A DNA stretch of 64,000 nt from Candidatus Krumholzibacteriota bacterium (GTDB lineage: Bacteria > Krumholzibacteriota > Krumholzibacteriia > JAJRXK01), in the NCBI GenBank assembly GCA_029262065.1, contig JAJDAC010000053.1:1-64000 (forward strand), written 5' to 3'. The notes below the pieces were generated by a model, which saw only the letters and a program-made list of their open reading frames with translations, had not been told where the DNA came from and ran no database searches. Numbering within the stretch: the stretch's first letter is position 1; each line of letters starts with the position of its first letter. Of the stretch, positions 1-64,000 are shown piece after piece. A program made the position numbers and the translations under genes.

Positions 1-1625
1 GGGCCCCTCCCCGCCCCGGGGGGGGGGGGGCCGCCCCGCGCGTGGGGTTGGGAAACGAAATAGGTACGGAATTCACCGAAGTCAGCCTCATCGTCCAGCG
101 GCAGGTCTCTGCCGGTAATGATCAATGTCCCATGGATATCGGTCGTGGCTCCGGTGCCATGACAGGTCATGAAGGTCCACCATTTGTTGTGGAAGACCGC
201 ATATCCCCGCCGACGCAGCCAGAGCGTACTGGCGGTCATGTCTTTCCAAAGTTGATGATCTGATTTCAACGGTTCCAACACTATCCTGACCGAAACGTTT
301 CGGGATTGCGGAAGTTGGCGAGCAATCGCTGCAAACCCGTCGTTGGGATCCGGCGCCCTTGGAAACCCCTGCCGGGTCGCCCCAAAGATGCAGATGAGAA
401 TGCTCACTGCGTGCGCCAACGCGAGCGATCGGAAGAACCACCGCGCACCGGCTCTACCCGAGCTACGTGAAACAACGTGGGCCAGGCCCCACAAACCCAA
501 CGACCAGGTGAGAGCGACCAGACCGAACGTGTAATTGAACAGAAAGCTGTGGAGCTGGCCTTGGACTCTGGTGGCCGAAACTACCGCGGCGGCGAATGCC
601 ACCACAACACAAAGGGCGACAGTCCGAATCTCTTTGCGCTGGCGTGATAGACGCGCACCGATTCCAAGCACCGAAAGGGCAACCGATACCGCGGTTACAG
701 GCAACTGAAGAGGCAGTGGCAGCGCCAGCCATGGAGTACGAACAGGAGTGAAAACCATTGCCAGAGCGTCGCGATAGCTGGCTCCCGCGGCATCGCCCTC
801 CACAATAAATTTCTTCAGACGTGACAGGTTGCCTGGGTCGGAACTGATCTGCTCGTGAATCACCGGCGAAAACGCTACAACAACAATCGCTGTCGCGGCG
901 ATTGCATACGGCGCAATGCCTCGGATCTGCTGGGGCAACATACGCAGGACGGCCAGGCCAGCTACCACGGACAGACCCAACACAACTGGTACCGTCGCGA
1001 GATGCGTTTGAACACAAAGGGTGCCCGTCAGGGCCACCACCGGAAGCCATCCCCATTGACCCGCAACCACCAATCCGGATGCCACGACCATGACAATTAT
1101 GGGAAGCACGACTGCGTTCGGGCCCCACAAGCTCGACATGGGAGGGTACAGATCGTACAACGGCGGCAGAAGGCTGAGCCACGCCCAAGCCAGGATCGTC
1201 GCTGCCATCGCGTAACCGCGACTTTGAAGGACGTTCCTTAGAGCGAGACTGAGTAGACCGAGCCAAATTCCGTTCAGTAGGAGATCAGCCGTAAGCAGCT
1301 GCCCAAAACGTGTGGGGAGGAACCAGAACAGGTTCTCCAACCAAGCAAGAAGATAGAAGTAAAGTGGGCCTATGTGGGAGAACTTGAATCTTGAGTACGG
1401 ACCCAACCGCTCGGAGAACGTTTCGGCCGAATCTATCTTCAGCCCATTTGCTGCAATGTCTCCGATTTCGTACAGATATTCAGACGAATAGAATGCGTAG
1501 TTGGCTAGCCAATATGCGAGGGGAATGGAAACAGAAAAGACGAAGAGAAGGACGTTCGATTGCCAACTCCCTCTGACCCAGCGGCGGACCACATCGAAGA
1601 GACTACTGTTGCGTGGGTCCAGCAT
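1..1625 (-). CDS. Multi-spanning membrane protein, GT-C-like (3' end missing)
   Basis: Reading from an ATG at 1625 the frame stays open to the window edge, giving at least 540 residues with no stop. The protein begins MLDPRNSSLFDV and has about ten hydrophobic helices separated by short loops, followed from roughly residue 440 by a soluble tail (SVRIVLEPLKSDHQLW). This is the architecture of GT-C membrane glycosyltransferases and related polyprenyl-sugar proteins, but I see no decisive motif, so the exact family is open. The start lies 7 bases after the stop of the DUF6311 gene, so the two are almost certainly co-transcribed. No clear Shine-Dalgarno sequence is present, which fits translational coupling. 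The last 15 or so codons fall in the G/C-only window edge and should not be trusted. Confidence 0.75.
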   Translation of the reverse strand, partial: MLDPRNSSLFDVVRRWVRGSWQSNVLLFVFSVSIPLAYWLANYAFYSSEYLYEIGDIAANGLKIDSAETFSERLGPYSRFKFSHIGPLYFYLLAWLENLFWFLPTRFGQLLTADLLLNGIWLGLLSLALRNVLQSRGYAMAATILAWAWLSLLPPLYDLYPPMSSLWGPNAVVLPIIVMVVASGLVVAGQWGWLPVVALTGTLCVQTHLATVPVVLGLSVVAGLAVLRMLPQQIRGIAPYAIAATAIVVVAFSPVIHEQISSDPGNLSRLKKFIVEGDAAGASYRDALAMVFTPVRTPWLALPLPLQLPVTAVSVALSVLGIGARLSRQRKEIRTVALCVVVAFAAAVVSATRVQGQLHSFLFNYTFGLVALTWSLGLWGLAHVVSRSSGRAGARWFFRSLALAHAVSILICIFGATRQGFPRAPDPNDGFAAIARQLPQSRNVSVRIVLEPLKSDHQLWKDMTASTLWLRRRGYAVFHNKWWTFMTCHGTGATTDIHGTLIITGRDLPLDDEADFGEFRTYFVSQPHARGGPPPPGAGRG

Positions 1626-1632
1626 TCTGAGG

Positions 1633-3735
1633 TTAACGCCACGGGCTCAATCGAGCCGCGACCCCTCCACCTGGTTCAGCAAACACGGCCGATTCGACCC
1701 AACGTTGATCGACGGTGGTCATGGCGATGGCGTTGATGCCCGCGTGGTTGAAGCCCTGCTCGTCGCCCTCCAACCATGTGTAGGCTCGATTGCCGTACTT
1801 CTCCCCCGCCGACAGGATGAACAGCTCCTTGCGTTGTTCCACGCCGCGCAGAGTTTGACCCACCTTCCAAGCCACTCTGATCTCATCGTTGTCGCGACCC
1901 ATCTGTTGGACAACCTGGAGATCTCGAACAACGGCGAAATAGGAAGACCCGGGCGGGCGGTCGGGAAGCGCCGAACCCCACGCAAGTAGCGAGTCGCTCG
2001 CGGCAACATCCAGTGCATCGGAATGGTCACCGCGCACGGTCAGGATCACGGTGCCCTCGCGATGCGCTTGCAAGAACTCCACGAGAGTTGTACGCCGGAA
2101 CTGCAGTTTCGTGGTGGGCTGGAACCCGGCCAGCCTCGGAAAGCAGACCTTGTATCCATCAATGACAGTGCAATCCATTCGCGATGTTATGGCTTCGGCG
2201 TGATCCACCAGGGATGAACCCCGAACAATGTACATAGACGTGGGATCAACCGGCCCAACCAGGAGTTCCTGTTCGATGGCACGGACGTGCATAGTCAGGT
2301 CTGGCTTGCGAGCCACGTAGGCCGCGGTCGTCGACGCTCCGAGCTGGAGCGCCAGCTGGGAGATGTCCCGAAAATCGCGCCAGCGTTCGGTCGATACCTC
2401 GTAGGGCGGAAACGTCTTGATGACCTGTACATCCTGCAACGCTGGCGACCGCCAAATCGGATCATCGAAACGAGTCGCGTACTCCAGATCAGAGAAGTCG
2501 TCACGAGACACCACGATGCTTTTCACATCGACCACCTGCAACGCGATCGCCAGCAGCAACAAGGTAGCGACGCCAACTTGACGTCCCCTGCACAACACAT
2601 GCAGCGACGCAAAAAGGATCAGGTAGCCCACCGGCCAGAAGAATCGACCGCTCGATCGCAATGGTGATGTCAGCGATTCCGGCAACGAATACGAGAGCAG
2701 CGTGTGTTGGTTGAAGGTAACCTTCGAACTGAGAGACAGGGCCACCAGCAACAACATCAGACCCACCAAGACCCATTGGGGTGTCGTGGGCCTCGCAAAG
2801 GACCGCGTCGCCAGCTGGAGAGCCAAAGCCCCTCCCATCACCAGCATGATGCCCAGGCCCAGGTAGTTGTAACCCTCGTACTGGCCACTCGTCGCCATGG
2901 GCAATGGCTTGAGGAACGTGGAGGTGTCCAATGCGTTGAACGGCGCATTCAGGTTCATGGAAAAGTAACCAAAGCCAACTTCGCCGAGACTGTTGCCGAA
3001 GCCGTAGACGAACGAACCCGACAGCCACCATGCGAAAACGACCAGGCCAAGTCCAGGAGCGAACACATGCGTAAGTGCCCGCTGGGTTGAGTGTTCAACC
3101 TGAAGCACATCACGCAGCACGTGGGCCGCGAACACCGCCAGGGCCATCAGTGTCAGATACGGATGTACAAGCCCACCCAGGAACAACAGCGTGAGCCACC
3201 GCCACCTGGCGTCGTACAACGAACGATTCCCCAGCAACAGGACCAGTGCGGCCAGGATGATCCAGTGGGAACTCAACGCAACGTGCCCGTAACGGTCGAG
3301 GAAGCTGGGCATCAGGAAGAACAACGCGGCCGCCAGCGCAGCCACCGCGCGTGAGGGCGTAACGAGTCGGGCCAATGCGAACGCGAATACGCACTGCAGC
3401 ACGGAGTTCACGGCTAGCCAGATTCCGAGGTACTGGAAGTCGCCGGGCAGAACGCTGGAAAGTGGACGAAGAAGGAACGCGACCAGAGGTATGGAGTCGG
3501 TCAGGGCCACCGAACTTCCCGCGGGCCACAGATATCCCGGTACCGCACCGGGAGGAATCTGCAGCGGTGCCTCGCGAAAGAACCTCCAACCAAGGTGGAA
3601 CATCGACGGGTCAGGTCGCGAGTACACCCATTCCAGGTTCGTGGGACTCAGGATGTTCGCAGGAAAACGAAGCAGGAATAGGACGAATCCCATCGCACCG
3701 GCAGCGGCGTAGTCCAGCTTCAACCGCAACCCCAT
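1633..3735 (-). CDS. DUF6311-like integral membrane protein
   Basis: A 700-residue protein with around twelve membrane segments in its first 400 residues and a soluble C-terminal domain. The N-terminal part (RFPANILSPTNLEWVYSRPDP, WPAGSSVALTDSIPL, MPSFLDRYGHVALSSHW) resembles DUF6311 proteins, which look like GT-C glycosyltransferases and sit in surface-polysaccharide clusters; I recognise this by pattern only. I chose the ATG at 3735, four bases after the epimerase stop, over the GTG at 3759 that would overlap it. It lies between the NAD-dependent epimerase and another multi-spanning membrane protein on the same strand, which supports a role in glycan or sugar-lipid assembly. Substrate cannot be inferred. 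Confidence 0.75.
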   Translation of the reverse strand: MGLRLKLDYAAAGAMGFVLFLLRFPANILSPTNLEWVYSRPDPSMFHLGWRFFREAPLQIPPGAVPGYLWPAGSSVALTDSIPLVAFLLRPLSSVLPGDFQYLGIWLAVNSVLQCVFAFALARLVTPSRAVAALAAALFFLMPSFLDRYGHVALSSHWIILAALVLLLGNRSLYDARWRWLTLLFLGGLVHPYLTLMALAVFAAHVLRDVLQVEHSTQRALTHVFAPGLGLVVFAWWLSGSFVYGFGNSLGEVGFGYFSMNLNAPFNALDTSTFLKPLPMATSGQYEGYNYLGLGIMLVMGGALALQLATRSFARPTTPQWVLVGLMLLLVALSLSSKVTFNQHTLLSYSLPESLTSPLRSSGRFFWPVGYLILFASLHVLCRGRQVGVATLLLLAIALQVVDVKSIVVSRDDFSDLEYATRFDDPIWRSPALQDVQVIKTFPPYEVSTERWRDFRDISQLALQLGASTTAAYVARKPDLTMHVRAIEQELLVGPVDPTSMYIVRGSSLVDHAEAITSRMDCTVIDGYKVCFPRLAGFQPTTKLQFRRTTLVEFLQAHREGTVILTVRGDHSDALDVAASDSLLAWGSALPDRPPGSSYFAVVRDLQVVQQMGRDNDEIRVAWKVGQTLRGVEQRKELFILSAGEKYGNRAYTWLEGDEQGFNHAGINAIAMTTVDQRWVESAVFAEPGGGVAARLSPWR

Positions 3736-3739
3736 GACA

Positions 3740-4762
3740 CTAGCGCCGATACGTTTCACGGATCGTCGGAATCAGATACTCGCTGAACCCGTTCTCCAGA
3801 CCGTACTGCGGACTGAGTCCCCAGTCTTTACGTGCTGCCGCGTCGTCGACTTGCGCCGGCCACGAATCCAGAATGGCCTGACGCTTCTCATCGACGTCCC
3901 AGCTAATCTCCGCCTTGGGAAACGCCTCGAGTGCCAGTTCGTAGATGTGCTGCGCGGTGGGCGCGAACGCCGCCAGGTTGTACACCTGGCGAGTGAGCTT
4001 CGTTGGCTTCGCCTTCATGAGCTGCAGGATGGCCGCAACCGCGTCAACCATGGTCATGAACGGAATCTGCGTGTCCGGGCGCACGAAGCACGAGTACCCC
4101 GAACCACGCGCCGCGGCATGGATCATCTCGGGCGCAAAGTCACTGGTGCCACCCGAAGGCTCGGTCTGCGCGCTGATCAGACCGGGAAAGCGTAACGAGC
4201 GGAAGTCGATGCGGCCCGACTGGTCCTCGGCATCGAGCTGCTTGTAGTACTTCGCGTAGTACCGGCCCAGGTGCTCACACGCCAGCTTGTTGCACCCGTA
4301 CATGGTGATGGGCGTGTTCCATTGATCCTCGCCGATGGCGCCGGCTGAATTCTTCGTAGCCACATCGGGTAGCCCGTAGGCCGCGATGGAACTGGGATAG
4401 AAGAAACGGATCACCTCGCCGTGGCTGCGCCACTGGTCCTGCGCAAACTCCAGCAACTTGAGCGTACCGTCCACGTTCACCTGCTGCGCGGTGACCGGCG
4501 TGAACTCGCTGCGCGAAGAGAGCAGGGCGGCCAGATGGTAGATGCCCGTGACCTTGTATTCGGCCAGAATGTTCTCGAGCAGGCTGCCGTCGAGCACCGA
4601 GCCCAGGTACGAGCGGGTCACGTACTTGCGCATTTCGGGCTCGAGGTCGCGCAGGTCGAGGGTGATGATCTCGGAGCTGCTGCCGCTCTCGGCCAAGCGG
4701 GCAATGAGGCCGTGGCCGATTTCGCCCGCGGCTCCGGTTACCAGCACTACTTCCTTGCGCAC
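3740..4762 (-). CDS. NAD-dependent epimerase/dehydratase (extended SDR)
   Basis: A 340-residue extended short-chain dehydrogenase. The nucleotide-binding motif is at the N terminus (GAAGEIG, residues 10-16), the conserved serine region is YPSSIAAYG (122-130) and the catalytic pair is Y155 and K159 (YGCNK). The end of the protein, with PFMTMVDAV and QVYNLAAF, is typical of substrate-domain sequences in UDP-sugar epimerases and in SDR-type L-threonine 3-dehydrogenases; the overall pattern is closer to the latter, but I cannot decide. The start is the GTG at 4762, because AGGAG lies six bases upstream; a longer frame to 4858 has no ribosome site and would run into the MarR remnant. It heads the operon with the two membrane proteins. 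Confidence 0.85.
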   Translation of the reverse strand: MRKEVVLVTGAAGEIGHGLIARLAESGSSSEIITLDLRDLEPEMRKYVTRSYLGSVLDGSLLENILAEYKVTGIYHLAALLSSRSEFTPVTAQQVNVDGTLKLLEFAQDQWRSHGEVIRFFYPSSIAAYGLPDVATKNSAGAIGEDQWNTPITMYGCNKLACEHLGRYYAKYYKQLDAEDQSGRIDFRSLRFPGLISAQTEPSGGTSDFAPEMIHAAARGSGYSCFVRPDTQIPFMTMVDAVAAILQLMKAKPTKLTRQVYNLAAFAPTAQHIYELALEAFPKAEISWDVDEKRQAILDSWPAQVDDAAARKDWGLSPQYGLENGFSEYLIPTIRETYRR

Positions 4763-4818
4763 GCGATCTCCTGGGGAGGGGGGAACCGCACCAAGAGTCG
4801 ATGGCGAGTACCCGGGTG

Positions 4819-5022
4819 TCAAGATCGCGACGCCGGTTCCTCGTGTTCGCGACACCAACGAGTTCGCGGGTCGATCCCAGCCCCTGGGCCGCCGCCAGGA
4901 ACGGGGCCGGTGGATCTAAGTTCCTGCAAATAAATAGGTTGTAGCCCATGTTCGGTGGCCGCCTGGCGGTCGGCCGAGCGCAGCAGCATGCCCAGGCGTT
5001 CAATGAGTTCGAAAAGTTTCAT
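4819..5022 (-). pseudogene. Internally deleted MarR-family regulator remnant
   Basis: This 67-codon frame is a shrunken copy of the intact MarR gene at 15089-15646. Its first 36 residues (MKLFELIERLGMLLRSAD onward) match the intact N terminus almost residue for residue, and its last 11 (CREHEEPASRS) match the intact C terminus including the stop. Between them most of the winged helix is gone. A middle piece reading PPAPFLAAAQGLGSTREL is still visible in a different frame at about 4858-4917, and the Cys-rich segment is deleted. So two internal deletions occurred, with compensating frames. Start, stop and upstream operator are all kept. It probably encodes nothing functional, although a 67-residue peptide keeping the N-terminal helix is possible. 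Confidence 0.85.
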
Positions 5023-5032
5023 GGCAATATGA

Positions 5033-5045
5033 TATCGACTCGATA
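5033..5045. promoter_or_regulatory. MarR operator copy next to the pseudogene
   Basis: The 13-base palindrome TATCGACTCGATA lies 10 bases upstream of the remnant's start codon, exactly the spacing seen at the intact regulator (15657-15669). The flanking bases (ATGA before, CGACCT after) are also conserved, so the regulatory region was duplicated with the gene. It could still bind the intact regulator and influence the epimerase operon downstream. That is inference. Confidence 0.7.
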
Positions 5046-5172
5046 CGACCTAGCCATCCTCGCGCCGCGCGTCGACTGCAGGTAATCCTGTGGAGCCATC
5101 CGTACACTAGAGGGAGACTTCTAGTTCCATGGCCCGCGCAGGAGGATAGGTATTCGTTGCATCGCATGACGC

Positions 5173-5199
5173 GCGTCGCCCGGTGGAGCCGGGCGACGC
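5173..5199 (-). terminator. Terminator-like hairpin after the 555-aa secreted protein
   Basis: A perfect 11-bp stem (GCGTCGCCCGG with CCGGGCGACGC) closes a 5-base loop, 31 bases past the stop of the gene at 5231-6898. On the minus strand no T run follows, so it may act as a 3'-end stabiliser or a Rho-assisted terminator rather than a classic intrinsic terminator. Confidence 0.55.
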
Positions 5200-5230
5200 T
5201 GTTCTTTGTGGGCCACTCGAGCGTTGGGTC

Positions 5231-6898
5231 CTATTTGACCAGCACGAGCGAGCGAACCTGCGTTCCGTCGCGGGTAACCAGGCGCGAATAGTAGACCCCG
5301 CTGGCCACACTCCGTCCCTGACCATCGCGACCGGTCCAGGTCACGGCGTGTTCCCCCGCCGCCATCGGTTCGGATACCAAGGTAGAAACCCGTCGCCCCG
5401 CCGCGTCGTGGATCATCAGTTCCACCGGACCATCCACGGCCACGCGGAAGCGCAGCGTCGTCTGGGGATTGAAGGGGTTGGGCGATGCCGGCATCAACAC
5501 CGTGGCCCGTGGCAGGTCACCAGCCGCGACGACGACTGGCGGGATCCCCTCGAACTCCGCGTGGTACAACGATGCCGATGCGAGCCCGCCGCCGCCGAAA
5601 TCGATCCCCGCGCTGGCGCCACCAGCCAGGCACAGGTTGCCCTGGGGATCGGTGTGCGCGGAGATCGCCCACTGGCCGTTCCAACCGTAGGCGTTGCTCC
5701 ACTGGTGGAGTCCGTCGGCGTCGTAGAGTGCGCCGAAGAAGTCGGGCGAGAAACCACCCGACGGCGAGAACACTCCGCCTCCGAAACTGCAATCCGACGA
5801 GCGGAAGACTCCGCCCACGAACACGTTGTCGCTGGGATCGAAGGCGATGCCGTGCCCGGTATCGGCGCCCGTTCCACCATGGATTGCGCTCCAACGATGA
5901 CTACCCGTGGATTCGTATTGAGCCACGAAGACATCGGCCAGTCCGCTGCTGGTCAGGAGGCCGCCACCGAAGGAAGCCGAGTCGCGGAGTTCACCGGTGA
6001 CCGCGATCCGGCCGTTGTTGGTGGACGCGTCGATGTCCATCGTCGCACTGAAGCCGAAGCCGCCGTTGAAGGATCCCTCGAAGATCTGGCTCCACTGGTG
6101 GGCACCGACACTCGAGAGTTTGGCGAGACACAGTCCCATGGTCGTTGGCGTGAGCGTGCCGCCACCGAAGTCCACGTCGCCCAACGTGGTCGCAGCCACC
6201 ACCGTATTGCCGGAGCTGTCCACGGTAACGGCCATGCCGCCCTGATCCGAGGCATCGCCGAAGGTTCCGCTCCAGAGATGGCTTCCGGCGGTGTCGACGG
6301 AGCCGACGAAGACATCGGCGCCACCGGCGCTGGAATGCGCACCGCCACCAAAGTCGATACTGCCGTAGGTGTAGCCCGTGCCACTCACCACACCGGCCCG
6401 CGCGGCCAGGTCACGCCAGGATCCGTCACCGACCAGGTAGCTGAACAGGTGGTTGCCGGCAAGGTCGAACCCGGCCAGGTAGAGTTGGTTGGGGCCGGTC
6501 AGCGGACCGCCGCCGAAATCGATCGTGCCGGAGCCGCCGAACTCACCGGTCCACAGCCGCCCGGCCAGGAAGATGTTCCCGGATTCGTCACCGGCGATCG
6601 CGTCGACGGTGGCGCCGCCGTCGGGGGTGAACTGCTTGCTCCACAGGTGGACTCCCGACGTGCTGTGCCGGGTGAGGTAGATGTCGCCATCGGGATTGAG
6701 CGCGGTGAGGGTCGGACCGCCAAAGCTGGCCGACGAAAAGAAGACGCCAGCCGAAACAAACGCACCCTGGCCGTCCACGTCGGTCTTGCCATTGGTGCCG
6801 TAGCCGTTGCTCCAGGCGTGGTCGCCAACGGCCGCAACGGAGGCCGTAGCGCAAAGGGTCAAAATCGAGACCAGGAAGGGGAAAAGGCGGCGAAACAT
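5231..6898 (-). CDS. Secreted repeat (propeller-like) protein with FlgD-like C-terminal domain
   Basis: A 555-residue exported protein. The start is the ATG at 6898 with GGAGGA upstream; the N terminus MFRRLFPFLVSILTLCATASVA is a signal peptide. The body consists of repeats of about 55 residues carrying the signature SFGGG/IDFGGG followed by FVAQY or YLAGF and HLWS, as in SBBP-type beta-propeller repeats. The last 80 residues (SPNPFNPQTTLRF, GRRVSTLVSEPMAAGEHAVTW, SGVYYSRLV) form an FlgD-like or type-A sorting-like Ig domain, shared with the proteins at 16419-19085 and 19096-19935. It is likely surface-attached or secreted. Ligand unknown. It is divergent from the lipoprotein at 7115. Confidence 0.8.
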   Translation of the reverse strand: MFRRLFPFLVSILTLCATASVAAVGDHAWSNGYGTNGKTDVDGQGAFVSAGVFFSSASFGGPTLTALNPDGDIYLTRHSTSGVHLWSKQFTPDGGATVDAIAGDESGNIFLAGRLWTGEFGGSGTIDFGGGPLTGPNQLYLAGFDLAGNHLFSYLVGDGSWRDLAARAGVVSGTGYTYGSIDFGGGAHSSAGGADVFVGSVDTAGSHLWSGTFGDASDQGGMAVTVDSSGNTVVAATTLGDVDFGGGTLTPTTMGLCLAKLSSVGAHQWSQIFEGSFNGGFGFSATMDIDASTNNGRIAVTGELRDSASFGGGLLTSSGLADVFVAQYESTGSHRWSAIHGGTGADTGHGIAFDPSDNVFVGGVFRSSDCSFGGGVFSPSGGFSPDFFGALYDADGLHQWSNAYGWNGQWAISAHTDPQGNLCLAGGASAGIDFGGGGLASASLYHAEFEGIPPVVVAAGDLPRATVLMPASPNPFNPQTTLRFRVAVDGPVELMIHDAAGRRVSTLVSEPMAAGEHAVTWTGRDGQGRSVASGVYYSRLVTRDGTQVRSLVLVK

Positions 6899-7114
6899 GG
6901 TCGGAGTCCTCCAGGCAGAAAAAGTTGGTTCCAGGCCGGAGTGCCTGGCTTGCCTAGGAGAACGACGAGATGGTGCGGACCGCACACAGAGGGCCTGCCC
7001 AAGCTGACCGCGAAACTCCCTGGCGGGAATCCTCCGTCAATCTCGCGTTCTGAGTGGAACCATCAGTTTGATTCCAATCAGCCCCAGACTTGCCTACCCG
7101 TCGAGGAGCCGCCC

Positions 7115-9937
7115 ATGTCGCGCCACATCATTCCGCTCATCATTCTTACCTTGATCGCGCTTCCCCTTGGCTGTTCGGATTCCACCGCCCCAACGCCGTT
7201 ACCACCGGCGCCGGCGGTCCTGGCGGTTTCTCCGGCAACCGGTGCCCCCGGCACGGCCGTCCGGATCGCCGGTGCCGACCTGGAGGGACTCGCTGCAGCA
7301 GATTTGAGCCTGTCGATCGGAGGCCAGCCCGCTCTGTTGCGCCTGCAGGGCACGGATATCATTGCCGCGATTCCCATGGTTCTAGGCACCGCGGCGGGAA
7401 GCGCCACGCCCCTGACCGGAACAGTTGATATCGAACTCATGGCCAACGACCGCCTGATCGGCGAGGCGGCAGCAGCGCTGACTATTACGGCGCCTCCCGC
7501 TGCACCCGGCGCAGCCACCAGCGTGAGTGACGATCTCGGAATGGTTGTGGCCAATCTGGATCGCTTCGTCTCGGCCCTGGAGGCAGAGCCCAGCCCCGAA
7601 GCGGGTTATCTCAGCTCGTGGTTGGGCGCGCTGAAGGAAATCTTCACCGCCGACCACACCTACTCCCTGCCGACTCTGTTGAGCGACCTGGGCAACACAG
7701 ACCCCGAGGCCTTGGCGACGATCGAAAGCGTCTTTGCGTCGAGCGGGCTGCAGGATCAAACCCAGCGGCTGGCCGCGTACAGCGCGACGCTGGCCGACGA
7801 AGCGGAAGCGTTGGCCTTGAATGCCGAAAAGACAACCAACCTGCTGGACTACCAACTTGCGTTGCGCATGCAATTCTACGTGGTGCTCCGTGACTTCGGC
7901 GCCGATGTCATCGCCGACACAAACCAGACCTGGAGCAACACCGTTGGCCTGGTCGGCGGCGTAATTGGCATCGGCGGCGTGTCCATCCCCGCGGCCGGTT
8001 TCATCAGCGCCGTGCTTTCACTGGCCGACTTCGCCATAAACAAGGTGGCGCTGGGTTACTTTCCCGCGCACATCACATCCTTCGAGATCGCCCTTGCGAA
8101 CCCACTGGTGGTGCCAGGCGACGTGCCCCAGACCGAGCTTTGGCTGGACGCCAGCAACCAGCCGGTGGCCATCGGCGTCCAGGACTTCATCGATCTCTTG
8201 TTGCTGGGTCTGGGCCAGGCCACTGACGGCAGTGCGCCCCAGACCTTCCGCGACTTCCTGACCAACACCGCCGACTGGTACCTGGGCATCGTGCGCACTT
8301 TGATGGGCGCCTATAGCAACGCCCATCCTGAACTGAACATGGACATCGACGTGGGCTCGATACCGCCCATGACCTGGCGCACACAGGTCACCAGCGATCG
8401 TTTCGCGGCGCTGAGCACGCTCACTCCCGACATCATCAACCCCGTGGACAACATCCTGGCCTGGCGCGCCGAGATGGACGCCAGCGGTGAAGGCCGGATT
8501 TTCGCGCGGCCCGCCTCGGGTCCGGCCGTGACCTCGCTGCCCATGCCGCCCGGCTACGTCTACAACGCCGGCGCTTTCGGCGACGACATTGTCAGCACGC
8601 CAACGGTCTCGGTTTTTGTGGGCAATCAGCTTGTGCTCGACGCCTCCATGTCATCCAGCATCTCAGCCGGAGGCACCAACGGCCTGGGAGTTCGCGCCGG
8701 TTACCGTGACGCGCTGGGCAACGTCACATGGGCCGAAGGGATTCAGATCCAGTGCGACGCCGACGGCGGCACCGTCGATCCGGTCAATGGCGTCACCGAC
8801 ACCGACGGACGCTTCGATACTTTCGTGATGCTGGATGACGGAAGCAGTTCGGTAACCGTCACCGTGACCGCAACCGGCGACTTCGGTATGCAGCAAACCC
8901 AATCCTTGACCGCGAACCGGAACGACGAGCTGACGATTGACCTCTCGTTTCCGACGACAATCGAGCCCGGGGTGCCGACGTCCCTGAATGTCACCGTGAC
9001 GTCGACCGGAAGCGTGGACGATATCGAGTTGGACATCGACGGCGGCTGTGCCTACATCGAGGTCGATTCGGCAACCCTTGGTGCGAGCGGCGGCTCCTTC
9101 CAGACAAACGTGACCCTGGAAGAAGATTGCAATTCGGTCTTCATCGAGGTCAGTGCCTACTCCGGAGATGGCGACAAGGCCTTCGCCAGCGCCTCAGTGG
9201 AGGCCACCCGACCCAATGCCGTAAACATCGTGGAACGCTCGTCCTGGGTGGACGCCCAGACCGCCTTCTACTATGGAGATCCCGTCGACGACGAAACGAG
9301 ATGGGAGTTCAATCAGAGCAACAACCATGGCGTCACGCATTTCGGGGATTTCGAATTCGTGCGAACGGCCAACGGAAGCGGCACGGCCGAGGGTATGGAC
9401 GGCAGCGGCTCCTGTTTCGTTCGGGGCACCTCGAACATCACGCTCTCGGGACAGGAGTTTTCTGGCGCCTCATATTCTGCCGAGGGCGAAGGTTCAGCGT
9501 CCCTGAGCAACCCACACTCTGGGCGTTATGGCTTGAGCGCCAGCAGCGGCAATCATCTCGACCTCGAGTTCGTGGTGTGGGGAACTGAGCCCGCTTCCTT
9601 CACGATCAGCCACGTTACGCCCGGTGGCGGATTTATTGAGACCTGGGTGGAACTTGATGGAGAGTCCTTCGACGAAGAAGAAGAGATCGAAATATGCTTC
9701 GAGAACGGCGCGCCTTGCGACCCTACAAACAAGAAACAAGGCCCCGTCAAACTCCTCTACGATGCCGCGGGTCGCTTGATCGGAGCCACAGGAACCTTAC
9801 CGCCTGGAGAGTACACCTTCGAAGTTCACGCGGGTGGTTACCTGCGGTTCTCAGACAGTTCCGGGTATCCCTCGCAGGGATCGTCGAGCTACGATTTCAG
9901 CGCGACCGCTTCGCTCAGTATATCCGGGGCGAAGTAG
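7115..9937 (+). CDS. Large lipoprotein with N-terminal IPT/TIG-like domain
   Basis: A 940-residue lipoprotein. The start is the ATG at 7115 with GAGGAG 7 bases upstream; the lipobox LPLGC ends at C20. A proline/alanine linker leads to an IPT/TIG-like Ig domain (VLAVSPATGAPGTAVRIAGADL). A mostly helical middle of about 300 residues follows, including a hydrophobic stretch (TVGLVGGVIGIGGVSIPAAGF). The C-terminal half has Ig/invasin-like strands (TVTVTATGDFGMQQTQSL, ELDIDGGCAYIEV) and ends ATASLSISGAK. No catalytic motif is visible. The frame is open far upstream, back to 5183, but that part is antisense to the neighbouring gene and is not coding. Likely an outer-membrane-anchored surface protein. 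Confidence 0.8.
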   Translation: MSRHIIPLIILTLIALPLGCSDSTAPTPLPPAPAVLAVSPATGAPGTAVRIAGADLEGLAAADLSLSIGGQPALLRLQGTDIIAAIPMVLGTAAGSATPLTGTVDIELMANDRLIGEAAAALTITAPPAAPGAATSVSDDLGMVVANLDRFVSALEAEPSPEAGYLSSWLGALKEIFTADHTYSLPTLLSDLGNTDPEALATIESVFASSGLQDQTQRLAAYSATLADEAEALALNAEKTTNLLDYQLALRMQFYVVLRDFGADVIADTNQTWSNTVGLVGGVIGIGGVSIPAAGFISAVLSLADFAINKVALGYFPAHITSFEIALANPLVVPGDVPQTELWLDASNQPVAIGVQDFIDLLLLGLGQATDGSAPQTFRDFLTNTADWYLGIVRTLMGAYSNAHPELNMDIDVGSIPPMTWRTQVTSDRFAALSTLTPDIINPVDNILAWRAEMDASGEGRIFARPASGPAVTSLPMPPGYVYNAGAFGDDIVSTPTVSVFVGNQLVLDASMSSSISAGGTNGLGVRAGYRDALGNVTWAEGIQIQCDADGGTVDPVNGVTDTDGRFDTFVMLDDGSSSVTVTVTATGDFGMQQTQSLTANRNDELTIDLSFPTTIEPGVPTSLNVTVTSTGSVDDIELDIDGGCAYIEVDSATLGASGGSFQTNVTLEEDCNSVFIEVSAYSGDGDKAFASASVEATRPNAVNIVERSSWVDAQTAFYYGDPVDDETRWEFNQSNNHGVTHFGDFEFVRTANGSGTAEGMDGSGSCFVRGTSNITLSGQEFSGASYSAEGEGSASLSNPHSGRYGLSASSGNHLDLEFVVWGTEPASFTISHVTPGGGFIETWVELDGESFDEEEEIEICFENGAPCDPTNKKQGPVKLLYDAAGRLIGATGTLPPGEYTFEVHAGGYLRFSDSSGYPSQGSSSYDFSATASLSISGAK

Positions 9938-9967
9938 GAAGGCGGTCGCGTGGTCACCACCACTGCT

Positions 9968-11368
9968 TCACGGATTCCGCCGGCTCGCGTAGATCTCAAA
10001 CACGATCGGTGCCACGGCCTGCGCTTCGCTATAGATCAGCCCGCTCGCCGTAGCCTCGGGCAGGTAAGCCGAAGCCCCGTTGAAGCTCCCGCTCGCCCCG
10101 AAATGCGTGAAAAAGGACCGCGGCACTCCAGCTTCGCGCTCGATCGTGGCAGCGTTCAGATCGGTGATCCGAAACGACAGCGTTCCCGAGTAGAACTCCG
10201 CGGTCTGCGGCGTGACGATCAAATTGTAGTCGCCATCCTGCTCATACAACGCCGGCGCCGAAAGCCCGTCGTATCCCAGCGCCGGCCCATCCGTCGCGTT
10301 CACCAGGAACGTGCCCATGTACTCCCACGAAGTGCCACCGGTCGGCAAGCGAACCAATACTACGCGCCCCGCGGCCGTCGTACCGTCGGCCGCAAGCACG
10401 CTCACGTACAGGCCATCGGAGTTCACCAGCATTCCCGGCTCGCTGAATACGATCCCGCTGTTGAGATCCGGATGCAGAAGATGAAGCTGCACTTCCGGCG
10501 GGCCGATGATCGCATCGTCCGCCGGATCGTAGAGTGACCCCACGAACAGCTTGCGCTCGGCCGACCATGGCCCAGATGGGTCGGGCGCGGTCCGCAAAGC
10601 CATCCAACCGTGGTTGAATGCGCGTACGCCGTTGATCGCCAGGTATCGATGCCACATCAGCTTCCAGCGCTCGTCGGTTGGGGCGCTCGGGTCGTGCACC
10701 AGCGTCGAGACTTCATTCACCCAGGTGCCCGCGTTGTTCGGCGCCGCCGCCGGCAGCGTTACGTCGAGCGCGGCGTTGACCACATTGCCGCTGTCGGTCC
10801 AACCAAGGCCCGCGTCATCGGAATACGCCAGGCGAGTCTGGATCCAGGCGTTCTGGCCCGGCCACATGGGCGAATCGAGCACTTCCGAGTAGCTCATCCA
10901 GATGCGACCAGACGCAGGATCCACCGCCAGCGACGGGTCGAAGATGCCGCGGCTGCCGCCCCCACCGCCGACACCTGCGAACGTAATCTGCACGGGGCCG
11001 CTGGGGTTGGGCACGGCGCTGATGGAGGCACCAGCCGAGTACCCGCCGCTGGAATCTCGCACAAACGCCGTGTAGTGGTAGCGCACACCATTGGTGAGAC
11101 CGGTGTCGGTAACGCCACTGTCATCACCGACGTAGACAGAGTCTCCGTCGGTCACGTCCACCGGTGCAGCCAATCTGTCGCCACGGATCTCCACGCTGGC
11201 GAAATTTTCGAAGCTTGGATTGGTCCACGAGAGCGTGAGCTGCGTGTCGCCCTGAACAGCTGTGAGTCCAATCACCTCCGGTACGGTTTCGGTGCCGGGA
11301 ACGCCGCCGTTGTCTTCGTCGCACGCCACCACGGTGAGCAGGGCGAAGATGAAAAGTGAAACTCGCAT
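9968..11368 (-). CDS. Lipoprotein with fibronectin III domain and beta-propeller
   Basis: A 466-residue lipoprotein. The start is the ATG at 11368 with GGAGGT upstream; the lipobox VVAC places the lipidated cysteine at about residue 16. Residues 30-120 look like a fibronectin type III domain (VIGLTAVQGDTQLTLSWTNP, GVRYHYTAFV). The remainder has the blade pattern of five-bladed propellers of the sialidase/GH43 type (FDPSLAVDPASGRIWMSYSE, RLAYSDDAGLGWTDSG, WKLMWHRY, PEVQLHLLHP). I do not see an unambiguous glycosidase active site, so it may bind carbohydrate rather than cleave it. It is convergent with the lipoprotein ending at 9937. Confidence 0.75.
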   Translation of the reverse strand: MRVSLFIFALLTVVACDEDNGGVPGTETVPEVIGLTAVQGDTQLTLSWTNPSFENFASVEIRGDRLAAPVDVTDGDSVYVGDDSGVTDTGLTNGVRYHYTAFVRDSSGGYSAGASISAVPNPSGPVQITFAGVGGGGGSRGIFDPSLAVDPASGRIWMSYSEVLDSPMWPGQNAWIQTRLAYSDDAGLGWTDSGNVVNAALDVTLPAAAPNNAGTWVNEVSTLVHDPSAPTDERWKLMWHRYLAINGVRAFNHGWMALRTAPDPSGPWSAERKLFVGSLYDPADDAIIGPPEVQLHLLHPDLNSGIVFSEPGMLVNSDGLYVSVLAADGTTAAGRVVLVRLPTGGTSWEYMGTFLVNATDGPALGYDGLSAPALYEQDGDYNLIVTPQTAEFYSGTLSFRITDLNAATIEREAGVPRSFFTHFGASGSFNGASAYLPEATASGLIYSEAQAVAPIVFEIYASRRNP

Positions 11369-11438
11369 GGATACCTCCGGCACGATTGCAACTGACCGGT
11401 AGCCGCGGTCGCGACGTATCCCGGTGATGGCACGCGGG

Positions 11439-11467
11439 AGTATGTATTCGGTAGCACCGGGGGTCAA
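11439..11467 (-). promoter_or_regulatory. Sigma70-like promoter for the fibronectin/propeller lipoprotein
   Basis: Read on the minus strand: a -35 hexamer TTGACC at 11467-11462, a 17-base spacer and a -10 CATACT at 11444-11439. This is about 70 bases upstream of the ATG at 11368. Confidence 0.45.
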
Positions 11468-11501
11468 ACTCTGCAGTTGCAGGACCAGTTCCGCCTAGGA
11501 A

Positions 11502-11518
11502 CGGGCATCCATTGCCCG
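11502..11518 (-). terminator. Hairpin after the LRR lipoprotein gene
   Basis: CGGGCA and TGCCCG form a 6-bp stem with a 5-base loop, 12 bases beyond the stop of the gene at 11530-14805. A T run is lacking, so termination is only suggested. Confidence 0.35.
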
Positions 11519-11529
11519 CTCGCGAAGCC

Positions 11530-14500
11530 CTACTTGCATATCCCCGTACAACAGAAGGGAATCGTGATCTCCCCTCCAACGTCGATTGCATCCACGAAGT
11601 CCTTGATGGCACACCCTTCGATGGCATCGAGATCCTCGATTCTCACGTTTCCAACAACGGTGCGCAAACCCGCGAGACCGTCGAGGTTATCCAGAACCGG
11701 GCAGTTCATCAGCGTCAGGCCGACTCCAATGGCGTCCAGCTCCCGTGCGGACTCGAGGCCTGCGAGGGATTCGAGCTGGGCACAGGACAAGACAAGGATG
11801 TTGCCGTGCACGTCGGTGCCGCCCAGGGCAGCAACCGAGGTCAGTGCGCTGAGGTTGATGAGTCCAAGAGAGCGCAAACTCTCGAGGTTCACGCCGTCCA
11901 GGGTCTCCAGTGTCGAGTCCAAAACGGAGCCTGCTCCCACTGAGAGCGACCGAAGCGAACGGATTCCCTGCAAGCCGTCCAAACTTCGGAGTGCGGTGTT
12001 TCGAATGCTGATTCCGGCCTGGTCTGCGCTTGCGAGGGCACTCAATCCCTGGAGCGAAGTGAGCTGCGGGTTGTCATGCAAATCCAGACCGTTGCGAACC
12101 GTGGTGAGCCCCGACAGTCCCTGCAGATTCGTGATGCCAAGACGCTGGAGCTTGATGGTGTCTACCGAGGTCAGACCTTCCAGGCCACTCAGGCTCGAAA
12201 CATTGGATCCAGAAATCGAAACGAAACCGGCCGTCTGAAGCGACGAGAGTCCCGACAGGTCGGTGAGAGCCTCGCCGGCAATCGTGAGGCCCCCGAGTAC
12301 GTCCGCGATGGGTCCAAGTCCGGACAGGCTCGTGAGGCTACTGTTGGTGTCTATTAGAATGTTGCCCACACTGCCGGTCAGCCCGCCCAAACCAGCTAAG
12401 TTGGTCAGGCCGTCAAACCGGAAGATCTGCAGACTGCTGACGGTGGTCAGGTTGGCCAGGGGGAGCAGATCGGTAACGCCGGCGCATTCAAGAAGGGCCA
12501 GAGATCTCGTCGCCACCAGGTTCTCCAGACCCAGCAGGCTGTTCAGCGAGGTGTTGAGGCGTAACTTGATTCCGCCCTCGATGTCGATCAGACCCTGCAG
12601 ACCGTCGAGGTTTGGCAGGAGGTCGTTTCCCTGCACCGAGAACTCCGCCGTGACCACGGTCAGATTGGAAAGGGGCGCGAGCGTGAGCAGCCCTGGATTG
12701 TTGAATACACTTAAGGACTCAACCTGATTCAGCTCCGAAAGAGCATCGAGATTGGTGATGTCACTGGCTTCGCCAATGATCGCCGGACCCACCTGGAGGT
12801 TTCGCGCTTCGCGAATCCCGGACAGTTCGTCGAGTTGCGCCTGCGTGGTCACCGTGTAGTCCTGCGGCGTCCCCGAGCACTCACCCAGCAACAGATCGCG
12901 CGACTCGGGGTCGCCTTCGAAAAGCGCAGAGTGCGCGTAGTAACACAACACCTCGAGATCGGTGACCGCGTTCTCATTCAGCTGAAAATCCTGCTCTCCA
13001 GCCACGAAGCTCACCGTGTCGAAAGAGACCGGATTTCCGTCGAGGTCGAAGCGGGCCGTGCGTGTCGCACCACCGGTGAATCCGTCCCCGTTGAGATCGT
13101 AACGAGAGTAGTCCGGTTCGACCGCGTCTTCGCCGTCGCTGAACGCGATCGTGTAGAGACGAATATCGTGTTCGTCGAATACAAGGTTCTCGCCCGGTGC
13201 ATCACTGTCTCCGGCAACGTCCAGAATGGCCGTACGGATTGGCATGTGGAGACCCGATTCCACGGTGGGGTCCAGAGCAAGCACGGCCGTGTAGGCATCG
13301 ACCACGCCGGGATTCGCCGAGACGAGATACGCGTGGTGCAGGATCGTACGGAGCTGTGGTCCCGTCCGCTCGACATCGAGAAGCCACAAATAGGCCGCAA
13401 GACCGGCCAGTTGCGATGTCGCCGCTCGGGATCCGGCGTAGTCCCCGGTTGTACCGTCACAGCGATCGCCGTCGCTCACACGACACGGCCCAAGAACGTT
13501 CTCGCCGACCATCCGTACGTCCGAGCCGACGCCCGACTCGGGGGCTTCGCTACCGTCGGCCCGCGAATGACCTACCGACAGATTGTTCGTGGTTCGTGTC
13601 GCGGCCCCGGGCGTGGTCGCGAGCATTTCTTCAAAGGCCGCGAGCTTGACTTCGCTGATGTCGGGGTCACGCGCGGCCAGAGCAGCCAGGTCTTCATCGG
13701 AGGCCGCGAGGCCGAAGGGCGTGGCCAACCGGGCCAGGGCCGCATCACCCTGCGCGGCCCCAAAGTCGCCGGCCGTACTGCTCGTGAAGATTCGGTTTGC
13801 GATGCTCTGCGTGGTAGCACGCCAAACCAAAGCTGCCATGGCGCGCTCATAGGGTCCAGCGACATCGAAATCGTCCGTCCAGTCGATGGCGTGACAGATC
13901 ACGACATCGCCTTGTTCGGGTATCGCGCTTCGCATGGCGAAGACCCTGTCCACTATGGGCAGGAACGCGACGGGGAGCGAGAGGATGGTGAGGTTCGTGG
14001 GTTCGGGGTGAGTTGCAACGAAGTTGTCGGCATTTGGACGCCCGACCGCGACGCCCGTGCTGTACGTACCCAGATTCCCCCACTCCGGCAGAATGTCGCC
14101 GAGATATCCGCCGACGGTTCCTACGACCAACCCGCCAATGGAGACGAACTGCTGACCGGGGATGTCGGGATGCGGCGTGTCATCGACGTAGTAGTCAGGC
14201 ACCAGAATCGACGTGCCGCCGATATCGCCGCTCAACGAGCGTGCATTCCACGCCGCGCTCAACCGGGCCAACACCTGCGCGGGGGCAGCGTCCTTCGCGC
14301 CCGCGACGTGGATCTGGGGAGTGGTTTCGATGCTCAAGCCGTCGCCGTCGCCGGCCGGGCCCACGTACGAGAAGGCCTGGGTCGCGACCAGACTGGCCGC
14401 AAGCGTCAACGCCTCGGCGCGACTCTCGACCGGATCGATCACGAGCGTCACAACCGGTATGCCCTGGATCATGGTGACGATGCGCGCGTCATGATCTACG

Positions 14501-14805
14501 AGGGCGTCGTTGACGGCACGGGTGGTGGCCCCCGGTGCGACGATCGCCACCAGTCGGGATGTGAACAAGCCATCCACCAGGTGGGCGGGATTCACCTGGC
14601 TGGGCGGAAGGTTGCCAATCGCAGTGCGCGCGGGGCCGCTGTCGTCACCTTCGAGGAGAATACCGTCGGGGTTCGGCGGCAAGACGTCCGGAGGTCCGGG
14701 GTCGGGAGTCGGCGCGACCGGATCGCTGGCGCAGGCGGCGAATAAGGCACAGAACAACACCATCGCGGTGAACCGCGAAGCAGGGACAAGCAGGCATCGC
14801 CGCAT
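11530..14805 (-). CDS. Lipoprotein: degenerate subtilase domain plus leucine-rich repeats
   Basis: A 1091-residue lipoprotein (lipobox LFAAC at about residue 25, start supported by GGAGG 5 bases upstream). Residues 80-150 resemble a subtilisin propeptide (LVAIVAPGATTRAVNDALVDH). Residues 185-475 follow the order of a subtilase fold: AWNARSLSG, ILVPDYYVDD where the Asp motif belongs, a stretch where the GHGT motif should be but without histidine, and GSRAATSQLAGLAAYLW in place of GTSxAxPxxAGxxA. The nucleophile position is R460, so it cannot be an active serine protease. From about residue 665 to 1075 there are leucine-rich repeats (LSGLEGLTSV, LQGLSGLTTV, LDGLQGIRSL). Likely a surface binding protein. 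Confidence 0.75.
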   Translation of the reverse strand: MRRCLLVPASRFTAMVLFCALFAACASDPVAPTPDPGPPDVLPPNPDGILLEGDDSGPARTAIGNLPPSQVNPAHLVDGLFTSRLVAIVAPGATTRAVNDALVDHDARIVTMIQGIPVVTLVIDPVESRAEALTLAASLVATQAFSYVGPAGDGDGLSIETTPQIHVAGAKDAAPAQVLARLSAAWNARSLSGDIGGTSILVPDYYVDDTPHPDIPGQQFVSIGGLVVGTVGGYLGDILPEWGNLGTYSTGVAVGRPNADNFVATHPEPTNLTILSLPVAFLPIVDRVFAMRSAIPEQGDVVICHAIDWTDDFDVAGPYERAMAALVWRATTQSIANRIFTSSTAGDFGAAQGDAALARLATPFGLAASDEDLAALAARDPDISEVKLAAFEEMLATTPGAATRTTNNLSVGHSRADGSEAPESGVGSDVRMVGENVLGPCRVSDGDRCDGTTGDYAGSRAATSQLAGLAAYLWLLDVERTGPQLRTILHHAYLVSANPGVVDAYTAVLALDPTVESGLHMPIRTAILDVAGDSDAPGENLVFDEHDIRLYTIAFSDGEDAVEPDYSRYDLNGDGFTGGATRTARFDLDGNPVSFDTVSFVAGEQDFQLNENAVTDLEVLCYYAHSALFEGDPESRDLLLGECSGTPQDYTVTTQAQLDELSGIREARNLQVGPAIIGEASDITNLDALSELNQVESLSVFNNPGLLTLAPLSNLTVVTAEFSVQGNDLLPNLDGLQGLIDIEGGIKLRLNTSLNSLLGLENLVATRSLALLECAGVTDLLPLANLTTVSSLQIFRFDGLTNLAGLGGLTGSVGNILIDTNSSLTSLSGLGPIADVLGGLTIAGEALTDLSGLSSLQTAGFVSISGSNVSSLSGLEGLTSVDTIKLQRLGITNLQGLSGLTTVRNGLDLHDNPQLTSLQGLSALASADQAGISIRNTALRSLDGLQGIRSLRSLSVGAGSVLDSTLETLDGVNLESLRSLGLINLSALTSVAALGGTDVHGNILVLSCAQLESLAGLESARELDAIGVGLTLMNCPVLDNLDGLAGLRTVVGNVRIEDLDAIEGCAIKDFVDAIDVGGEITIPFCCTGICK

Positions 14806-15088
14806 GATTTCCTCCGGAGACTGGGATCGGGGCCTTCCGGAGGTGTTGTTTGGGGGTGCTCGTACATCTCCCGCGTTTACCGCCGGCCTGCGTCAGATCC
14901 AACCGGAGTGGCAAGCGGAGTGCACCGCGATCGAGTCATTTGAGCAACGTGGCCCGTGCCGTGGTGGCGCCCTGATATCGGCGTCCTGCACGAAGTCACG
15001 GGACAGGCTCGAAACCGAAAATTCAGCTACCGAGACTACATCGGACTATTCCAAGAGCAGGCCTAACTGGGGCACACCCACCCGGGTG

Positions 15089-15646
15089 TCAAGATCCCGA
15101 CACCGGCTCCTCGTGCTCACGGCACAGCAGGTCGATTTCGACCCGGCGCAGCGGCTCGCCCGTCAGCCCGCATTGGTAGCCGGCGCCCTGGGTCTGGAAA
15201 TGACGGCACGTATGACAGATGCCGAACGACCGGCCGTCGTTGTCGCGTTGCAGCTCGCGCAACAGGCCTTCCAGGTCACGCTCCAGTTCCGCAGTCGATC
15301 CCAGCCCCTTGGCCGCCGCCAGAAGCGGAGCCGGCGGGCTGGTGTCCTTGTGTACGCGGCGTCCCGCCGCGGTGAGCTGCAGGTGGGTCTTGCGCCCGTC
15401 GTCGGCGTCGGGCGAGGCCGAAAGTAGACCCTTCTTCCTCAACAGCAGCAGCGTCTGCGACGCCGTGCCCTTGGTCAGCCCCAGGTATTCGGTCACCGCG
15501 ACCGGCGTGTCGCTGTAGCGATTCGCCTGGGCCAGAAACCTAAGTGCCTGCAAATGAATTGGTTGCAAGCCATGACGAGCCGCTGACCGGCGGTCGGACG
15601 AGCGCAGCAACAGTCCCAGACGATCGATGAGTTCAAACAGTTTCAT
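15089..15646 (-). CDS. MarR-like winged-helix regulator with four-cysteine tail
   Basis: A 185-residue regulator. Residues 1-100 form a MarR-type winged helix (FELIDRLGLLL, VTEYLGLTKGTASQTLLLLRKKGLL as recognition region, DGRKTHLQLTAAGRRV as wing). The tail adds four cysteines, C144-x2-C147-x11-C159-x15-C175, with nearby histidines, which suggests a bound metal or iron-sulfur cluster. The start is the ATG at 15646. It is divergent from the protoglobin gene; the intergenic region holds two copies of the palindrome TATCGACTCGATA, one 10 bases upstream of this start. Inference: it represses itself and the globin and senses oxygen, NO or redox state through the cysteines. The 283 bases between its stop and the gene at 14805 show no gene. 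Confidence 0.8.
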   Translation of the reverse strand: MKLFELIDRLGLLLRSSDRRSAARHGLQPIHLQALRFLAQANRYSDTPVAVTEYLGLTKGTASQTLLLLRKKGLLSASPDADDGRKTHLQLTAAGRRVHKDTSPPAPLLAAAKGLGSTAELERDLEGLLRELQRDNDGRSFGICHTCRHFQTQGAGYQCGLTGEPLRRVEIDLLCREHEEPVSGS

Positions 15647-15656
15647 AGCCACATGA

Positions 15657-15669
15657 TATCGACTCGATA
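15657..15669. promoter_or_regulatory. Operator 1, palindrome upstream of the MarR gene
   Basis: TATCGACTCGATA, a 6-bp dyad around a central C, 10 bases from the regulator's start codon. It is identical to the copies at 15702-15714 and 5033-5045. Confidence 0.75.
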
Positions 15670-15674
15670 CGACC

Positions 15675-15702
15675 TTGACGAGAGCGGAAATCGTTCTATC
15701 GT
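15675..15702 (+). promoter_or_regulatory. Putative protoglobin promoter
   Basis: TTGACG at 15675-15680, a 16-base spacer and TATCGT at 15697-15702. The -10 element runs into operator 2, so a bound regulator would block initiation. Confidence 0.5.
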
Positions 15703-15715
15703 ATCGACTCGATAC
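15701..15715. promoter_or_regulatory. Operator 2, palindrome over the protoglobin promoter
   Basis: GTATCGACTCGATAC is a 7-bp dyad with a central C. Its centre is 45 bases from that of operator 1, and it overlaps the -10 region and expected start site of the globin transcript. Confidence 0.75.
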
Positions 15716-15743
15716 TATCATTCCCAAACCCAGGAGGTTCGCC

Positions 15744-16403
15744 ATGCGAATCGTCGTAGCACTCGCCATGGTCTGCGGCCTCGCGCTGACCCTCGCTACT
15801 CCAGCCACCGAGGCCGCCATGAACGAGATCCCCGGATACACCCACGGACGCCCCGACCTGCCCACCTCGCCGATCAGTCCGGAAGAGTTGGCGCTGATCG
15901 AAGAGTCGCTCCTGTTCGGCGACGAAGATCGCGAGGCACTGCGAATGTCCGAGGCCATCCTGGCTCCGCAGGTCGAGGAGATCCTCGATGTGTGGTACGG
16001 CTTCGTGGGCTCGAAGCCCCAGCTACTGCAGTACTTCTCGAGCGCCGACGGCAAGCCCGACATGGAGTACCTGGCCGCCGTGCGCAAGCGCTTCGGGCAG
16101 TGGATCCTCGACACCGCGCGGGCGAAGCACGACCAGGATTGGCTGAACTACCAACACGCCATTGCTGTTCGTCACCATCGCACGGGAAAGAACCGCACCG
16201 ACAAGGCCAACGCGATCGACCATATCCACTTTCGCTACCTGCCCGCGCTGTTCTACCCGATTACCGCCACGTTGAAGCCGTTTCTGGCCAAGTCGGGTCA
16301 CAGCGCCGAACAGGTCGAGGCGATGCACCAGGCGTGGCAGAAGTCGGTACTGCTGCAGGTCATTCTGTGGAGTCACCCGTACGTGCGCGACGGAGACTTC
16401 TGA
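15744..16403 (+). CDS. Protoglobin with N-terminal signal peptide
   Basis: A 219-residue protein. From M26 it matches the protoglobin pattern: MNEIPGYTHGRPDLP, then SPEELALIEESLLFG, YLAAVRKRFGQWILD and WLNYQHAIAVRHHRTGKNRTD, in which H144 is the expected proximal heme ligand. The first 25 residues (MRIVVALAMVCGLALTLATPATEAA) look like a cleavable signal peptide, unusual for a family normally cytoplasmic. The ATG at 15744 has a perfect AGGAGG six bases upstream, so the exported form is favoured; M26 has a weaker AGG. Heme would bind O2, CO or NO. It is divergent from, and probably regulated by, the MarR gene through two operators. Confidence 0.85.
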   Translation: MRIVVALAMVCGLALTLATPATEAAMNEIPGYTHGRPDLPTSPISPEELALIEESLLFGDEDREALRMSEAILAPQVEEILDVWYGFVGSKPQLLQYFSSADGKPDMEYLAAVRKRFGQWILDTARAKHDQDWLNYQHAIAVRHHRTGKNRTDKANAIDHIHFRYLPALFYPITATLKPFLAKSGHSAEQVEAMHQAWQKSVLLQVILWSHPYVRDGDF

Positions 16404-16418
16404 GAAGGGCGCTCTGAT

Positions 16419-19085
16419 CTACCGCAACAGAGTAATGCGCCGGGCATCTGCCACTGATCGGTCACCCGAAACACGCAGCAGGTACACGCCGTTGCTCACC
16501 ACCTGACCACTCTCGTCGGTCCCGTCCCAGCGCACGTGATGCGTTCCCGCGCGGGCCACGCTGTTCATCAGCGTGGCCACGCGACGCCCCCGCAGGTCAT
16601 ACACCTGTACGCTCAGCGATTGGGAACGCGGCACATCGAGAGACACGGTAGTAGCGGGACTAGCGGGGTTGGGAAAGACGCTGGCAATCCGAGGAAAGTC
16701 AACGATTGCCATCACCTCGACCGTCACCGGACCCAGGGCCGCAAGCAGGTAACCTGACTCTTCACGAATCTCGACCCGGTAGGTCCAGGTTCCTTGTCCC
16801 GGGTTGCTGACGATCTCGACCCGACCTGTTTGATCGCTGGTGCCTTGCGTATCTAAGACTTCAGACACGCGAGACCTACGCAATACACTGTAGGCGATGG
16901 CCGTTGCGTCAGCTGCGTCCCAGCTGAGGACGACCCTCGAGCCGCTGGTGCGAGCCAGGAAACCGGAGAATCCCACCGGCACCCCGGTGTCGGGAATCAG
17001 CATCCGCACACGGCCCGCCTGGTCGCTGGTCACATAGAGCACTCCTTCGGGTCCGGGCACGATCTCGAGCGGCATCCGGATGTTAGCGTCGACGGCGGGG
17101 ATTCCGTCACCGTTGTACGACGTGCCACCGGCACCAGCTACAGTTTCGATAACTCCCGCTGGATCGATGCGTCGAACGCGCAGGTTGCCTCGGTCCGCGA
17201 AATAGAAATAGTCAGCTTTATCGCGATACATTCCGACAGGCACAGAGAGCTGCGCACTTGTCGCGAGACCTCCATCGCCAGAGAAGCCGTCACCGTTTCC
17301 CCCGGCAATGGTGTGAATGACTTGGTTCGTGTCGATCATGCGGATGCGCGCGCCACTCAACTCGGCCACGAAAATACGCCCGTCGTCAGTCACGAGGACC
17401 CCCCCGGGGCGATTCATCGTGCTGTCGATCGCGGGCCCACCATCACCAGTTGAAGAAAAGCTTCCGTTGCCAGCTATCGTGCGGATGCGTCCATCCAACC
17501 CGATGACCCTGAGGCGGTTGTTGTCGGTGTCAGCGACATACAACTCGCCTGAGGGAGCCAGAAAGATATCTTCGGGCCGGTTCATCTCGCCGTTGATGGC
17601 GAGACCACCGTCCACGGCGTAGCCGTTTTCGCCCGTGCCCGCGAAGTGATGGATCGTACCATCGGGATCGATGCGACGGATGCGGGGTGCGGTTTGAAGG
17701 ACGTACAAGGTACCGTCGGGGGCGCGTGCCAGGTCCTTGGGATTCATGGTGGCATCGATTGCCGCGCCACCGTCACCGTCCCACCCGTCTTCTCCAATCC
17801 CCGCGTACGTCGATACGACGCCCGACGTATCTACACGCCGAACGCGGTAGTTCCCTCGGTCGGCGATGAACACTTCACCGCCGTCGGTGAAAGCAAGGTC
17901 GGAGGGGATGAAAAAGGACGCGTCGCTGACAGGACCACCGTCCCCGCCATATAGGGGAGTCCCATTGCCCGCAACCGTCTGAATCGTGCCATCCAAATCA
18001 ATACGACGGATGCGAGAAGAACCAAAGTCCGAAACGTAGATTCGACCCTGATCATCAACATCGAGATCAAAGATCTCGTCCATCTGCGCAAATCTAGCCG
18101 GACCGCCATCTCCTGAGTCTCCACGGACTCCGGTTCCCGCGATGGTGTGAATGATGCCGTCGGAGTCCACTCGCCGAACCACACCGTTCCAGCGATCGCC
18201 TATCACGAGATTGCCCTCTGAATCGAAGGCGACCGCCACACAACGACCAAGGCGAGCGTCAGTCGCGAGGCCTCCGTCACCGTCGAACGTCGTTCCGCCG
18301 AGTGAGCCCGCCACCGTCTCGATGGTGCCGTCGAGTCTTACTCGACGTACTCGACCGTCGTCCTCATCGGCAATCAGGAGCTGGCCCAGCGCGTCGAGAA
18401 TCAAGCCCTGAGGTTGCTCGAAGGAGGCTTGGGTAGCCGGCCCCCCATCGCCTGACCCTGACTGGCCCCGCTCCCCATTTCCGGCAAACGCCAGGATAGT
18501 GCCCGTCGCGTCGATGAGCCGCACGCGCGTCTTCTCGGAGATGTAGATTCGCCCGCCCGGACCAATGGTGAGGTAGCGAGGATCCTCCAATGTAGCGCTG
18601 GTCGCAGGCCCCCCATCCCCGGACGAACCTTCGACGCCCCAGGTCCCCGCCACCGTTTCGATAGTCCCATCGGGAAGAATTCGGCGGATCACGTCCCACA
18701 AAGAGTCACAGAAATAGACGCTCCCATCCGGGCCATACTCGACATCCTTCGCCGAGCTGACATCGGCCTCCATCGCCAGACCACCGTTGTTCTCAGCGAA
18801 GTTGGGCGGGCGAATTCCGGCGACGGTTATGATGTTATGATTGGAGTCGATACGACGAACGACTGAGTTCGCCGCTACAGCAATCTCGGTGGACGCATCA
18901 ACGGCGATCCCTAGACACCACACATTCGTCTCATCCGCCGGAACGTTGTTGGGGAGACCAATGCCGATGTAGGTTCCAATGCGGAAGGACTCAGTAGCCG
19001 CGCTTGAGTCCAGCGGAATAGTGGCAGGCAACCACAACGCCACGAGGAGCGCACGTACGGACATGGACATAGCCACGCTCAGCAT
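16419..19085 (-). CDS. Secreted NHL-repeat beta-propeller protein with FlgD-like tail
   Basis: An 888-residue protein with a signal peptide (MLSVAMSMSVRALLVALWLPATIPLDSSA). It has about eleven NHL repeats of the form GDGGPA, then a blade with VYFCD or IYVSD, then RVRRID and IxTVAG. A fibronectin-like linker (RTSGSRVVLSWDAADATAIAYSV) leads to a FlgD-like C-terminal domain (FPNPASPATTVSLDV, GRRVATLMNS, SNGVYLLRV). I chose the ATG at 19085 with GAGGG upstream over the longer frame from 19145. It is the last gene of a three-gene minus-strand unit with the FlgD-type protein at 19096 (10-base gap) and the subtilase at 19907. Likely extracellular or surface bound. Confidence 0.8.
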   Translation of the reverse strand: MLSVAMSMSVRALLVALWLPATIPLDSSAATESFRIGTYIGIGLPNNVPADETNVWCLGIAVDASTEIAVAANSVVRRIDSNHNIITVAGIRPPNFAENNGGLAMEADVSSAKDVEYGPDGSVYFCDSLWDVIRRILPDGTIETVAGTWGVEGSSGDGGPATSATLEDPRYLTIGPGGRIYISEKTRVRLIDATGTILAFAGNGERGQSGSGDGGPATQASFEQPQGLILDALGQLLIADEDDGRVRRVRLDGTIETVAGSLGGTTFDGDGGLATDARLGRCVAVAFDSEGNLVIGDRWNGVVRRVDSDGIIHTIAGTGVRGDSGDGGPARFAQMDEIFDLDVDDQGRIYVSDFGSSRIRRIDLDGTIQTVAGNGTPLYGGDGGPVSDASFFIPSDLAFTDGGEVFIADRGNYRVRRVDTSGVVSTYAGIGEDGWDGDGGAAIDATMNPKDLARAPDGTLYVLQTAPRIRRIDPDGTIHHFAGTGENGYAVDGGLAINGEMNRPEDIFLAPSGELYVADTDNNRLRVIGLDGRIRTIAGNGSFSSTGDGGPAIDSTMNRPGGVLVTDDGRIFVAELSGARIRMIDTNQVIHTIAGGNGDGFSGDGGLATSAQLSVPVGMYRDKADYFYFADRGNLRVRRIDPAGVIETVAGAGGTSYNGDGIPAVDANIRMPLEIVPGPEGVLYVTSDQAGRVRMLIPDTGVPVGFSGFLARTSGSRVVLSWDAADATAIAYSVLRRSRVSEVLDTQGTSDQTGRVEIVSNPGQGTWTYRVEIREESGYLLAALGPVTVEVMAIVDFPRIASVFPNPASPATTVSLDVPRSQSLSVQVYDLRGRRVATLMNSVARAGTHHVRWDGTDESGQVVSNGVYLLRVSGDRSVADARRITLLR

Positions 19086-19095
19086 CGCTGGACCC

Positions 19096-19935
19096 TCAGC
19101 GAATGAGTACAATCTTTTCCCGCAAGTCCATCCCAGATCCCGCAACCCTTATCAAGTATACACCAGATGCCACAGAGGCGCCCTTTTCGTCGGATCCGGC
19201 CCAACCAAGGTCCATCGGCAACCCTGCGGAAACCCTGTGCCTGGAAACGAACACCTTGCGCCCAGCTAAGTTGTAGACCTCCAGCGAGATCTCACCTGAC
19301 ACTTTGGGCCAGAGTCGAATCGTTGCATTCGTCCGAATGGGATTTCGCAACATCACCAGACGACTACGCTCGGCGGATTTCCTCATCTGCTCAGGCTCTA
19401 CACTAGTACGCTTTGCCGTGGATCTGCCCTTCGATGAGACCATCGGAGCTGCTTGCGTCGACAGCGCAGCGCCAGACGAGTCCAATTCGGTCTCAGAGGG
19501 CACGGTGAGGTCATCTATGGACACTGCGACCCAAAACTGCGCTCCTGATATCCCCTCCAAGAAGAGACGGGAGCAGTCTAGTGACCGGCCCCCACCATTG
19601 CTTTTGAGGTACTCGACGTTCGGAGTGCTCGTGGTCGCCAACACCAACTCTGAAACCGAAGGAACCGACCCCTGCCCCCAAGCGACCTTCAAGCGTGCTA
19701 TTGGGTCTTCTAGACCAGACAACCATCCGATCAGCTGATCAGGAAGGGCCAGCGAGGCAGCGACCACCTCGTCAGTGTTCGCGATGTCGAACTGAAACGC
19801 TAAGACAGCGGGCGACTCCGTGACGAGCGTCGACTCAGTCGGCACGAAAGTCGCCCCGGCCGCTGGCGTCGCGCTGGATGCCAGCGCGGCGAGCCCAAGC
19901 GTAATATCAAGGAGGAGTGCATTCTGGATCCGCAT
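19096..19935 (-). CDS. Secreted protein with FlgD-like C-terminal domain
   Basis: A 279-residue exported protein. After a signal peptide (MRIQNALLLDITLGLAALASSATPAAG) come about 160 residues of a predicted beta-rich domain resembling cohesin-like modules (VLAFQFDIANTDEVVAASLAL, PIARLKVAWGQG). The last 85 residues are a FlgD-like or type-A-like domain (NPIRTNATIRLW, AGRKVFVSRH, ASGVYLIRV). The start is the ATG at 19935 with an AGGT upstream; it overlaps the end of the subtilase gene by 29 bases, so the two are translationally linked. No enzyme motif is seen. It may be a partner or scaffold of the neighbouring subtilase and NHL protein. That is inference from gene order. Confidence 0.7.
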   Translation of the reverse strand: MRIQNALLLDITLGLAALASSATPAAGATFVPTESTLVTESPAVLAFQFDIANTDEVVAASLALPDQLIGWLSGLEDPIARLKVAWGQGSVPSVSELVLATTSTPNVEYLKSNGGGRSLDCSRLFLEGISGAQFWVAVSIDDLTVPSETELDSSGAALSTQAAPMVSSKGRSTAKRTSVEPEQMRKSAERSRLVMLRNPIRTNATIRLWPKVSGEISLEVYNLAGRKVFVSRHRVSAGLPMDLGWAGSDEKGASVASGVYLIRVAGSGMDLREKIVLIR

Positions 19936-22876
19936 AGTTTACCTGCCCGATGAATTTCGTGGCTTTCGGGGGACACGATCCCCAGAAATTGCTTTCCGCT
20001 TGAACTGTAGTGCTCGAGTTTAGATTCGAAACGTGCTTGAACGAATTACCGCTGATGTCGTTCTCGCCCCCCGAAACTCCTGTGCCCAGGTCTGCTGTGG
20101 CGTTCGCGTTAACCGCCACACCGATAGTGTTTGATTTCAACTCGCTGGCCGAGACCTCAGCGAATGCCGTTCCGTCGACCGAGAGCCCTGCGACCCCGTT
20201 GCTGTTCAGTCTGGCGTCCGTAACAGTTGCCGACCCATCTAGGATCTGCAGGCCGTTACTTCCATTCCCCGACAGCTTGGTACCCTGACCCAACACCACC
20301 GACGCACCGTCGATCTTCATCCCGTTAGCCCCGTTGAACCGCGAAACCACCTCCCACGTCCCTACAAGGACAGAATCAACGACGAGTATGCCCTCGACAT
20401 CGCAGTTTTCCACAGTAAGCAACCCCGATCCAGCCACAACAGCGCTTCCTGTAACCAACAGTCCCGATCTACCTGGACCGCTGCCGTTGATCGTAAGTTC
20501 GGGCCCCAACACTTGGTCACCGCCGGAAACGATCAGTGGCGTCAACGTAGAAGACGAGATTGTCATATCACGCAAAACCGATCCGGGCGCAAGATTGGAG
20601 ACGATGACCCCGGCGGTATTGGTAAACACAGACTGCCCTTCCACAGTTAGCGACGCAAAGTGTACGTCCAGGGCGCTCCCCGCGACGTCAGTGATGGAAG
20701 ACCCCGTGATAGACAGGACTCCACCAATCGTGTTGCTGACCGCGTCCCCCGAAATATCGGCGAGTGAGCAATTCGTTAGTGTGGCATCTGCTGACGCGGC
20801 CCAATTGATTCCGCCGATACAATTACTGATCTGACTCGCCACCAGCGAAATATCGTTGAACAACATGATTCCGATTCTACAGTAGGAAGCATCGATGTTC
20901 GCAGCATCGACGCTACCCTTGACCGTCAGTCCGACATCCGCATTCCTGATTCGAAGTAGGTGCCCATTCGTTACCAGGCTCCCACCGGGAGCGACCGTGA
21001 TTCCCTTCCATGTTCCCACATCGGTATCACGATCGTATGTCGCGAAACTAACGTCGCCCGCAAGAACGAGCGTGCCCTCCACAACTACTTCGACGGTTGA
21101 AGTCGAGCCTTCGACGAGAACGGGCTGCAAAGAACCGATGCCGGGGCCTATCGTAAGCGTCGTGCCGGATGCAACCGTTATGGTGTTCGCGAGAACAAAC
21201 GCGTCCTTGTTTGCGAGCGTCAGATCTGCGTCCAGCGTTCCGCCCGAGACGTACTCCACGTCCCGCACGGCAGACTGCCTGATCGCCCGACCCGCGTTCA
21301 ACACGCCTCCGCCTGCTTTTCCTGAGAACTCGAAGATCTCGTTCTCGCTTCCCAACTTCCCGATGTTGACATCGTTTGGATTCGGCGGAATTTCGTCGCA
21401 CTGGTTTGCGGTTCCGAATTCCAATAAATCACCGCTGATGCCGTTGTCGCCGTTGTGAACGGGTGTTCGATCAGCATATGTCATGATGATGTCTTTGACG
21501 TCCCCGGGCTGTAAACTGATATCGCGCGACCAGATGCCCGCAACGACGGCGGACGTGATGGCCGTAGAATACGAAGTTCCCCAGTTGTAACCGAAAAGGC
21601 TACAGGGTACGGCAGCACAATCTTCGGTCCCGCAGAGTTCCGTAGAAAAGACGTTTAGTCCTTCGCAAGAGGGATCACTGCTGTTCTGGTTGGTCCTCGC
21701 GCCACCGGGGGCCAGAACATCAATGATCGGCGAACATGACGGATGTCCCGGTTCTGGAGCCACGAAACGACTATATTCCGACCATCCGCGACCAGTCGCT
21801 GAGGTGGACGGCCCGTTACACTCACACTCACTTTCCGCAGACGATTCGAACAGCCGAACAGCCCCTACGGCAATAACAGAGTCGTAGTCTGGCCAGAGGT
21901 GGCAACCTGAGAAAGCCGCTGGATACTTGACCTTCCAGTCAGCGCCGCTGACCGGGGGCACGCAAATGGGAGGGTTCGGGAATCCATCGTCAGCCCAAAA
22001 GGCATCTTCTTCATTTCCAGCAGCCGCAACGACAATGACTTTGTTCGTTGCATGCAACGCTGATACGCGCGAGTGAAGGTTCGCTTTGTCTTGCGAAGAG
22101 AGAACGTGTTCCTCGAACCCCAGACTCATCGATGCTACGAATCGCTTGTCCGGAAACTGAGCAACCCGGAGCGCAAGCTCGTCCATGGCATTCAAAAGGT
22201 GGTCTAGGTCTAGCGTTAGGTTTCCGCCTGAGTTCGAACCGACTTTGAACACCCAGAGGGGATTGTCATAGGCGATCCCAGCCGACCCTTGCGCATTCGG
22301 TATCGCAGAAATGATTCCCGCCATCGCAGTCCCATGGCCCGCCGTGTCTCGGGGCGAGGTCTCATCCAAGAAACCGAACGGCGGATCGCAGACTCCTTCG
22401 CCGCTAAACGATTCGAACAAGACGATGCGAGAGCTGAAATCTTCGGGGCCGTTCGTACTGATATCCGCTTTGAATTCGCTGTTATCGGTATCGATTCCAG
22501 TATCGAAGAGAACAACTATCACTTCGCTATGGTCGGTGCCGTCATAAACCGACCAAAACTCCTTGAGCCCGAGTGTTGAAAGTTCAGGGAAATCTTCGAG
22601 CCCATCAGTTGGGTCTGTATCGTAAAACCACCAATTGGCGATATCAGGATCCGTCGGGATCGCCTCGAAGGTACCTAGAGCAGACGGGAATACTTCTTGA
22701 GCCGCAAGGCTAGGATCCGAGGACGCAATTTCGCAAGAGCGGAGAGTATGGATCTGACTGGCCGGCAACACTTCCGGCGACGCCGCCTCAGCCAACCCGG
22801 CAGAAGTCTGGCAGATGAACCCAGACAGGGAGAGCAATGGAACGGCGACCCAAGTTCGACAAATGGTTCCTATCAT
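19907..22876 (-). CDS. Secreted subtilisin-like serine protease with beta-helix tail
   Basis: A 989-residue S8 peptidase. A signal peptide is followed by a catalytic domain with an intact triad: D125 in VVLFDTGID, H181 in GHGTAMAGI and S435 in GTSYSTA, with the oxyanion asparagine in AAAGNEED. From about residue 560 to 960 there is a series of short repeats (GTTLTIGPG, NCIGGINW, SITDVAGSALDV, VENCDVEGILV, LKSNTIGVAVNANA) characteristic of a right-handed parallel beta-helix. The start is supported by GGAGAG 6 bases upstream and by the promoter at 22939-22967. It heads the operon with two further exported proteins. A cell-surface or extracellular protease that binds glycans or a surface through its helix is plausible. 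Confidence 0.85.
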   Translation of the reverse strand: MIGTICRTWVAVPLLSLSGFICQTSAGLAEAASPEVLPASQIHTLRSCEIASSDPSLAAQEVFPSALGTFEAIPTDPDIANWWFYDTDPTDGLEDFPELSTLGLKEFWSVYDGTDHSEVIVVLFDTGIDTDNSEFKADISTNGPEDFSSRIVLFESFSGEGVCDPPFGFLDETSPRDTAGHGTAMAGIISAIPNAQGSAGIAYDNPLWVFKVGSNSGGNLTLDLDHLLNAMDELALRVAQFPDKRFVASMSLGFEEHVLSSQDKANLHSRVSALHATNKVIVVAAAGNEEDAFWADDGFPNPPICVPPVSGADWKVKYPAAFSGCHLWPDYDSVIAVGAVRLFESSAESECECNGPSTSATGRGWSEYSRFVAPEPGHPSCSPIIDVLAPGGARTNQNSSDPSCEGLNVFSTELCGTEDCAAVPCSLFGYNWGTSYSTAITSAVVAGIWSRDISLQPGDVKDIIMTYADRTPVHNGDNGISGDLLEFGTANQCDEIPPNPNDVNIGKLGSENEIFEFSGKAGGGVLNAGRAIRQSAVRDVEYVSGGTLDADLTLANKDAFVLANTITVASGTTLTIGPGIGSLQPVLVEGSTSTVEVVVEGTLVLAGDVSFATYDRDTDVGTWKGITVAPGGSLVTNGHLLRIRNADVGLTVKGSVDAANIDASYCRIGIMLFNDISLVASQISNCIGGINWAASADATLTNCSLADISGDAVSNTIGGVLSITGSSITDVAGSALDVHFASLTVEGQSVFTNTAGVIVSNLAPGSVLRDMTISSSTLTPLIVSGGDQVLGPELTINGSGPGRSGLLVTGSAVVAGSGLLTVENCDVEGILVVDSVLVGTWEVVSRFNGANGMKIDGASVVLGQGTKLSGNGSNGLQILDGSATVTDARLNSNGVAGLSVDGTAFAEVSASELKSNTIGVAVNANATADLGTGVSGGENDISGNSFKHVSNLNSSTTVQAESNFWGSCPPKATKFIGQVNYADPECTPP

Positions 22877-22920
22877 CTCGCTCTCCTTTCTTGTGGCACG
22901 TAAACATTACTACTGACGGC

Positions 22921-22945
22921 CAGTAACTGTCCCCAATAATTACTG
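22921..22945. promoter_or_regulatory. Inverted repeat over the subtilase promoter
   Basis: CAGTAA and TTACTG are separated by 13 bases and overlap the predicted -10. This may be an operator. The motif around it (GGGGACAGTTACTG on the minus strand) also resembles pieces of dispersed repeats, which I cannot test here. Confidence 0.4.
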
Positions 22946-22967
22946 TGATCGCGAGACCCATTGTCAC
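22939..22967 (-). promoter_or_regulatory. Sigma70-like promoter for the subtilase operon
   Basis: On the minus strand: GTGACA at 22967-22962, a 17-base spacer and AGTAAT at 22944-22939. It lies about 60 bases upstream of the ATG at 22876, in a locally AT-rich stretch. Confidence 0.5.
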
Positions 22968-23127
22968 AACAAATAGCTCGACTTTCGTTTCTCCTTCTCC
23001 TTCTATCGCTTGTTGTCGCCATACGCTCCGAGCAGGCCACTCTGCGGGCTACTATGCGCACCGCCACGCGCTCGGATAGACTCATCGCTGCCAGATTCTT
23101 GCCCTCGATTCTGCCCGGGGAGGCTGA

Positions 23128-26118
23128 ATGCTGTTCCGCTCTACCGTCGCCGCGCTTCTGTCGGCGGCGACCCTTTGTTTCGCCACCGCCGCCCTCGCCG
23201 CTCGCCCCGCCCCAAACCCCGCTACCGACGCAGCCGACCGCACCGCGGCCTGGGAACTCCACCAGAAACTGGAGTCAGAGTCTGCCTTTGCCGGCCTCCC
23301 CTGGCGCAGCGTAGGCCCCGTGGACCAGGGCGGCCGCCTCATCGACATCGAGGTCCACCCCGAGCAGCCCTATACCTTCTATGTGGCCTTCGCCTCGGGC
23401 GGCCTGTGGCGCACCACCAACAACGGGCAGGACTTCGAGCCTCTGTTCGACGATCAGCCCACCATGATCATGGGCGACGTGGCACTGGACCCCAACGACC
23501 CCCAGACCATCTGGGTGGGCACGGGCGAAAACAATTCTTCGCGTTCGTCCTACAGCGGCATGGGCGTGTTCCGCTCCACCGACGGCGGCGAGACGTTCGA
23601 ACACATGGGCCTCACCGATACCGATCGAATCGGCCGCATCCTGGTGGACCCGCGCGATTCCAAGCGCGTGCTCGTGGCCGTACTTGGCCGCCTGTACACA
23701 CCCACCGGCGAACGCGGCATCTTCCTGACCGAAGACGCCGGCAAGAACTGGCGCAAGGTGCAGTCGGGTGAAACCGATTGGACCGGCTTCATCGACATGG
23801 TGCGCGACCCTTCGAACCCCGACGTGCTGTTTGCCGCGGCGTGGGATCGCTCGCGCCGACCCTGGAACTTCGTGGAAGGCGGCACCGGCAGCGGTGTGTA
23901 CAAGAGCACCGATGCGGGCACGAGCTGGGAAAGAGCAGGCGACGGTCTGCCCAGCGGACCGCAGGTCGGTCGCATTGGCCTGACCATCTGTCGCGACGAA
24001 CCCTCGGTCATGTACGCCTACGTCGACAACCAGGAACTGCTTGCCGAAAAAGACTGGGACCTGGGCGACTCGGCCATTACGCCCAAGCGAATGCGCAACA
24101 TGAGCAAGGAAGATTTCCTGGCGCAGGATCCCGAGGCCGTCGAAGACTTCGTGCGCAGCTACGACCTGCACCCTTCGATCGACGGTCCCAAACTTACCGA
24201 GATGATCGAGAACGACGAGATCGCCGTGGAAGAACTCGTGGACTCGTTGAACGACGCTAACGCCTCGTTGTTCAACACCGACATCCGCGGCGCGCAGGTG
24301 TGGCGCAGCACCAACTCCGGCCGTTCGTGGAAACTGGCCCACGCCGATCCCATTCGCGATCTGGGCTACACGTACGGTTACTACTTCGGAACCATCCGCG
24401 TGGCTCCCGATGATCCTGACCGCCTGTACATCATGGGCGTGCCCATGGCGCGCTCGGACGACGGCGGCAAGACCTGGCGCGGAATCGACAAACAACAGAT
24501 GCATGTGGACCACCAGTCCATGTGGATCGACGGTGACAACTCCCAACGCATCCTCAGCGGCAACGACGGCGGCTTGGCGGCCAGCTACGACGGCGGCGAA
24601 AGCTGGCTGGTACTGAACTCCATTGCGGTAGGACAGTTCTACACGGTGGCCGTGGACATGGCCGAGCCCTACCACATCTACGGCGGCCTTCAGGACAACG
24701 GAACCTGGAAGGGCTCGAGCCTGTCCGAGGTAGGCGATGCCTGGAGCCGCGTGGGTGGCGGCGACGGCATGTACGTGCAGATCGATTCGCGCGACGACGC
24801 CACCGTGTACTCGGGATTCCAATTTGGCTACTACGGCCGCAGTGGTCCCGACGGAAATCACCGCGTGCGTCCCCGCAACGAATTGAAGGATCCGCCGCTT
24901 CGGTACAACTGGCAAACGCCCATACTCCTTTCCTCCCACAACCAGGACATCGTGTACTTCGGCGCCAACAAGATGTTTCGCAGCATGGACAAGGGCGAAA
25001 CCTGGACCGCGTTGAGCGACGACCTGACCCGCTCGGAAAACCGCGGCGACGTTCCTTTTGGCACCATCGCCACCCTCGATGAGTCTACGTTCCGGTTCGG
25101 ATTGCTATGGGCGGGTACCGACGATGGATACGTCCACGTGAGTGAAGACGGCGGGCACACCTGGAAGGACGTAAGCGATGGCTTGCCAAGCGACCGCTGG
25201 GTGTCACGCATCGAGTCGTCGATACACAACGAACGCGTGGCCTACGTTACACTGAACGGGTATCGGAACGACGATATGACCGCGTACGTGTATCGCACCG
25301 AAGACCTGGGCACCTCGTGGCAGTCCATTGCGGCGGGCATTCCCGCCGAGCCGGTCAACGTGATCCGCGAAGACCCCGAAGCGGCCAACGTGTTGTACGT
25401 GGGAACCGATCGGGGCGTGTACGTAACAACCGACATCGGCGCCAGCTGGTCGGCGCTGCAAGGCGGGCTACCCAACACGCCCGTGCACGACCTGGTGGTT
25501 CATCCCCGCGACGGTGAATTGGTCGCCGGAACCCACGGCCGTAGCGTCTGGGTGGTCGACGTGGTCCCCATCCAACAACTGGACGACGAAGTGCGTGCGG
25601 CCGACGTCCACCTGTACGACCTGGACGAGGTGCAGGCCCAGCGTTGGTGGCGCGGTCGCAACTCCCGTTGGTTCTACGACGATGACGACGCTCCCACCAC
25701 CACTTTCACGTTCTGGAGCGCCCGTGGCGGCAAGGCCAAGCTCACCGTGCTGGACGCAGACGATCGCGAGCTGCAGACGGTCAGTTTCGACGCCATCGTC
25801 GGCATGAACGCGTTCGAATGGAATCTGCGCCTGGACCGCAAGAAGGCGATCGACGCCGAGAAAAAGCGTGTGCGTGAAGAAGATCGCAAGACGCGTGAAG
25901 ATGGGGAAACCGTTGAAACCAAAGGGGCAAAGGCGCGTACCCCGTGGGCCGAGGCGTTTGAGCTGGGCTGGCCTCTGTACATAACGGGCGGCGAATACAA
26001 GGTCCGGATCGAGATTCGGGGACAGAGCGACGAGCAATCGCTTACAGTCAAGGCACCTCCTGCTCGCGATCCGCGCATGTCGGCCCCGGCTACGCGGCCC
26101 GGAAAACTCCACCCCTGA
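23128..26118 (+). CDS. Secreted BNR/sortilin-like beta-propeller protein
   Basis: A 996-residue exported protein (signal peptide MLFRSTVAALLSAATLCFATAALA; start with GGGGAGG 5 bases upstream). It carries many BNR/Asp-box blades: GGLWRTTNNGQDF, GMGVFRSTDGGETF, GSGVYKSTDAGTSW, RSDDGGKTWRG, YDGGESWLV, VSEDGGHTWKD, DIGASWSAL. This is the VPS10/sortilin-like propeller common in environmental bacteria. Residues 860 onward form a separate domain (TTTFTFWSARGGKAKLTVLD) with a charged helical segment (KKAIDAEKKRVREEDRKTRED) and a C-terminal YKVRIEIRG strand. Likely periplasmic or surface-located; function unknown. It is followed after 55 bases by a lipoprotein on the same strand. Confidence 0.85.
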   Translation: MLFRSTVAALLSAATLCFATAALAARPAPNPATDAADRTAAWELHQKLESESAFAGLPWRSVGPVDQGGRLIDIEVHPEQPYTFYVAFASGGLWRTTNNGQDFEPLFDDQPTMIMGDVALDPNDPQTIWVGTGENNSSRSSYSGMGVFRSTDGGETFEHMGLTDTDRIGRILVDPRDSKRVLVAVLGRLYTPTGERGIFLTEDAGKNWRKVQSGETDWTGFIDMVRDPSNPDVLFAAAWDRSRRPWNFVEGGTGSGVYKSTDAGTSWERAGDGLPSGPQVGRIGLTICRDEPSVMYAYVDNQELLAEKDWDLGDSAITPKRMRNMSKEDFLAQDPEAVEDFVRSYDLHPSIDGPKLTEMIENDEIAVEELVDSLNDANASLFNTDIRGAQVWRSTNSGRSWKLAHADPIRDLGYTYGYYFGTIRVAPDDPDRLYIMGVPMARSDDGGKTWRGIDKQQMHVDHQSMWIDGDNSQRILSGNDGGLAASYDGGESWLVLNSIAVGQFYTVAVDMAEPYHIYGGLQDNGTWKGSSLSEVGDAWSRVGGGDGMYVQIDSRDDATVYSGFQFGYYGRSGPDGNHRVRPRNELKDPPLRYNWQTPILLSSHNQDIVYFGANKMFRSMDKGETWTALSDDLTRSENRGDVPFGTIATLDESTFRFGLLWAGTDDGYVHVSEDGGHTWKDVSDGLPSDRWVSRIESSIHNERVAYVTLNGYRNDDMTAYVYRTEDLGTSWQSIAAGIPAEPVNVIREDPEAANVLYVGTDRGVYVTTDIGASWSALQGGLPNTPVHDLVVHPRDGELVAGTHGRSVWVVDVVPIQQLDDEVRAADVHLYDLDEVQAQRWWRGRNSRWFYDDDDAPTTTFTFWSARGGKAKLTVLDADDRELQTVSFDAIVGMNAFEWNLRLDRKKAIDAEKKRVREEDRKTREDGETVETKGAKARTPWAEAFELGWPLYITGGEYKVRIEIRGQSDEQSLTVKAPPARDPRMSAPATRPGKLHP

Positions 26119-26173
26119 GCACGCCGCCCGTGGCGACGTGCCGTGCCCCTTGTGGGTGCGGAAGGATGACGCC

Positions 26174-27607
26174 ATGGGGAACGTCCAAGTGTCCAACGCT
26201 CTGGCCGCCGTGGCCGTGGTATTGGCGGTCGCATTGTTCGGCCCCGGCTGTCGCGGCACCACGCCGGGCGTATCCGACGCGCGCATTTTCGGGCAGGTGG
26301 TGAAAAGCGAGAATGGCGAGCCCTACCGGGCCCTGGCCATCGCACTGCTCAACGAAGAGAAGGTGCGCATCGTCGCCACCGTCGAGCCCGACGAAAACGG
26401 CTTCTACGAATTCACCGGAGTGGCGCGCGGAACCTACGTGGTCGTGGTGTACGACGAGGCCCGTCAGTTGTTCCACACGGCCAGAGCAAGCTACCGGGTA
26501 GAACCAGGCGACGAGTTGGAACTGGACCTGCCCATGATGGCCGGGTTCAACCTGAACGACCTGTCGCTGCGCCTGGTGGGGCGCGTGGTCGACTTTGAAA
26601 CAGAGGAACCGATCGAGGGCGTGGTGGTGGAATCGACCCATCTGGGCGAAGGAACCCTCACCCTCTTTTCCGAGATCCGTGGCCACAGTTCGGCCCTTAC
26701 CGACGTCACCGACGCCGAGGGCCGGTTCCTGCTGTTTCCCGCGTCCGTTCTCGAAACAGCCGAAGGCGTACTGGTGCCGCATTTGAGAGCGGCCAAGACC
26801 GGCTACCGAGGCGGCTTCGAGGGCCCCTGGGAACGCAATCGCATTCCTCAACTCATTACGGTTCGGCTCCAGCGCGGAGAAGACGACGGAGTGGTGACCG
26901 GACGCATCACGACCTTGGAAGGAGCTCCCAAGGCGGGGGTTCCCGTGGCTCTGGAGTGGCGACGCTTCGCCTTCAACTTCCCCAAGGATGGTCTGGTGTT
27001 CGGACCGCGCGTTGGTCAGCTGTGGCCCGGCGCGACGCCACGCACCGACGCGCGCCTCGCCAAACAGGCCTTTCCCGGAGCGGTGGGCGTAAGCGACGCC
27101 GACGGTTTCTTCCGCATTGAAGGTCTGCCCGTGGGCGGCTACGTAGCCGACCCATCCTACCCCCGCGGTGACGGATGGACCGGTGAACAACTTCAAAACG
27201 TGGCGATCGACAGGGCAGGGCAGGTCGCCAACATCGGCGTGCTCCGAGTTACACCCGCGGTCATCCCGCTTGGACCCACCGATGGCATGGAGCTCAAACC
27301 ATGGCAGCTACGGTTCGACTGGAATCCGGTGCGGGGAGCGCAACAGTACCTGGTAGAGATCGTGCGCTTCGACGGCTGGACACACTTCTACCCCACCAAC
27401 AACACGTTCTACGACCCCAATCCGCTGGGCTTCGATGACGTAGGCAACTATCGGTGGAATTTGATCGCCACGAAGGAACTGGGCTTCGAGGTGGGCCGCA
27501 CCGAACGCGAGCGGGCCTTCACGATCACCGAAAACGACGTGCAGCAGGCCGCCGGCGGCGAGTCGCTCAAGGGGTTCTGGAACCCGCCCACCGGTTACTC
27601 CCCGTAG
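26174..27607 (+). CDS. Lipoprotein with carboxypeptidase-regulatory-like domains
   Basis: A 477-residue lipoprotein. The start is the ATG at 26174 with AAGGA upstream; the lipobox ALFGPGC ends at C26. It contains two or three carboxypeptidase-regulatory-like or CNA-B-like beta-sandwich modules ([102 protein letters not shown]) and a C-terminal fibronectin-like strand set ([19 protein letters not shown]). No peptidase residues. It probably forms a unit with the BNR protein. Its last 13 bases overlap the 3' end of the pyrophosphatase gene on the other strand. Confidence 0.75.
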
Positions 27608-28203
27608 GCCTCGTCGTAGTCGGCCATAGACGCCTTCACGACCGCTTCGGCGGCCTCTCGCCCGTACACGCTTTCGATCGAGACCGTGGATTCCTGACCG
27701 GGAATGAGTTTGTAGGTTCCAAAGTAGTGCCGCAGCCGTTCGACGATCACGGGCGGAATGTCCTTGAGATCCGTGGCATTGCCCCAGACGTTGTCGTTGG
27801 ATAACACGGCGATGATCTTGTCGTCGGCCTCGTCGGCGTCGATCATCTGCAGTCCGCCGACCACGCGCGCCGACACGATCACTTCACTGCGATTGATCGG
27901 CCGCTCGCTCAATACACAGATGTCCAGTGGATCGCCGTCGCCGCGACTGGCCGGCGACAGATCGCCGACCCGCTTTCCGCAGTAGGTGCGGGGAATGAAA
28001 CCGTACAACGTGGGCGGTTGCGAAGAACTGCGTTGCGGCCGGTCGATGCGCAGGTACCCCGTGGCCTTATCCACTTCGTACTTCACCAGGTCGAACGGCG
28101 TGATCTCGATGTAGGCGTTGACCATGGAGGGGGCGCCCTCGCCCACCTCCAGGCCATGCCAGGGATGCGGTCGCCAACGGTAGAACGGTTCGGGAAAGCT
28201 CAC
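27595..28203 (-). CDS. ppa: Inorganic pyrophosphatase, family I
   Basis: A 202-residue soluble pyrophosphatase hydrolysing PPi to phosphate. Recognised by [26 protein letters not shown], the signature [11 protein letters not shown] with its metal-binding aspartates, and [11 protein letters not shown]. Residues between ([17 protein letters not shown]) match the family order, and length is close to the usual 175-200. The start is the GTG at 28203, which overlaps the stop of the upstream DUF3179 gene in a GTGA junction, with AGAGGTG as ribosome site. It is therefore translationally coupled to that gene, an unusual partner for a housekeeping enzyme. Confidence 0.93.
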
Positions 28204-29189
28204 TGCAACACCTCTGTATCGGAGTTCACCGCCACCCATGTGTACCAGAACGTATCAAATCCCGCGATCGCGCGGACGGAATCGTCGCTCGCGGCCAGCT
28301 TCGCTGCGTCTTCAGGTCCCGCAATCGACGACGCCAGCGACCTGGTCACAAGATAGGCTTGAGTCGATGCAAACATCGAAACACCCGGCTCGCGATATAG
28401 CCACACGCCCTGCTCTCCATCATCGCTCGTTACCGGAAACCACTTACCACCTTCGATCGCTGAGTGTGGTACTGCGAACTCCTTTTCGAGCACGCGATGT
28501 TTCTGTGGAAGAAGCGGTGAGTAGCGAAAAGCAAAGATGTTGGCCTTGGGCTCCAATCGATCATCGTCGATCTTCAGATCGCGAAACGTCCCGTCCGACG
28601 TGAAGTAGTTCTCGTACGGGTTGCGGTCGGAGTGCTCGGCGCCATCCACCGACAGCACCTTTGTGTCGGGGTGCAGCTTGCGCCATTCACCCCAGGTGGT
28701 CTTCGTGCCGGCATCGGCAATCTCTTTCAGCGGCGATCCGTCGAGTTCGCCACCAATGGCCGAGCCGGTCATGATCGACCACCAACTGTCGGTCTCGCGG
28801 TCGCGCATGATCAGGGCGGCGTCCATCAACGCGCCCGACGCTTCAAAGTTCAGTTCCTGGTCTTCGTATGATCGGTCGTACACGACGGCCGTATTTGCCA
28901 GTGGTCACCAAACCGCCGCGAAGGCGTGCTCGCCTACCCGATCGTTGACCACCTCGTGGCGGTTCAACAGGTTCAGGCTGTAGGCGCGGGCCTCGCCGTC
29001 CAGGGCCACGCCCAGGATCCAGGCGTCGTCGGCAATCTCGGCCTCGTCGGCCTCGACAAATTCAGGCGCGAAGATGGCGGGAATGCCGCCCCGCTCAAGC
29101 AGCTGCTCCACCCCCTCGGGGAGGCTGTCCGAAGCCAGCATCGCGACCGCGCTGGCCAGGACGATGCTCATATATATGGCTGGGATCAT
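28200..29189 (-). CDS. DUF3179 protein with in-frame TGA, candidate selenoprotein
   Basis: One continuous reading frame of 329 sense codons plus a single internal TGA at 28907-28905 (position 95). The N-terminal part has a signal peptide ([19 protein letters not shown]) and the DUF3179 hallmark [27 protein letters not shown]. The TGA sits at the first cysteine of the family's CPLC motif: [19 protein letters not shown]. After it the family pattern continues undamaged ([37 protein letters not shown]) to the stop at 28200. A hairpin with a GU-containing loop starts 13 bases past the TGA. Selenocysteine at residue 95 fits better than decay; a sequencing error remains possible. The ATG at 29189 has AGGA upstream. 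It overlaps ppa by four bases. Confidence 0.7.
28873..28907 (-). promoter_or_regulatory. Candidate bacterial SECIS element
   Basis: On the mRNA, the 13 bases after UGA are unpaired. A stem then follows: an outer CG:CG pair, a bulge, and inner GUCG (28886-28883) pairing with CGAC (28878-28875) around the loop UGUA. The loop begins 23 bases after the UGA and contains GU at bases 24-25, within the spacing known for bacterial SECIS elements. The stem is short, so this is suggestive only. Confidence 0.45.
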
Positions 29190-29282
29190 CAAATCGGTCC
29201 TGCTCTGGGGGAGAGGCTCAAAAGAGGGTACGGTGGTACTGTGGGGGAAGTGACCACCCCGGATCAACCCACTATCTCGGAT

Positions 29283-29309
29283 TGTAACTCGCCCCACCCC
29301 TGGGACGTT
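29283..29309 (+). promoter_or_regulatory. ECF-type promoter upstream of the sigma factor gene
   Basis: TGTAAC at 29283-29288, exactly 17 bases, then CGTT at 29306-29309. This agrees with the SigX/SigW-like class (TGTAAC-N17-CGT). It lies 31 bases before the sigma gene start, suggesting autoregulation. Confidence 0.5.
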
Positions 29310-29340
29310 TCTCTCTCGAAGCCAGCGTAGGGACCCTTGA

Positions 29341-29931
29341 ATGGATCGCAGGATCTTCGAAAACCTCCTTCGGGAGCACAAAGACGCCATCTACGGCTTC
29401 GCGTTCTATCTGCTTGGAAATGCAGAAGATGCGGAGGATGTGACCCAAGATGTCTTCATCTCTCTGTGGAACGCAGGGGAGGAGATCGAGGTCAAGGCGG
29501 CCAAGTGGTGGTTACTGCGGGTGTGCAAAAACGCCTGCCTCGATCTCCTCCGCCGTAGAAAGGTGCGTCAGCGTGCAAAGACCGACGGTAAGGTCCTGGG
29601 GCGCGGTCGCGTCGGTATCGAGCACATGGAGTCCGCCCGGCGGGAGCAGATTCTGGACGTGAGCGACGCGGGCGAGGGCGCGCTCCAGACCGAACTGGCC
29701 ATGGACATGGAACGCGTGTTCGAGGTCATGCGCGGGCTGAAGGAGCCGCAACAGTCGATCATCATCCTGCGGGAGATGCACGACTTGAGCTACGAAGAGA
29801 TCGCCGAGACCCTGGAATTGTCCATGAGCGCGGTAAAGGTCTACCTGCACCGCGCGCGCAAGAAGGTTCGAGACACTTTCGCGGCCGATAACCCGGCCGC
29901 AACCCCGCACCAGGCGGGAGAAACGACATGA
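29341..29931 (+). CDS. ECF sigma factor
   Basis: A 196-residue RpoE-like sigma factor. Region 2 is seen in HKDAIYGFAFYLLGNAEDAEDVTQDVFISLW and KWWLLRVCKNACLDLLRRRK; region 4 in MRGLKEPQQSIIILREMHDLSYEEIAETLELSMSAVKVYLHRARKKVRD. A charged linker separates them. The ATG at 29341 follows AGGG. The stop overlaps the next start (ATGA), an anti-sigma factor. It directs RNA polymerase to stress promoters, and a matching ECF-type promoter lies directly upstream. It is divergent from the DUF3179 gene across 151 bases. Confidence 0.93.
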   Translation: MDRRIFENLLREHKDAIYGFAFYLLGNAEDAEDVTQDVFISLWNAGEEIEVKAAKWWLLRVCKNACLDLLRRRKVRQRAKTDGKVLGRGRVGIEHMESARREQILDVSDAGEGALQTELAMDMERVFEVMRGLKEPQQSIIILREMHDLSYEEIAETLELSMSAVKVYLHRARKKVRDTFAADNPAATPHQAGETT

Positions 29932-30575
29932 AGAAGCATACGAACATTTCCTGCGACGCCATGCTCGAACGCATCGAGTTGGCCGTGCGCCAGGGCCAAT
30001 CGAACGGCCAGCTGGATCCCAGCTTGGCCGAGCACCTGGCCGCGTGTGAGAACTGCAATGAGGCCTACGAGAACGCACACTACGTACGATCGCTCGTAGC
30101 CACCGCCCACGCACCGGTGTGTCCGGACAACGTGGTCGATTCAATTCTGGCGCAGATCGACGCGACACCGCGTAGGAGCGTGCCCATACGCACCGGCCGT
30201 ACCCAGTCGCCGCGCCCGCGTTCTACCCGTTGGGCGGCCGCGGCCACGGCCATCGCCGCCATTCTGTTGGTAGCCCTCATTCCGGGGCGGCTGAATCATC
30301 TGGCCCCGATGATATCGGACCAGTCATCGATATCGGAACCGTACTCCGCGGCCGAGGTAGAAGCCGCGGCCGAAGAATTGAAGATCGCGTTGGCTCTGGT
30401 CTCCCAGAACCTTGATCGTGCGTCGGGCCTGGTTGGCTCGCAGTTGCGCGGCCACATTGCCGACCCCGTGTTCAAGAGCATGGGCAAGGGAATCCAGGCC
30501 GTACCGCTGCGAGGCTTTCGTCCAGAAGCCGATGAACACTCTTCATACCTGATCCCGCACCGCAGCGAATGCTAG
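29928..30575 (+). CDS. Zinc-finger (ZAS) anti-sigma factor
   Basis: A 215-residue membrane protein. The N-terminal domain has the ZAS motif H36-x3-C40-x2-C43 (HLAACENC) typical of anti-sigma factors that sequester ECF sigma factors. One membrane helix is at residues 101-120 (RWAAAATAIAAILLVALIPG), followed by a periplasmic domain. A four-base ATGA overlap with the sigma gene indicates coupled synthesis. Its periplasmic part contains a helical segment (AAEVEAAAEELKIALALVSQNL) that could sense the signal. Downstream on the same strand are two DUF4252 genes, the usual companions of this arrangement. Confidence 0.88.
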   Translation: MKKHTNISCDAMLERIELAVRQGQSNGQLDPSLAEHLAACENCNEAYENAHYVRSLVATAHAPVCPDNVVDSILAQIDATPRRSVPIRTGRTQSPRPRSTRWAAAATAIAAILLVALIPGRLNHLAPMISDQSSISEPYSAAEVEAAAEELKIALALVSQNLDRASGLVGSQLRGHIADPVFKSMGKGIQAVPLRGFRPEADEHSSYLIPHRSEC

Positions 30576-30627
30576 CCCCCGGCGTGTGTTCGCAATGACA
30601 ACCGCTCGTGAAGGAAAGACGACAAAG

Positions 30628-31248
30628 ATGAAAACGATCTTTGCCATCCCAGTGATGATGATGACGGGTTTGATGTTGCTGGTTGCCTCGGTGGCCGCGC
30701 AAGACGAAGCCTACCGCAATTCCCCCGGCTACTTCGAGTTCGGCGACGTGCTCGAATATTCCGACGGCGACGAACTGGTCGAGATCGACCTGAGTCAACC
30801 GCTGCTGGGATTGCTGGGGGCCGTAATGGGCTCGGAAGATCCCGAACTGGCCGATCTCATGCGTGAGCTCGAGCTGGTGAAGGTAAACATGTTCAGCTAC
30901 GACCGAGACTCCGAGGGCGATTTGACCAAGCTCGTCGACGACCTCAACAAGCGGCTGAAAAGCGGCGACTGGCAGAACATCGTACGGGTTCGCGGCGAGG
31001 AAGACGTGAACGTATTCGTGAAGATGGGTTCCCGCGGTGACGGCAACAATCCCGACGACGCCACGTTCCAGGGTCTGACCGTTCTGTTCATGGACGACTA
31101 TGAAGCCGTCTTCGTGAACGTGGTCGGCGAGTTCGGGCTCGACGAAATTGCCCGCGTGGGCCGCCACTTCGATATCCCCCACCTGGAAGACATAGATTCC
31201 GGCCGCGACGATGATGACCGACGCGATCGTCGTCGGCGCGGGGGTTGA
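30628..31248 (+). CDS. DUF4252-like exported protein
   Basis: A 206-residue exported protein. The start is the ATG at 30628 with GAAGGAAAG upstream rather than 30586. A signal peptide (MKTIFAIPVMMMTGLMLLVASVAAQ) precedes a domain ending FMDDYEAVFVNVVGEFGLDEIARVGRHFDIPHL, which fits DUF4252 proteins found behind ECF sigma/anti-sigma pairs. The tail is strongly charged (SGRDDDDRRDRRRRGG). Function is unknown; a role in signalling to or output from the sigma factor is inferred from context. The stop touches the next start (TGATG). Confidence 0.75.
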   Translation: MKTIFAIPVMMMTGLMLLVASVAAQDEAYRNSPGYFEFGDVLEYSDGDELVEIDLSQPLLGLLGAVMGSEDPELADLMRELELVKVNMFSYDRDSEGDLTKLVDDLNKRLKSGDWQNIVRVRGEEDVNVFVKMGSRGDGNNPDDATFQGLTVLFMDDYEAVFVNVVGEFGLDEIARVGRHFDIPHLEDIDSGRDDDDRRDRRRRGG

Positions 31249-31808
31249 TGATGCGCGGCGCACGAAACGCAGCGCTGATTGCAGTTTTGGCGTTGACCCT
31301 GGGTGGGTGTTTCACCAACCCGGACATCCACACAGTGGTCGACGCCATCTCCTGGGAAATCGAACCGGCCGAATTGAACACGGAAGTTGAACTACGGTTC
31401 GGTTCGAAGAGTGTGTCGCTGGCCCGATCCATCTGCGGATGGATCGAGGACTGCGAAGAATATCGCCACATGCTCAGCGGCATTCGGCAGGTACACCTGG
31501 GCGTATACGACGTCCAGGGCCGGTTCGACGCCTCGAGCCTGAGCTTGAGCGACGGACTGCGCCACGACCTGGAAGACGAGGGCTGGCAGGTCGTCATGGT
31601 ATCGCAGGATCAAGACAACGAGGGCATCATGGTCCTGACGCAGGTCATCGACGACGATCTCACCGGCCTGTATGTCATAAGCATCGACCGCGACGAACTG
31701 GTGGTCGTGCGACTGGAAGGCGACCTGGCCAAGCCGCTCGACACCCTACTGCGGCGCGACGAGGACTTCATGGTTTCGGTACGAGGCATCGGCGCCGAAG
31801 ACTTCTAG
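31248..31808 (+). CDS. DUF4252-like lipoprotein
   Basis: A 186-residue lipoprotein. Lipobox LTLGGC. The ATG at 31248 overlaps the previous stop by one base. The fold region (MVSQDQDNEGIMVLTQVIDDDLTGLYVISIDRDELVVVRLEGDL) matches the same DUF4252 pattern as the preceding gene, so the two are probably paralogues, one soluble and one lipid-anchored. It is the last gene of the sigma operon; a strong terminator begins 25 bases after its stop. Confidence 0.75.
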   Translation: MMRGARNAALIAVLALTLGGCFTNPDIHTVVDAISWEIEPAELNTEVELRFGSKSVSLARSICGWIEDCEEYRHMLSGIRQVHLGVYDVQGRFDASSLSLSDGLRHDLEDEGWQVVMVSQDQDNEGIMVLTQVIDDDLTGLYVISIDRDELVVVRLEGDLAKPLDTLLRRDEDFMVSVRGIGAEDF

Positions 31809-31811
31809 AGG

Positions 31812-33140
31812 TCAGTACTTCACCTCAAAGATCGCCGCTGGTGCGTACTGCGCCGGCGGCGTTTCTTTTTTGTCCTCGCCGCCTTCGTTCGCGGAGACTT
31901 CCTTCTGCTTTGCACAGTCAGCCAGATACGTCACGACCTGACTGTTGGCAATGAAGTGGAACCGATCGCCCACGACCACGCCCGTGGTGGGATCGTCGAA
32001 CATTTCGTGTCGCGCGATCACTACGTCGTGACGGTCCACGGCCGTGCCTGTTTCGTTCAAATGGAAACGAGCCACGCGGTCCAGGCCCAGGTAGTTCTGC
32101 ACGGCCAGCAACGACCCATCCACGTAGTAGAGACCGTCGACACCGGCGGTCGAGACGTCGTTGGCGTGACGAAGGCGCGTGACCTCGCGCGTGGTCATGT
32201 CGACGCAGTCGATGCCGAACACATAGCGAGCCACGTACAGCGTGCTTTCGTCGTCGTTGAAGGCCAGACCGTTGGCGCCGCGTATGCTTCCGGGCGCCAC
32301 GAATTCTTCCAGCTCTTGCGCACCGGGGGCAATGGAGTACAACGCGCCGACGCCCGCGTCGGTCACGATCACCGTACCGTCGGAGCGGATGACCAGATCG
32401 TTGAAACTCGAAGCCGGCGGACCCGCCGATGTCCAGTCGAAGCGCCGGATCAGCTCGCCGGTCTTCAGATCAAACTGGTGTACGGCCGAGCGGCCAACGT
32501 CGCCCTCGGAATACTCAGGGCTTTCGGGAAACGCCGCCGACACCGCCCACAGATGTCGTCGCTCGGCATCGACGCGTACACCCAGACCACATAGAAACCC
32601 GTGCTGATCGCCGGCGATGAATTCGTCCAGCGAGCCGTCGCGTTGCATGCGCACGATGTTGCGACGGGCCACGCTGGTCAGGTAGAACACATCGTCTTGC
32701 GCGTCGTAGGCAATACCCTCGGGTATCAACCCAGCATCATCGGCCTGCACCATGGCCAGGGGCTCTCCCTGGGAACGTCGCGTCAGGGTGACGGCGGTCA
32801 TCAGTGATTTCCAACGCGGATCCTCCTGAAGCAGATCGAAATCTTCGTAGGACTCGAGCGGTAGACTGACCCCCAAGCGCAGCACTTGCTTCAGCCACTC
32901 GAATGCGGCTTCGGAATCTCCCAGACGAGCGTGGCCGCGAGCCACATCCCGAACCAGCAGCGGCTGCCCGGGCTCGAGCTCCAATGCGCGCTGGGTTCGA
33001 TCCAGAAACGTGGCGTAGTCGGCCTCGGCGTAGGCCGCGGCCCCTTCCCGGTACAGGTCCAGGGACGAAGGCTGGGCCAGGCCCGTGGTCGCGAAACCGG
33101 TCGAAACGACGAAAACGAAGCAACCCATGAGGAACTGCAA
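31812..33140 (-). CDS. Exported SMP-30/NHL-like beta-propeller with TPR region
   Basis: A 442-residue exported protein. The start is the TTG at 33140, supported by GGAGG 7 bases upstream; the signal peptide is QFLMGCFVFVVSTGFATTGLAQ. Residues 28-110 are TPR-like (YREGAAAYAEADYATFLDRTQRALELEPGQPLL). The rest is a six-bladed propeller of the SMP-30/gluconolactonase kind (IPEGIAYDAQDDVFYLTSVARRNIVR, GLGVRVDAERRHLWAV, FNDLVIRSDGTVIVTDAGVGALYSI, GANGLAFNDDESTLYVARY). It may be a lactonase or a binding protein. Its last codons are formed by the terminator of the convergent sigma operon. Confidence 0.75.
   Translation of the reverse strand: MQFLMGCFVFVVSTGFATTGLAQPSSLDLYREGAAAYAEADYATFLDRTQRALELEPGQPLLVRDVARGHARLGDSEAAFEWLKQVLRLGVSLPLESYEDFDLLQEDPRWKSLMTAVTLTRRSQGEPLAMVQADDAGLIPEGIAYDAQDDVFYLTSVARRNIVRMQRDGSLDEFIAGDQHGFLCGLGVRVDAERRHLWAVSAAFPESPEYSEGDVGRSAVHQFDLKTGELIRRFDWTSAGPPASSFNDLVIRSDGTVIVTDAGVGALYSIAPGAQELEEFVAPGSIRGANGLAFNDDESTLYVARYVFGIDCVDMTTREVTRLRHANDVSTAGVDGLYYVDGSLLAVQNYLGLDRVARFHLNETGTAVDRHDVVIARHEMFDDPTTGVVVGDRFHFIANSQVVTYLADCAKQKEVSANEGGEDKKETPPAQYAPAAIFEVKY
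31833..31871 (+). terminator. Strong intrinsic terminator of the sigma-factor operon
   Basis: A 12-bp stem (31833-31844 with 31850-31861, including two G-U pairs) with a five-base loop, followed by TTTCTTTTTT. It lies inside the 3' coding end of the convergent propeller gene. Confidence 0.9.
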
Positions 33141-33195
33141 TCTGGATCCTCCTACAAATCGTGGGACGGCCTACTTGTGTTAGGCTGCCGGGGTC

Positions 33196-34536
33196 ATGAT
33201 TCTACGCCCCCGAGCAGAATCCCGCCCGCAGAGCCTTGCAATCAAGTATGTGCTCGTGCTGGGAAGTCTCGCCGTACTGGCCGTCGGCGGCCAAGCCCTT
33301 CTACAACTATCACTCGCCCACCAGAAGGCCGATATTTTGGTGGTGAGCCAGGCGGGACGCCAAATCCACAGTTGTCTCGAAGTAGCTGCCCTGGCCCAAT
33401 CCATTCTCAAGAATCCCGATCCGGCCACCTTGGAAAGAACATTACCCCAGCTACGTACCGAGGCCGTGGCATTCAGCCGTGACCACCGCCTTCTCGCTGA
33501 GACGGTGAACAACGACGTCTCGAGCTCCCGACTCGCCGCCCTCGAGCCGCAGCTGGTGGCCATGGATCGCGCGATCGACCGGCTCGAGTCGGCGAGGGCG
33601 GCCGCGGCTGATTCCTTCAACTCGGTGGCGGTGGCCGCGTCGGCCGGGATCGTTCAGGGGATCCAACCCATCTACCGTGTCGCCATGGAAGACATGATTC
33701 GGGTATTCAGCGGCCAGAGCGAAACCCGTCTGGAAGCCAGCCGGCGGGCCCAACTGGCGCTGCTGGCGCTGGCTCTCGTGGTACTGCTGCTGCAGGGGTT
33801 GTTCATCTTCCGGCCCGCGGTGCGGGAGACCCGCTCCAATACCCTGCGGTTGGAGCAGGCCGAGGCCAGGCTGCGGCTGCAGCGCGACATGTTGGTGCGT
33901 ATCAGCGAACACGAGCAACAGAAGATGGGACGGGACCTGCATGACCGATTGGGCCAGCAGCTCACCGGTATCGCCTTCATGGCCAGCCTGCTGCACCAGA
34001 AACTGCGAGATGGTCCCTACGCCCAGGATGCCCAGGAGATCACCCAGCTGCTGCAGACCACCGTCCGGCAGACGCGGGACCTGGCCCGGGCACTGTTTCC
34101 GGCCCAGATCCACGAGGATGGCTTCGTCCCCTCGCTGCAGGCGCTGGCCGTGAGCACCAGCGGCCAATTCGACGTTGACTGTCAGGTTCGGGCGCCCGCG
34201 AACATATATATTGCGGATCAGACAACTTCGACCAATTTGTTCCGGATCGTGCAAGAGGCAGTGAACAACGCTGCGCGACACGGAGGTGGGTCGGCGATTA
34301 CAATAACGGCAGACTCAAGGCCAGATTCGCTTCAGCTCTCCGTCCACGATGACGGGCCAGGATTCACTCCCAGCTCCCCCGGAGAAGACACGATGGGCCT
34401 GGCGATCATGCGAGAACGCTCAGAAATGATCGGAGCCCAGTTGGAGATCAAATCACAGTCTCAAGAGGGAACTACTATATTGTGCACGGTTCCCCACGCG
34501 GCTCAGGACAAGGAGACCAACGAAGCTCATGTCTGA
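33196..34536 (+). CDS. NarX-type sensor histidine kinase
   Basis: A 446-residue membrane kinase. Two membrane helices (about 17-36 and 184-207) flank a periplasmic domain with QKADILVVSQAGRQIHSCLEVAALAQ, close to the PilJ/NarX-type N-terminal sensor pattern. The HisKA_3 dimerisation region has the phosphoacceptor H249 in MGRDLHDRLGQQLTGIAF. The ATPase domain shows NNAARHGGG, DDGPGF and GLAIMRERSEMIGA. It autophosphorylates and passes phosphate to the adjacent NarL-type regulator, whose start overlaps its stop by eight bases. It is divergent from the propeller gene across 55 bases. The signal is unknown; nitrate or redox is only a family analogy. Confidence 0.9.
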   Translation: MILRPRAESRPQSLAIKYVLVLGSLAVLAVGGQALLQLSLAHQKADILVVSQAGRQIHSCLEVAALAQSILKNPDPATLERTLPQLRTEAVAFSRDHRLLAETVNNDVSSSRLAALEPQLVAMDRAIDRLESARAAAADSFNSVAVAASAGIVQGIQPIYRVAMEDMIRVFSGQSETRLEASRRAQLALLALALVVLLLQGLFIFRPAVRETRSNTLRLEQAEARLRLQRDMLVRISEHEQQKMGRDLHDRLGQQLTGIAFMASLLHQKLRDGPYAQDAQEITQLLQTTVRQTRDLARALFPAQIHEDGFVPSLQALAVSTSGQFDVDCQVRAPANIYIADQTTSTNLFRIVQEAVNNAARHGGGSAITITADSRPDSLQLSVHDDGPGFTPSSPGEDTMGLAIMRERSEMIGAQLEIKSQSQEGTTILCTVPHAAQDKETNEAHV

Positions 34537-35191
34537 AAACAAAACAGAACGCCGGATCCTGATTGTTGATGATCACCCGGTTGTCCGCGAGGGTCTTGGC
34601 CGGCTCATCAACCACGAGTCGGATATGTCGGTCTGCGCCGAAGCGGACAGTCCCAAGGCCGCGCTGGAAGCCATCAGCGAGTTTCGTCCCGATCTTGCCG
34701 TGGTCGACATCACGCTCAAGGTGGGCAACGGACTCGACCTCATCAAGTCGATTCGGTCGCGCTACCCCAACGTGAAGACCCTGGTGCTGTCCATCCACCA
34801 CGAGGCCAACTACGCCGATCGCGCGTGGCGCTCGGGGGCCGACGGCTACGTCATGAAAGATGAAGCTCCCGCTTCGTTGCTGGGTGCCATTCGTACCGTG
34901 CTGAGTGGCAACAAGCACTACAGCGAGCAGGTGCTCCAGGCCATCGAGAAGAAGGCACTGGAGCCGGACACCAAGGACGAGTCACCGATCGAACGCCTTA
35001 CCAACCGCGAACTCGAAGTATTTCGACTCATTGGTCACGGCCAGCAGACGCGGGTGATTGCCCAGGAGCTGAACGTGAGCATCAAGACGGTCGAGTCACA
35101 TCGCGAGAATATCAAGCGCAAGCTGGGAATCAGCAACGCGCCGCAGTTGGTGCAACAGGCCGTGCAGTGGGTCGCCGACGAAGCCTCCTAG
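34529..35191 (+). CDS. NarL/LuxR-type response regulator
   Basis: A 220-residue two-domain regulator. The receiver has acidic pocket D14-D15, phosphoacceptor D60 (DLAVVDITL) and the lysine in YVMKDEAP. The C-terminal LuxR helix-turn-helix is LTNRELEVFRLIGHGQQTRVIAQELNVSIKTVESHRENIKRKLG. It is coupled to the kinase by an eight-base overlap. The gene ends three bases before the convergent TonB-like gene. Confidence 0.93.
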   Translation: MSENKTERRILIVDDHPVVREGLGRLINHESDMSVCAEADSPKAALEAISEFRPDLAVVDITLKVGNGLDLIKSIRSRYPNVKTLVLSIHHEANYADRAWRSGADGYVMKDEAPASLLGAIRTVLSGNKHYSEQVLQAIEKKALEPDTKDESPIERLTNRELEVFRLIGHGQQTRVIAQELNVSIKTVESHRENIKRKLGISNAPQLVQQAVQWVADEAS

Positions 35192-35194
35192 GGC

Positions 35195-35854
35195 CTAGAA
35201 CATCTTGAAGTCATAAGGCAGCCGTACCCAGACGGGGACGGGCTGCTGGCGCTGGCGCGCCGGTTCGAACCTGGAATCGAGCGCGGCTCGCAGGGCTGAC
35301 TTGTCGAGAATCGGGTGAACGCCGCTGACCACGATGGCCTGCAGCACTCGCCCCTCGGTGCCCACCAGGGCGTCGATCACCACCATACCGTTCAAGCCCA
35401 GTTCCCGCGCCATTTCGGGGTACGCGGGTACGGCCCGATTGCGCAATTCGGGTTGGGTATGGAAATCCACGAAGATCGGTTCCGGCGGCCGCGGCATCGC
35501 GATCGCCGGACCTTCGGACGCCAGACCCAGATCGGTCATGGACATGAGCGGCGGCATTTCATTCAGGAGCGCTGGCTCGAAGACCGGGGCCGGTCCCGCT
35601 TCGCTCAGCCCGCGCACGGTCCTTGGCAACCGCACCGGCGCGGTACTGATGACGTCTATTTCCGTAATCCTGGTTTCTTCGACCGGAAGCCGGTACGGCT
35701 GGATGATGACCGGTGGCCACACCGCGAACACCAGGACCATCAAGGCCAGCGCCAGCAGGGCCGCGTGGCGTAGGGTCTGGGGATAGGCGTCTTTGAGAAG
35801 TTGATTGGCCGACGCGGAATGCGACGTCTCACCGGAGAACGACAATTGAAGCAT
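35195..35854 (-). CDS. TonB-like energy-transducing protein
   Basis: A 219-residue protein. One N-terminal membrane helix (HAALLALALMVLVFAVWPPVI) is followed by a proline-containing linker and a TonB C-terminal domain (VPAYPEMARELGLNGMVVIDALVGTEGRVLQAIVVSGVHPILDKSALRAALDSRFEPARQRQQPVPVWVRLPYDF). Proteins of this kind couple inner-membrane proton motive force to outer-membrane receptors, but no ExbB/ExbD or receptor gene is nearby. The linker is shorter and less proline-rich than in classic TonB, so it may serve another trans-envelope role. The start lacks a clear ribosome site. Confidence 0.8.
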   Translation of the reverse strand: MLQLSFSGETSHSASANQLLKDAYPQTLRHAALLALALMVLVFAVWPPVIIQPYRLPVEETRITEIDVISTAPVRLPRTVRGLSEAGPAPVFEPALLNEMPPLMSMTDLGLASEGPAIAMPRPPEPIFVDFHTQPELRNRAVPAYPEMARELGLNGMVVIDALVGTEGRVLQAIVVSGVHPILDKSALRAALDSRFEPARQRQQPVPVWVRLPYDFKMF

Positions 35855-35991
35855 GGGAAACCCGGGCTCTGCACCGTGGGGGACGAACGGCTACCACCAA
35901 GTTCGCGAGGGTGACGGGCCCAGGTCAATGGTATGCTGCGCCCGCTGGGACCAAGGTCATTGCGACCGATTTTTCCGCAAGGAGCCACGCC

Positions 35992-36744
35992 GTGAACACG
36001 CGCGAATACCTGGAGCGCATCGGCGTTCGCGGTTCTACCGAACCCGGACTGGCGAATCTGCGCGCCCTGCACACACAGCACTTGCTTGCGGTGCCCTTCG
36101 AGAACCTCGACATCCACGCGCAGCGCCGTCTTTCTCTCGATCTGGACGACCTGTTCGACAAGATCGTCATCCGCCGTCGGGGCGGTTTCTGCTACGAGTT
36201 GAACGGTCTGTTCGCCTGGTTGCTACGCACCCTCGGATACCGCGTCGATCTGCTGTCGGCCCGCGTGGTGAACGACACCACCAACGAGGCCGGTCCGCCG
36301 TTCGACCATATGGCGCTACTGGTGCATCTGGATCAACGCTGGTTGGCCGACGTGGGTTTCGGCGATGGGTTTCGTCAGCCGTTGTGCGTGGACATGGACC
36401 GGGTCCAGGAACAAGAAGGCGAAGACTACAGTCTCGAAGCCGGTGCCGACGGCGAGTTCAGCCTTCACCAGCGCAAGGCCGGAGAAGATTGGCGTACGCA
36501 GTACCATTTCAAACTTCAGCCTCACGAAATGCACGAGTTCGAACCCATGTGCCGGTACCACGAGACCTCGCCGCAATCGCACTTTTCCAGGCAACGCCTG
36601 TGCACCATCGCCACGCCCAACGGACGCATGACCCTGACCGACAACAAATGGGTAGTCAGCGATCAGGACGAACGTAGCGAACGCGAGCTGGTGGAGCCGG
36701 GGGAATTCGACGAGCTACTACGCGAACACTTCAAGCTTACCTAG
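35992..36744 (+). CDS. Arylamine N-acetyltransferase
   Basis: A 250-residue enzyme that transfers acetyl from acetyl-CoA to arylamines or hydrazines. The triad is C67 (RGGFCYELNGLF), H106 (DHMALLV) and D120 (ADVGFGDG), matching the spacing of known NATs. Other family marks: VPFENLDIH near residue 35 and MCRYHETSPQSHFSRQRLCTIATPNG. The GTG at 35992 with AAGGAG seven bases upstream is preferred to the ATG at 35911. Its 3' end overlaps that of the convergent methyltransferase by eight bases. Confidence 0.9.
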   Translation: MNTREYLERIGVRGSTEPGLANLRALHTQHLLAVPFENLDIHAQRRLSLDLDDLFDKIVIRRRGGFCYELNGLFAWLLRTLGYRVDLLSARVVNDTTNEAGPPFDHMALLVHLDQRWLADVGFGDGFRQPLCVDMDRVQEQEGEDYSLEAGADGEFSLHQRKAGEDWRTQYHFKLQPHEMHEFEPMCRYHETSPQSHFSRQRLCTIATPNGRMTLTDNKWVVSDQDERSERELVEPGEFDELLREHFKLT

Positions 36745-37438
36745 GTTTCTGGACCTCGACGTAGGCACCCATGCCCGCGTCGCTTTCGAATGTGTTGACC
36801 ACGTCCAGGCCAGCCGTGCGACACAGGTCCTCGACCTCGTCGGGCTCGAAGTGATGAACGTAGCGCAGCCCCGCTCCGCCCCGCTGCCAATCCAGCAGGA
36901 AGTCGCCGGCATCGACCTGGTCGTCGCGCAGTTCCAGCCGGCTCCAAGCAACCACCTTCTTGCGCAACCGAGGTACGTGCCGAAAGCGCCACACCGAGAG
37001 CGTGGCGCTGCCGCCGGGCGTCAGGGCCTGGGCCAGATCGAGCATCAGTCGCTGTCGCAAGGCCGCCGTGGGAATGTGGTGTAGCACCGAGAAGCAGTAG
37101 ATCTGCTCGAACTCGTCGAGGTCCGCGCTCCACCCCTCCTGGGTGATATCCGCCGCCCGCAGCTCCAGATCGGCGCGATCGTTCACCTGCAACAAGGCCG
37201 AGGCCACGTCGACACCCAGGTAGCACCCCGCGAAACCCCGGTCGCGCAGGGCCCTCCCCACGCGAGCGTCGCCACAGCCCACATCGAGCACCGAGCCTGC
37301 CTGAGACCATTGCCGGGCCTTCAGGCACCGCTCGATCCCGTCGTGCAGCCGCGTGCGGCTCTCGGCGAACTCGCCGGCGAACTCCTGGTAGAACCGGCGA
37401 TTCAGCTCCACCAGCTGCCGGGCAATGGACGTGTCCAT
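36737..37438 (-). CDS. SAM-dependent methyltransferase
   Basis: A 234-residue class I methyltransferase. Motif I is VLDVGCGDARVGRAL, followed by YLGVDVASALL, DLELRAADITQ, IYCFSVLHHIPTAALRQRLMLDLAQALTPGGSATLSVWRF. The ATG at 37438 sits only 24 bases from the divergent Elp3 start. The second half (RYVHHFEPDEVEDLCRTAGL) resembles AlkB homologue 8/Trm9-type tRNA methyltransferases. These act on the wobble uridine after Elp3, which makes the adjacency striking. Assignment to Trm9-like function is inference. Confidence 0.8.
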   Translation of the reverse strand: MDTSIARQLVELNRRFYQEFAGEFAESRTRLHDGIERCLKARQWSQAGSVLDVGCGDARVGRALRDRGFAGCYLGVDVASALLQVNDRADLELRAADITQEGWSADLDEFEQIYCFSVLHHIPTAALRQRLMLDLAQALTPGGSATLSVWRFRHVPRLRKKVVAWSRLELRDDQVDAGDFLLDWQRGGAGLRYVHHFEPDEVEDLCRTAGLDVVNTFESDAGMGAYVEVQKPR

Positions 37439-37447
37439 CGATGAACC

Positions 37448-37453
37448 TATACT
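37448..37453 (+). promoter_or_regulatory. -10 element upstream of Elp3
   Basis: TATACT lies 9 bases before the Elp3 ATG, so transcription would begin at or near the start codon, giving a leaderless message. The -35 match is weak. The complementary strand has a similar AGTATAGG toward the methyltransferase. Confidence 0.4.
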
Positions 37454-37462
37454 GTTGTGCTC

Positions 37463-39079
37463 ATGATTCACGAGCTGACACCCGCCGACATGGACCGCTT
37501 CGCCGACAGCGTGGTGGCGATCCTCGATGAGGTCCGCCACTACGATCCGCTGCCGGCCAACAAGCTGCATTCCATCTTGCGCCGACATCCGCGCGACGGC
37601 AACTCGGTGTTCAACAAGGCCCAGATCGTCCGTACCTACAAGTACCTCTGCGACCAGGGGCGGCTGGAGTTCGACCCCGGGCTACTACGCAAGATCCAGA
37701 TGAAGCCGGTGCGCAGCATTTCGGGCGTGGCGCCCGTTACCGTGCTCACCAAGCCCTACCCCTGCCCGGGCAAGTGCATTTTCTGCCCCACCGACGTGCG
37801 GATGCCCAAAAGCTATCTGCACGACGAGCCCGGAGCCATGCGCGCCGAGCAGCACGCGTTCGACCCCTTCGACCAGACCGCCTCGCGCATTCGCGCCTTC
37901 GACGGAAACGGCCACGGCACCGACAAGATCGAGCTGCTGGTACTGGGCGGCACCTGGTCGAGCTACACCCGCGACTACCAGAGCTGGTTCATCCATCGCG
38001 TGTTCGACGCCATGAACGGTCGCGACACCGCGACCCTGCAAGAAGCCCATACGGTGAATGAAACCGCCGATCACCGCAACGTGGGGCTGGTGTTGGAAAC
38101 CCGGCCCGACCACGTGAACCCCGAAGAAATCCGGTGGCTGCGGTCGTTGGGCGCCACCAAGATCCAGATGGGCGCGCAGGCGCTGGATGATCGCGTGCTG
38201 AAGATGAACCGCCGCGGTCACACCGTGGAACAAACCCGGCACGCCATGCGCCTGCTACGCGCGGCCGGCTTCAAGCTGGTGTTACACTGGATGCCCAACC
38301 TGCACGGCGCCACGCTGGCCAGCGACCGCGAAGACTTCGACCGGCTCTGGAGCGACACCGCGTTGCGCCCCGACGAAATCAAGATCTACTCGACCGCGCT
38401 GCTCGAGAACGCCGAGCTTTTCGAAGTATGGGAACGGGGTGAGTACGAGCCCTACGACGAAGACGAACTGGTCGACATGCTGATCGAGTGCAAGCAGCAG
38501 GTGCCCAGGTACTGTCGTATCAATCGACTGTACCGCGACATTCCGTCGCCCAACATCGTGGCCGGCAGCAAGATGACGAACATGCGCCAGCACATCCAGC
38601 GGCTCATGAAACAGCGAGGTGTGTACTGCAACTGCCTGCGGTGCCGCGAGGTCCGCGGCGACGCCGTGGACGTCGATCGCGCCACGTTGCGCGACCTTCC
38701 CTACGAAACCGACGGCGCGCGCGAGCACTTTCTACGATTCGAGACTCCCGACGAGTTGGTCGCGGGCTACCTTCGCCTGTCGTTACCGCACCAGCCCGGC
38801 CGAGCGGCGGGAGAAGACCTGGGAATCTCGGCCCTGGAAGGCGCCGCCCTCGTGCGCGAGGTGCACGTGTACGGTCCCGCCCTGGCATTGGGCAAATCCA
38901 ATGAACAACGCGCTCAGCATCGGGGACTGGGTCGACGCCTCCTGGCGGCGGCCGAAACGAAGGCCAAGGACGCTGGGTACCATCGGATGGCGATCATTGC
39001 CGCCGTGGGTACGCGACAGTATTACGCGGCCAGCGGCTACGAATTGTGCGACGAGTACATGGTCAAGGCGCTGCGGTAG
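37463..39079 (+). CDS. elp3: Elp3-like radical SAM/GNAT tRNA uridine-34 modification enzyme
   Basis: A 538-residue protein matching Elp3. The radical SAM motif is C101-x3-C105-x2-C108 (PYPCPGKCIFCPTD); the TIM barrel includes LVLGGTWSSYTRDYQ, GLVLETRPDHVNPEEI and IQMGAQALDDRVLKMNRRGHTVEQT. The C-terminal GNAT acetyltransferase has HRGLGRRLLAAAETKAKDAGYHRMAIIAAVGTRQYYAASGYEL. It makes carboxymethyl-type modification of uridine 34 in tRNA from acetyl-CoA. Elp3 is universal in archaea and eukaryotes but scarce in bacteria, where it acts without the other Elongator subunits. Start ATG at 37463 (a GTG at 37457 is possible). No Shine-Dalgarno is evident. Confidence 0.93.
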   Translation: MIHELTPADMDRFADSVVAILDEVRHYDPLPANKLHSILRRHPRDGNSVFNKAQIVRTYKYLCDQGRLEFDPGLLRKIQMKPVRSISGVAPVTVLTKPYPCPGKCIFCPTDVRMPKSYLHDEPGAMRAEQHAFDPFDQTASRIRAFDGNGHGTDKIELLVLGGTWSSYTRDYQSWFIHRVFDAMNGRDTATLQEAHTVNETADHRNVGLVLETRPDHVNPEEIRWLRSLGATKIQMGAQALDDRVLKMNRRGHTVEQTRHAMRLLRAAGFKLVLHWMPNLHGATLASDREDFDRLWSDTALRPDEIKIYSTALLENAELFEVWERGEYEPYDEDELVDMLIECKQQVPRYCRINRLYRDIPSPNIVAGSKMTNMRQHIQRLMKQRGVYCNCLRCREVRGDAVDVDRATLRDLPYETDGAREHFLRFETPDELVAGYLRLSLPHQPGRAAGEDLGISALEGAALVREVHVYGPALALGKSNEQRAQHRGLGRRLLAAAETKAKDAGYHRMAIIAAVGTRQYYAASGYELCDEYMVKALR

Positions 39080-39101
39080 TGACGTTGCGGCGCGCCTTCG
39101 A

Positions 39102-39671
39102 TCAGACCGGCGCCAGCTCGTTCACCACGTTGCGGGCAATGGCACACAGCTCGTACTGCATACCACCGGTGGGCTGAAGCAACTCGACCGACAGTTGCGC
39201 CGACTCCAGCGTGGCACGAAGCTCATTCAGCGTGAAGCAGGTCTTGTGGGTCATGAACTCGCGACCCTGCTGAACCGCGTCGCCGTGACCGTAGATCATG
39301 TCGTAGGGAGTAATGGGTCCCAGCGCCGAGTCGTACAGGGGCTCATGAATGCCATGCCCGTCCTGCACCGCCTGAAACACGGCCTCGACCCGGGGCACGC
39401 GTAGCTCCAGAAAGCCATTGGGCTTGAGAACGTGCCGAATCTGCTCGAGAACCTGGGGCAACTCCCAGGGGTAGAAATGCTCCAGTACGTGGCTGGCGTA
39501 GACGGCGTCGAACTGGTCGGCCGGTAGGCCGGATAGGTCGCGTAGATCGGCCACGATGTCGGCCCCACAGTCTGGGTCGATATCCAGGACCACCTGCTCC
39601 CAGCCATGGTAGTGGCTGGGCATGGGGATCGACTTCGAGCCGCCACCGGCGTTCAGTACCTTTCGCATCAT
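39102..39671 (-). CDS. SAM-dependent methyltransferase, small
   Basis: A protein of about 189 residues with a methyltransferase core: LNAGGGSKSIPMP as motif I, VVLDIDPDCGADIVADLRDLSGLPADQFDAVYASHVLEHFYPWELPQVLEQIRHVLKPNGFLELRVP. The C-terminal part (GHGIHEPLYDSALGPITPYDMIYGH) is found in methyltransferases of polysaccharide clusters. Two adjacent ATGs (39671, 39668) are possible starts, with no ribosome site. A longer frame to 39872 is unlikely. It is convergent with Elp3 at 22 bases. Confidence 0.8.
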   Translation of the reverse strand: MMRKVLNAGGGSKSIPMPSHYHGWEQVVLDIDPDCGADIVADLRDLSGLPADQFDAVYASHVLEHFYPWELPQVLEQIRHVLKPNGFLELRVPRVEAVFQAVQDGHGIHEPLYDSALGPITPYDMIYGHGDAVQQGREFMTHKTCFTLNELRATLESAQLSVELLQPTGGMQYELCAIARNVVNELAPV

Positions 39672-39817
39672 GACGGAACGTACAGGCAGGGAACGGGCCA
39701 ACTTGGCCGGCGTTCCACCCAAACCCTTGCCGGTGAGCGAACGCCCCAACTGCGCGTGTCGTTGGCCGCGGGGGCTGTTAGTATGGGGATGAATCCCGAC
39801 CACCCACGGCCAACGGA

Positions 39818-40183
39818 ATGCCAATGACAGAAGCTGCCTTCGAAGCCTGCAATATCGGCCCACGCGGCGCACGACGACGCATGATCCTGGGCGTGCCCCT
39901 GATCCTGGTGGGCGTGGTGGGATCGTTCTTCACCAAGAGCTTTCTCTGGCAGGTCGTGGCCTTCATGGGGTTCCTGTCGTTCTACCAGGCTACCGCTCGA
40001 ACCTGCGTGGCCCTTGCCTCGCGCGGCGTGCGGAACATGGATGAAAAGACCGAGTACCTCGAAAGGTCCGATGAAATCGCCTTCTTCCAACGACGAGCGC
40101 GGACCATCTACATGAAGACGTTCTTCTCGACCCTGGCGCTCGTCGTGGTCAGTCGCGTCTACCTGATCGTCGCCGGTCGCTGA
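39818..40183 (+). CDS. Small membrane protein of unknown function
   Basis: A 121-residue protein starting MPMTEAAFEACN, with two predicted membrane helices (MILGVPLILVGVVGSFF and TFFSTLALVVVSRVYLIVAG) and a central soluble loop (CVALASRGVRNMDEKTEYLERSDEIAFFQRRA). No family recognised. It lies 13 bases before the glycosyltransferase gene, so probably co-transcribed. The 146 bases between it and the divergent methyltransferase hold no further gene. Confidence 0.7.
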   Translation: MPMTEAAFEACNIGPRGARRRMILGVPLILVGVVGSFFTKSFLWQVVAFMGFLSFYQATARTCVALASRGVRNMDEKTEYLERSDEIAFFQRRARTIYMKTFFSTLALVVVSRVYLIVAGR

Positions 40184-40196
40184 ATCGGTTCGGCAC

Positions 40197-42062
40197 GTGC
40201 GCTCGTCTACGTTGACCAACCTGCTGGTGTTCGCGGCCGCCCTGCTGGTGCGCCTGGTGTACCTGGCCGAGAGCCGCGACCTGCCCACGTTCCACGTCCC
40301 CATCATCGACTCCATGGTCTACGACCAGGTGGCGCGAGCCACCGCCAACGGCGAACCCATGGACTATCGCTTCTTCTGGCAGCCCTTTTTCTATCCGGCC
40401 TGGCTTACGTTGGTCTACAAGACCGGCGGTACCCTGCTGACCGCCAAGATCCTGCAGGCGGTGGTCGGGGCACTCACCTGCCTGCTCACGGCGCGACTGG
40501 GTGCGCGTTGCTTCGACGAGACCACCGGCCGTTTCGCCGGCTTGGTGGTGGCGTTCTACGGTCCCCTCGTGTTCTTCGAGGGCGAACTGGTCGCCGCCGG
40601 TTGGGCCACATTCCTGGGTGCGGCGTTTCTGCTGCAGTGGCTGCGTGCGCGCGACACGCCCACCTTGGGGCAGGATGCGCTCTTGGGTCTGGTGGCCGCG
40701 CTGGCCGTGATCACGCGCCCCACGTTCATCCCCGCCCTGGCTCTGGCCCTGACGTGGCTTACCGTGGTCAGGTTTCGAAAAAGCCCCGCGCTCAGCGCGC
40801 GGCACCTGGCGGTCATGGCCGGCGCGTTCATGCTGGTGATCGGGTACGTGGCGCATACGAACCACGACGTCACGGGTCAGCGTTCGCCGCTACCGGCGTC
40901 GGGCGGCGTGAATCTGTACATCGGAAATCACCCCGACCCCTGTTCCACCCTGACCATTCGCCCCGGCACCGACTGGGACGAGCTGAACCGCATGGTGGGC
41001 CGGGACAAGCTGGGAAACGTGTGGGAGAACAACCGTTTCTTCTACACGAAGGCAATCGACAATCTGCAAGAGCAACCGGCCGCCGTGCTACGTGGACTGG
41101 GACGCAAGTTTCTTCAGGTGGTGAACTCGCGCGAAATTCCCCGCAACGTCGACGTGTATCTGGCCCGCGACTACTCCATGCTGCTTACGGTCCTGGTGGC
41201 GAAGGTCGGTGGGTTCGGGTTTCCGTTCGGCCTGCTCCTGCCGTTCGCAATCCTGGGCCTGGCGTTCAACGTGCGTCGTGTGCCCGCGCCAATCTGGATG
41301 TTCCCGATTCTGTACGCCGCGGCGGTCGTCGCGGTGTTCGTAAGTGCACGCTACCGGGTGGTTCTGGTGCCGTCGCTGGCCGTCTTCGCGGTGGCGGGCG
41401 CGCGCGCGGTGTGGAGCCGATGGTCGTCCAGGAACAATGCGAAATCTTCGCGCGCGCGTGGGCCCGCGCTCAGGCTGATCCCCGTGGTTACCGTGGGGGC
41501 GGTGGTCCTGCTGGCTTCGGTACCAGGCCCATTCTGTGAAGAGCAGATCGACTACGAATCCGAAACGACCTACGCCGTGGGCTACCGCAAACATCAGGCC
41601 GGCGAACTACGCTCGGCCATCGTGATGTACGAAGATGCTCTACGTCGCCGCCCCGACTACACCGAGGTGAGCAACCAGTTGGGCCTGGTCCAGAAACAGG
41701 TCGGGAACATGGCCGCGGCCATTGCCGTGTGGAACCGCGCGCGCGAGCGCGAGCCCACGGCCGTGGACGTGCGGCTGAATCTGGCGGCCGCCCTGGTCGA
41801 CACGGGACGGCGTGTCGAGGGACTGCAGGAATACAACCGCGCCCTGGCCGATGACCCCGACAACGCAGCGGCCCATCACAACGTGGCCATTACCCTGCTC
41901 GACGCTGGCCAGACCGCACAGGCCATTGCCCACGTAACGCAGGCCGTGCGATTGAATCCCGACTATGCGCAAGTCTACCGACAGATAGCATCGCGACTGA
42001 AAGCGCAGGGAAAGATCGAAGACGCGCGAACACTCGAACAGATTCTGTCCAGCCAACGCTAA
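40197..42062 (+). CDS. GT39-like membrane glycosyltransferase with TPR tail
   Basis: A 621-residue protein. About ten membrane helices (LTNLLVFAAALLVRLVYLAE, LLTAKILQAVVGALTCLLTARLGAR, ALLGLVAALAVITRP) carry the PMT/ArnT-type pattern, including the acidic first loop (IDSMVYDQVARATANGEPMD) and HPDPCSTL in the large loop. The last 160 residues are tetratricopeptide repeats (YAVGYRKHQAGELRSAIVMYEDALRRRPDYTEVSNQLG, NLAAALVDTGRRVEGLQEYNRALADDPDNAAAHHNVA). Such proteins move a sugar from a lipid carrier to protein or lipid. The GTG start at 40197 has little ribosome-site support. A 7-bp hairpin (42075-42092) follows the stop. Confidence 0.85.
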   Translation: MRSSTLTNLLVFAAALLVRLVYLAESRDLPTFHVPIIDSMVYDQVARATANGEPMDYRFFWQPFFYPAWLTLVYKTGGTLLTAKILQAVVGALTCLLTARLGARCFDETTGRFAGLVVAFYGPLVFFEGELVAAGWATFLGAAFLLQWLRARDTPTLGQDALLGLVAALAVITRPTFIPALALALTWLTVVRFRKSPALSARHLAVMAGAFMLVIGYVAHTNHDVTGQRSPLPASGGVNLYIGNHPDPCSTLTIRPGTDWDELNRMVGRDKLGNVWENNRFFYTKAIDNLQEQPAAVLRGLGRKFLQVVNSREIPRNVDVYLARDYSMLLTVLVAKVGGFGFPFGLLLPFAILGLAFNVRRVPAPIWMFPILYAAAVVAVFVSARYRVVLVPSLAVFAVAGARAVWSRWSSRNNAKSSRARGPALRLIPVVTVGAVVLLASVPGPFCEEQIDYESETTYAVGYRKHQAGELRSAIVMYEDALRRRPDYTEVSNQLGLVQKQVGNMAAAIAVWNRAREREPTAVDVRLNLAAALVDTGRRVEGLQEYNRALADDPDNAAAHHNVAITLLDAGQTAQAIAHVTQAVRLNPDYAQVYRQIASRLKAQGKIEDARTLEQILSSQR

Positions 42063-42149
42063 GCGCGACAAATCGCAAGCCGAGGGGCTTGCCCTGGCCG
42101 CGGTGGCTCCGCATATTCCCAACACGCACCCGACTCGCCAACCGGGTGT

Positions 42150-42194
42150 CCGTTTCTCGACTCCGGACCCGACACAGGTCCGGAGACCAAACGG
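42150..42194. other. Two-part hairpin
   Basis: CCGTTT (42150-42155) pairs with AAACGG (42189-42194). Inside, CTCCGGACC (42161-42169) pairs perfectly with GGTCCGGAG (42177-42185) around a 7-base loop. Confidence 0.6.
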
Positions 42195-42282
42195 CTGGCC
42201 CCACCCGAAGGCCGGTCACGGTCGCGGCGCTCGACACCCCTCTTCGAGTAACCGACAGAAAAATCTGACGCCCGTTCGGTAT

Positions 42283-42418
42283 GGACGGAGCGGTTGCGGA
42301 CCATATGGCCGGGGCGATCCCCGTGCGCCGAGTTCCGTGGGAGCGAGTAAGCAGGAGATCGCACCCACGCGGCAAGCGGCGCCTCGGCTCGGGAGCCATG
42401 GTCTGCGCCGCTCCGTCC
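42283..42418. ncRNA. Candidate structured RNA, 136 nt
   Basis: GGACGGAGCGG (42283-42293) pairs perfectly with CCGCTCCGTCC (42408-42418). After a UU/G internal loop, GCGGACCAT (42296-42304) pairs with ATGGTCTGC (42398-42406) with one G-U. Inside are a GGGG-CCCC hairpin (42311-42322), a GCCGAG-CTCGGC stem (42327-42332 with 42383-42388) and a terminal hairpin CGTGGG-A-GCGA / TCGC-A-CCCACG (42336-42369) with a 12-base loop. Strand is undetermined. Confidence 0.5.
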
Positions 42419-42510
42419 TGAACCACAATGGAGTCGAGGGGCCACCGCCCCGCGAGCATGTCCCCCGGGGGTGGTGGCCAAATCTTCTTGGCGTTATTCT
42501 TTGGCGCATC

Positions 42511-43332
42511 ATGGCGTCGAACCACGAACTACAGCACGATTTCCAGGCCGAGGTAATCCAGGCCAGTCACGAGCAACCGGTGCTCGTCGACTTCTGGGCC
42601 GAGTGGTGCGGACCCTGTCGCGTACTGGGTCCGGTACTGGAAAAACTGGCGCAGGAACAGGCCGAGCGCTTCACGCTGGTGAAGATCGATACGGAAAAGC
42701 ACCAGGACGTCGCGGCGGCCTACCGCATCCAGGGAATCCCCGCGGTGAAATTGTTCGTGGACGGCGAGCCGGTGGCCGAGTTCACCGGCGCCTTGCCCGA
42801 ACCCATGATCACGCGATGGTTGGACGAACACCTTCCCACCGCACAACCCGACGGCTACGAGCAAGCGCTGGCCCATGTGGCCGACGGCAAGTCGTCCGAG
42901 GCCATCGCCAGCCTGGAACCGGTGCTCGCCGATCATCCCGACCACATACCGTCACGGGCCCTGCTGTCGCGTTTGCTGTTTGCCGAACAGCCCGAACGGG
43001 CGGTGGAACTGGCGCGGGCCATTCCCATGGAACGTCCCGAGCGCGACGTGACCAACGCCCTCGAAAGCCTGCTGCCCATGGTGGAGTTGGCCAGAAGTTC
43101 GGGCGAGGCCGCGGGTAAGGGCGCGGAAGCCAATCTGGTGCGCGGCGCCCACGCGTTCGTCGAAGGCGATTCGGCCAAGGCGCTCGAGCGATGGATCGAC
43201 AGCCTGAAGGCGGACCGCTCGCTGCAGGGCGAGGCGGCGCGACGCGCCTGTGTGGCGCTGTTTCAACTGCTGGGACCCAACGACCCCATTACCCAGAAGT
43301 ATCGTCGTCCGTTTTCGTCCGCTCTGTTCTAG
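42511..43332 (+). CDS. Thioredoxin-like co-chaperone (CnoX/YbbN type)
   Basis: A 273-residue protein with an N-terminal thioredoxin domain (FQAEVIQASHEQPVLVDFWAEWCGPCRVLGP, C33-G-P-C36; IQGIPAVKLFVDG with the cis-proline) and a C-terminal TPR domain (ALAHVADGKSSEAIASLEPVLADHPDHIPSRALLSRLLF, GAHAFVEGDSAKALERWIDSL). This domain order is that of CnoX (YbbN), a redox-regulated holdase working with GroEL. The WCGPC motif would be redox-active. The ATG at 42511 is the first plausible start; the open frame upstream to 42103 is the structured intergenic region. Its last 44 bases overlap the 3' end of the TrmJ-like gene. Confidence 0.9.
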   Translation: MASNHELQHDFQAEVIQASHEQPVLVDFWAEWCGPCRVLGPVLEKLAQEQAERFTLVKIDTEKHQDVAAAYRIQGIPAVKLFVDGEPVAEFTGALPEPMITRWLDEHLPTAQPDGYEQALAHVADGKSSEAIASLEPVLADHPDHIPSRALLSRLLFAEQPERAVELARAIPMERPERDVTNALESLLPMVELARSSGEAAGKGAEANLVRGAHAFVEGDSAKALERWIDSLKADRSLQGEAARRACVALFQLLGPNDPITQKYRRPFSSALF

Positions 43333-44119
43333 AGCGGTCGGCCGCGTTGGCCCGATCGATCTGCTCCACGGCCCACAGCATCTGGTGCGCCAATCCCCGA
43401 ATCATCTTGGCTTCGCGCTGGTGCAAACGCGCGCGCGAAAACATTTCCTGATAACTACGCATCAGGCGATTCACGGTGTGCGGATACGCGTATCCGATGC
43501 CCAGGAACGCCTGCCGCAAATGGGTCGACAGGTCGTGGAGTTCGGCCGCCGATGCCGGCGGTGAACGGCGTGGCGTACGCGTCATGCGTGGCCGGGCGCG
43601 CGGGGCGTCGTCCAAGACCTCGAGGCCAGCCGTGAACAGTTCATAGCCCACCAGCAGTACCGCCTGCGCCAGGTTGTAACTGGGATGGTCGGGGTGAGCG
43701 GGAATCCACACCAGGTCGGTACACAGATCCAACTCTTCGTTGCTCAACCCATCGCGCTCGCGCCCGAACAGAAGCGCGGTGGGAACCGACTTCTCGCGGG
43801 CCTGGGTTACCCAATCGGCCGCGAACGCGCGCAGCGACTGCATGGCCCGGCGCCGGCGCCCGCGCGCCGTGAACCCCACCACGCGCTGTCGCGAGCCAAT
43901 GGCTTCGATCAGATCGTCGTGCCGGGGCGCCTGTTCGAGTACATCCTCGGCCCCGTGGCAGAACTTCAGGGCTTCCTCATGGTCGGGGTAGCTGGGAGCT
44001 ACGATGACCAGTTCACCCAGGCCGGTGTTCTTCACCGCGCGCGCGGCCGCACCCACGTTGCCGCCGAACATGGGACCCACCAAAACCGCCGCGCAGTCCT
44101 GTAGCAACTGATCCCCCAC
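43289..44119 (-). CDS. TrmJ-like tRNA/rRNA 2'-O-methyltransferase
   Basis: A 276-residue SPOUT-class methyltransferase. VLVGPMFGGNVGAAARAVKNTG, a central ALLFGRERDGLSNEELDLC and PSYNLAQAVLLVGYEL are the three knot motifs of the TrmH/TrmJ family. The C-terminal helical extension (LSTHLRQAFLGIGYAYPHTVNRLMRSYQEMFSRARLHQREAKMIRGLAHQM) is characteristic of TrmJ, which methylates the 2'-OH at position 32 of tRNA. The start is a GTG at 44119. It lies 24 bases downstream of the nitrilase and probably belongs to the EgtB unit. The 3' end overlaps the thioredoxin gene by 44 bases. Confidence 0.88.
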   Translation of the reverse strand: MGDQLLQDCAAVLVGPMFGGNVGAAARAVKNTGLGELVIVAPSYPDHEEALKFCHGAEDVLEQAPRHDDLIEAIGSRQRVVGFTARGRRRRAMQSLRAFAADWVTQAREKSVPTALLFGRERDGLSNEELDLCTDLVWIPAHPDHPSYNLAQAVLLVGYELFTAGLEVLDDAPRARPRMTRTPRRSPPASAAELHDLSTHLRQAFLGIGYAYPHTVNRLMRSYQEMFSRARLHQREAKMIRGLAHQMLWAVEQIDRANAADRSRTERTKTDDDTSG

Positions 44120-44143
44120 CGGAAGAAAACAGATTTCCGCGCG

Positions 44144-45082
44144 CTAGGGCCGCTGGCGCTTCACGTCGAACGAAAATACATCGGGACGCGAATAGTGACC
44201 GCTCACATCCAACGTCATGCTCTCTCGATCGATTTCGCTTGGATCGATCTCGGCCACCAACAAGGTTTCTTCATCGAACACGGGGCCGGCAATCGCGTTA
44301 CCGCGTGGCCCGTACACCGCACTGCCCCCGCGCAAGACCAGGGTGTCCGGAGCTTCGCGCAACTCGGCCGGAAGCTCCAGCTCGTCCGGCAGGTCACCCG
44401 CGCGCAACACCGCCCCCGACGCCAGCACGAAGCATCGGCCCTCGAAGGCGTAGTGCCGACTGGCTACCTGGTGCATCTCGTGCACCGTGGGCCAGGCCGC
44501 CACGTGGATCTGCTCGCCGCTATCGTGCATGGCCTGCCGGGCCATGGGCATCCAGTGCTCCCAGCAGATGAGTCCACCGACGCGACCAACGTTGGTGTCG
44601 ACCGACTGCAGTCCGGTAGCGTCGCCCGGGCCCCACACCAACCGCTCGGTGTAGGTGGGAACGAGCTTGCGGTGATGGTTCACCAGCTCGCCCGCCGCGT
44701 CGAATGTGAGCAACGAATTGTAGAGCGTGCCGTGCCCACGTGCACCGTCCACGCGCTCGTTTACACCCACTACCAATACCATGGAATGATCGCGCGCCAT
44801 GACCGACAAGCGTTCCACGGCCGGGCCCGGCACCGTCACGCTGTTGTTTCGCAGCCGCGCGAAGACCTCTTTGGTGGGCGCGTGATCCCATCGCGCCACA
44901 TCGGGACAATGGTCAAGCCACGCGGGATAACCGGGCAACCAGGTTTCGCCCAGCGACAGCAACGACACACCCTGCTGGGCGGCCTCGGCCACTGCGTCGT
45001 GCGCGCGGTCGAGGCTGGCGGAAAGGTCCGAGAAAACGGGCGCGACCTGGGCGATGCCCACGGTCAGCAAAGACGAACTCAT
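44144..45082 (-). CDS. Nitrilase-type carbon-nitrogen hydrolase
   Basis: A 312-residue enzyme of the aliphatic nitrilase/cyanide hydratase branch. The triad is E46 (GETWLPGYPAW), K139 (HHRKLVPTYTERLVWG) and C173 (GGLICWEHWMP). The GETWxPGYPxW and CWEHxMP context separates true nitrilases from amidases of the same fold. It converts nitriles to carboxylic acids and ammonia. Its ATG overlaps the EgtB stop (ATGA), so the two are translationally coupled; the link between nitrilase and thiohistidine synthesis is unexplained. Confidence 0.9.
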   Translation of the reverse strand: MSSSLLTVGIAQVAPVFSDLSASLDRAHDAVAEAAQQGVSLLSLGETWLPGYPAWLDHCPDVARWDHAPTKEVFARLRNNSVTVPGPAVERLSVMARDHSMVLVVGVNERVDGARGHGTLYNSLLTFDAAGELVNHHRKLVPTYTERLVWGPGDATGLQSVDTNVGRVGGLICWEHWMPMARQAMHDSGEQIHVAAWPTVHEMHQVASRHYAFEGRCFVLASGAVLRAGDLPDELELPAELREAPDTLVLRGGSAVYGPRGNAIAGPVFDEETLLVAEIDPSEIDRESMTLDVSGHYSRPDVFSFDVKRQRP

Positions 45083-46362
45083 TCGTGACCGTCGAGATCA
45101 CGGGCCAACCGTAGCCCGCTGAACATCCAACGTTCGTGCGCCTTGAAGAAATTGCGATAGGTAGCCCGCGTGTGCGACGCCGATGTGACGCAGGCACCGC
45201 CACGCAGCACCCATTGATCACTCATGAATTTTCCGTTGTACTCGCCCAGCGCGCCATCGGGCACGCGGTATCCGGGGTAGGCCACGTACGGCGAGCCCGT
45301 CCACTCCCAGACGTCGCCAAACATCTGGGCGGGATGGTCGCCACTTTCGGTACCGACCCGCGGATGCAGGTGACCCTGGTCCACGAAGTTTCCCTGCACC
45401 GGCAGGTGCCGCGCCATGTGTTCCCATTCGGCCTCGCGTGGCAGACGGTACCCCGACCACCGCGCGAAAGCGTCGGCCTCGTAGTAGCTGAGGTGACACA
45501 CCGGAACATCGAGTTCCAGAGGATGCTCGCCGCCCAGGGTGAACTCGAACCACTCTCCGTCTTTTTGCGCCCAGTAGAGGGGCGCCCGCCAGCCGGACTC
45601 CTGCACCGCGTCCCACCCCGCCGATAGCCACAGGTCGGGCTGCTCGTAGCCGCCCTCTTCCACGAAACTCAAGTACTCACGGTTGGTCACCAGTCGGTTG
45701 GCCAGGGCAAAGGGCCGCAGGAATTCCTGATGAACGGGAAACTCGTTGTCGAACCCGAACTCACCACCGTGGTGCCCCACTTCCACCAGGCCACCGGGGG
45801 ACTCGTGCCATTGCAGTCCTGGTGCGACCTCCGCGCCCGGGTGGGGCGCCGACTTCACGTAGGGTTGATACGCAGGGAGAAGTGGGTTGCTCGAGAACAG
45901 ATGTTTCAGGTCCATGAGCATGAGTTCCTGATGCTGCTGCTCGTGCTGGATCCCCACTTCCAACACCGGCTCGGCGATCGCTTCGTTGCGAATCAGGTCG
46001 GCCAGCTTTTCGTCGACATGATGCCGGTAGGACAAGACGCGCTCGCGCGTGGGCCGCGTCAGGATTCCCCGTTCGGGACGAGGGTGTTGATCGCCCACCG
46101 TGTTGTAGTACGAGTTGAACAACACCCGAAACTCGGGAGCGAAGGGTCGAAACTCCGGCCGTGGCTCGAGCAGGAACGTTTCGAAGAACCAGGTGGTGTG
46201 CGCCAGGTGCCACTTCACCGGACTGGCTTCGGGCATCGACTGCACCACGCAGTCTTCGGCGGTCAGCTGCGCCTGGATCTTTTCGGTGAACGCACGCACC
46301 GCGCGATACCGTGAAAGCAGGACCTCTGACCGTGGCTGGACTGCGGGGGCAGAATCGGGCAC
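45079..46362 (-). CDS. egtB: EgtB-like ergothioneine biosynthesis sulfoxide synthase
   Basis: A 427-residue non-heme iron enzyme. The N-terminal DinB-like domain has the iron-binding histidines in KWHLAHTTWFFE and GIQHEQQHQELML. The C-terminal formylglycine-generating-enzyme-like domain has VTNREYLSFVEEGGY, LPREAEWEHMAR, GDVWEWTGSPY and VLRGGACVTSASHTRATYRNFF. EgtB joins a thiol donor to hercynine with oxygen. No EgtD (histidine methyltransferase), EgtC or EgtE is in the window, so either hercynine is made elsewhere or the substrate differs. The order DUF427, egtB, nitrilase suggests one operon. Confidence 0.9.
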   Translation of the reverse strand: MPDSAPAVQPRSEVLLSRYRAVRAFTEKIQAQLTAEDCVVQSMPEASPVKWHLAHTTWFFETFLLEPRPEFRPFAPEFRVLFNSYYNTVGDQHPRPERGILTRPTRERVLSYRHHVDEKLADLIRNEAIAEPVLEVGIQHEQQHQELMLMDLKHLFSSNPLLPAYQPYVKSAPHPGAEVAPGLQWHESPGGLVEVGHHGGEFGFDNEFPVHQEFLRPFALANRLVTNREYLSFVEEGGYEQPDLWLSAGWDAVQESGWRAPLYWAQKDGEWFEFTLGGEHPLELDVPVCHLSYYEADAFARWSGYRLPREAEWEHMARHLPVQGNFVDQGHLHPRVGTESGDHPAQMFGDVWEWTGSPYVAYPGYRVPDGALGEYNGKFMSDQWVLRGGACVTSASHTRATYRNFFKAHERWMFSGLRLARDLDGHE

Positions 46363-46383
46363 GTGAATCTCCAGACGGGTGGG

Positions 46384-46665
46384 CTACGCCACCACTTCGA
46401 CGCCCTTCCAGAACGCCACATGATCTTTGATCTGAGCGGCCGCGTCTTTGGGATCGGCGTAGTACCAGGCGGCGCCTTCGTTGACCTCACCATCGACCAC
46501 CACGTCGTAGTAGCTGGCCTGGCCCTTCCAGGGGCACACGGTCATCTGTCCGCTGGGACGTACGTGATCGGCTGCGATCGCGCTGGGCGGGAAGTAGTGG
46601 TTTCCCTCAACGGTGACCGTGGTCTCGCTCTCGGCGATCACGGCCCCTTTCCACATGGCCTTCAT
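46384..46665 (-). CDS. DUF427 protein
   Basis: A 93-residue protein with the DUF427 signature (AESETTVTVEGNHYFPPSAI, TVCPWKGQASYYDVVVDGEV, AAWYYADPKDAAAQIKDHVAFWKGVEV). It is close to the usual family length, with a conserved CPWKG segment. Function unestablished. GGAG upstream supports the ATG at 46665. It is the first gene of the minus-strand unit with egtB, 21 bases ahead of it. The 248 bases between it and the divergent sigma gene contain a GGCGGC-GGCCGCC hairpin but no gene. Confidence 0.85.
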   Translation of the reverse strand: MKAMWKGAVIAESETTVTVEGNHYFPPSAIAADHVRPSGQMTVCPWKGQASYYDVVVDGEVNEGAAWYYADPKDAAAQIKDHVAFWKGVEVVA

Positions 46666-46913
46666 CGGTGCGGTCTCCAGGAGGGGGAGGTGAAAGTCAT
46701 TCCAGGTCAGTATAGGGAGTCAGCGACGTGAAGCCCAGAAACCGCCGAAATCGGCCGATCGAACCCGGTTCGAGACCCTCCGGCGGCAATGGCCGCCTTC
46801 CTCTGGCCGACCACGGTGGCCTGCCGTATCATTGCGCCTCCACACCTGGGAACTGCCACGGGAAGCCTTTGTGACTTCTCGACTTCGCCACTGTCCTGAA
46901 CTAGGACGGGTAC

Positions 46914-47510
46914 GTGACCCGATTTGCAGACATGCCCGACGAGGCCCTGGTAACCATGGCCCGCGAGTCCCCCGAGGGGGACTTACGAGCGTTTGAGGAA
47001 CTCGTGCGTCGACATCAGACGCCGGTGTCCACGAATTGTCGTTACCTGAGCCGCTCGGAAACCGACGCCGAGGACCTGGCCCAGGAGGTCTTCATGAAGG
47101 CCTACTTTGGCCTGGCCAGTTTCGAGGGCCGGTCGCCGTTTGGAGCGTGGGTCAAGCGCATCAAGGTGAACCACTGCCTCAACTTCATTCGAAAGAAGAA
47201 GGGGCAGTCGTTCGTCGACGTCGACGAAGATTACATGGAGAGCGAACCGGCGTTGCAGGTCAACCCGGTGGCTGATCGACTGCTCGAGCAGATGACGCAG
47301 CGAGAGCGAATCCGTGAGGTTCTCGATTCGCTGCCCGATACGTTGCGGGTGCCGCTCATCCTCCGTGATCACGATGGCTTGGCGTACGAAGAGATCGCCG
47401 AGCAGATGAAGATCGGGTTGTCGGCCACGAAGATGCGCATCAAGCGAGCGCGGGAAGAATTTCGCGCGCGGTACACGCAGCTGGAGCAGGCCCAGGACGG
47501 AATACCATGA
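46914..47510 (+). CDS. ECF sigma factor
   Basis: A 198-residue RpoE-like sigma factor. Region 2: LRAFEELVRRHQTPVSTNCRYLSRSETDAEDLAQEVFMKAYFGLASFEGRSPFGAWVKRIKVNHCLNFIRKKK. Region 4: REVLDSLPDTLRVPLILRDHDGLAYEEIAEQMKIGLSATKMRIKRAREEFR. The start is the GTG at 46914 with AGGA upstream. Downstream genes on the same strand (small protein, two mechanosensitive channels, OmpA and LEA14-like lipoproteins) suggest envelope or osmotic stress as the theme. No obvious anti-sigma factor follows, unlike the sigma gene at 29341. Confidence 0.9.
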   Translation: MTRFADMPDEALVTMARESPEGDLRAFEELVRRHQTPVSTNCRYLSRSETDAEDLAQEVFMKAYFGLASFEGRSPFGAWVKRIKVNHCLNFIRKKKGQSFVDVDEDYMESEPALQVNPVADRLLEQMTQRERIREVLDSLPDTLRVPLILRDHDGLAYEEIAEQMKIGLSATKMRIKRAREEFRARYTQLEQAQDGIP

Positions 47511-47755
47511 ACGAGGACGAAATAGATATCGATCCGGGCGAGCCCATCGCCGAACTGGCCGATCTGGCCGAGCCGGCGCCGCAATCGCTTTTGGGTCGTG
47601 TACGGGCCGGAATCGACCGCAAGGTGTTCGGTAGCCAGCTGCTCGACCTCACTGGTCCCGTGCTTGGCCACACACTCATGGAATTCCTGTCGATGATCTT
47701 CGAATTCTTCTCGAGCGGGAAAGCCGAGAACGACCAGGAGGAACCTCGTGAATGA
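47507..47755 (+). CDS. Small acidic protein of unknown function
   Basis: An 82-residue protein, strongly acidic at both ends (MNEDEIDIDPGEPIAELADLAEP, AENDQEEPRE) with a hydrophobic centre (LLDLTGPVLGHTLMEFLSMIFEFFSS). It overlaps the sigma gene (ATGA) and the following channel gene by eight bases, so it is embedded in the operon. Position suggests a regulator of the sigma factor, but it lacks the ZAS motif. No family recognised. Confidence 0.65.
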   Translation: MNEDEIDIDPGEPIAELADLAEPAPQSLLGRVRAGIDRKVFGSQLLDLTGPVLGHTLMEFLSMIFEFFSSGKAENDQEEPRE

Positions 47756-48569
47756 AAACGTGGGCATCCGCGAATCCCTGACTGAAATCTACCACCAACT
47801 GTCGCAGTTCGTGGTGGACCTGGTACCGCGATTGGTCACCGGCCTGGCCGTGTTGATCATCGGCATCATTCTGGCCAAAATCCTCGAAAAGGTCGTGGGC
47901 GGCACGCTGTCGCGCATCAAATTCGACGCCGCTATGGAACGCGTGGGGCTAACGAACACGCTGCAGGGCGTGGGCGTGAAACAAGAACCCAGCCGCGCGG
48001 TAGCCCGACTCATCTACTTGTTGTTGGTCATCCTGTTTCTGCAATCGGCGGCCAACGCCGTGGGGCTGGCGGTCATCAGCCAGGCCATCGAATCGTTCTT
48101 CGCCTACCTGCCCAACCTCGTCGCGGCCGTGCTCATCATTCTATTGGGCAACACCGTGGGTCAATTCGCGCGCCGCGCCGTCGAGCAGTCCGGACGTGAC
48201 TCGGGGCTGGACTACGCGCCCGCGTTGGGGCGCGCGGTGTCGGCTTCGATCCTGTTCATCGTGGCCATCATGGCCATCACCCAGCTGGGCATCGACACCG
48301 CGATGATCAATACCATCGTAATAATCTCGCTGGCCGGCAGCGCGGCCGCGTTCGCGCTGAGCTTCGGCTTGGGAACACGTGAGATCACGCGCAACATCGT
48401 GGCCGGTTTCTACCTGCGAAAACTCATGCGCGCCGGCGACGAGGTCGAAGCGCTTGGCGAATCGGGTACGTTGACCGCGATCACAGCCACCAAGACCGTG
48501 CTGGAACGGGACGGCAGACTTACTACACTTCCGAACAGTCAGCTTATTGATAGTACCGTACGGAGATAG
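47748..48569 (+). CDS. MscS-like membrane protein with conserved TM-helix repeats
   Basis: A 273-residue membrane protein with TM-helix repeats typical of the small-conductance channel family (LVPRLVTGLAVLIIGIILAKILEKVVGG, LPNLVAAVLIILLGNTVGQFARRAVEQ, ALSFGLGTREITRNIVAGFYLRKLMRAGDEVEALGESGTLTAITATKTVLERDGRLTTLPNSQL). The pore-type helix (AAFALSFGLGTREITRNIVAG) is present, but it stops shortly after the beta domain and lacks the usual C-terminal alpha/beta domain. The GTG at 47748 follows GGAGG. Likely a mechanosensitive channel component. Confidence 0.8.
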   Translation: MNENVGIRESLTEIYHQLSQFVVDLVPRLVTGLAVLIIGIILAKILEKVVGGTLSRIKFDAAMERVGLTNTLQGVGVKQEPSRAVARLIYLLLVILFLQSAANAVGLAVISQAIESFFAYLPNLVAAVLIILLGNTVGQFARRAVEQSGRDSGLDYAPALGRAVSASILFIVAIMAITQLGIDTAMINTIVIISLAGSAAAFALSFGLGTREITRNIVAGFYLRKLMRAGDEVEALGESGTLTAITATKTVLERDGRLTTLPNSQLIDSTVRR

Positions 48570-48590
48570 GCCGAGCGGGAACGCGCTGCT

Positions 48591-48619
48591 TTGACGTGGC
48601 GTTCATCCTCTGTTAAAAC
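48591..48619 (+). promoter_or_regulatory. Putative promoter of the second mscS gene
   Basis: TTGACG at 48591-48596, 17 bases, TAAAAC at 48614-48619, in a 98-base gap, so this gene may also be transcribed independently of the sigma operon. Confidence 0.4.
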
Positions 48620-48667
48620 CACCGCCGACCTGAAACCGCAGTAGCAACGGCCCGGGGGACATTCAGT

Positions 48668-49492
48668 ATGGACAAGATCGACATGGCAACGGTTTTGCCG
48701 CAGCTCGTGGAGTTCGCCACCACGTACGGTATCCGCGTGGTGGGCGCCATTGTCATTCTGATCGTCGGTCGCATCGCGTCCGGCGTGATTGGTGGCGCGG
48801 TGCGCAAGGGGCTCCAGAAGCGGAACACAGCCGACGGTATTGTCGGCTTCGTATCCAGCCTGGTCCGTTTCGCCGTGCTGGCGTTCGCGATCATTGCCGC
48901 GCTCAGCAAATTCGGCGTGGAGACCACGTCATTCGTGGCTGTCATGGGTGCCGCGGGCTTCGCGGTGGGAATGGCCCTACAGGGCTCATTGGGCAACTTC
49001 GCGGCCGGAATCCTCATTCTGGCGTTCCGACCGTTCAAGGTGGGCGACGTCATCGAGGCGGCGGGATCAAAGGGGAAAGTCAACGAGATCGGGATTTTCA
49101 CTACGATCCTGAACACGCCCGACAACCAGAAAATCATCATTCCCAACGGCGCGGTCACCAGCGGAACCATCACCAACATCAACGCATATGATACACGCCG
49201 TGTGGACCTTGTGGCCGGAATTGGCTACGGTGACGACATTGCCAAGGCCAAAAGCGTCCTTGAAAGCCTGGTGGGCAAGCACCCCAAGGTGCTGAAGGAC
49301 CCGGCCCCGACCATCGAAGTAAACGCACTCGCCGATTCGTCCGTGAACTTCGTAGTAAGACCCTGGGTCAACACCCCAGACTACTGGGCTGTCTATTACG
49401 ACCTGACCCGAAGCATCAAAGAAGAATTCGATCGCAACGGAATCAGCATTCCGTTCCCCCAACGCGATGTGCATGTGCACAACGTGAACTAA
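48668..49492 (+). CDS. mscS: Small-conductance mechanosensitive channel
   Basis: A 274-residue MscS, close in length to the E. coli protein. Three N-terminal helices end in the pore helix with its glycine/alanine rhythm (FVAVMGAAGFAVGMALQGSLGNFAAGILILAFRPFKVGDVIEAAGSKGKVNEIGIFTTIL), followed by NQKIIIPNGAVTSGTITNI and the C-terminal domain (DTRRVDLVAGIGYGDDIAKAK, FNRNG-type end ISIPFPQRDVHVHNVN). It opens under membrane tension to release solutes on osmotic downshock. Confidence 0.93.
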   Translation: MDKIDMATVLPQLVEFATTYGIRVVGAIVILIVGRIASGVIGGAVRKGLQKRNTADGIVGFVSSLVRFAVLAFAIIAALSKFGVETTSFVAVMGAAGFAVGMALQGSLGNFAAGILILAFRPFKVGDVIEAAGSKGKVNEIGIFTTILNTPDNQKIIIPNGAVTSGTITNINAYDTRRVDLVAGIGYGDDIAKAKSVLESLVGKHPKVLKDPAPTIEVNALADSSVNFVVRPWVNTPDYWAVYYDLTRSIKEEFDRNGISIPFPQRDVHVHNVN

Positions 49493-49521
49493 CAAGAACC
49501 CTCCACCCGGAGAAATTGAAC

Positions 49522-50184
49522 ATGCGACGTTTAGTAAGTTTGGCCCTGGTAGTGGCCATGATTGCAGCCGTTCCCGGCTGTTCCACCAAGAGCGGCGCCA
49601 TTGTCGGCGCCGGTACCGGTGGCGTTATTGGCGGAGTCATCGGTAGCCGATCGGGCAACACCGCCGTGGGTGCCATTCTGGGTGCCGCCATCGGTGGTGC
49701 CGCCGGTGCCGTCATTGGCAACTACATGGATGATCAGGCCGAAGAGATCGAACGCGATCTCGAAGGAGCCACGGTTGAGCGCGTGGGTGAAGGCATCAAG
49801 ATCACGTTCGACTCGGGCATCCTGTTCGACGTGAATCGCTCTGACCTTCAGCCCCAGGCACAGACCAACCTGGCGAACCTGGCCACCATTCTGAAGAAGT
49901 ACGACGACACCGAGATCCTGATCGAGGGTCACACCGATGCCGACGGTTCCGAAGAGCACAACATGAACCTGTCGCGCAGCCGCGCGCAGTCGGTGGCCAA
50001 CAACCTGGCCGGCGCCCAGGTCAGCGCTACCCGGTTCACCATCATGGGCTACGGCGAAAGCCAGCCTATTGCCTCCAACGAATCGTCGGTAGGCAAGCAG
50101 CAGAACCGACGCGTCGAACTGGCCATCATGGCCAACGACGAGCTGAAGAAGGTGGCCGAGCGCGAAGCCGGCGGCGGTCGATGA
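49522..50184 (+). CDS. OmpA-family lipoprotein
   Basis: A 220-residue lipoprotein (AAVPGC, lipidated C20; GGAG upstream of the ATG at 49522). A glycine-zipper segment (GAIVGAGTGGVIGGVIGSRSGNTAVGAILGAAIGGAAGAVIGNYMDDQ) precedes an OmpA peptidoglycan-binding domain (GIKITFDSGILFDVNRSDLQPQAQTNL, IEGHTDADGSEEHNMNLSRSRAQSV, GYGESQPIASN, QQNRRVELAI). It anchors the outer membrane to peptidoglycan. Its stop overlaps the next start (ATGA). Confidence 0.9.
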   Translation: MRRLVSLALVVAMIAAVPGCSTKSGAIVGAGTGGVIGGVIGSRSGNTAVGAILGAAIGGAAGAVIGNYMDDQAEEIERDLEGATVERVGEGIKITFDSGILFDVNRSDLQPQAQTNLANLATILKKYDDTEILIEGHTDADGSEEHNMNLSRSRAQSVANNLAGAQVSATRFTIMGYGESQPIASNESSVGKQQNRRVELAIMANDELKKVAEREAGGGR

Positions 50185-51041
50185 TCTCGTTCCGCACACG
50201 TTTGGGTGGGGTGATGCTCGTTATGGGCATCACCCTGCTTTCCGGCTGCGCTTCGGTCGTGGACGCGTTACGCGATGCTTCGATGCGACCTTCGGCCAGC
50301 ATCACCGGTACACGCCTGGCCGACCTGAACCTGCAGGCCGTGGATCTGGTGTTCGACATCCAGATCACCAACCCCATGACCGTCGCCCTGCCGTTGGTCG
50401 ACATCGGGTTCGGCCTGGCTACCGACGCCGAGATTTTTCTCAGCGGACGCACCGCCATGCAGGGCAGCGTGCCCGCCGGCGGCAACCGCACCATCCAGCT
50501 ACCGATTTCCGTCGACTTCTCGGAAACCCTCGACCTGCTGTCGCGCCTGCGACCGGGCCAGGTGGTTCCGTACACCGCCAGCCTTACGTTGGCCGTCGAC
50601 GCACCCGGACTGGGCCCGCTCGAACTCCCGTTGAATACCACCGGCGAGTTTCCCATTCCCAACGCACCGTCGGTCGACCTGGGCAAGGTCGAGTGGACCA
50701 ACTTCTCGTTGAACTCGATCGCCGGCGTCATGAACGTCGACATCGGCAACACCAACGAATTTCCGTTCGAACTCAGCGACCTTTCCTATTCGCTGTCGCT
50801 GGCCGGGGCCGATGTCACGCAGGGCGTGATGGACCAGGCCACGTCGTTCGCGGCCAAGGAAAAGTCCACGCTGCGGATCCCCATTGGGTTCTCACCGCTG
50901 CAGCTGGGCGTGGGTCTGTTCAACGCGTTGAAAGAGTCGGATACCAGTTACAACATGGCTGGGAATCTTTCTTTGGATACGCAGTTTGGGAAGTTGGATT
51001 TGCCGTATGACAAGTCTGGGAGTACGGAGATGACGCGGTAA
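50181..51041 (+). CDS. LEA14-like (type 2 LEA, WHy) lipoprotein
   Basis: A 286-residue lipoprotein (LLSGC). Two LEA14-type beta-sandwich domains are visible: LNLQAVDLVFDIQITNPMTVALPLVDIGFGLATDAEIFLSGR and VEWTNFSLNSIAGVMNVDIGNTNEFPFELSDLSYSLSLAGADV. Type 2 LEA domains are associated with desiccation and osmotic protection and may bind lipids or proteins. Linked by four bases to the OmpA lipoprotein. The last gene before the inverted-repeat element at 51062. Confidence 0.8.
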   Translation: MISFRTRLGGVMLVMGITLLSGCASVVDALRDASMRPSASITGTRLADLNLQAVDLVFDIQITNPMTVALPLVDIGFGLATDAEIFLSGRTAMQGSVPAGGNRTIQLPISVDFSETLDLLSRLRPGQVVPYTASLTLAVDAPGLGPLELPLNTTGEFPIPNAPSVDLGKVEWTNFSLNSIAGVMNVDIGNTNEFPFELSDLSYSLSLAGADVTQGVMDQATSFAAKEKSTLRIPIGFSPLQLGVGLFNALKESDTSYNMAGNLSLDTQFGKLDLPYDKSGSTEMTR

Positions 51042-51061
51042 GTGCCGGGGGCGATAGGGCC

Positions 51062-51190
51062 GGGCGCGATGGGATGAATAGGTGCGTCTTCACTTAGCTG
51101 TCCCGGCAAATAGCATTGAGCTCTGCATTCTTGGCATCGGAGCGCCGGGATCAGAATCGTTCAGCCGCACCTATTCATCCCATCGCGCCC
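51062..51190. mobile_element. 129-bp miniature inverted-repeat element
   Basis: The first 25 bases (51062-51086, starting GGGCGCGATGGGATG) are a perfect reverse complement of the last 25 (51166-51190). Internally TCCCGGC (51100-51106) and GCCGGGA (51144-51150) repeat the symmetry, so a single strand would fold into a long rod. No coding capacity and no obvious target-site duplication. This resembles a MITE or REP-type element mobilised in trans. Confidence 0.75.
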
Positions 51191-51220
51191 TGCTTCGCAG
51201 GTTTGCTTCGCAGGTTTGCT
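51191..51220. repeat. 13-bp tandem repeat beside the inverted-repeat element
   Basis: TGCTTCGCAGGTT occurs twice in tandem and is followed by TGCT, directly abutting the right end of the element. The rest of the gap to 51413 shows no gene; it has an AT-rich patch at 51315-51345 and a possible -10 TATGAT at 51379. Confidence 0.6.
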
Positions 51221-51413
51221 CTGTAGCGTTCCCGCCGGCCCGGTAGCCCTCGACCAGACTAGTCGGCCCGGCGAAGACCTCCTTCTGCGGGTCGAATGTT
51301 CACCCGGGTAACCTGTTGTAATTAAGCAAACTAGATTTTCGGAACGCGATCGTCGGGCGAGCGTGGAGTGGGGCCCTGTATGATTATGGGGTCCCCAACG
51401 TTCGGGTCTCCCT

Positions 51414-52076
51414 ATGCAGCTCTCCCTCGCTCTACATCTTGCTCGGTTGCTCTTGGTTGTTGCGTTGCTCATGTGTGGGGCGGCGCCATCGATCGGTGCG
51501 GGGCTTTCGTCTCGGTTTCCGGTGGCCACGCCGGGCCTGGCGGTGGTGTTGGGGGAGATCGTCGACTTCCAGACGCCGTTGGTTCTTTCGGGTGATGGGC
51601 CGGCGTACTATTCCAGGGTGACCATCGAGGTCGATCGTTGGATCGTCGGTGACGACGCTCAGCACGCGCCCCGGTTTGTCGATGCTATTACTCTGGGCGC
51701 GATTTGGCGGGAAGGCGGGGCGTTCGTGAGTCGCACTGGGCTCGATACCTCCGGCGGCGAACATCTCTTTGAGCGGCCGGGAAATACCGTGCTGGCCATC
51801 GCCGCGATCAGTCCGGCCAATGACACCGGACAGCTTCCGCTGGAGTGGCAGGACCAACGCTTTCTGGGTTTCATGCGCCATCTGCCCGAAGGCACTTCTT
51901 CGATGGACCAGGTCGTGCAGCGACGCACGCGCGTGGACCTGCGACCGGCTCTGCACCTGGGGCCCAGGTCGTATTTCGATCCGCGCAACATCGATGAGTC
52001 GTTTGAGGACGACGGGCGAACATTGGAACAGCTGATCGACGAGATCCTGGCGTTCTACGACCTCACCAAGCACTGA
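51414..52076 (+). CDS. Secreted protein of unknown function
   Basis: A 220-residue exported protein. The signal peptide (MQLSLALHLARLLLVVALLMCGAAPSIGAG) precedes an OB-like beta-rich domain (LAVVLGEIVDFQTPLV, RVTIEVDRWIVGD, FVDAITLGAIW, GNTVLAIAAIS). The C-terminal part is acidic and helical (DDGRTLEQLIDEILAFYDLTKH). No recognised motif. It stands alone after the repeat element. A 14-base palindrome (GGGACCCGGGTCCC, 52091-52104) follows it. Confidence 0.7.
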   Translation: MQLSLALHLARLLLVVALLMCGAAPSIGAGLSSRFPVATPGLAVVLGEIVDFQTPLVLSGDGPAYYSRVTIEVDRWIVGDDAQHAPRFVDAITLGAIWREGGAFVSRTGLDTSGGEHLFERPGNTVLAIAAISPANDTGQLPLEWQDQRFLGFMRHLPEGTSSMDQVVQRRTRVDLRPALHLGPRSYFDPRNIDESFEDDGRTLEQLIDEILAFYDLTKH

Positions 52077-52118
52077 TCGGTTCGGGAGACGGGACCCGGG
52101 TCCCATTCTGGATCCGTC

Positions 52119-52910
52119 CTAGACCGCCCAGACATACATGGGAATCCGGCAGTACTCCCGAAACCCCAGGTTCCGGTACAACCGCGCACCCTGCGAAGAC
52201 GCATGCAACACGCCCAGGTGCATACCCGCGGCCCGCGCGTCCAACAGAGCGGCCAGTGTCACCGCGGTGGCGAACCCACGCCCGCGATGCTGGGGCAACG
52301 TGCCCACGTTGTACAGCCCGGCCACGCCGTCGCCCAGCACCAGGCTCGCACATACCACGGGCACGTCGGCTTCCCAACCTACGTAGTGGGTTACATCACA
52401 CCCCAGGCCAAACTCGGCCCCGCTCATGTACTCGAGTAGAAAATCGCGGCCTTCGCTGGGGAAATCGAAACTGGCCATGAACGGTCGCGTCCACGGCAAC
52501 AGGGCTTCCGCACGAACCGGTCGCTCGATGCGCAAAGGGACGGTGTCGCCGCGCACCGTCAGGTCACTCAGCTCGCGCGCCATGCCCACCAGCTGGGACG
52601 ACCAGGCCAGCCCCTCCACTCCCAACAACCTGGCCATGTCCGACTGATCGTCTCCCGTGCCCACGCACCAGATCATGGGCGCCTTGTGGCTTCGAAAGAA
52701 TTCCAGGTGTTGGGCGACCGCCGCTTCGGGATCGCTCAGGTTCTGGCTGAACACGCCGTTGAACATGGGAACCGGTGCGTCGGCGAACCAGCGTACGAGG
52801 CCTGGCTCACGATGAAATCGCATGGACGGTGAGCTACCAAAGCGTGGCCAGAAACTGCGAAACTGCTCTTCGATGCAGACCCGCGTTTCGACTGGCGATG
52901 ACGCCGCCAT
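52119..52910 (-). CDS. GNAT-family acetyltransferase
   Basis: A 263-residue protein with a C-terminal GNAT domain (YVGWEADVPVVCASLVLGDGVAGLYNVGTLPQHRGRGFATAVTLAALLDARAAGMHLGVLHASSQGARLYRNLGFREYCRI); the QHRGRGFA loop binds the CoA pyrophosphate. The N-terminal 150 residues are a less conserved helical region with no clear motif. Substrate unknown. Its ATG shares one base with the stop of the MOSC gene (TGATG), so they are co-expressed. Confidence 0.8.
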   Translation of the reverse strand: MAASSPVETRVCIEEQFRSFWPRFGSSPSMRFHREPGLVRWFADAPVPMFNGVFSQNLSDPEAAVAQHLEFFRSHKAPMIWCVGTGDDQSDMARLLGVEGLAWSSQLVGMARELSDLTVRGDTVPLRIERPVRAEALLPWTRPFMASFDFPSEGRDFLLEYMSGAEFGLGCDVTHYVGWEADVPVVCASLVLGDGVAGLYNVGTLPQHRGRGFATAVTLAALLDARAAGMHLGVLHASSQGARLYRNLGFREYCRIPMYVWAV

Positions 52911-53572
52911 CAGGCTTCCGCTTGGGCTTCTTCGCTATCGCCCAAGCGCTCGTCGAATTCATCGCGCCAGCGGGGCGACAGTCCGGGGACCGCCACCGCG
53001 CGCCGCATACCCGCGTGATCGGTCTTGTCGAAGTGCATGAGTCGTAGTACCTGACGGACGGTAACGCCGGCGGGATCGCGTTGCTCCACCGAGACGGCAT
53101 CGCCCGACTGCACGTGGCCCGGCTCCACAACCCGCAGGTAGAAGCCGGTGTATTCGCTACGCAGAAACGCGCGGGGCAGGTCGGCCCGATCCAGGCGCAG
53201 GCCCAGTTTGAAGCACGGCGTGCGCGGCTGGGTGACTTCCAACAAGCACTCGCCAATGCGGTAGATGTCGCCGATGCACACGATGTCTTCGGACATTCCC
53301 GCGGTGGTGAGATTCTCGCCGAACGACCCGGGCTTCAGCTCGCCCAGCTCGTATTCGTCCTGCCAGGTGGCGTAGTTCTCGTGTCCAAAAGCGTACACCG
53401 CCTGGTAGACACCACCGTGGCTCTTTGAATCGGCCTGCGTGTCGCCTTCGAGTTGCATTTCGCCCACGTGAACGGGCCCGGACACGGGCTCCTTGAATAT
53501 CGCCGTGCTGAGCGTTCGCCCGTCATGCTCTACCTCGCGGGGTAGTCCAACGTTGACCGAAAGGATCTGCAA
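52910..53572 (-). CDS. MOSC-domain protein (YiiM-like)
   Basis: A 220-residue protein. The pattern QILSVNVGLPREVEHDG, GDTQADSKSHGGVYQAVYAFGHENYATW, PGSFGENLTTAGMSEDIVCIGDIYRIGECLLEVTQPRTPCFKL follows YiiM, with the conserved cysteine in PRTPCFKLG. Family members are molybdenum-cofactor sulfurase-like proteins that handle Mo-cofactor-dependent reduction of N-hydroxylated bases. I place the start at the TTG at 53572, preceded by GGAGG six bases upstream, rather than at the long frame from 53821. Coupled to the GNAT gene. Confidence 0.85.
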   Translation of the reverse strand: MQILSVNVGLPREVEHDGRTLSTAIFKEPVSGPVHVGEMQLEGDTQADSKSHGGVYQAVYAFGHENYATWQDEYELGELKPGSFGENLTTAGMSEDIVCIGDIYRIGECLLEVTQPRTPCFKLGLRLDRADLPRAFLRSEYTGFYLRVVEPGHVQSGDAVSVEQRDPAGVTVRQVLRLMHFDKTDHAGMRRAVAVPGLSPRWRDEFDERLGDSEEAQAEA

Positions 53573-53646
53573 GCGGGCACCTCCAGAAGGAATTCCAAGA
53601 TACCAGATAGCCTCCAAAAGGAAACGTAAGGAACTCGAAATCTGTC

Positions 53647-55344
53647 CTAAACCGATATTTCGTGCGAGGTTCCAGCGTCGCGCGGAATCCGGATGGACTC
53701 CACCAACTGCTGCACGTGCAAGGGAGGCGCCGGAGTCAGGGCCGATACCGCCGTGGCCACGGCAAAGTTCAACAACATGCCCAGGGTGCCGATGCCCTCG
53801 GGCGAAATACCCAGAAACCAATGTTCAGGAGCGTTGAGCTCGGGGCGGATCCACTTGAAGAACACGATGTACGCGGCGGTGAACGTGAGGCCCACCACCA
53901 TGCCGATCACGGCGCCGTAGCTGTTCATGCGCTTGGAGAAGATGCCCATTAGAATGGCGGGGAAGAACGACGACGCGGCCAGTCCAAACGCGAACGCCAC
54001 CACCTGGGCCACGAAACCGGGCGGATTGATTCCCAGGTAGCCCGCCAGGATCACCGCCAACCCCGCCGACACACGCGCGGCGATCAGCTCCTGGCGCTCG
54101 TCGATGTTCGGGCGTATCCCACGCTTGAGAAGATCGTGCGCAATGGAACTGGAGATCACCAACAACAGACCCGCCGCCGTCGACAATGCCGCCGCCAGAC
54201 CACCCGCGGCCACCAGCGCGATCACCCAGTCGGGCAGGTTGGCGATTTCCGGATTCGCCAACACCATGATGTCCTTGTCCACGGTCAGCTCGTTGTTGGC
54301 GCCGCCCGTGTATTGCACGAGCCCGTCGCCGTTTCGATCTTCGAACTTCAGCAGCCCGGTCTCTTCCCACTTGTGGAACCATTCGGGTATGTCCTGGTAC
54401 GACCGGTTGGAAACCGTCTGCAGTAGATTCACCCGGGCAAAGGCCGCCACCGCGGGCGCCGTGGTGTAGAGAATGGCAATGAACACCAACGCCCAGCCCG
54501 CCGACACGCGCGCCGCCGCTACCCTTGGCACGGTGTAGAACCGCACGATCACATGCGGCAGCCCGGCCGTGCCCAGCATGAGCGCCGCGGTAATACAGAA
54601 CACATCGAGCGTGCTCTTCTGCCCGTGGGTATAGGCGGCAAACCCCAACTCCTGGCTCAGCCCGTCGAGCTTGTCCAACAGGAACGTGTCGGGTTGGTCC
54701 AACAGCGGCCCGCCGAAACCGATCTGCGGAATGGCGTTGCCCGTAACCAGAAGCGAAATGAATACGGCCGGCACCAGGTAGGCAAAGATCAGCACACAGT
54801 ACTGCGCCACCTGCGTGTAGGTAATGCCCTTCATGCCGCCCAGTACCGCGTAGAAGAACACGATGCCCATGCCAATGATCACGCCGCTTTCCACCGGCAC
54901 GTTCAGGAAGCGTGAGAACACAATGCCCACGCCGCGCATCTGCCCGGCCACGTAGGTGAAGGACACGAAGATGGCGCACACCACGGCCACGAACCGCGCG
55001 GTCTGGGAGTAGTAGCGATCGCCCACGAAGTCGGGCACGGTGAACTTGCCGAACTTTCGCAGGTAGGGCGCCAGCAACAATGCCAGCAATACGTAGCCGC
55101 CGGTCCAGCCCATGAGGTAGGTGGCCCCGTCGCGCCCCATGAACGAAATGAGTCCGGCCATGGAAAGAAACGACGCCGCACTCATCCAATCGGCGGCCGT
55201 GGCCATGCCGTTGATGACCGGATGGACTTCGCTACCGGCCACGTAGAAATCGCCGGTGGAACGCGCCCGCGACCAGATGGCCACACCGATGTACAAAGTG
55301 AAGGTGATGCCCACCAGCACGAACGTCCACGCCTGTACGTTCAC
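53647..55344 (-). CDS. Sodium:solute symporter (acetate-permease-like)
   Basis: A 565-residue member of the SSS family with about 13 membrane helices. Marks: YIGVAIWSRARSTGDFYVAGSEVHPVINGMATAADWMSAASFLSMAGLISFMG, GGYVLLALLLAPYLRKFGKFTVPDFVGDRYYSQTARF, LGTAGLPHVIVRFYTVP, ALSTAAGLLLVISSSIAHDLLKR. This is closest to ActP/VC2705-type short-chain carboxylate permeases. The GTG at 55344 has GGAGG six bases before it and overlaps the DUF4212 stop (GTGA). Transport of acetate or pyruvate with sodium is the likely role. Confidence 0.9.
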   Translation of the reverse strand: MNVQAWTFVLVGITFTLYIGVAIWSRARSTGDFYVAGSEVHPVINGMATAADWMSAASFLSMAGLISFMGRDGATYLMGWTGGYVLLALLLAPYLRKFGKFTVPDFVGDRYYSQTARFVAVVCAIFVSFTYVAGQMRGVGIVFSRFLNVPVESGVIIGMGIVFFYAVLGGMKGITYTQVAQYCVLIFAYLVPAVFISLLVTGNAIPQIGFGGPLLDQPDTFLLDKLDGLSQELGFAAYTHGQKSTLDVFCITAALMLGTAGLPHVIVRFYTVPRVAAARVSAGWALVFIAILYTTAPAVAAFARVNLLQTVSNRSYQDIPEWFHKWEETGLLKFEDRNGDGLVQYTGGANNELTVDKDIMVLANPEIANLPDWVIALVAAGGLAAALSTAAGLLLVISSSIAHDLLKRGIRPNIDERQELIAARVSAGLAVILAGYLGINPPGFVAQVVAFAFGLAASSFFPAILMGIFSKRMNSYGAVIGMVVGLTFTAAYIVFFKWIRPELNAPEHWFLGISPEGIGTLGMLLNFAVATAVSALTPAPPLHVQQLVESIRIPRDAGTSHEISV

Positions 55345-55661
55345 GCCGAGCCTCCGCTCGATGCAGTTCGGCGCGGCTGCTCGTCCACATCGAACTCGCG
55401 GTCCAGCCGATTCATCAATCCTACGTACACGAAGATGAGAACCACGAAGACGTAGATGGAACCCTGCTGCGCGAACCAGAAGCCCAGCTTGAAGCCGCCA
55501 ATGCGAATGTTGTCGAGCGCGTCGACGAAGAGGATGCCGCATCCGAATGAAACCAGGAACCAAACGCTGAGCAGGATGGCCAGGATGCGCAGGTTGCGCC
55601 GCCAGTAGGCATCGCGACTGGCCTGGTTCACGCTGGCGCGATCCACGCTGGAGCGATCCAC
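55341..55661 (-). CDS. DUF4212 small subunit of sodium:solute symporter
   Basis: A 106-residue protein with two membrane helices (NLRILAILLSVWFLVSFGCGILFVDAL and FWFAQQGSIYVFVVLIFVYVGLMNRLDREFDVDEQ), the standard DUF4212 pattern. It is always found just upstream of an SSS transporter and is thought to be its partner. The start is in a 15-bp repeat with three in-frame GTG codons (55661, 55646, 55631); none has a ribosome site, so the N terminus is uncertain. Confidence 0.85.
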   Translation of the reverse strand: MDRSSVDRASVNQASRDAYWRRNLRILAILLSVWFLVSFGCGILFVDALDNIRIGGFKLGFWFAQQGSIYVFVVLIFVYVGLMNRLDREFDVDEQPRRTASSGGSA

Positions 55662-55673
55662 GCTGGAGCAATC
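55629..55673. repeat. Three 15-bp tandem repeats across a gene junction
   Basis: CACGCTGG[C/A]GC[G/A]ATC is repeated three times. Each copy supplies one in-frame GTG for the DUF4212 gene, and the repeats reach the stop of the site-2 protease gene. Confidence 0.8.
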
Positions 55674-56310
55674 ACAGTTGCGAGGCCCTCGGTCCGCGCA
55701 ACGCGGTAACGTTGCTCCAGGTGATCATGCCCGCCACCATGGCTCCCCAGAGCATTCCACGCGACAGCGCCAACACCGCGAGCCCACCGCCCACCACCAC
55801 GGAGATCTTCTGTACGGTTTTCAGATCATCCACCCCGCGCACGATCTGCAGGAACGAGCGCAGCGCCTGCCCGCCGTCCAGCGGCAGTATGGGAAGCAGG
55901 TTCAGGATGCCCCAACCGAAGTTCACCCAAAGCAGGTCGTAGTACAGCACGCGGGCGTAGAACGACTCGCTCAGGGGAAACATGTCGCGCAGCAGGTAGA
56001 CCGCACCGCCCACCACGAAGCCGGCGGCGGGGCCAGCCAGGCTCACCAGTAGACTCTGGCGGGGAGCCAGGCGCCGGCCACCGGACCACGAGGTAAGCCC
56101 CCCCATGCTGTACAACTGGATGCTGGGCGACAAGCCGAACGAGCGGCCCATGGCCGCGTGTCCCAGTTCGTGGATGAGTACCGAGGCAAACACCACGGCA
56201 ATCCACATGAACAGGGCCGTGGTGTCATTGCGCCCGTAGGCCAGCAGGGCCGACAGCAGCAGGAACGTCCAGTGGACGTGAATGGGGAATCCAAAGAGTC
56301 GAAACCGCAA
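55672..56310 (-). CDS. Site-2 protease family metallopeptidase (M50)
   Basis: A 212-residue polytopic membrane protein with zinc motif H47-E48-x2-H51 (LIHELGHAAMG) in a membrane helix and the second-metal motif NLLPILPLDGGQALR. These intramembrane peptidases cleave membrane-bound regulators. It is in the compact form without PDZ or CBS domain, close to FtsH-independent archaeal-type enzymes. It leads directly into DUF4212 on the same strand, with 10 bases of sequence shared. Confidence 0.85.
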   Translation of the reverse strand: MRFRLFGFPIHVHWTFLLLSALLAYGRNDTTALFMWIAVVFASVLIHELGHAAMGRSFGLSPSIQLYSMGGLTSWSGGRRLAPRQSLLVSLAGPAAGFVVGGAVYLLRDMFPLSESFYARVLYYDLLWVNFGWGILNLLPILPLDGGQALRSFLQIVRGVDDLKTVQKISVVVGGGLAVLALSRGMLWGAMVAGMITWSNVTALRGPRASQL

Positions 56311-56446
56311 GAACGTCTCCCAATCCGGGGGTCAGGGCTCCGAAAAAGTCCAGGAGTCCCCGCCGCGCGCACGGGGCTCGATCGAACATACCCTATAGTG
56401 TAGAGTCAGGCCCGTCTGAATCCCCAGCCCAAAGCCCCGAAGTGGC

Positions 56447-56863
56447 ATGGAACAACGCGACTACAGCCATGAAGTCCGCCCCCTGACCTCGCGCAGCGCG
56501 CGCTGGTTGCTCGTCGCGGCCGGAACCGTTCTGGTGGGAATAGGAATCCTGGGCGTCATTCTGCCTTTGCTGCCAGGCACGCCGTTCCTGCTGCTGGCCG
56601 CCGCCTGCTACGCGCGCGCTTCGACGCGGTTCTACAACTGGCTCCTGAACAATCGATTGGTGGGACCCACGTTGGCCGCCTGGCGCGAGGATCGCTCGAT
56701 TCCGTTCCGCGCCAAGGTCTCGGCCATATCCATGGTCATCATCGCGTTTGGAATTTCGGCTGGATTCGTCATCGAACCGGTGGCGGCGCGCATGGCCATG
56801 GCCGTTTTGGGCTTGGGCATCGTGGTGTTCCTGATGCGCCTGCCCACGAGCGAAGCGGCCTAG
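56447..56863 (+). CDS. DUF454 (YbaN-like) membrane protein
   Basis: A 138-residue protein with YbaN/DUF454 features: ARWLLVAAGTVLVGIGILGVILPLLPGTPFLLLAAACYARASTRFYNWLLNNRLVGPTLAAWREDRSIPFRAKV and two more helices. Function unknown. A TATAGT hexamer lies at 56394-56399, about 48 bases before the ATG, but without a convincing -35. Confidence 0.85.
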   Translation: MEQRDYSHEVRPLTSRSARWLLVAAGTVLVGIGILGVILPLLPGTPFLLLAAACYARASTRFYNWLLNNRLVGPTLAAWREDRSIPFRAKVSAISMVIIAFGISAGFVIEPVAARMAMAVLGLGIVVFLMRLPTSEAA

Positions 56864-56887
56864 CGCCCGGGCCGTTTTGCCGAAGAC

Positions 56888-57310
56888 TCAGTCTTCGCCC
56901 CGGACCTTGCGCCGGGTCTTCTTCACATCGCTACGACGCTGCTTCACCTTGTGTCGCCGTTCCTTCGCCCCGCGCGAGGGCTTGGTGGCTTTGCGAGGCT
57001 TGGGAACCTCCTCGGCGCGACGGATCCAGTGCACCAGGCGATCCACCGCGTCCTGCCGGTTGCGCTCCTGCGAGCGATACCGCCGCGCATCGATGATCAG
57101 CACGCCGGCGTCGGTCATGCGACGGCCCGTGATCTTCCGCAGACGCTCCTTCACCTCCAGCGACAACGCTCGCGTGGCCGCCACGTCGAACCGAAGCTGC
57201 ACCGCCGTGGCCACCTTGTTCACGTTCTGGCCGCCCGGTCCGGAAGATCGCACAAACTCGAAGTGGAGCTCGCTTTCGTCCAGCGTTATGTGGCGGCTGA
57301 CTTCGATCAT
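56888..57310 (-). CDS. arfB: Peptidyl-tRNA hydrolase ArfB (ribosome rescue)
   Basis: A 140-residue release-factor-like protein. The catalytic GGQ motif is at residues 26-28 (RSSGPGGQNVNK) and the tail is long and basic (KPRKATKPSRGAKERRHKVKQRRSDVKKTRRKVR), which inserts into the empty mRNA channel of stalled ribosomes. It hydrolyses peptidyl-tRNA on non-stop ribosomes. The ATG at 57310 overlaps the GNAT stop by four bases. A 7-bp hairpin spans its stop codon (56881-56897). Confidence 0.92.
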   Translation of the reverse strand: MIEVSRHITLDESELHFEFVRSSGPGGQNVNKVATAVQLRFDVAATRALSLEVKERLRKITGRRMTDAGVLIIDARRYRSQERNRQDAVDRLVHWIRRAEEVPKPRKATKPSRGAKERRHKVKQRRSDVKKTRRKVRGED

Positions 57311-58134
57311 GACTGCAAGACCATCTCGTACTGGAACAATGGCCCGCGTTTGAAACCGTTGCGCAGGAAGAAGTCTTCGTATCGATCGGGCACGATGGCC
57401 CGCACCTTCCAGTCGTGGCCAAACCCCGCGCGCACCCAGTCCAACCAACGCGACCCTTCGCCCTGTCGCCGGTGATCGCGATGCACCACCAATCCGCCCA
57501 AGAGCGCACCGTGCTCGGAGGGAGCCATCCAACCCACGGCTTCGCCCACGCGAAAGTAGGAGAGGTCATCCAACGAAGAAAGATTGCGCGGGTCCAGCTG
57601 CCATGACAGGTCGGGATCGGCGTGTTGCTGCACGAAATCCACGGCCCAATCCGCATCCAGCGGCTGCGGTATGCCCGCGGTGTCGCCTACGTCGATACCC
57701 TTCACGGCCGGCGCTTCGAACCCCAACAGAGAACGCTTGCGTACGAAGCCCGCGCCCTCGTACAGGTTCAGCGCCGGCGTGTTGGAGGCAATGACCTCGA
57801 GAACGAATTCCGTGTCACCGCGGTCGGCGGCGGCTTGCAGAAGGTGAGGCATCACCCGTTTGCCCAAGCCCTGGCCACGGGCTCGCTTGACCACGCCCAT
57901 GGCGGCCAGCCGGCAGCGCGGCGGACGACGGGCAATGAGAGCCACGCCGGCCGAGAAACCATCGACCACGAACACCACGCTGGAACCCAGGTCGATGTCG
58001 TCAGCGACAATGATCTTGCTCAGGCCCGCTTCGTCGAACGCCAGGGGCACCATGTAGTCTTCGAACCCGCGCTGGAGCAGCGCGATCAGCTCGTCCAGCG
58101 AACATTCAGCGGCCGACCGAGTCTCCAGTTGCAT
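57307..58134 (-). CDS. Double-domain GNAT acetyltransferase
   Basis: A 275-residue protein with an N-terminal GNAT domain (LAAMGVVKRARGQGLGKRVMPHLLQAAADRGDTEFVLEVIASNTPALNLYEGAGFVRKRSLLGFE) and a shorter C-terminal domain of similar design (LGGLVVHRDHRRQGEGSRWLDWVRAGFGHDWKVRAIVPDRYEDFFLRNGFKRGPLFQYEMVLQS). The CoA loop is RARGQGLG. Substrate unknown. It lies between the PH-like membrane protein (29-base overlap) and arfB (four-base overlap) in one unit. Confidence 0.85.
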   Translation of the reverse strand: MQLETRSAAECSLDELIALLQRGFEDYMVPLAFDEAGLSKIIVADDIDLGSSVVFVVDGFSAGVALIARRPPRCRLAAMGVVKRARGQGLGKRVMPHLLQAAADRGDTEFVLEVIASNTPALNLYEGAGFVRKRSLLGFEAPAVKGIDVGDTAGIPQPLDADWAVDFVQQHADPDLSWQLDPRNLSSLDDLSYFRVGEAVGWMAPSEHGALLGGLVVHRDHRRQGEGSRWLDWVRAGFGHDWKVRAIVPDRYEDFFLRNGFKRGPLFQYEMVLQS

Positions 58135-58591
58135 TGCCCTCTTGCGCCAATCGAACGAGATCTCGCATGAAGGAATCGGGGTTCTCCACGCTCATGAGCA
58201 AAGAGTACCCCTTTCGGGTGGGCAGGTGAACCACTCGGGTGCGTTCGGTCACCGCCAACAGCGCCTTCGAGCCATCGCGCAGCTTGAACCAACCCGACTG
58301 ATAGCCTGGCAATCCGGTGCCACGCTGCTTCCAACGCGGCCGAAGTTCGGTTTCGTGTTCCAGGTTCACGACGCGCGCCGCGTCGATATCAAGATCACGG
58401 TAGTCGATGCAACGGCTCACCAAATCGGCCCGCAGTCGCAGATGCTCAGGCCCCAGCGTCACCGACGCGTGTCTCATGGATACCACGATGAACATGAGCA
58501 TCAGGCCAAGCGCCAGCACCAGGACCGAGATGGCCACCAGCATGAGGGCCGCGCCGGGACCGGCGGGAACGATGGAATAGACGTCTTTCAC
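58106..58591 (-). CDS. Membrane protein with PH-like domain
   Basis: A 161-residue protein. A membrane helix (AGPGAALMLVAISVLVLALGLMLMFIVV) precedes a bacterial PH-like domain (ASVTLGPEHLRLRADLVSRCIDYRDLDIDAARVVNL, GWFKLRDGSKALLAVTERTRVVHLPTRKGYSLLMSVENPDSFMRDL). The GTG at 58591 has AAGGAGG four bases upstream and is preferred over the ATG at 58624. Function unknown. First gene of the unit with GNAT and arfB. Confidence 0.8.
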   Translation of the reverse strand: MKDVYSIVPAGPGAALMLVAISVLVLALGLMLMFIVVSMRHASVTLGPEHLRLRADLVSRCIDYRDLDIDAARVVNLEHETELRPRWKQRGTGLPGYQSGWFKLRDGSKALLAVTERTRVVHLPTRKGYSLLMSVENPDSFMRDLVRLAQEGNATGDSVGR

Positions 58592-58738
58592 GGGGCCTCC
58601 TTGAGCGTACGGCCGCGATTCCATGCAAGGAACGGGTCAGAAACCGGCCCAGGGCGGATGCGTATCCCTTGTCGTGACTAGGCTGGCGGGCCTGTGGTAA
58701 ACCTGCTGCAAACGCCTACGACCCAAGGAGATCCCCCC

Positions 58739-59563
58739 ATGCCCCGTTGCGCCCAACTCCGCCTTGTAAGAACCGCGATGCGCCGTGGCGCCATCGGGCT
58801 GGCAACCATGGCAACCTGCCTCGTCGCTTTGTCAGCCTGCACCACCGCCCCGCGCGAAGTGGTGATCCTGGCCGACGTGTTGGACGATCAGATCGCCAGC
58901 CTGAAGACGTCGCATCTGGCGTTCGTGCGCCTGGTGTACGACGACATGCGATCCGACGCCGACGACTTCCTCATGGACGTGTGGCTCCCCGCGTTCCTGG
59001 CGCAGACGTTGGCCGGTGAGACCGAGGCCAGCGACGAGTTCCTGAGCGAGGTTGAACGCACGTGGCCGTTGGTATCGATCGATGCCGATGAACTTGAGAT
59101 CTCCATCAGCGGACGCGAGTTGAGCGAGTCCGAGCGGAACGCCATTACCGAGAGCCTGAACAACGCGCTGTTCGACCTGCGCGGTGAATTCGGCGACACC
59201 ATGTTGGCCTACACCGAGGGCGTCATGGAACAGGTCGAGATCCGGCGACGCAGCCTGTTCGACCCCATCGACGAGCAAGAGCGACTGGTTCTACGCGAAC
59301 TGGAAAGCGCGTACGCCGATGTGCAGGCGGGCCAAGCCAGCCTGCGCGGCTATCTGGCCAGCGTGGTGGAACTACGCGCCGAACAGGACGAACTGTTGAA
59401 CGAGATGGGCATTCTAAACGAACGCAACGCCCTGCTGCGCGCGCTGGAAGAAGGCAGCGCCCAGATCGAAGACGCCCTGGCTTCGGCTGAAACCATCGAG
59501 GAAGCGGTGGCCGGAATCAACGACGAGCTCGACCGGATCCGCGAGGAGCTGGGACTCGACTAG
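58739..59563 (+). CDS. Coiled-coil lipoprotein
   Basis: A 274-residue lipoprotein (VALSAC lipobox; ATG at 58739 with AAGGAG nine bases upstream, not 58694). Residues 45-140 are helical. The C-terminal 120 residues have heptad-like acidic helices (LRELESAYADVQAGQASLRGYLASVVELRAEQDELLNEMGILNERNALLRALEEGSAQIEDALASAETIEEAVAGINDELDRIREELG), a probable coiled coil. No family assigned. Possibly a periplasmic structural or adaptor protein. Confidence 0.75.
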   Translation: MPRCAQLRLVRTAMRRGAIGLATMATCLVALSACTTAPREVVILADVLDDQIASLKTSHLAFVRLVYDDMRSDADDFLMDVWLPAFLAQTLAGETEASDEFLSEVERTWPLVSIDADELEISISGRELSESERNAITESLNNALFDLRGEFGDTMLAYTEGVMEQVEIRRRSLFDPIDEQERLVLRELESAYADVQAGQASLRGYLASVVELRAEQDELLNEMGILNERNALLRALEEGSAQIEDALASAETIEEAVAGINDELDRIREELGLD

Positions 59564-59629
59564 CAGGTTTGAGCAACCGGCTCGTTCAACATTCGAACCA
59601 CCGGGCTCGACCAATTCAGGAGGCACGCC

Positions 59630-59902
59630 ATGCCACGACGAGTACGCAAGAAGTTCGACTTCGGGCCCGAGGCCGAACTGACCAACCAGAAACTGGCTGG
59701 CGAACTGGCCAAGCTGACCGTGTTCACCGAAGACGAAGTGCAGTCGTTGCTGCCCACCAAGGCCGACAAGGAAAACCTACGCGAACTCATGGAGATCGTG
59801 AACGGATCGGCCCGGCGAAACCTTCGCGTGGCCCATTTGCGCCGGAATATCGGCGATCTGGGCGAAGTGGTCATGAAGGTGTTGGAGAAGTCCCTGAGCT
59901 GA
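59630..59902 (+). CDS. Small conserved-looking cytosolic protein
   Basis: A 90-residue protein (MPRRVRKKFDFGPEAELTNQKLAGELAKLTVFTEDEVQSLLPTKADKENLRELMEIVNGSARRNLRVAHLRRNIGDLGEVVMKVLEKSLS), mostly helical and rich in charged residues. AGGAGG lies five bases before the ATG. No family recognised; no membrane segment. It follows the coiled-coil lipoprotein by 66 bases. Confidence 0.7.
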   Translation: MPRRVRKKFDFGPEAELTNQKLAGELAKLTVFTEDEVQSLLPTKADKENLRELMEIVNGSARRNLRVAHLRRNIGDLGEVVMKVLEKSLS

Positions 59903-59945
59903 AAGCGCTCCATCCCAGGGCCTCGCATCGGCCCAGCGGCAGTTA

Positions 59946-60725
59946 TCAGCCCAAAGGCGGGCGCATCGCCCGCGTGGCGATGGTCAGGTCCATGTACTTC
60001 GCCAATGGAAAGTCGTGCGTGGTGTCTTCGTACATGCCGGTCAACACGAACCCGGCCGCCAACTGCGCGCCGATCTGATCCTGCAGCGAGTGACCGAACA
60101 CCAGCGGCTCGCGCTTGGACATGAAGAACTCGCGGTCCTCTTCGGACAGGTCGGTCACTTCCGAGTACGGAATGCGGTTCGCGACTTTCAATTCACCGCG
60201 CTCTTCGGCCGCGCGCTGATCGAACAGGAAGTACGTGGGGTTCAGGAAACCCGACAACAATACGCCGCCCGGGCGTAGCACGCGGAACGCCTCCTGCCAC
60301 ACCGAACGAATCTCGCGCACGAAACAGTTGGAACACGGGTGGAAGACCAGGTCGAACTGCTGGTCTTCGAACATGTCCAGACTACGCATGTCGCCCTGGA
60401 CGGTTGTGATCTCAAGTCCCTCGCGCTTGGCGACCGAATCGTCTTGCGCGAGCTGCTTGGCGGAGGCATCGAACACGGTGACATGCGCACCCGCCGCCGC
60501 CAACACCGGTCCCTGCTGACCGCCGCCCGACGCCAGGCACAGCACGCTCGAGCCCTTCAAATCGGGGTACCAGTCGCCCGGCACCGGTTTTTCGGGGGTT
60601 AGAACCAGCGTCCATTCCCCGCGCCTGGCTTTCGCAACGGTCGCGGCGTCGACGGGAACGGTCCACTGGTTGCCACGTTCAACTTCGGCGTCCCAGGCAT
60701 CCTGGTTGTAGGAAAAGGAGTCCAC
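59946..60725 (-). CDS. SAM-dependent methyltransferase
   Basis: A 259-residue class I methyltransferase: VLCLASGGGQQGPVLAAAGAHVTVFDASAKQLAQDDSVA as motif I and post-I, GDMRSLDMFEDQQFDLVFHPCSNCFV as motif II, and VWQEAFRVLRPGGVLLSGFLNPTYFLFD. The LASGGGQQ form is common in environmental UbiE-like methyltransferases. Substrate unknown. Last gene of the DinB-VOC-SixA-methyltransferase series, five bases after sixA. Confidence 0.85.
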   Translation of the reverse strand: MDSFSYNQDAWDAEVERGNQWTVPVDAATVAKARRGEWTLVLTPEKPVPGDWYPDLKGSSVLCLASGGGQQGPVLAAAGAHVTVFDASAKQLAQDDSVAKREGLEITTVQGDMRSLDMFEDQQFDLVFHPCSNCFVREIRSVWQEAFRVLRPGGVLLSGFLNPTYFLFDQRAAEERGELKVANRIPYSEVTDLSEEDREFFMSKREPLVFGHSLQDQIGAQLAAGFVLTGMYEDTTHDFPLAKYMDLTIATRAMRPPLG

Positions 60726-60730
60726 GGTGG

Positions 60731-61225
60731 TCAGGCCTCGCGCTTGGGATAATCGAACTCGAGCAGGCGGCCCCGCCCGTGGGCCACTTCGCTCCAGCTC
60801 TCCACGTCGAACTCTACTTCCACCGTGCCGCAGGTGGGCACGTTGGCAAAGCCCTCGCCAGAGAGGTGTTCGCTCAGGTCGGTCAGGCCCGGGTTGTGGG
60901 CCACCAGGTACAACAGGTCCACGTCATTCGGCACCTGCCAGATGGCCGCCAGCAGAGTAGGAACATCGGCCAGGTAGAGATCCTGGTTCCAGAGGATGTC
61001 TTTCTTGTAGCGCGTCGCCTCGGCGATGGCCATGGCCGTTTCCACGGCGCGTTGCGCCGGGCTGGACACAATGAGATCGGGCGTAACACGCCGACGCTTC
61101 AACAGCCGCGCTCCCATGACCGGTGCATCCCGTTGCCCGCGCTTGTTCAGCGGGCGCTCGAAGTCGGTTTGGTCGAGACCCTTCCAACTGGACTTGGCGT
61201 GACGGATCAGCACTACGGTTTTCAT
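60731..61225 (-). CDS. sixA: SixA-like phosphohistidine phosphatase
   Basis: A 164-residue histidine phosphatase. The RHG-type motif is R8-H9-A ([12 protein letters not shown]), with [29 protein letters not shown] and [10 protein letters not shown], all typical of SixA, which removes phosphate from histidine on phosphotransfer proteins. The ATG at 61225 overlaps the VOC stop (ATGA). In this operon it accompanies small metabolic enzymes rather than a two-component system. Confidence 0.88.
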
Positions 61226-61659
61226 GACGACTCCCGCGCGAATATCCGATCCGGGTCGGCGAATGCCTTGAACTCCAGGCCGTTTCCGTTGGGATCCAGC
61301 ACGAACATGGTGGCCTGCTCGCCAACTTCGCCCTCGAAGCGCAGGTACGGCTCGATCAAGAACCGCACCTTGGCGTCGCGCAGCCTTTGCGCCAGTGCCT
61401 TCCAGGCGTCCATGGCCAGGATCACACCGAAGTGGCGCACCGGTACGTCCTGCCCGTCCACGCGGTTCGTCGCCGCCGCCGAGGTTTGGTTCACGAGGTG
61501 CGCGGTGATCTGGTGACCGTGGAAGTTGAAGTCGATCCAGCGATCGCTTTCGCGACCAACCCCACAACCCAGCACGCCTTGATAGAAGCCGCGGGTCGCG
61601 GTCAGGTCGACAGCTTCAAAAGCCAAATGGAATCGGGGTCGGGTTTCGTCCACCACCAT
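61222..61659 (-). CDS. VOC-family (glyoxalase-like) protein
   Basis: A 145-residue protein ([103 protein letters not shown]). Two paired beta-alpha-beta-beta-beta modules of the vicinal oxygen chelate fold; likely metal ligands are H12, H52 and a glutamate near the end. The exact reaction is unknown. ATG at 61659 with a TAGGT; it is four bases after the DinB gene. Confidence 0.85.
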
Positions 61660-61663
61660 GGAC

Positions 61664-62176
61664 CTACCAATCACCTGCGTACTTCGTGGATCCGTTGGGC
61701 ACCAGCACACTGACGTAGGCGAAGTGCAACTTGGCAATTTGACGCAGGTGCAGACCGTCGTGCGCCAACCACGAGGCCATGAGGTCGCGCGCGGTGATCG
61801 TTCCCAATTTGGGGTGTTCGTAAGCCGCGTCCCAGTTGGGATCCTTAAGCTGACGCAACCAATCCACGCTCTTGGTGCGCTCGCGCGAGAAGTTCTCGAC
61901 CGACTGATCCAGGTCGCGCTCGTTGTAGTTGAATTCCACGATCCAGCTGGCCGGGTCGATCGACGGCCATTGCTCGCCGGGCGCGTGCAGCACCATGTCC
62001 AAGCGGGTGCGGAAGTCGCGTCGCTCTTCGTCGTGCAGGTGGTTGATGACCTCGAGCAACGACCAGGCGCCTTCGCCGGGACGCCAGCGGGCCTGGTTGG
62101 GCGTCACATTGGAAACCAGCGCGCGAATCGCGTGCTCGTTGTCGGCAAACCGTTGGGCAATGTGATGAAGTTCCAC
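61664..62176 (-). CDS. DinB-family putative metalloenzyme
   Basis: A 170-residue four-helix protein. The DinB pattern is [25 protein letters not shown] with the first histidine and a second set in [21 protein letters not shown]. Such proteins bind a metal and are often thiol- or mycothiol-dependent transferases or hydrolases. The start is the GTG at 62176 with AGGAG upstream. First gene of the four-gene unit; a 14-bp AT-rich palindrome lies 28 bases upstream. Confidence 0.85.
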
Positions 62177-62203
62177 CCGCCGTCGCTCCTTCGCTTCGGG
62201 ACC

Positions 62204-62217
62204 ACTATTTAAATAGT
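62204..62217. promoter_or_regulatory. AT-rich perfect palindrome between divergent genes
   Basis: ACTATTTAAATAGT is a 14-base perfect palindrome in a GC-rich genome, located between the DinB and protease starts, 28 bases from the former. A candidate operator. Confidence 0.45.
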
Positions 62218-62291
62218 ACCACTGTCAGAAACTTCCGCCGCAGTAGTTCGTAGAAGCACTACCCCCCGCTTGGCGATCGAGATACTACAAT

Positions 62292-63272
62292 ATGACGCGA
62301 CAACCCCTGCCGCGGGTTCACATCTCGTGGGTAGCCGTGGTAACCACGGCCGTGGCCCTGGCCGCCATCTCAACCGCCACCGCCTGGGGCGAATGCCTAG
62401 ACGCCCCCACCTCGCCCATTGTTTCCATCCCGATCGAACTACACCCCGGCGGGCACTGGACGGCCCAGGTGTGCGTGGAAGGCGACGGACCCTACACGTT
62501 CATATTGGACACGGCCGCGGGGGCCAACGCCATCTATCCCCGCTTGGTCGACGCGGCCGATCTGAAAGCAATTCCCGGTGGACTGGGTCAGGTGAACGGC
62601 GCCAGCGGCACCACGATGGTGCGCATGTTCCGACTCGATTCGCTGTCCATGGGCGGCATTGAACAGGTGAACGTAGTTGTGCCGCTGTTGCGATCCACGG
62701 AGGCCGACGACTTCGAGCCCGCCGTACATGGCATTCTGGGCGCGCCGTTCCTGCGCCGGTTCAGGGTGGAGATAGACTTCGTCGAGCGCATGCTCACGTT
62801 GTCGCCGCCGGACTCGGACCGGTTGCCGGAGCAAGCGCTCGACTTCGAGACCGCCGCCGGCTCCTTCATCCAACTATCGGTGCTGTTGAACGGCGAGCCG
62901 GTAGCCGCCGTGCTCGACACGGGCGCCCGCCGCACGGCCATGAACTGGGCCGCCGCCCGGCTGGCCGGGGTGACCGAGGAGTCGCACGGATTTCTTCCCT
63001 CCGAGGACGTACGTGGTGCCACGCCCCACGCCACCGCCAGCGTGAAATACCAGTTCGATTCGCTCCAGGGCGTCGGTTCGCAGTGGGCCGACCCCATCCT
63101 GGATATCTCGGATCTCCCTGTGTTTGAATCACTTGGCATGAATGACGGGGCGGCCATGATCATGGGATTGGACCTGTTTGAGGGCCATCGCCTGTGCATC
63201 GACTACGCCCGGACCCAGGTCATGCTCGAGCGACTGGAACCAGCCCTGAGCACTCCCTCAAGTAGGCCCTGA
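62292..63272 (+). CDS. Exported two-lobed retropepsin-like aspartic protease
   Basis: A 326-residue protein. A signal peptide (MTRQPLPRVHISWVAVVTTAVALAAISTATAWG) is followed by two homologous lobes, each with an aspartate loop: D73-T-A (TFILDTAAGANAIY) and D209-T-G (AAVLDTGARRTAMN), plus VHGILGAPFLRRF and MIMGLDLFEGHR as flap-type regions. Two fused lobes give a pepsin-like arrangement; the alanine in the first motif (DTA rather than DTG) is also seen in retropepsins and should be active. It probably cleaves periplasmic proteins. Its stop lies in an 11-bp tandem repeat. Confidence 0.85.
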   Translation: MTRQPLPRVHISWVAVVTTAVALAAISTATAWGECLDAPTSPIVSIPIELHPGGHWTAQVCVEGDGPYTFILDTAAGANAIYPRLVDAADLKAIPGGLGQVNGASGTTMVRMFRLDSLSMGGIEQVNVVVPLLRSTEADDFEPAVHGILGAPFLRRFRVEIDFVERMLTLSPPDSDRLPEQALDFETAAGSFIQLSVLLNGEPVAAVLDTGARRTAMNWAAARLAGVTEESHGFLPSEDVRGATPHATASVKYQFDSLQGVGSQWADPILDISDLPVFESLGMNDGAAMIMGLDLFEGHRLCIDYARTQVMLERLEPALSTPSSRP

Positions 63273-63282
63273 GTAGGCCCTG
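63261..63282. repeat. 11-bp tandem duplication over a stop codon
   Basis: AGTAGGCCCTG occurs twice in tandem. The stop TGA of the protease spans the junction and is repeated after the second copy. Confidence 0.7.
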
Positions 63283-63394
63283 ATCCTTCTCCTGGGTCAC
63301 AACACCCCCCAGACCGCGACCTGTTTCGTGAAAGCCACAAAACTCGGCTCTATTCCCGACCAGAAGGATCTTCGCGGTGAATCGTCTTCGTGCG

Positions 63395-63423
63395 TTGAAA
63401 AACTACCCCGGGCTGCCTAGGCT
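63395..63423 (+). promoter_or_regulatory. Putative sigma70 promoter of the partial sigma factor gene
   Basis: TTGAAA at 63395-63400, 17 bases, TAGGCT at 63418-63423, 45 bases before the TTG start. Confidence 0.4.
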
Positions 63424-63467
63424 CGGGCAAAACAAGGCCCCAGGTCGATCGCGAAAGGACTCCCTCG

Positions 63468-64000
63468 TTGAGCACGCAGCTGGATTGGACAGGATGTCGT
63501 GCGTTCATGCGCATGCGTCTGACCCAACAGATGAACAACGAGGAGCCCGATCAGCTGGACGATCTGCTCCAGGAAGCCTCGGTAAGGTTGCTGCGCGCGG
63601 TGCGCAAGACCAGGCCGGACGACCTGGAAGCGCTGATGGCTACCATCACTCGACGCACGTGGACCGACTATCTGCGTCGGAAGATCACGGGCCGGAAGTA
63701 CTTCGCTCCGGTAAGCGAAGACGGCCCGCCCGATGCGGCCGACCCCAGCAGCATGCCCGGCGACGATCTGGGCGAGCTACGCGATCGGTTGGAGTTGATG
63801 GTGCAGGAACTGTTCGACGAGCAAGGTCACGAAGATTGCCGACGCCTGGCAATCGCGTACTTCGACTCGCGCGACTGGCAGGAAGTTTCCGAGGAGTGGC
63901 AGTTGAGTTACGCGGCCGTGCGCAAGCGCTGGTCGCGATGCCTGGGGGTGGTACGAGACGCTCTCTCGTCCGACCCCGACTACGGGCACCTTATTTCTGG
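63468..64000 (+). CDS. ECF-like sigma factor (3' end missing)
   Basis: Open from the TTG at 63468 (AAGGA eight bases upstream) to the window end, at least 177 residues. It begins LSTQLDWTGCRAFMRMRLTQQ. A region-2-like helix (LDDLLQEASVRLLRAVRKTRPDDLEALMATITRRTWTDYLRRK) and a region-4-like helix-turn-helix (RRLAIAYFDSRDWQEVSEEWQLSYAAVRKRWSRCLGVVRDAL) fit an ECF-type sigma factor. The DNA-binding helix AAVRKRWSRCL is intact. Signal and partner lie outside the window. Confidence 0.7.
   Translation, partial: MSTQLDWTGCRAFMRMRLTQQMNNEEPDQLDDLLQEASVRLLRAVRKTRPDDLEALMATITRRTWTDYLRRKITGRKYFAPVSEDGPPDAADPSSMPGDDLGELRDRLELMVQELFDEQGHEDCRRLAIAYFDSRDWQEVSEEWQLSYAAVRKRWSRCLGVVRDALSSDPDYGHLIS

Follow-up and report, generated by a model that had tools for sequence, protein, structure and literature searches.

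An in-frame TGA in a DUF3179 gene of a Krumholzibacteriota bacterium is very probably a selenocysteine codon

The window analyzed here, a stretch of 64,000 nucleotides from a Candidatus Krumholzibacteriota genome, contains a DUF3179 gene whose reading frame is interrupted by a TGA, and the question is whether this triplet ends the protein, reflects an error, or is decoded as an amino acid. The frame lies on the minus strand and runs from an ATG at 29189 to a terminal TGA at 28202–28200, with the TGA at 28907–28905 as its sole interruption. A preliminary description of the locus, made from the DNA letters alone, had counted 329 sense codons and one TGA. The single TGA stands, and the count is corrected to 328 sense codons in a frame of 330 codons counting both TGAs. 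The read-through product matched Pfam PF11376 (DUF3179) with an E value of 1.1e-57 and 196.1 bits, well above the curated cut-off of 27, over profile positions 2–292 of 292, which places it in the DUF3179 family. NCBIfam and PDB sequence searches with the protein found nothing. In the family alignment, the TGA occupies the column of the first Cys of the CPLC motif, and the second Cys is replaced by Ala (GCA), giving a UPLA motif in the context WUPLAN. The preliminary description had already placed the TGA at the first Cys, with the DUF3179 pattern on both sides and no decay after it. The family alignment and the nearly full-length profile match bear this out, and the downstream protein stays aligned and is conserved among relatives. 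The Ala in place of the second Cys was left unmentioned there. A plain annotation would truncate the gene at the TGA; the comparisons made here confirm the gene. The features of the locus are collected in Table 1.

Table 1. Features of the DUF3179 locus in the 64-kb window
Feature	Positions	Strand	Evidence
Predicted DUF3179 selenoprotein gene, 329 residues, Sec95	28200..29189	-	PF11376 match; AlphaFold2 mean pLDDT of 92 for the read-through product
Predicted Sec-UGA codon in W-U-P-L-A-N	28905..28907	-	Same-column TGA shared by 43 distinct sequences (12 UPLA)
Hydrophobic N terminus, a likely signal peptide or membrane anchor	29130..29189	-	Sequence; N-terminal helix in the predicted model
Predicted SECIS hairpin, its stem formed by 28891-28885 and 28879-28873 around the loop CGUGU at 28884-28880, C.A mismatch at the fourth position	28873..28891	-	Covariation; absence from non-TGA forms; covariance model
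Family I inorganic pyrophosphatase gene (ppa); 4-nt overlap from a proposed GTG start	27595..28203	-	PF00719, E = 1.3e-44, for the longer ORF 27595-28239

The in-frame TGA is very probably the selenocysteine (Sec) codon of a DUF3179 selenoprotein with a bacterial-type SECIS element, because the genome encodes the Sec machinery, the TGA recurs at the same column in 43 sequences, and a covarying hairpin at a fixed distance is absent from the homologues lacking the TGA. A candidate selenoprotein was what the preliminary description had proposed, and these three lines of evidence support it. As to the machinery, a search for selA, selB, selD, and tRNA-Sec, suggested in the same description, recovered all of them in the window's genome. 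The E values were 4.8e-140 for selA, 1.4e-105 for selB, and 3.2e-100 for selD, and ARAGORN identified a tRNA-Sec with the anticodon TCA, so that the complete set expected for a bacterial selenoprotein is present. In the phylum of the window, Krumholzibacteriota, 76 of the 78 genomes searched carry selA, as do all five further UPLA-carrying genomes, those outside the first genome search. The selD gene of the window's genome (L048, contig C48, 88900–89832) is likewise interrupted by an in-frame TGA, in an apparent SelD motif, AAGUAAKL, and SelD is probably itself a selenoprotein.

That the UGA is instead decoded as another amino acid, or passed by general read-through without selenium, is very unlikely, even though Sec95 is a predicted residue whose identity comes from the sequence. 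The whole Sec machinery is present in the genome, and the codon sits on the Cys column of the family with a hairpin of its own. In addition, TGA terminates 16 of the 34 frames open for at least 300 codons in the window (mechanical open frames, some of which are perhaps not genes); since TGA is an ordinary stop there, a code-wide reassignment is unlikely.

The second line of evidence is the conservation of the TGA. Among 98 genomes searched, DUF3179 genes interrupted by a single TGA were numerous, and the family was found in 36 of 80 genomes of the window's phylum. Besides the window gene, 11 UPLA homologues with 45–65% identity were obtained, and all 11 carry the TGA at the identical codon; the closest relatives of the window gene share the UPLA motif. 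In a scan of named genomes, they came from entries titled Krumholzibacteriota, Latescibacterota, Acidobacteriota, Thermoanaerobaculia, and, in some cases, only "bacterium." Another 31 DUF3179 genes of the window's phylum have the TGA at the same column in other motifs (UPLC, UPIC, UPLT, UPLV, UPLQ, UPPA, and the outlier UGVC), which brings the total to 43 distinct sequences, 12 UPLA and 31 other. Some of these 43 come from loci outside the phylum. Predicted DUF3179 selenoproteins are thus common in Krumholzibacteriota. One of them is a second DUF3179 gene of the same genome (L060, contig C15, 18707–19102), with an in-frame TGA, a UPPA motif, and a fully paired SECIS hairpin. Viral contigs were scanned as well, and no relative was found.

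A further 20 distinct DUF3179 sequences have Cys, Ser, His, or Asn at the Sec column. Cys is found in L026, L033, L062, L063, L090, L093, and L110–L114, and the alternation of TGA and Cys that the preliminary description had expected from an alignment of homologues is therefore present. Ser, His, or Asn replaces Sec/Cys in nine genes of the same phylum (L032, L036, L039, L081, L084, L089, L091, L092, and L094), and the Ser/His/Asn genes of the phylum form one well-supported group. In a quick tree, the UPLA sequences also clustered together, with an SH-aLRT support of 98%, and 2 changes accounted for the U label, versus 17 in shuffles. Many inner branches of this tree are weak, so that it gives no firm count of how often Sec was gained or lost.

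This conservation bears directly on the possibility that a sequencing or assembly error, or a decayed gene, placed a TGA where a Cys codon belongs. The genome is a draft of 59 contigs, and one base would suffice. The TGA is shared, however, by 12 UPLA genes of separate genomes and by 31 other homologues, the downstream protein is aligned and conserved, and the hairpin is confined to TGA forms. Judged from these comparisons, the error or pseudogene explanation appears effectively refuted, and is the least probable of the explanations weighed here.

The third line of evidence, the hairpin, begins 13 nt past the UGA and consists of a stem of seven positions and a 5-nt loop with a central GU, confirming the location and the loop given in the preliminary description. 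Taken alone, the window hairpin is weak (−4.1 kcal/mol for the local 19 nt, with one C.A mismatch), and a single-sequence fold of the SECIS region in the window was no better than shuffles; it is unconvincing by itself and becomes convincing only because of the comparison with homologues. The hairpin is kept at the fixed distance, loop GU included, in 42 of the 43 TGA forms and is absent from the 20 Cys/Ser/His/Asn forms. The mean number of paired positions is 6.5 of 7 in the former set of 43 versus 2.7 of 7 in the latter (Mann–Whitney p = 5e-11, for sequences that are phylogenetically non-independent). Across 29 aligned sequences, 92% of the stem cells are paired and four of the seven pairs show two-sided change, covariation counts that relatedness inflates; the covariation score of the stem was reached by none of 500 shuffles, and shifting the partner strand by 1 to 3 columns abolishes the signal. 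A conserved SECIS hairpin thus follows the UGA, as in bacterial selenoprotein genes. Codon conservation of the gene is highest in the hairpin region, in an 11-position stretch from codon 97 (0.66 versus a mean of 0.48).

A covariance model was built from 21 sequences, with the window and its two relatives of the same family withheld. Searched against the 64-kb window, it ranked the window site first with 36.8 bits (E = 8.1e-10), the next best match scoring 12.5 bits, and its top two matches in the whole genome were the two TGA-containing DUF3179 genes. Rfam held no matching family for the hairpin and gave a chance match only. Most UPLA genes have a mismatch, C.A or G.A, at the fourth stem pair, where the A is dictated by the Asp codon GAC. 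The outlier with the UGVC motif (L102) lacks the shared hairpin at the usual columns and has a different local hairpin of −10.6 kcal/mol; it may be misaligned or have a different SECIS form.

Here, we propose how the gene may be decoded and what its product may do. SelB with Sec-tRNA(Sec) would bind the hairpin 14–32 nt downstream of the UGA, and the UGA would be decoded as Sec at residue 95 of a 329-residue protein, which is probably exported. The AlphaFold2 model of the product has high confidence (mean pLDDT of 92) and places Sec95 where a β strand ends and enters a turn (Pro-Leu-Ala-Asn). A fold search with this structure gave no PDB match at E ≤ 0.001, and the function is therefore unreadable from a known fold. 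Since the UPLA subfamily lacks the second Cys, the most likely reading, though a tentative one, is single-selenol redox chemistry: an outside thiol would resolve the selenenyl intermediate, in place of the internal Cys of a UxxC site. Ser, His, and Asn at the Sec column elsewhere in the family do not fit a simple redox role family-wide, and these residues leave room for a binding role. It is thus possible, with a somewhat lower probability, that Sec is inserted and the Sec/Cys site binds a metal or ligand and is no redox centre. Homologues with Cys, His, Ser, or Asn at the column are consistent with such a site, as is one haloarchaeal Cys form with genes for a heavy-metal ATPase and a plastocyanin-like protein close by, whereas Ser and Asn are poor replacements for a soft metal ligand, and other Cys forms are found near thioredoxin-like, peroxiredoxin-like, or sulfur-transfer genes. 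Single-selenol chemistry is still preferred for the UPLA proteins. The range of residues found at a single column (Sec, Cys, Ser, His, and Asn) makes the family a natural series for testing the contribution of Sec.

The gene overlaps the downstream ppa by the sequence GTGA, the proposed GTG start lying at 28203–28201. The preliminary description regarded ppa as translationally coupled and its normal expression as requiring read-through; the overlap holds, though it was seen in this genome alone, and the requirement is only inferred. If Sec insertion also controlled ppa by translational coupling, the pyrophosphatase level in this species would depend on selenium. No second family I ppa turned up in the genome, which favors such control. 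Nevertheless, it is unlikely: the DUF3179–ppa arrangement was seen in no other locus examined (related loci, several of which had flanks of about 4 kb), a membrane pyrophosphatase is also encoded in the genome, and ppa may have an internal promoter. On the other side, an ECF sigma factor gene followed by an ORF of 215 aa (together 29341–30575, plus strand) is divergent from the DUF3179 gene. The 215-aa ORF had no Pfam match, and its position suggests an anti-sigma factor; no close copy of the ECF sigma gene was found beside the UPLA relatives. Also on the plus strand are two adjacent DUF4252-related ORFs (30586–31808), the second just below the cut-off, and a gene for a protein of 996 aa that matches Sortilin-Vps10 and BNR repeats (23128–26118).

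Whether Sec forms of DUF3179 had already been described was a question raised in the preliminary description, and the answer is yes. DUF3179 is tabulated as a selenoprotein family with the motif UxxC/T (PMC9312934, PMC13188914), and PMC13188914 credits Zhang and Gladyshev 2007, a study of an Olavius algarvensis symbiont. The window gene belongs to the same PF11376 family, and its single predicted Sec likewise opens a UxxC-type motif. In the listed motif, the third residue past Sec is Cys or Thr, whereas all 12 UPLA sequences, the window gene included, have Ala, and relatives have Val, Gln, or UPPA; with the family match and without the UxxC/T motif, the gene is a motif variant within DUF3179. 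A Cys-type DUF3179 protein of Thiothrix subterranea (WP_308134675.1) shares the domain and the column, but has a Cys codon in place of TGA, and only four of the seven stem positions pair. As to the bSECIS consensus (PMC13188914), the window hairpin agrees in being a stem-loop just past the UGA, with a 5-nt loop (CGUGU) whose second and third bases are G and U, and with 20 nt from the UGA to the loop; the size of the loop, its early G, and the spacing are all within the published limits. It differs in that most UPLA stems are broken at the fourth position and weaker than the energy limit of −7.5 kcal/mol, which the window hairpin does not reach and 25 of the 43 TGA forms do. A limited literature search combining Krumholzibacteriota with selenoprotein or selenium found only isolated mentions of the terms. 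It is rather improbable that all of the following hold together: that UPLA is a distinct and conserved DUF3179 branch using Sec without a resolving Cys or Thr, that its mismatched SECIS is imposed by the Asp codon, and that ppa translation is selenium-gated here. Compared with the published lists, what appears to be new is the predicted UxxA/V/Q motif forms, which are absent from them; a conserved UPLA subfamily that would have kept Sec and lost the partner Cys; a mapped putative SECIS hairpin; and, within one bacterial phylum, near-universal SelA and a phylum-wide spread.
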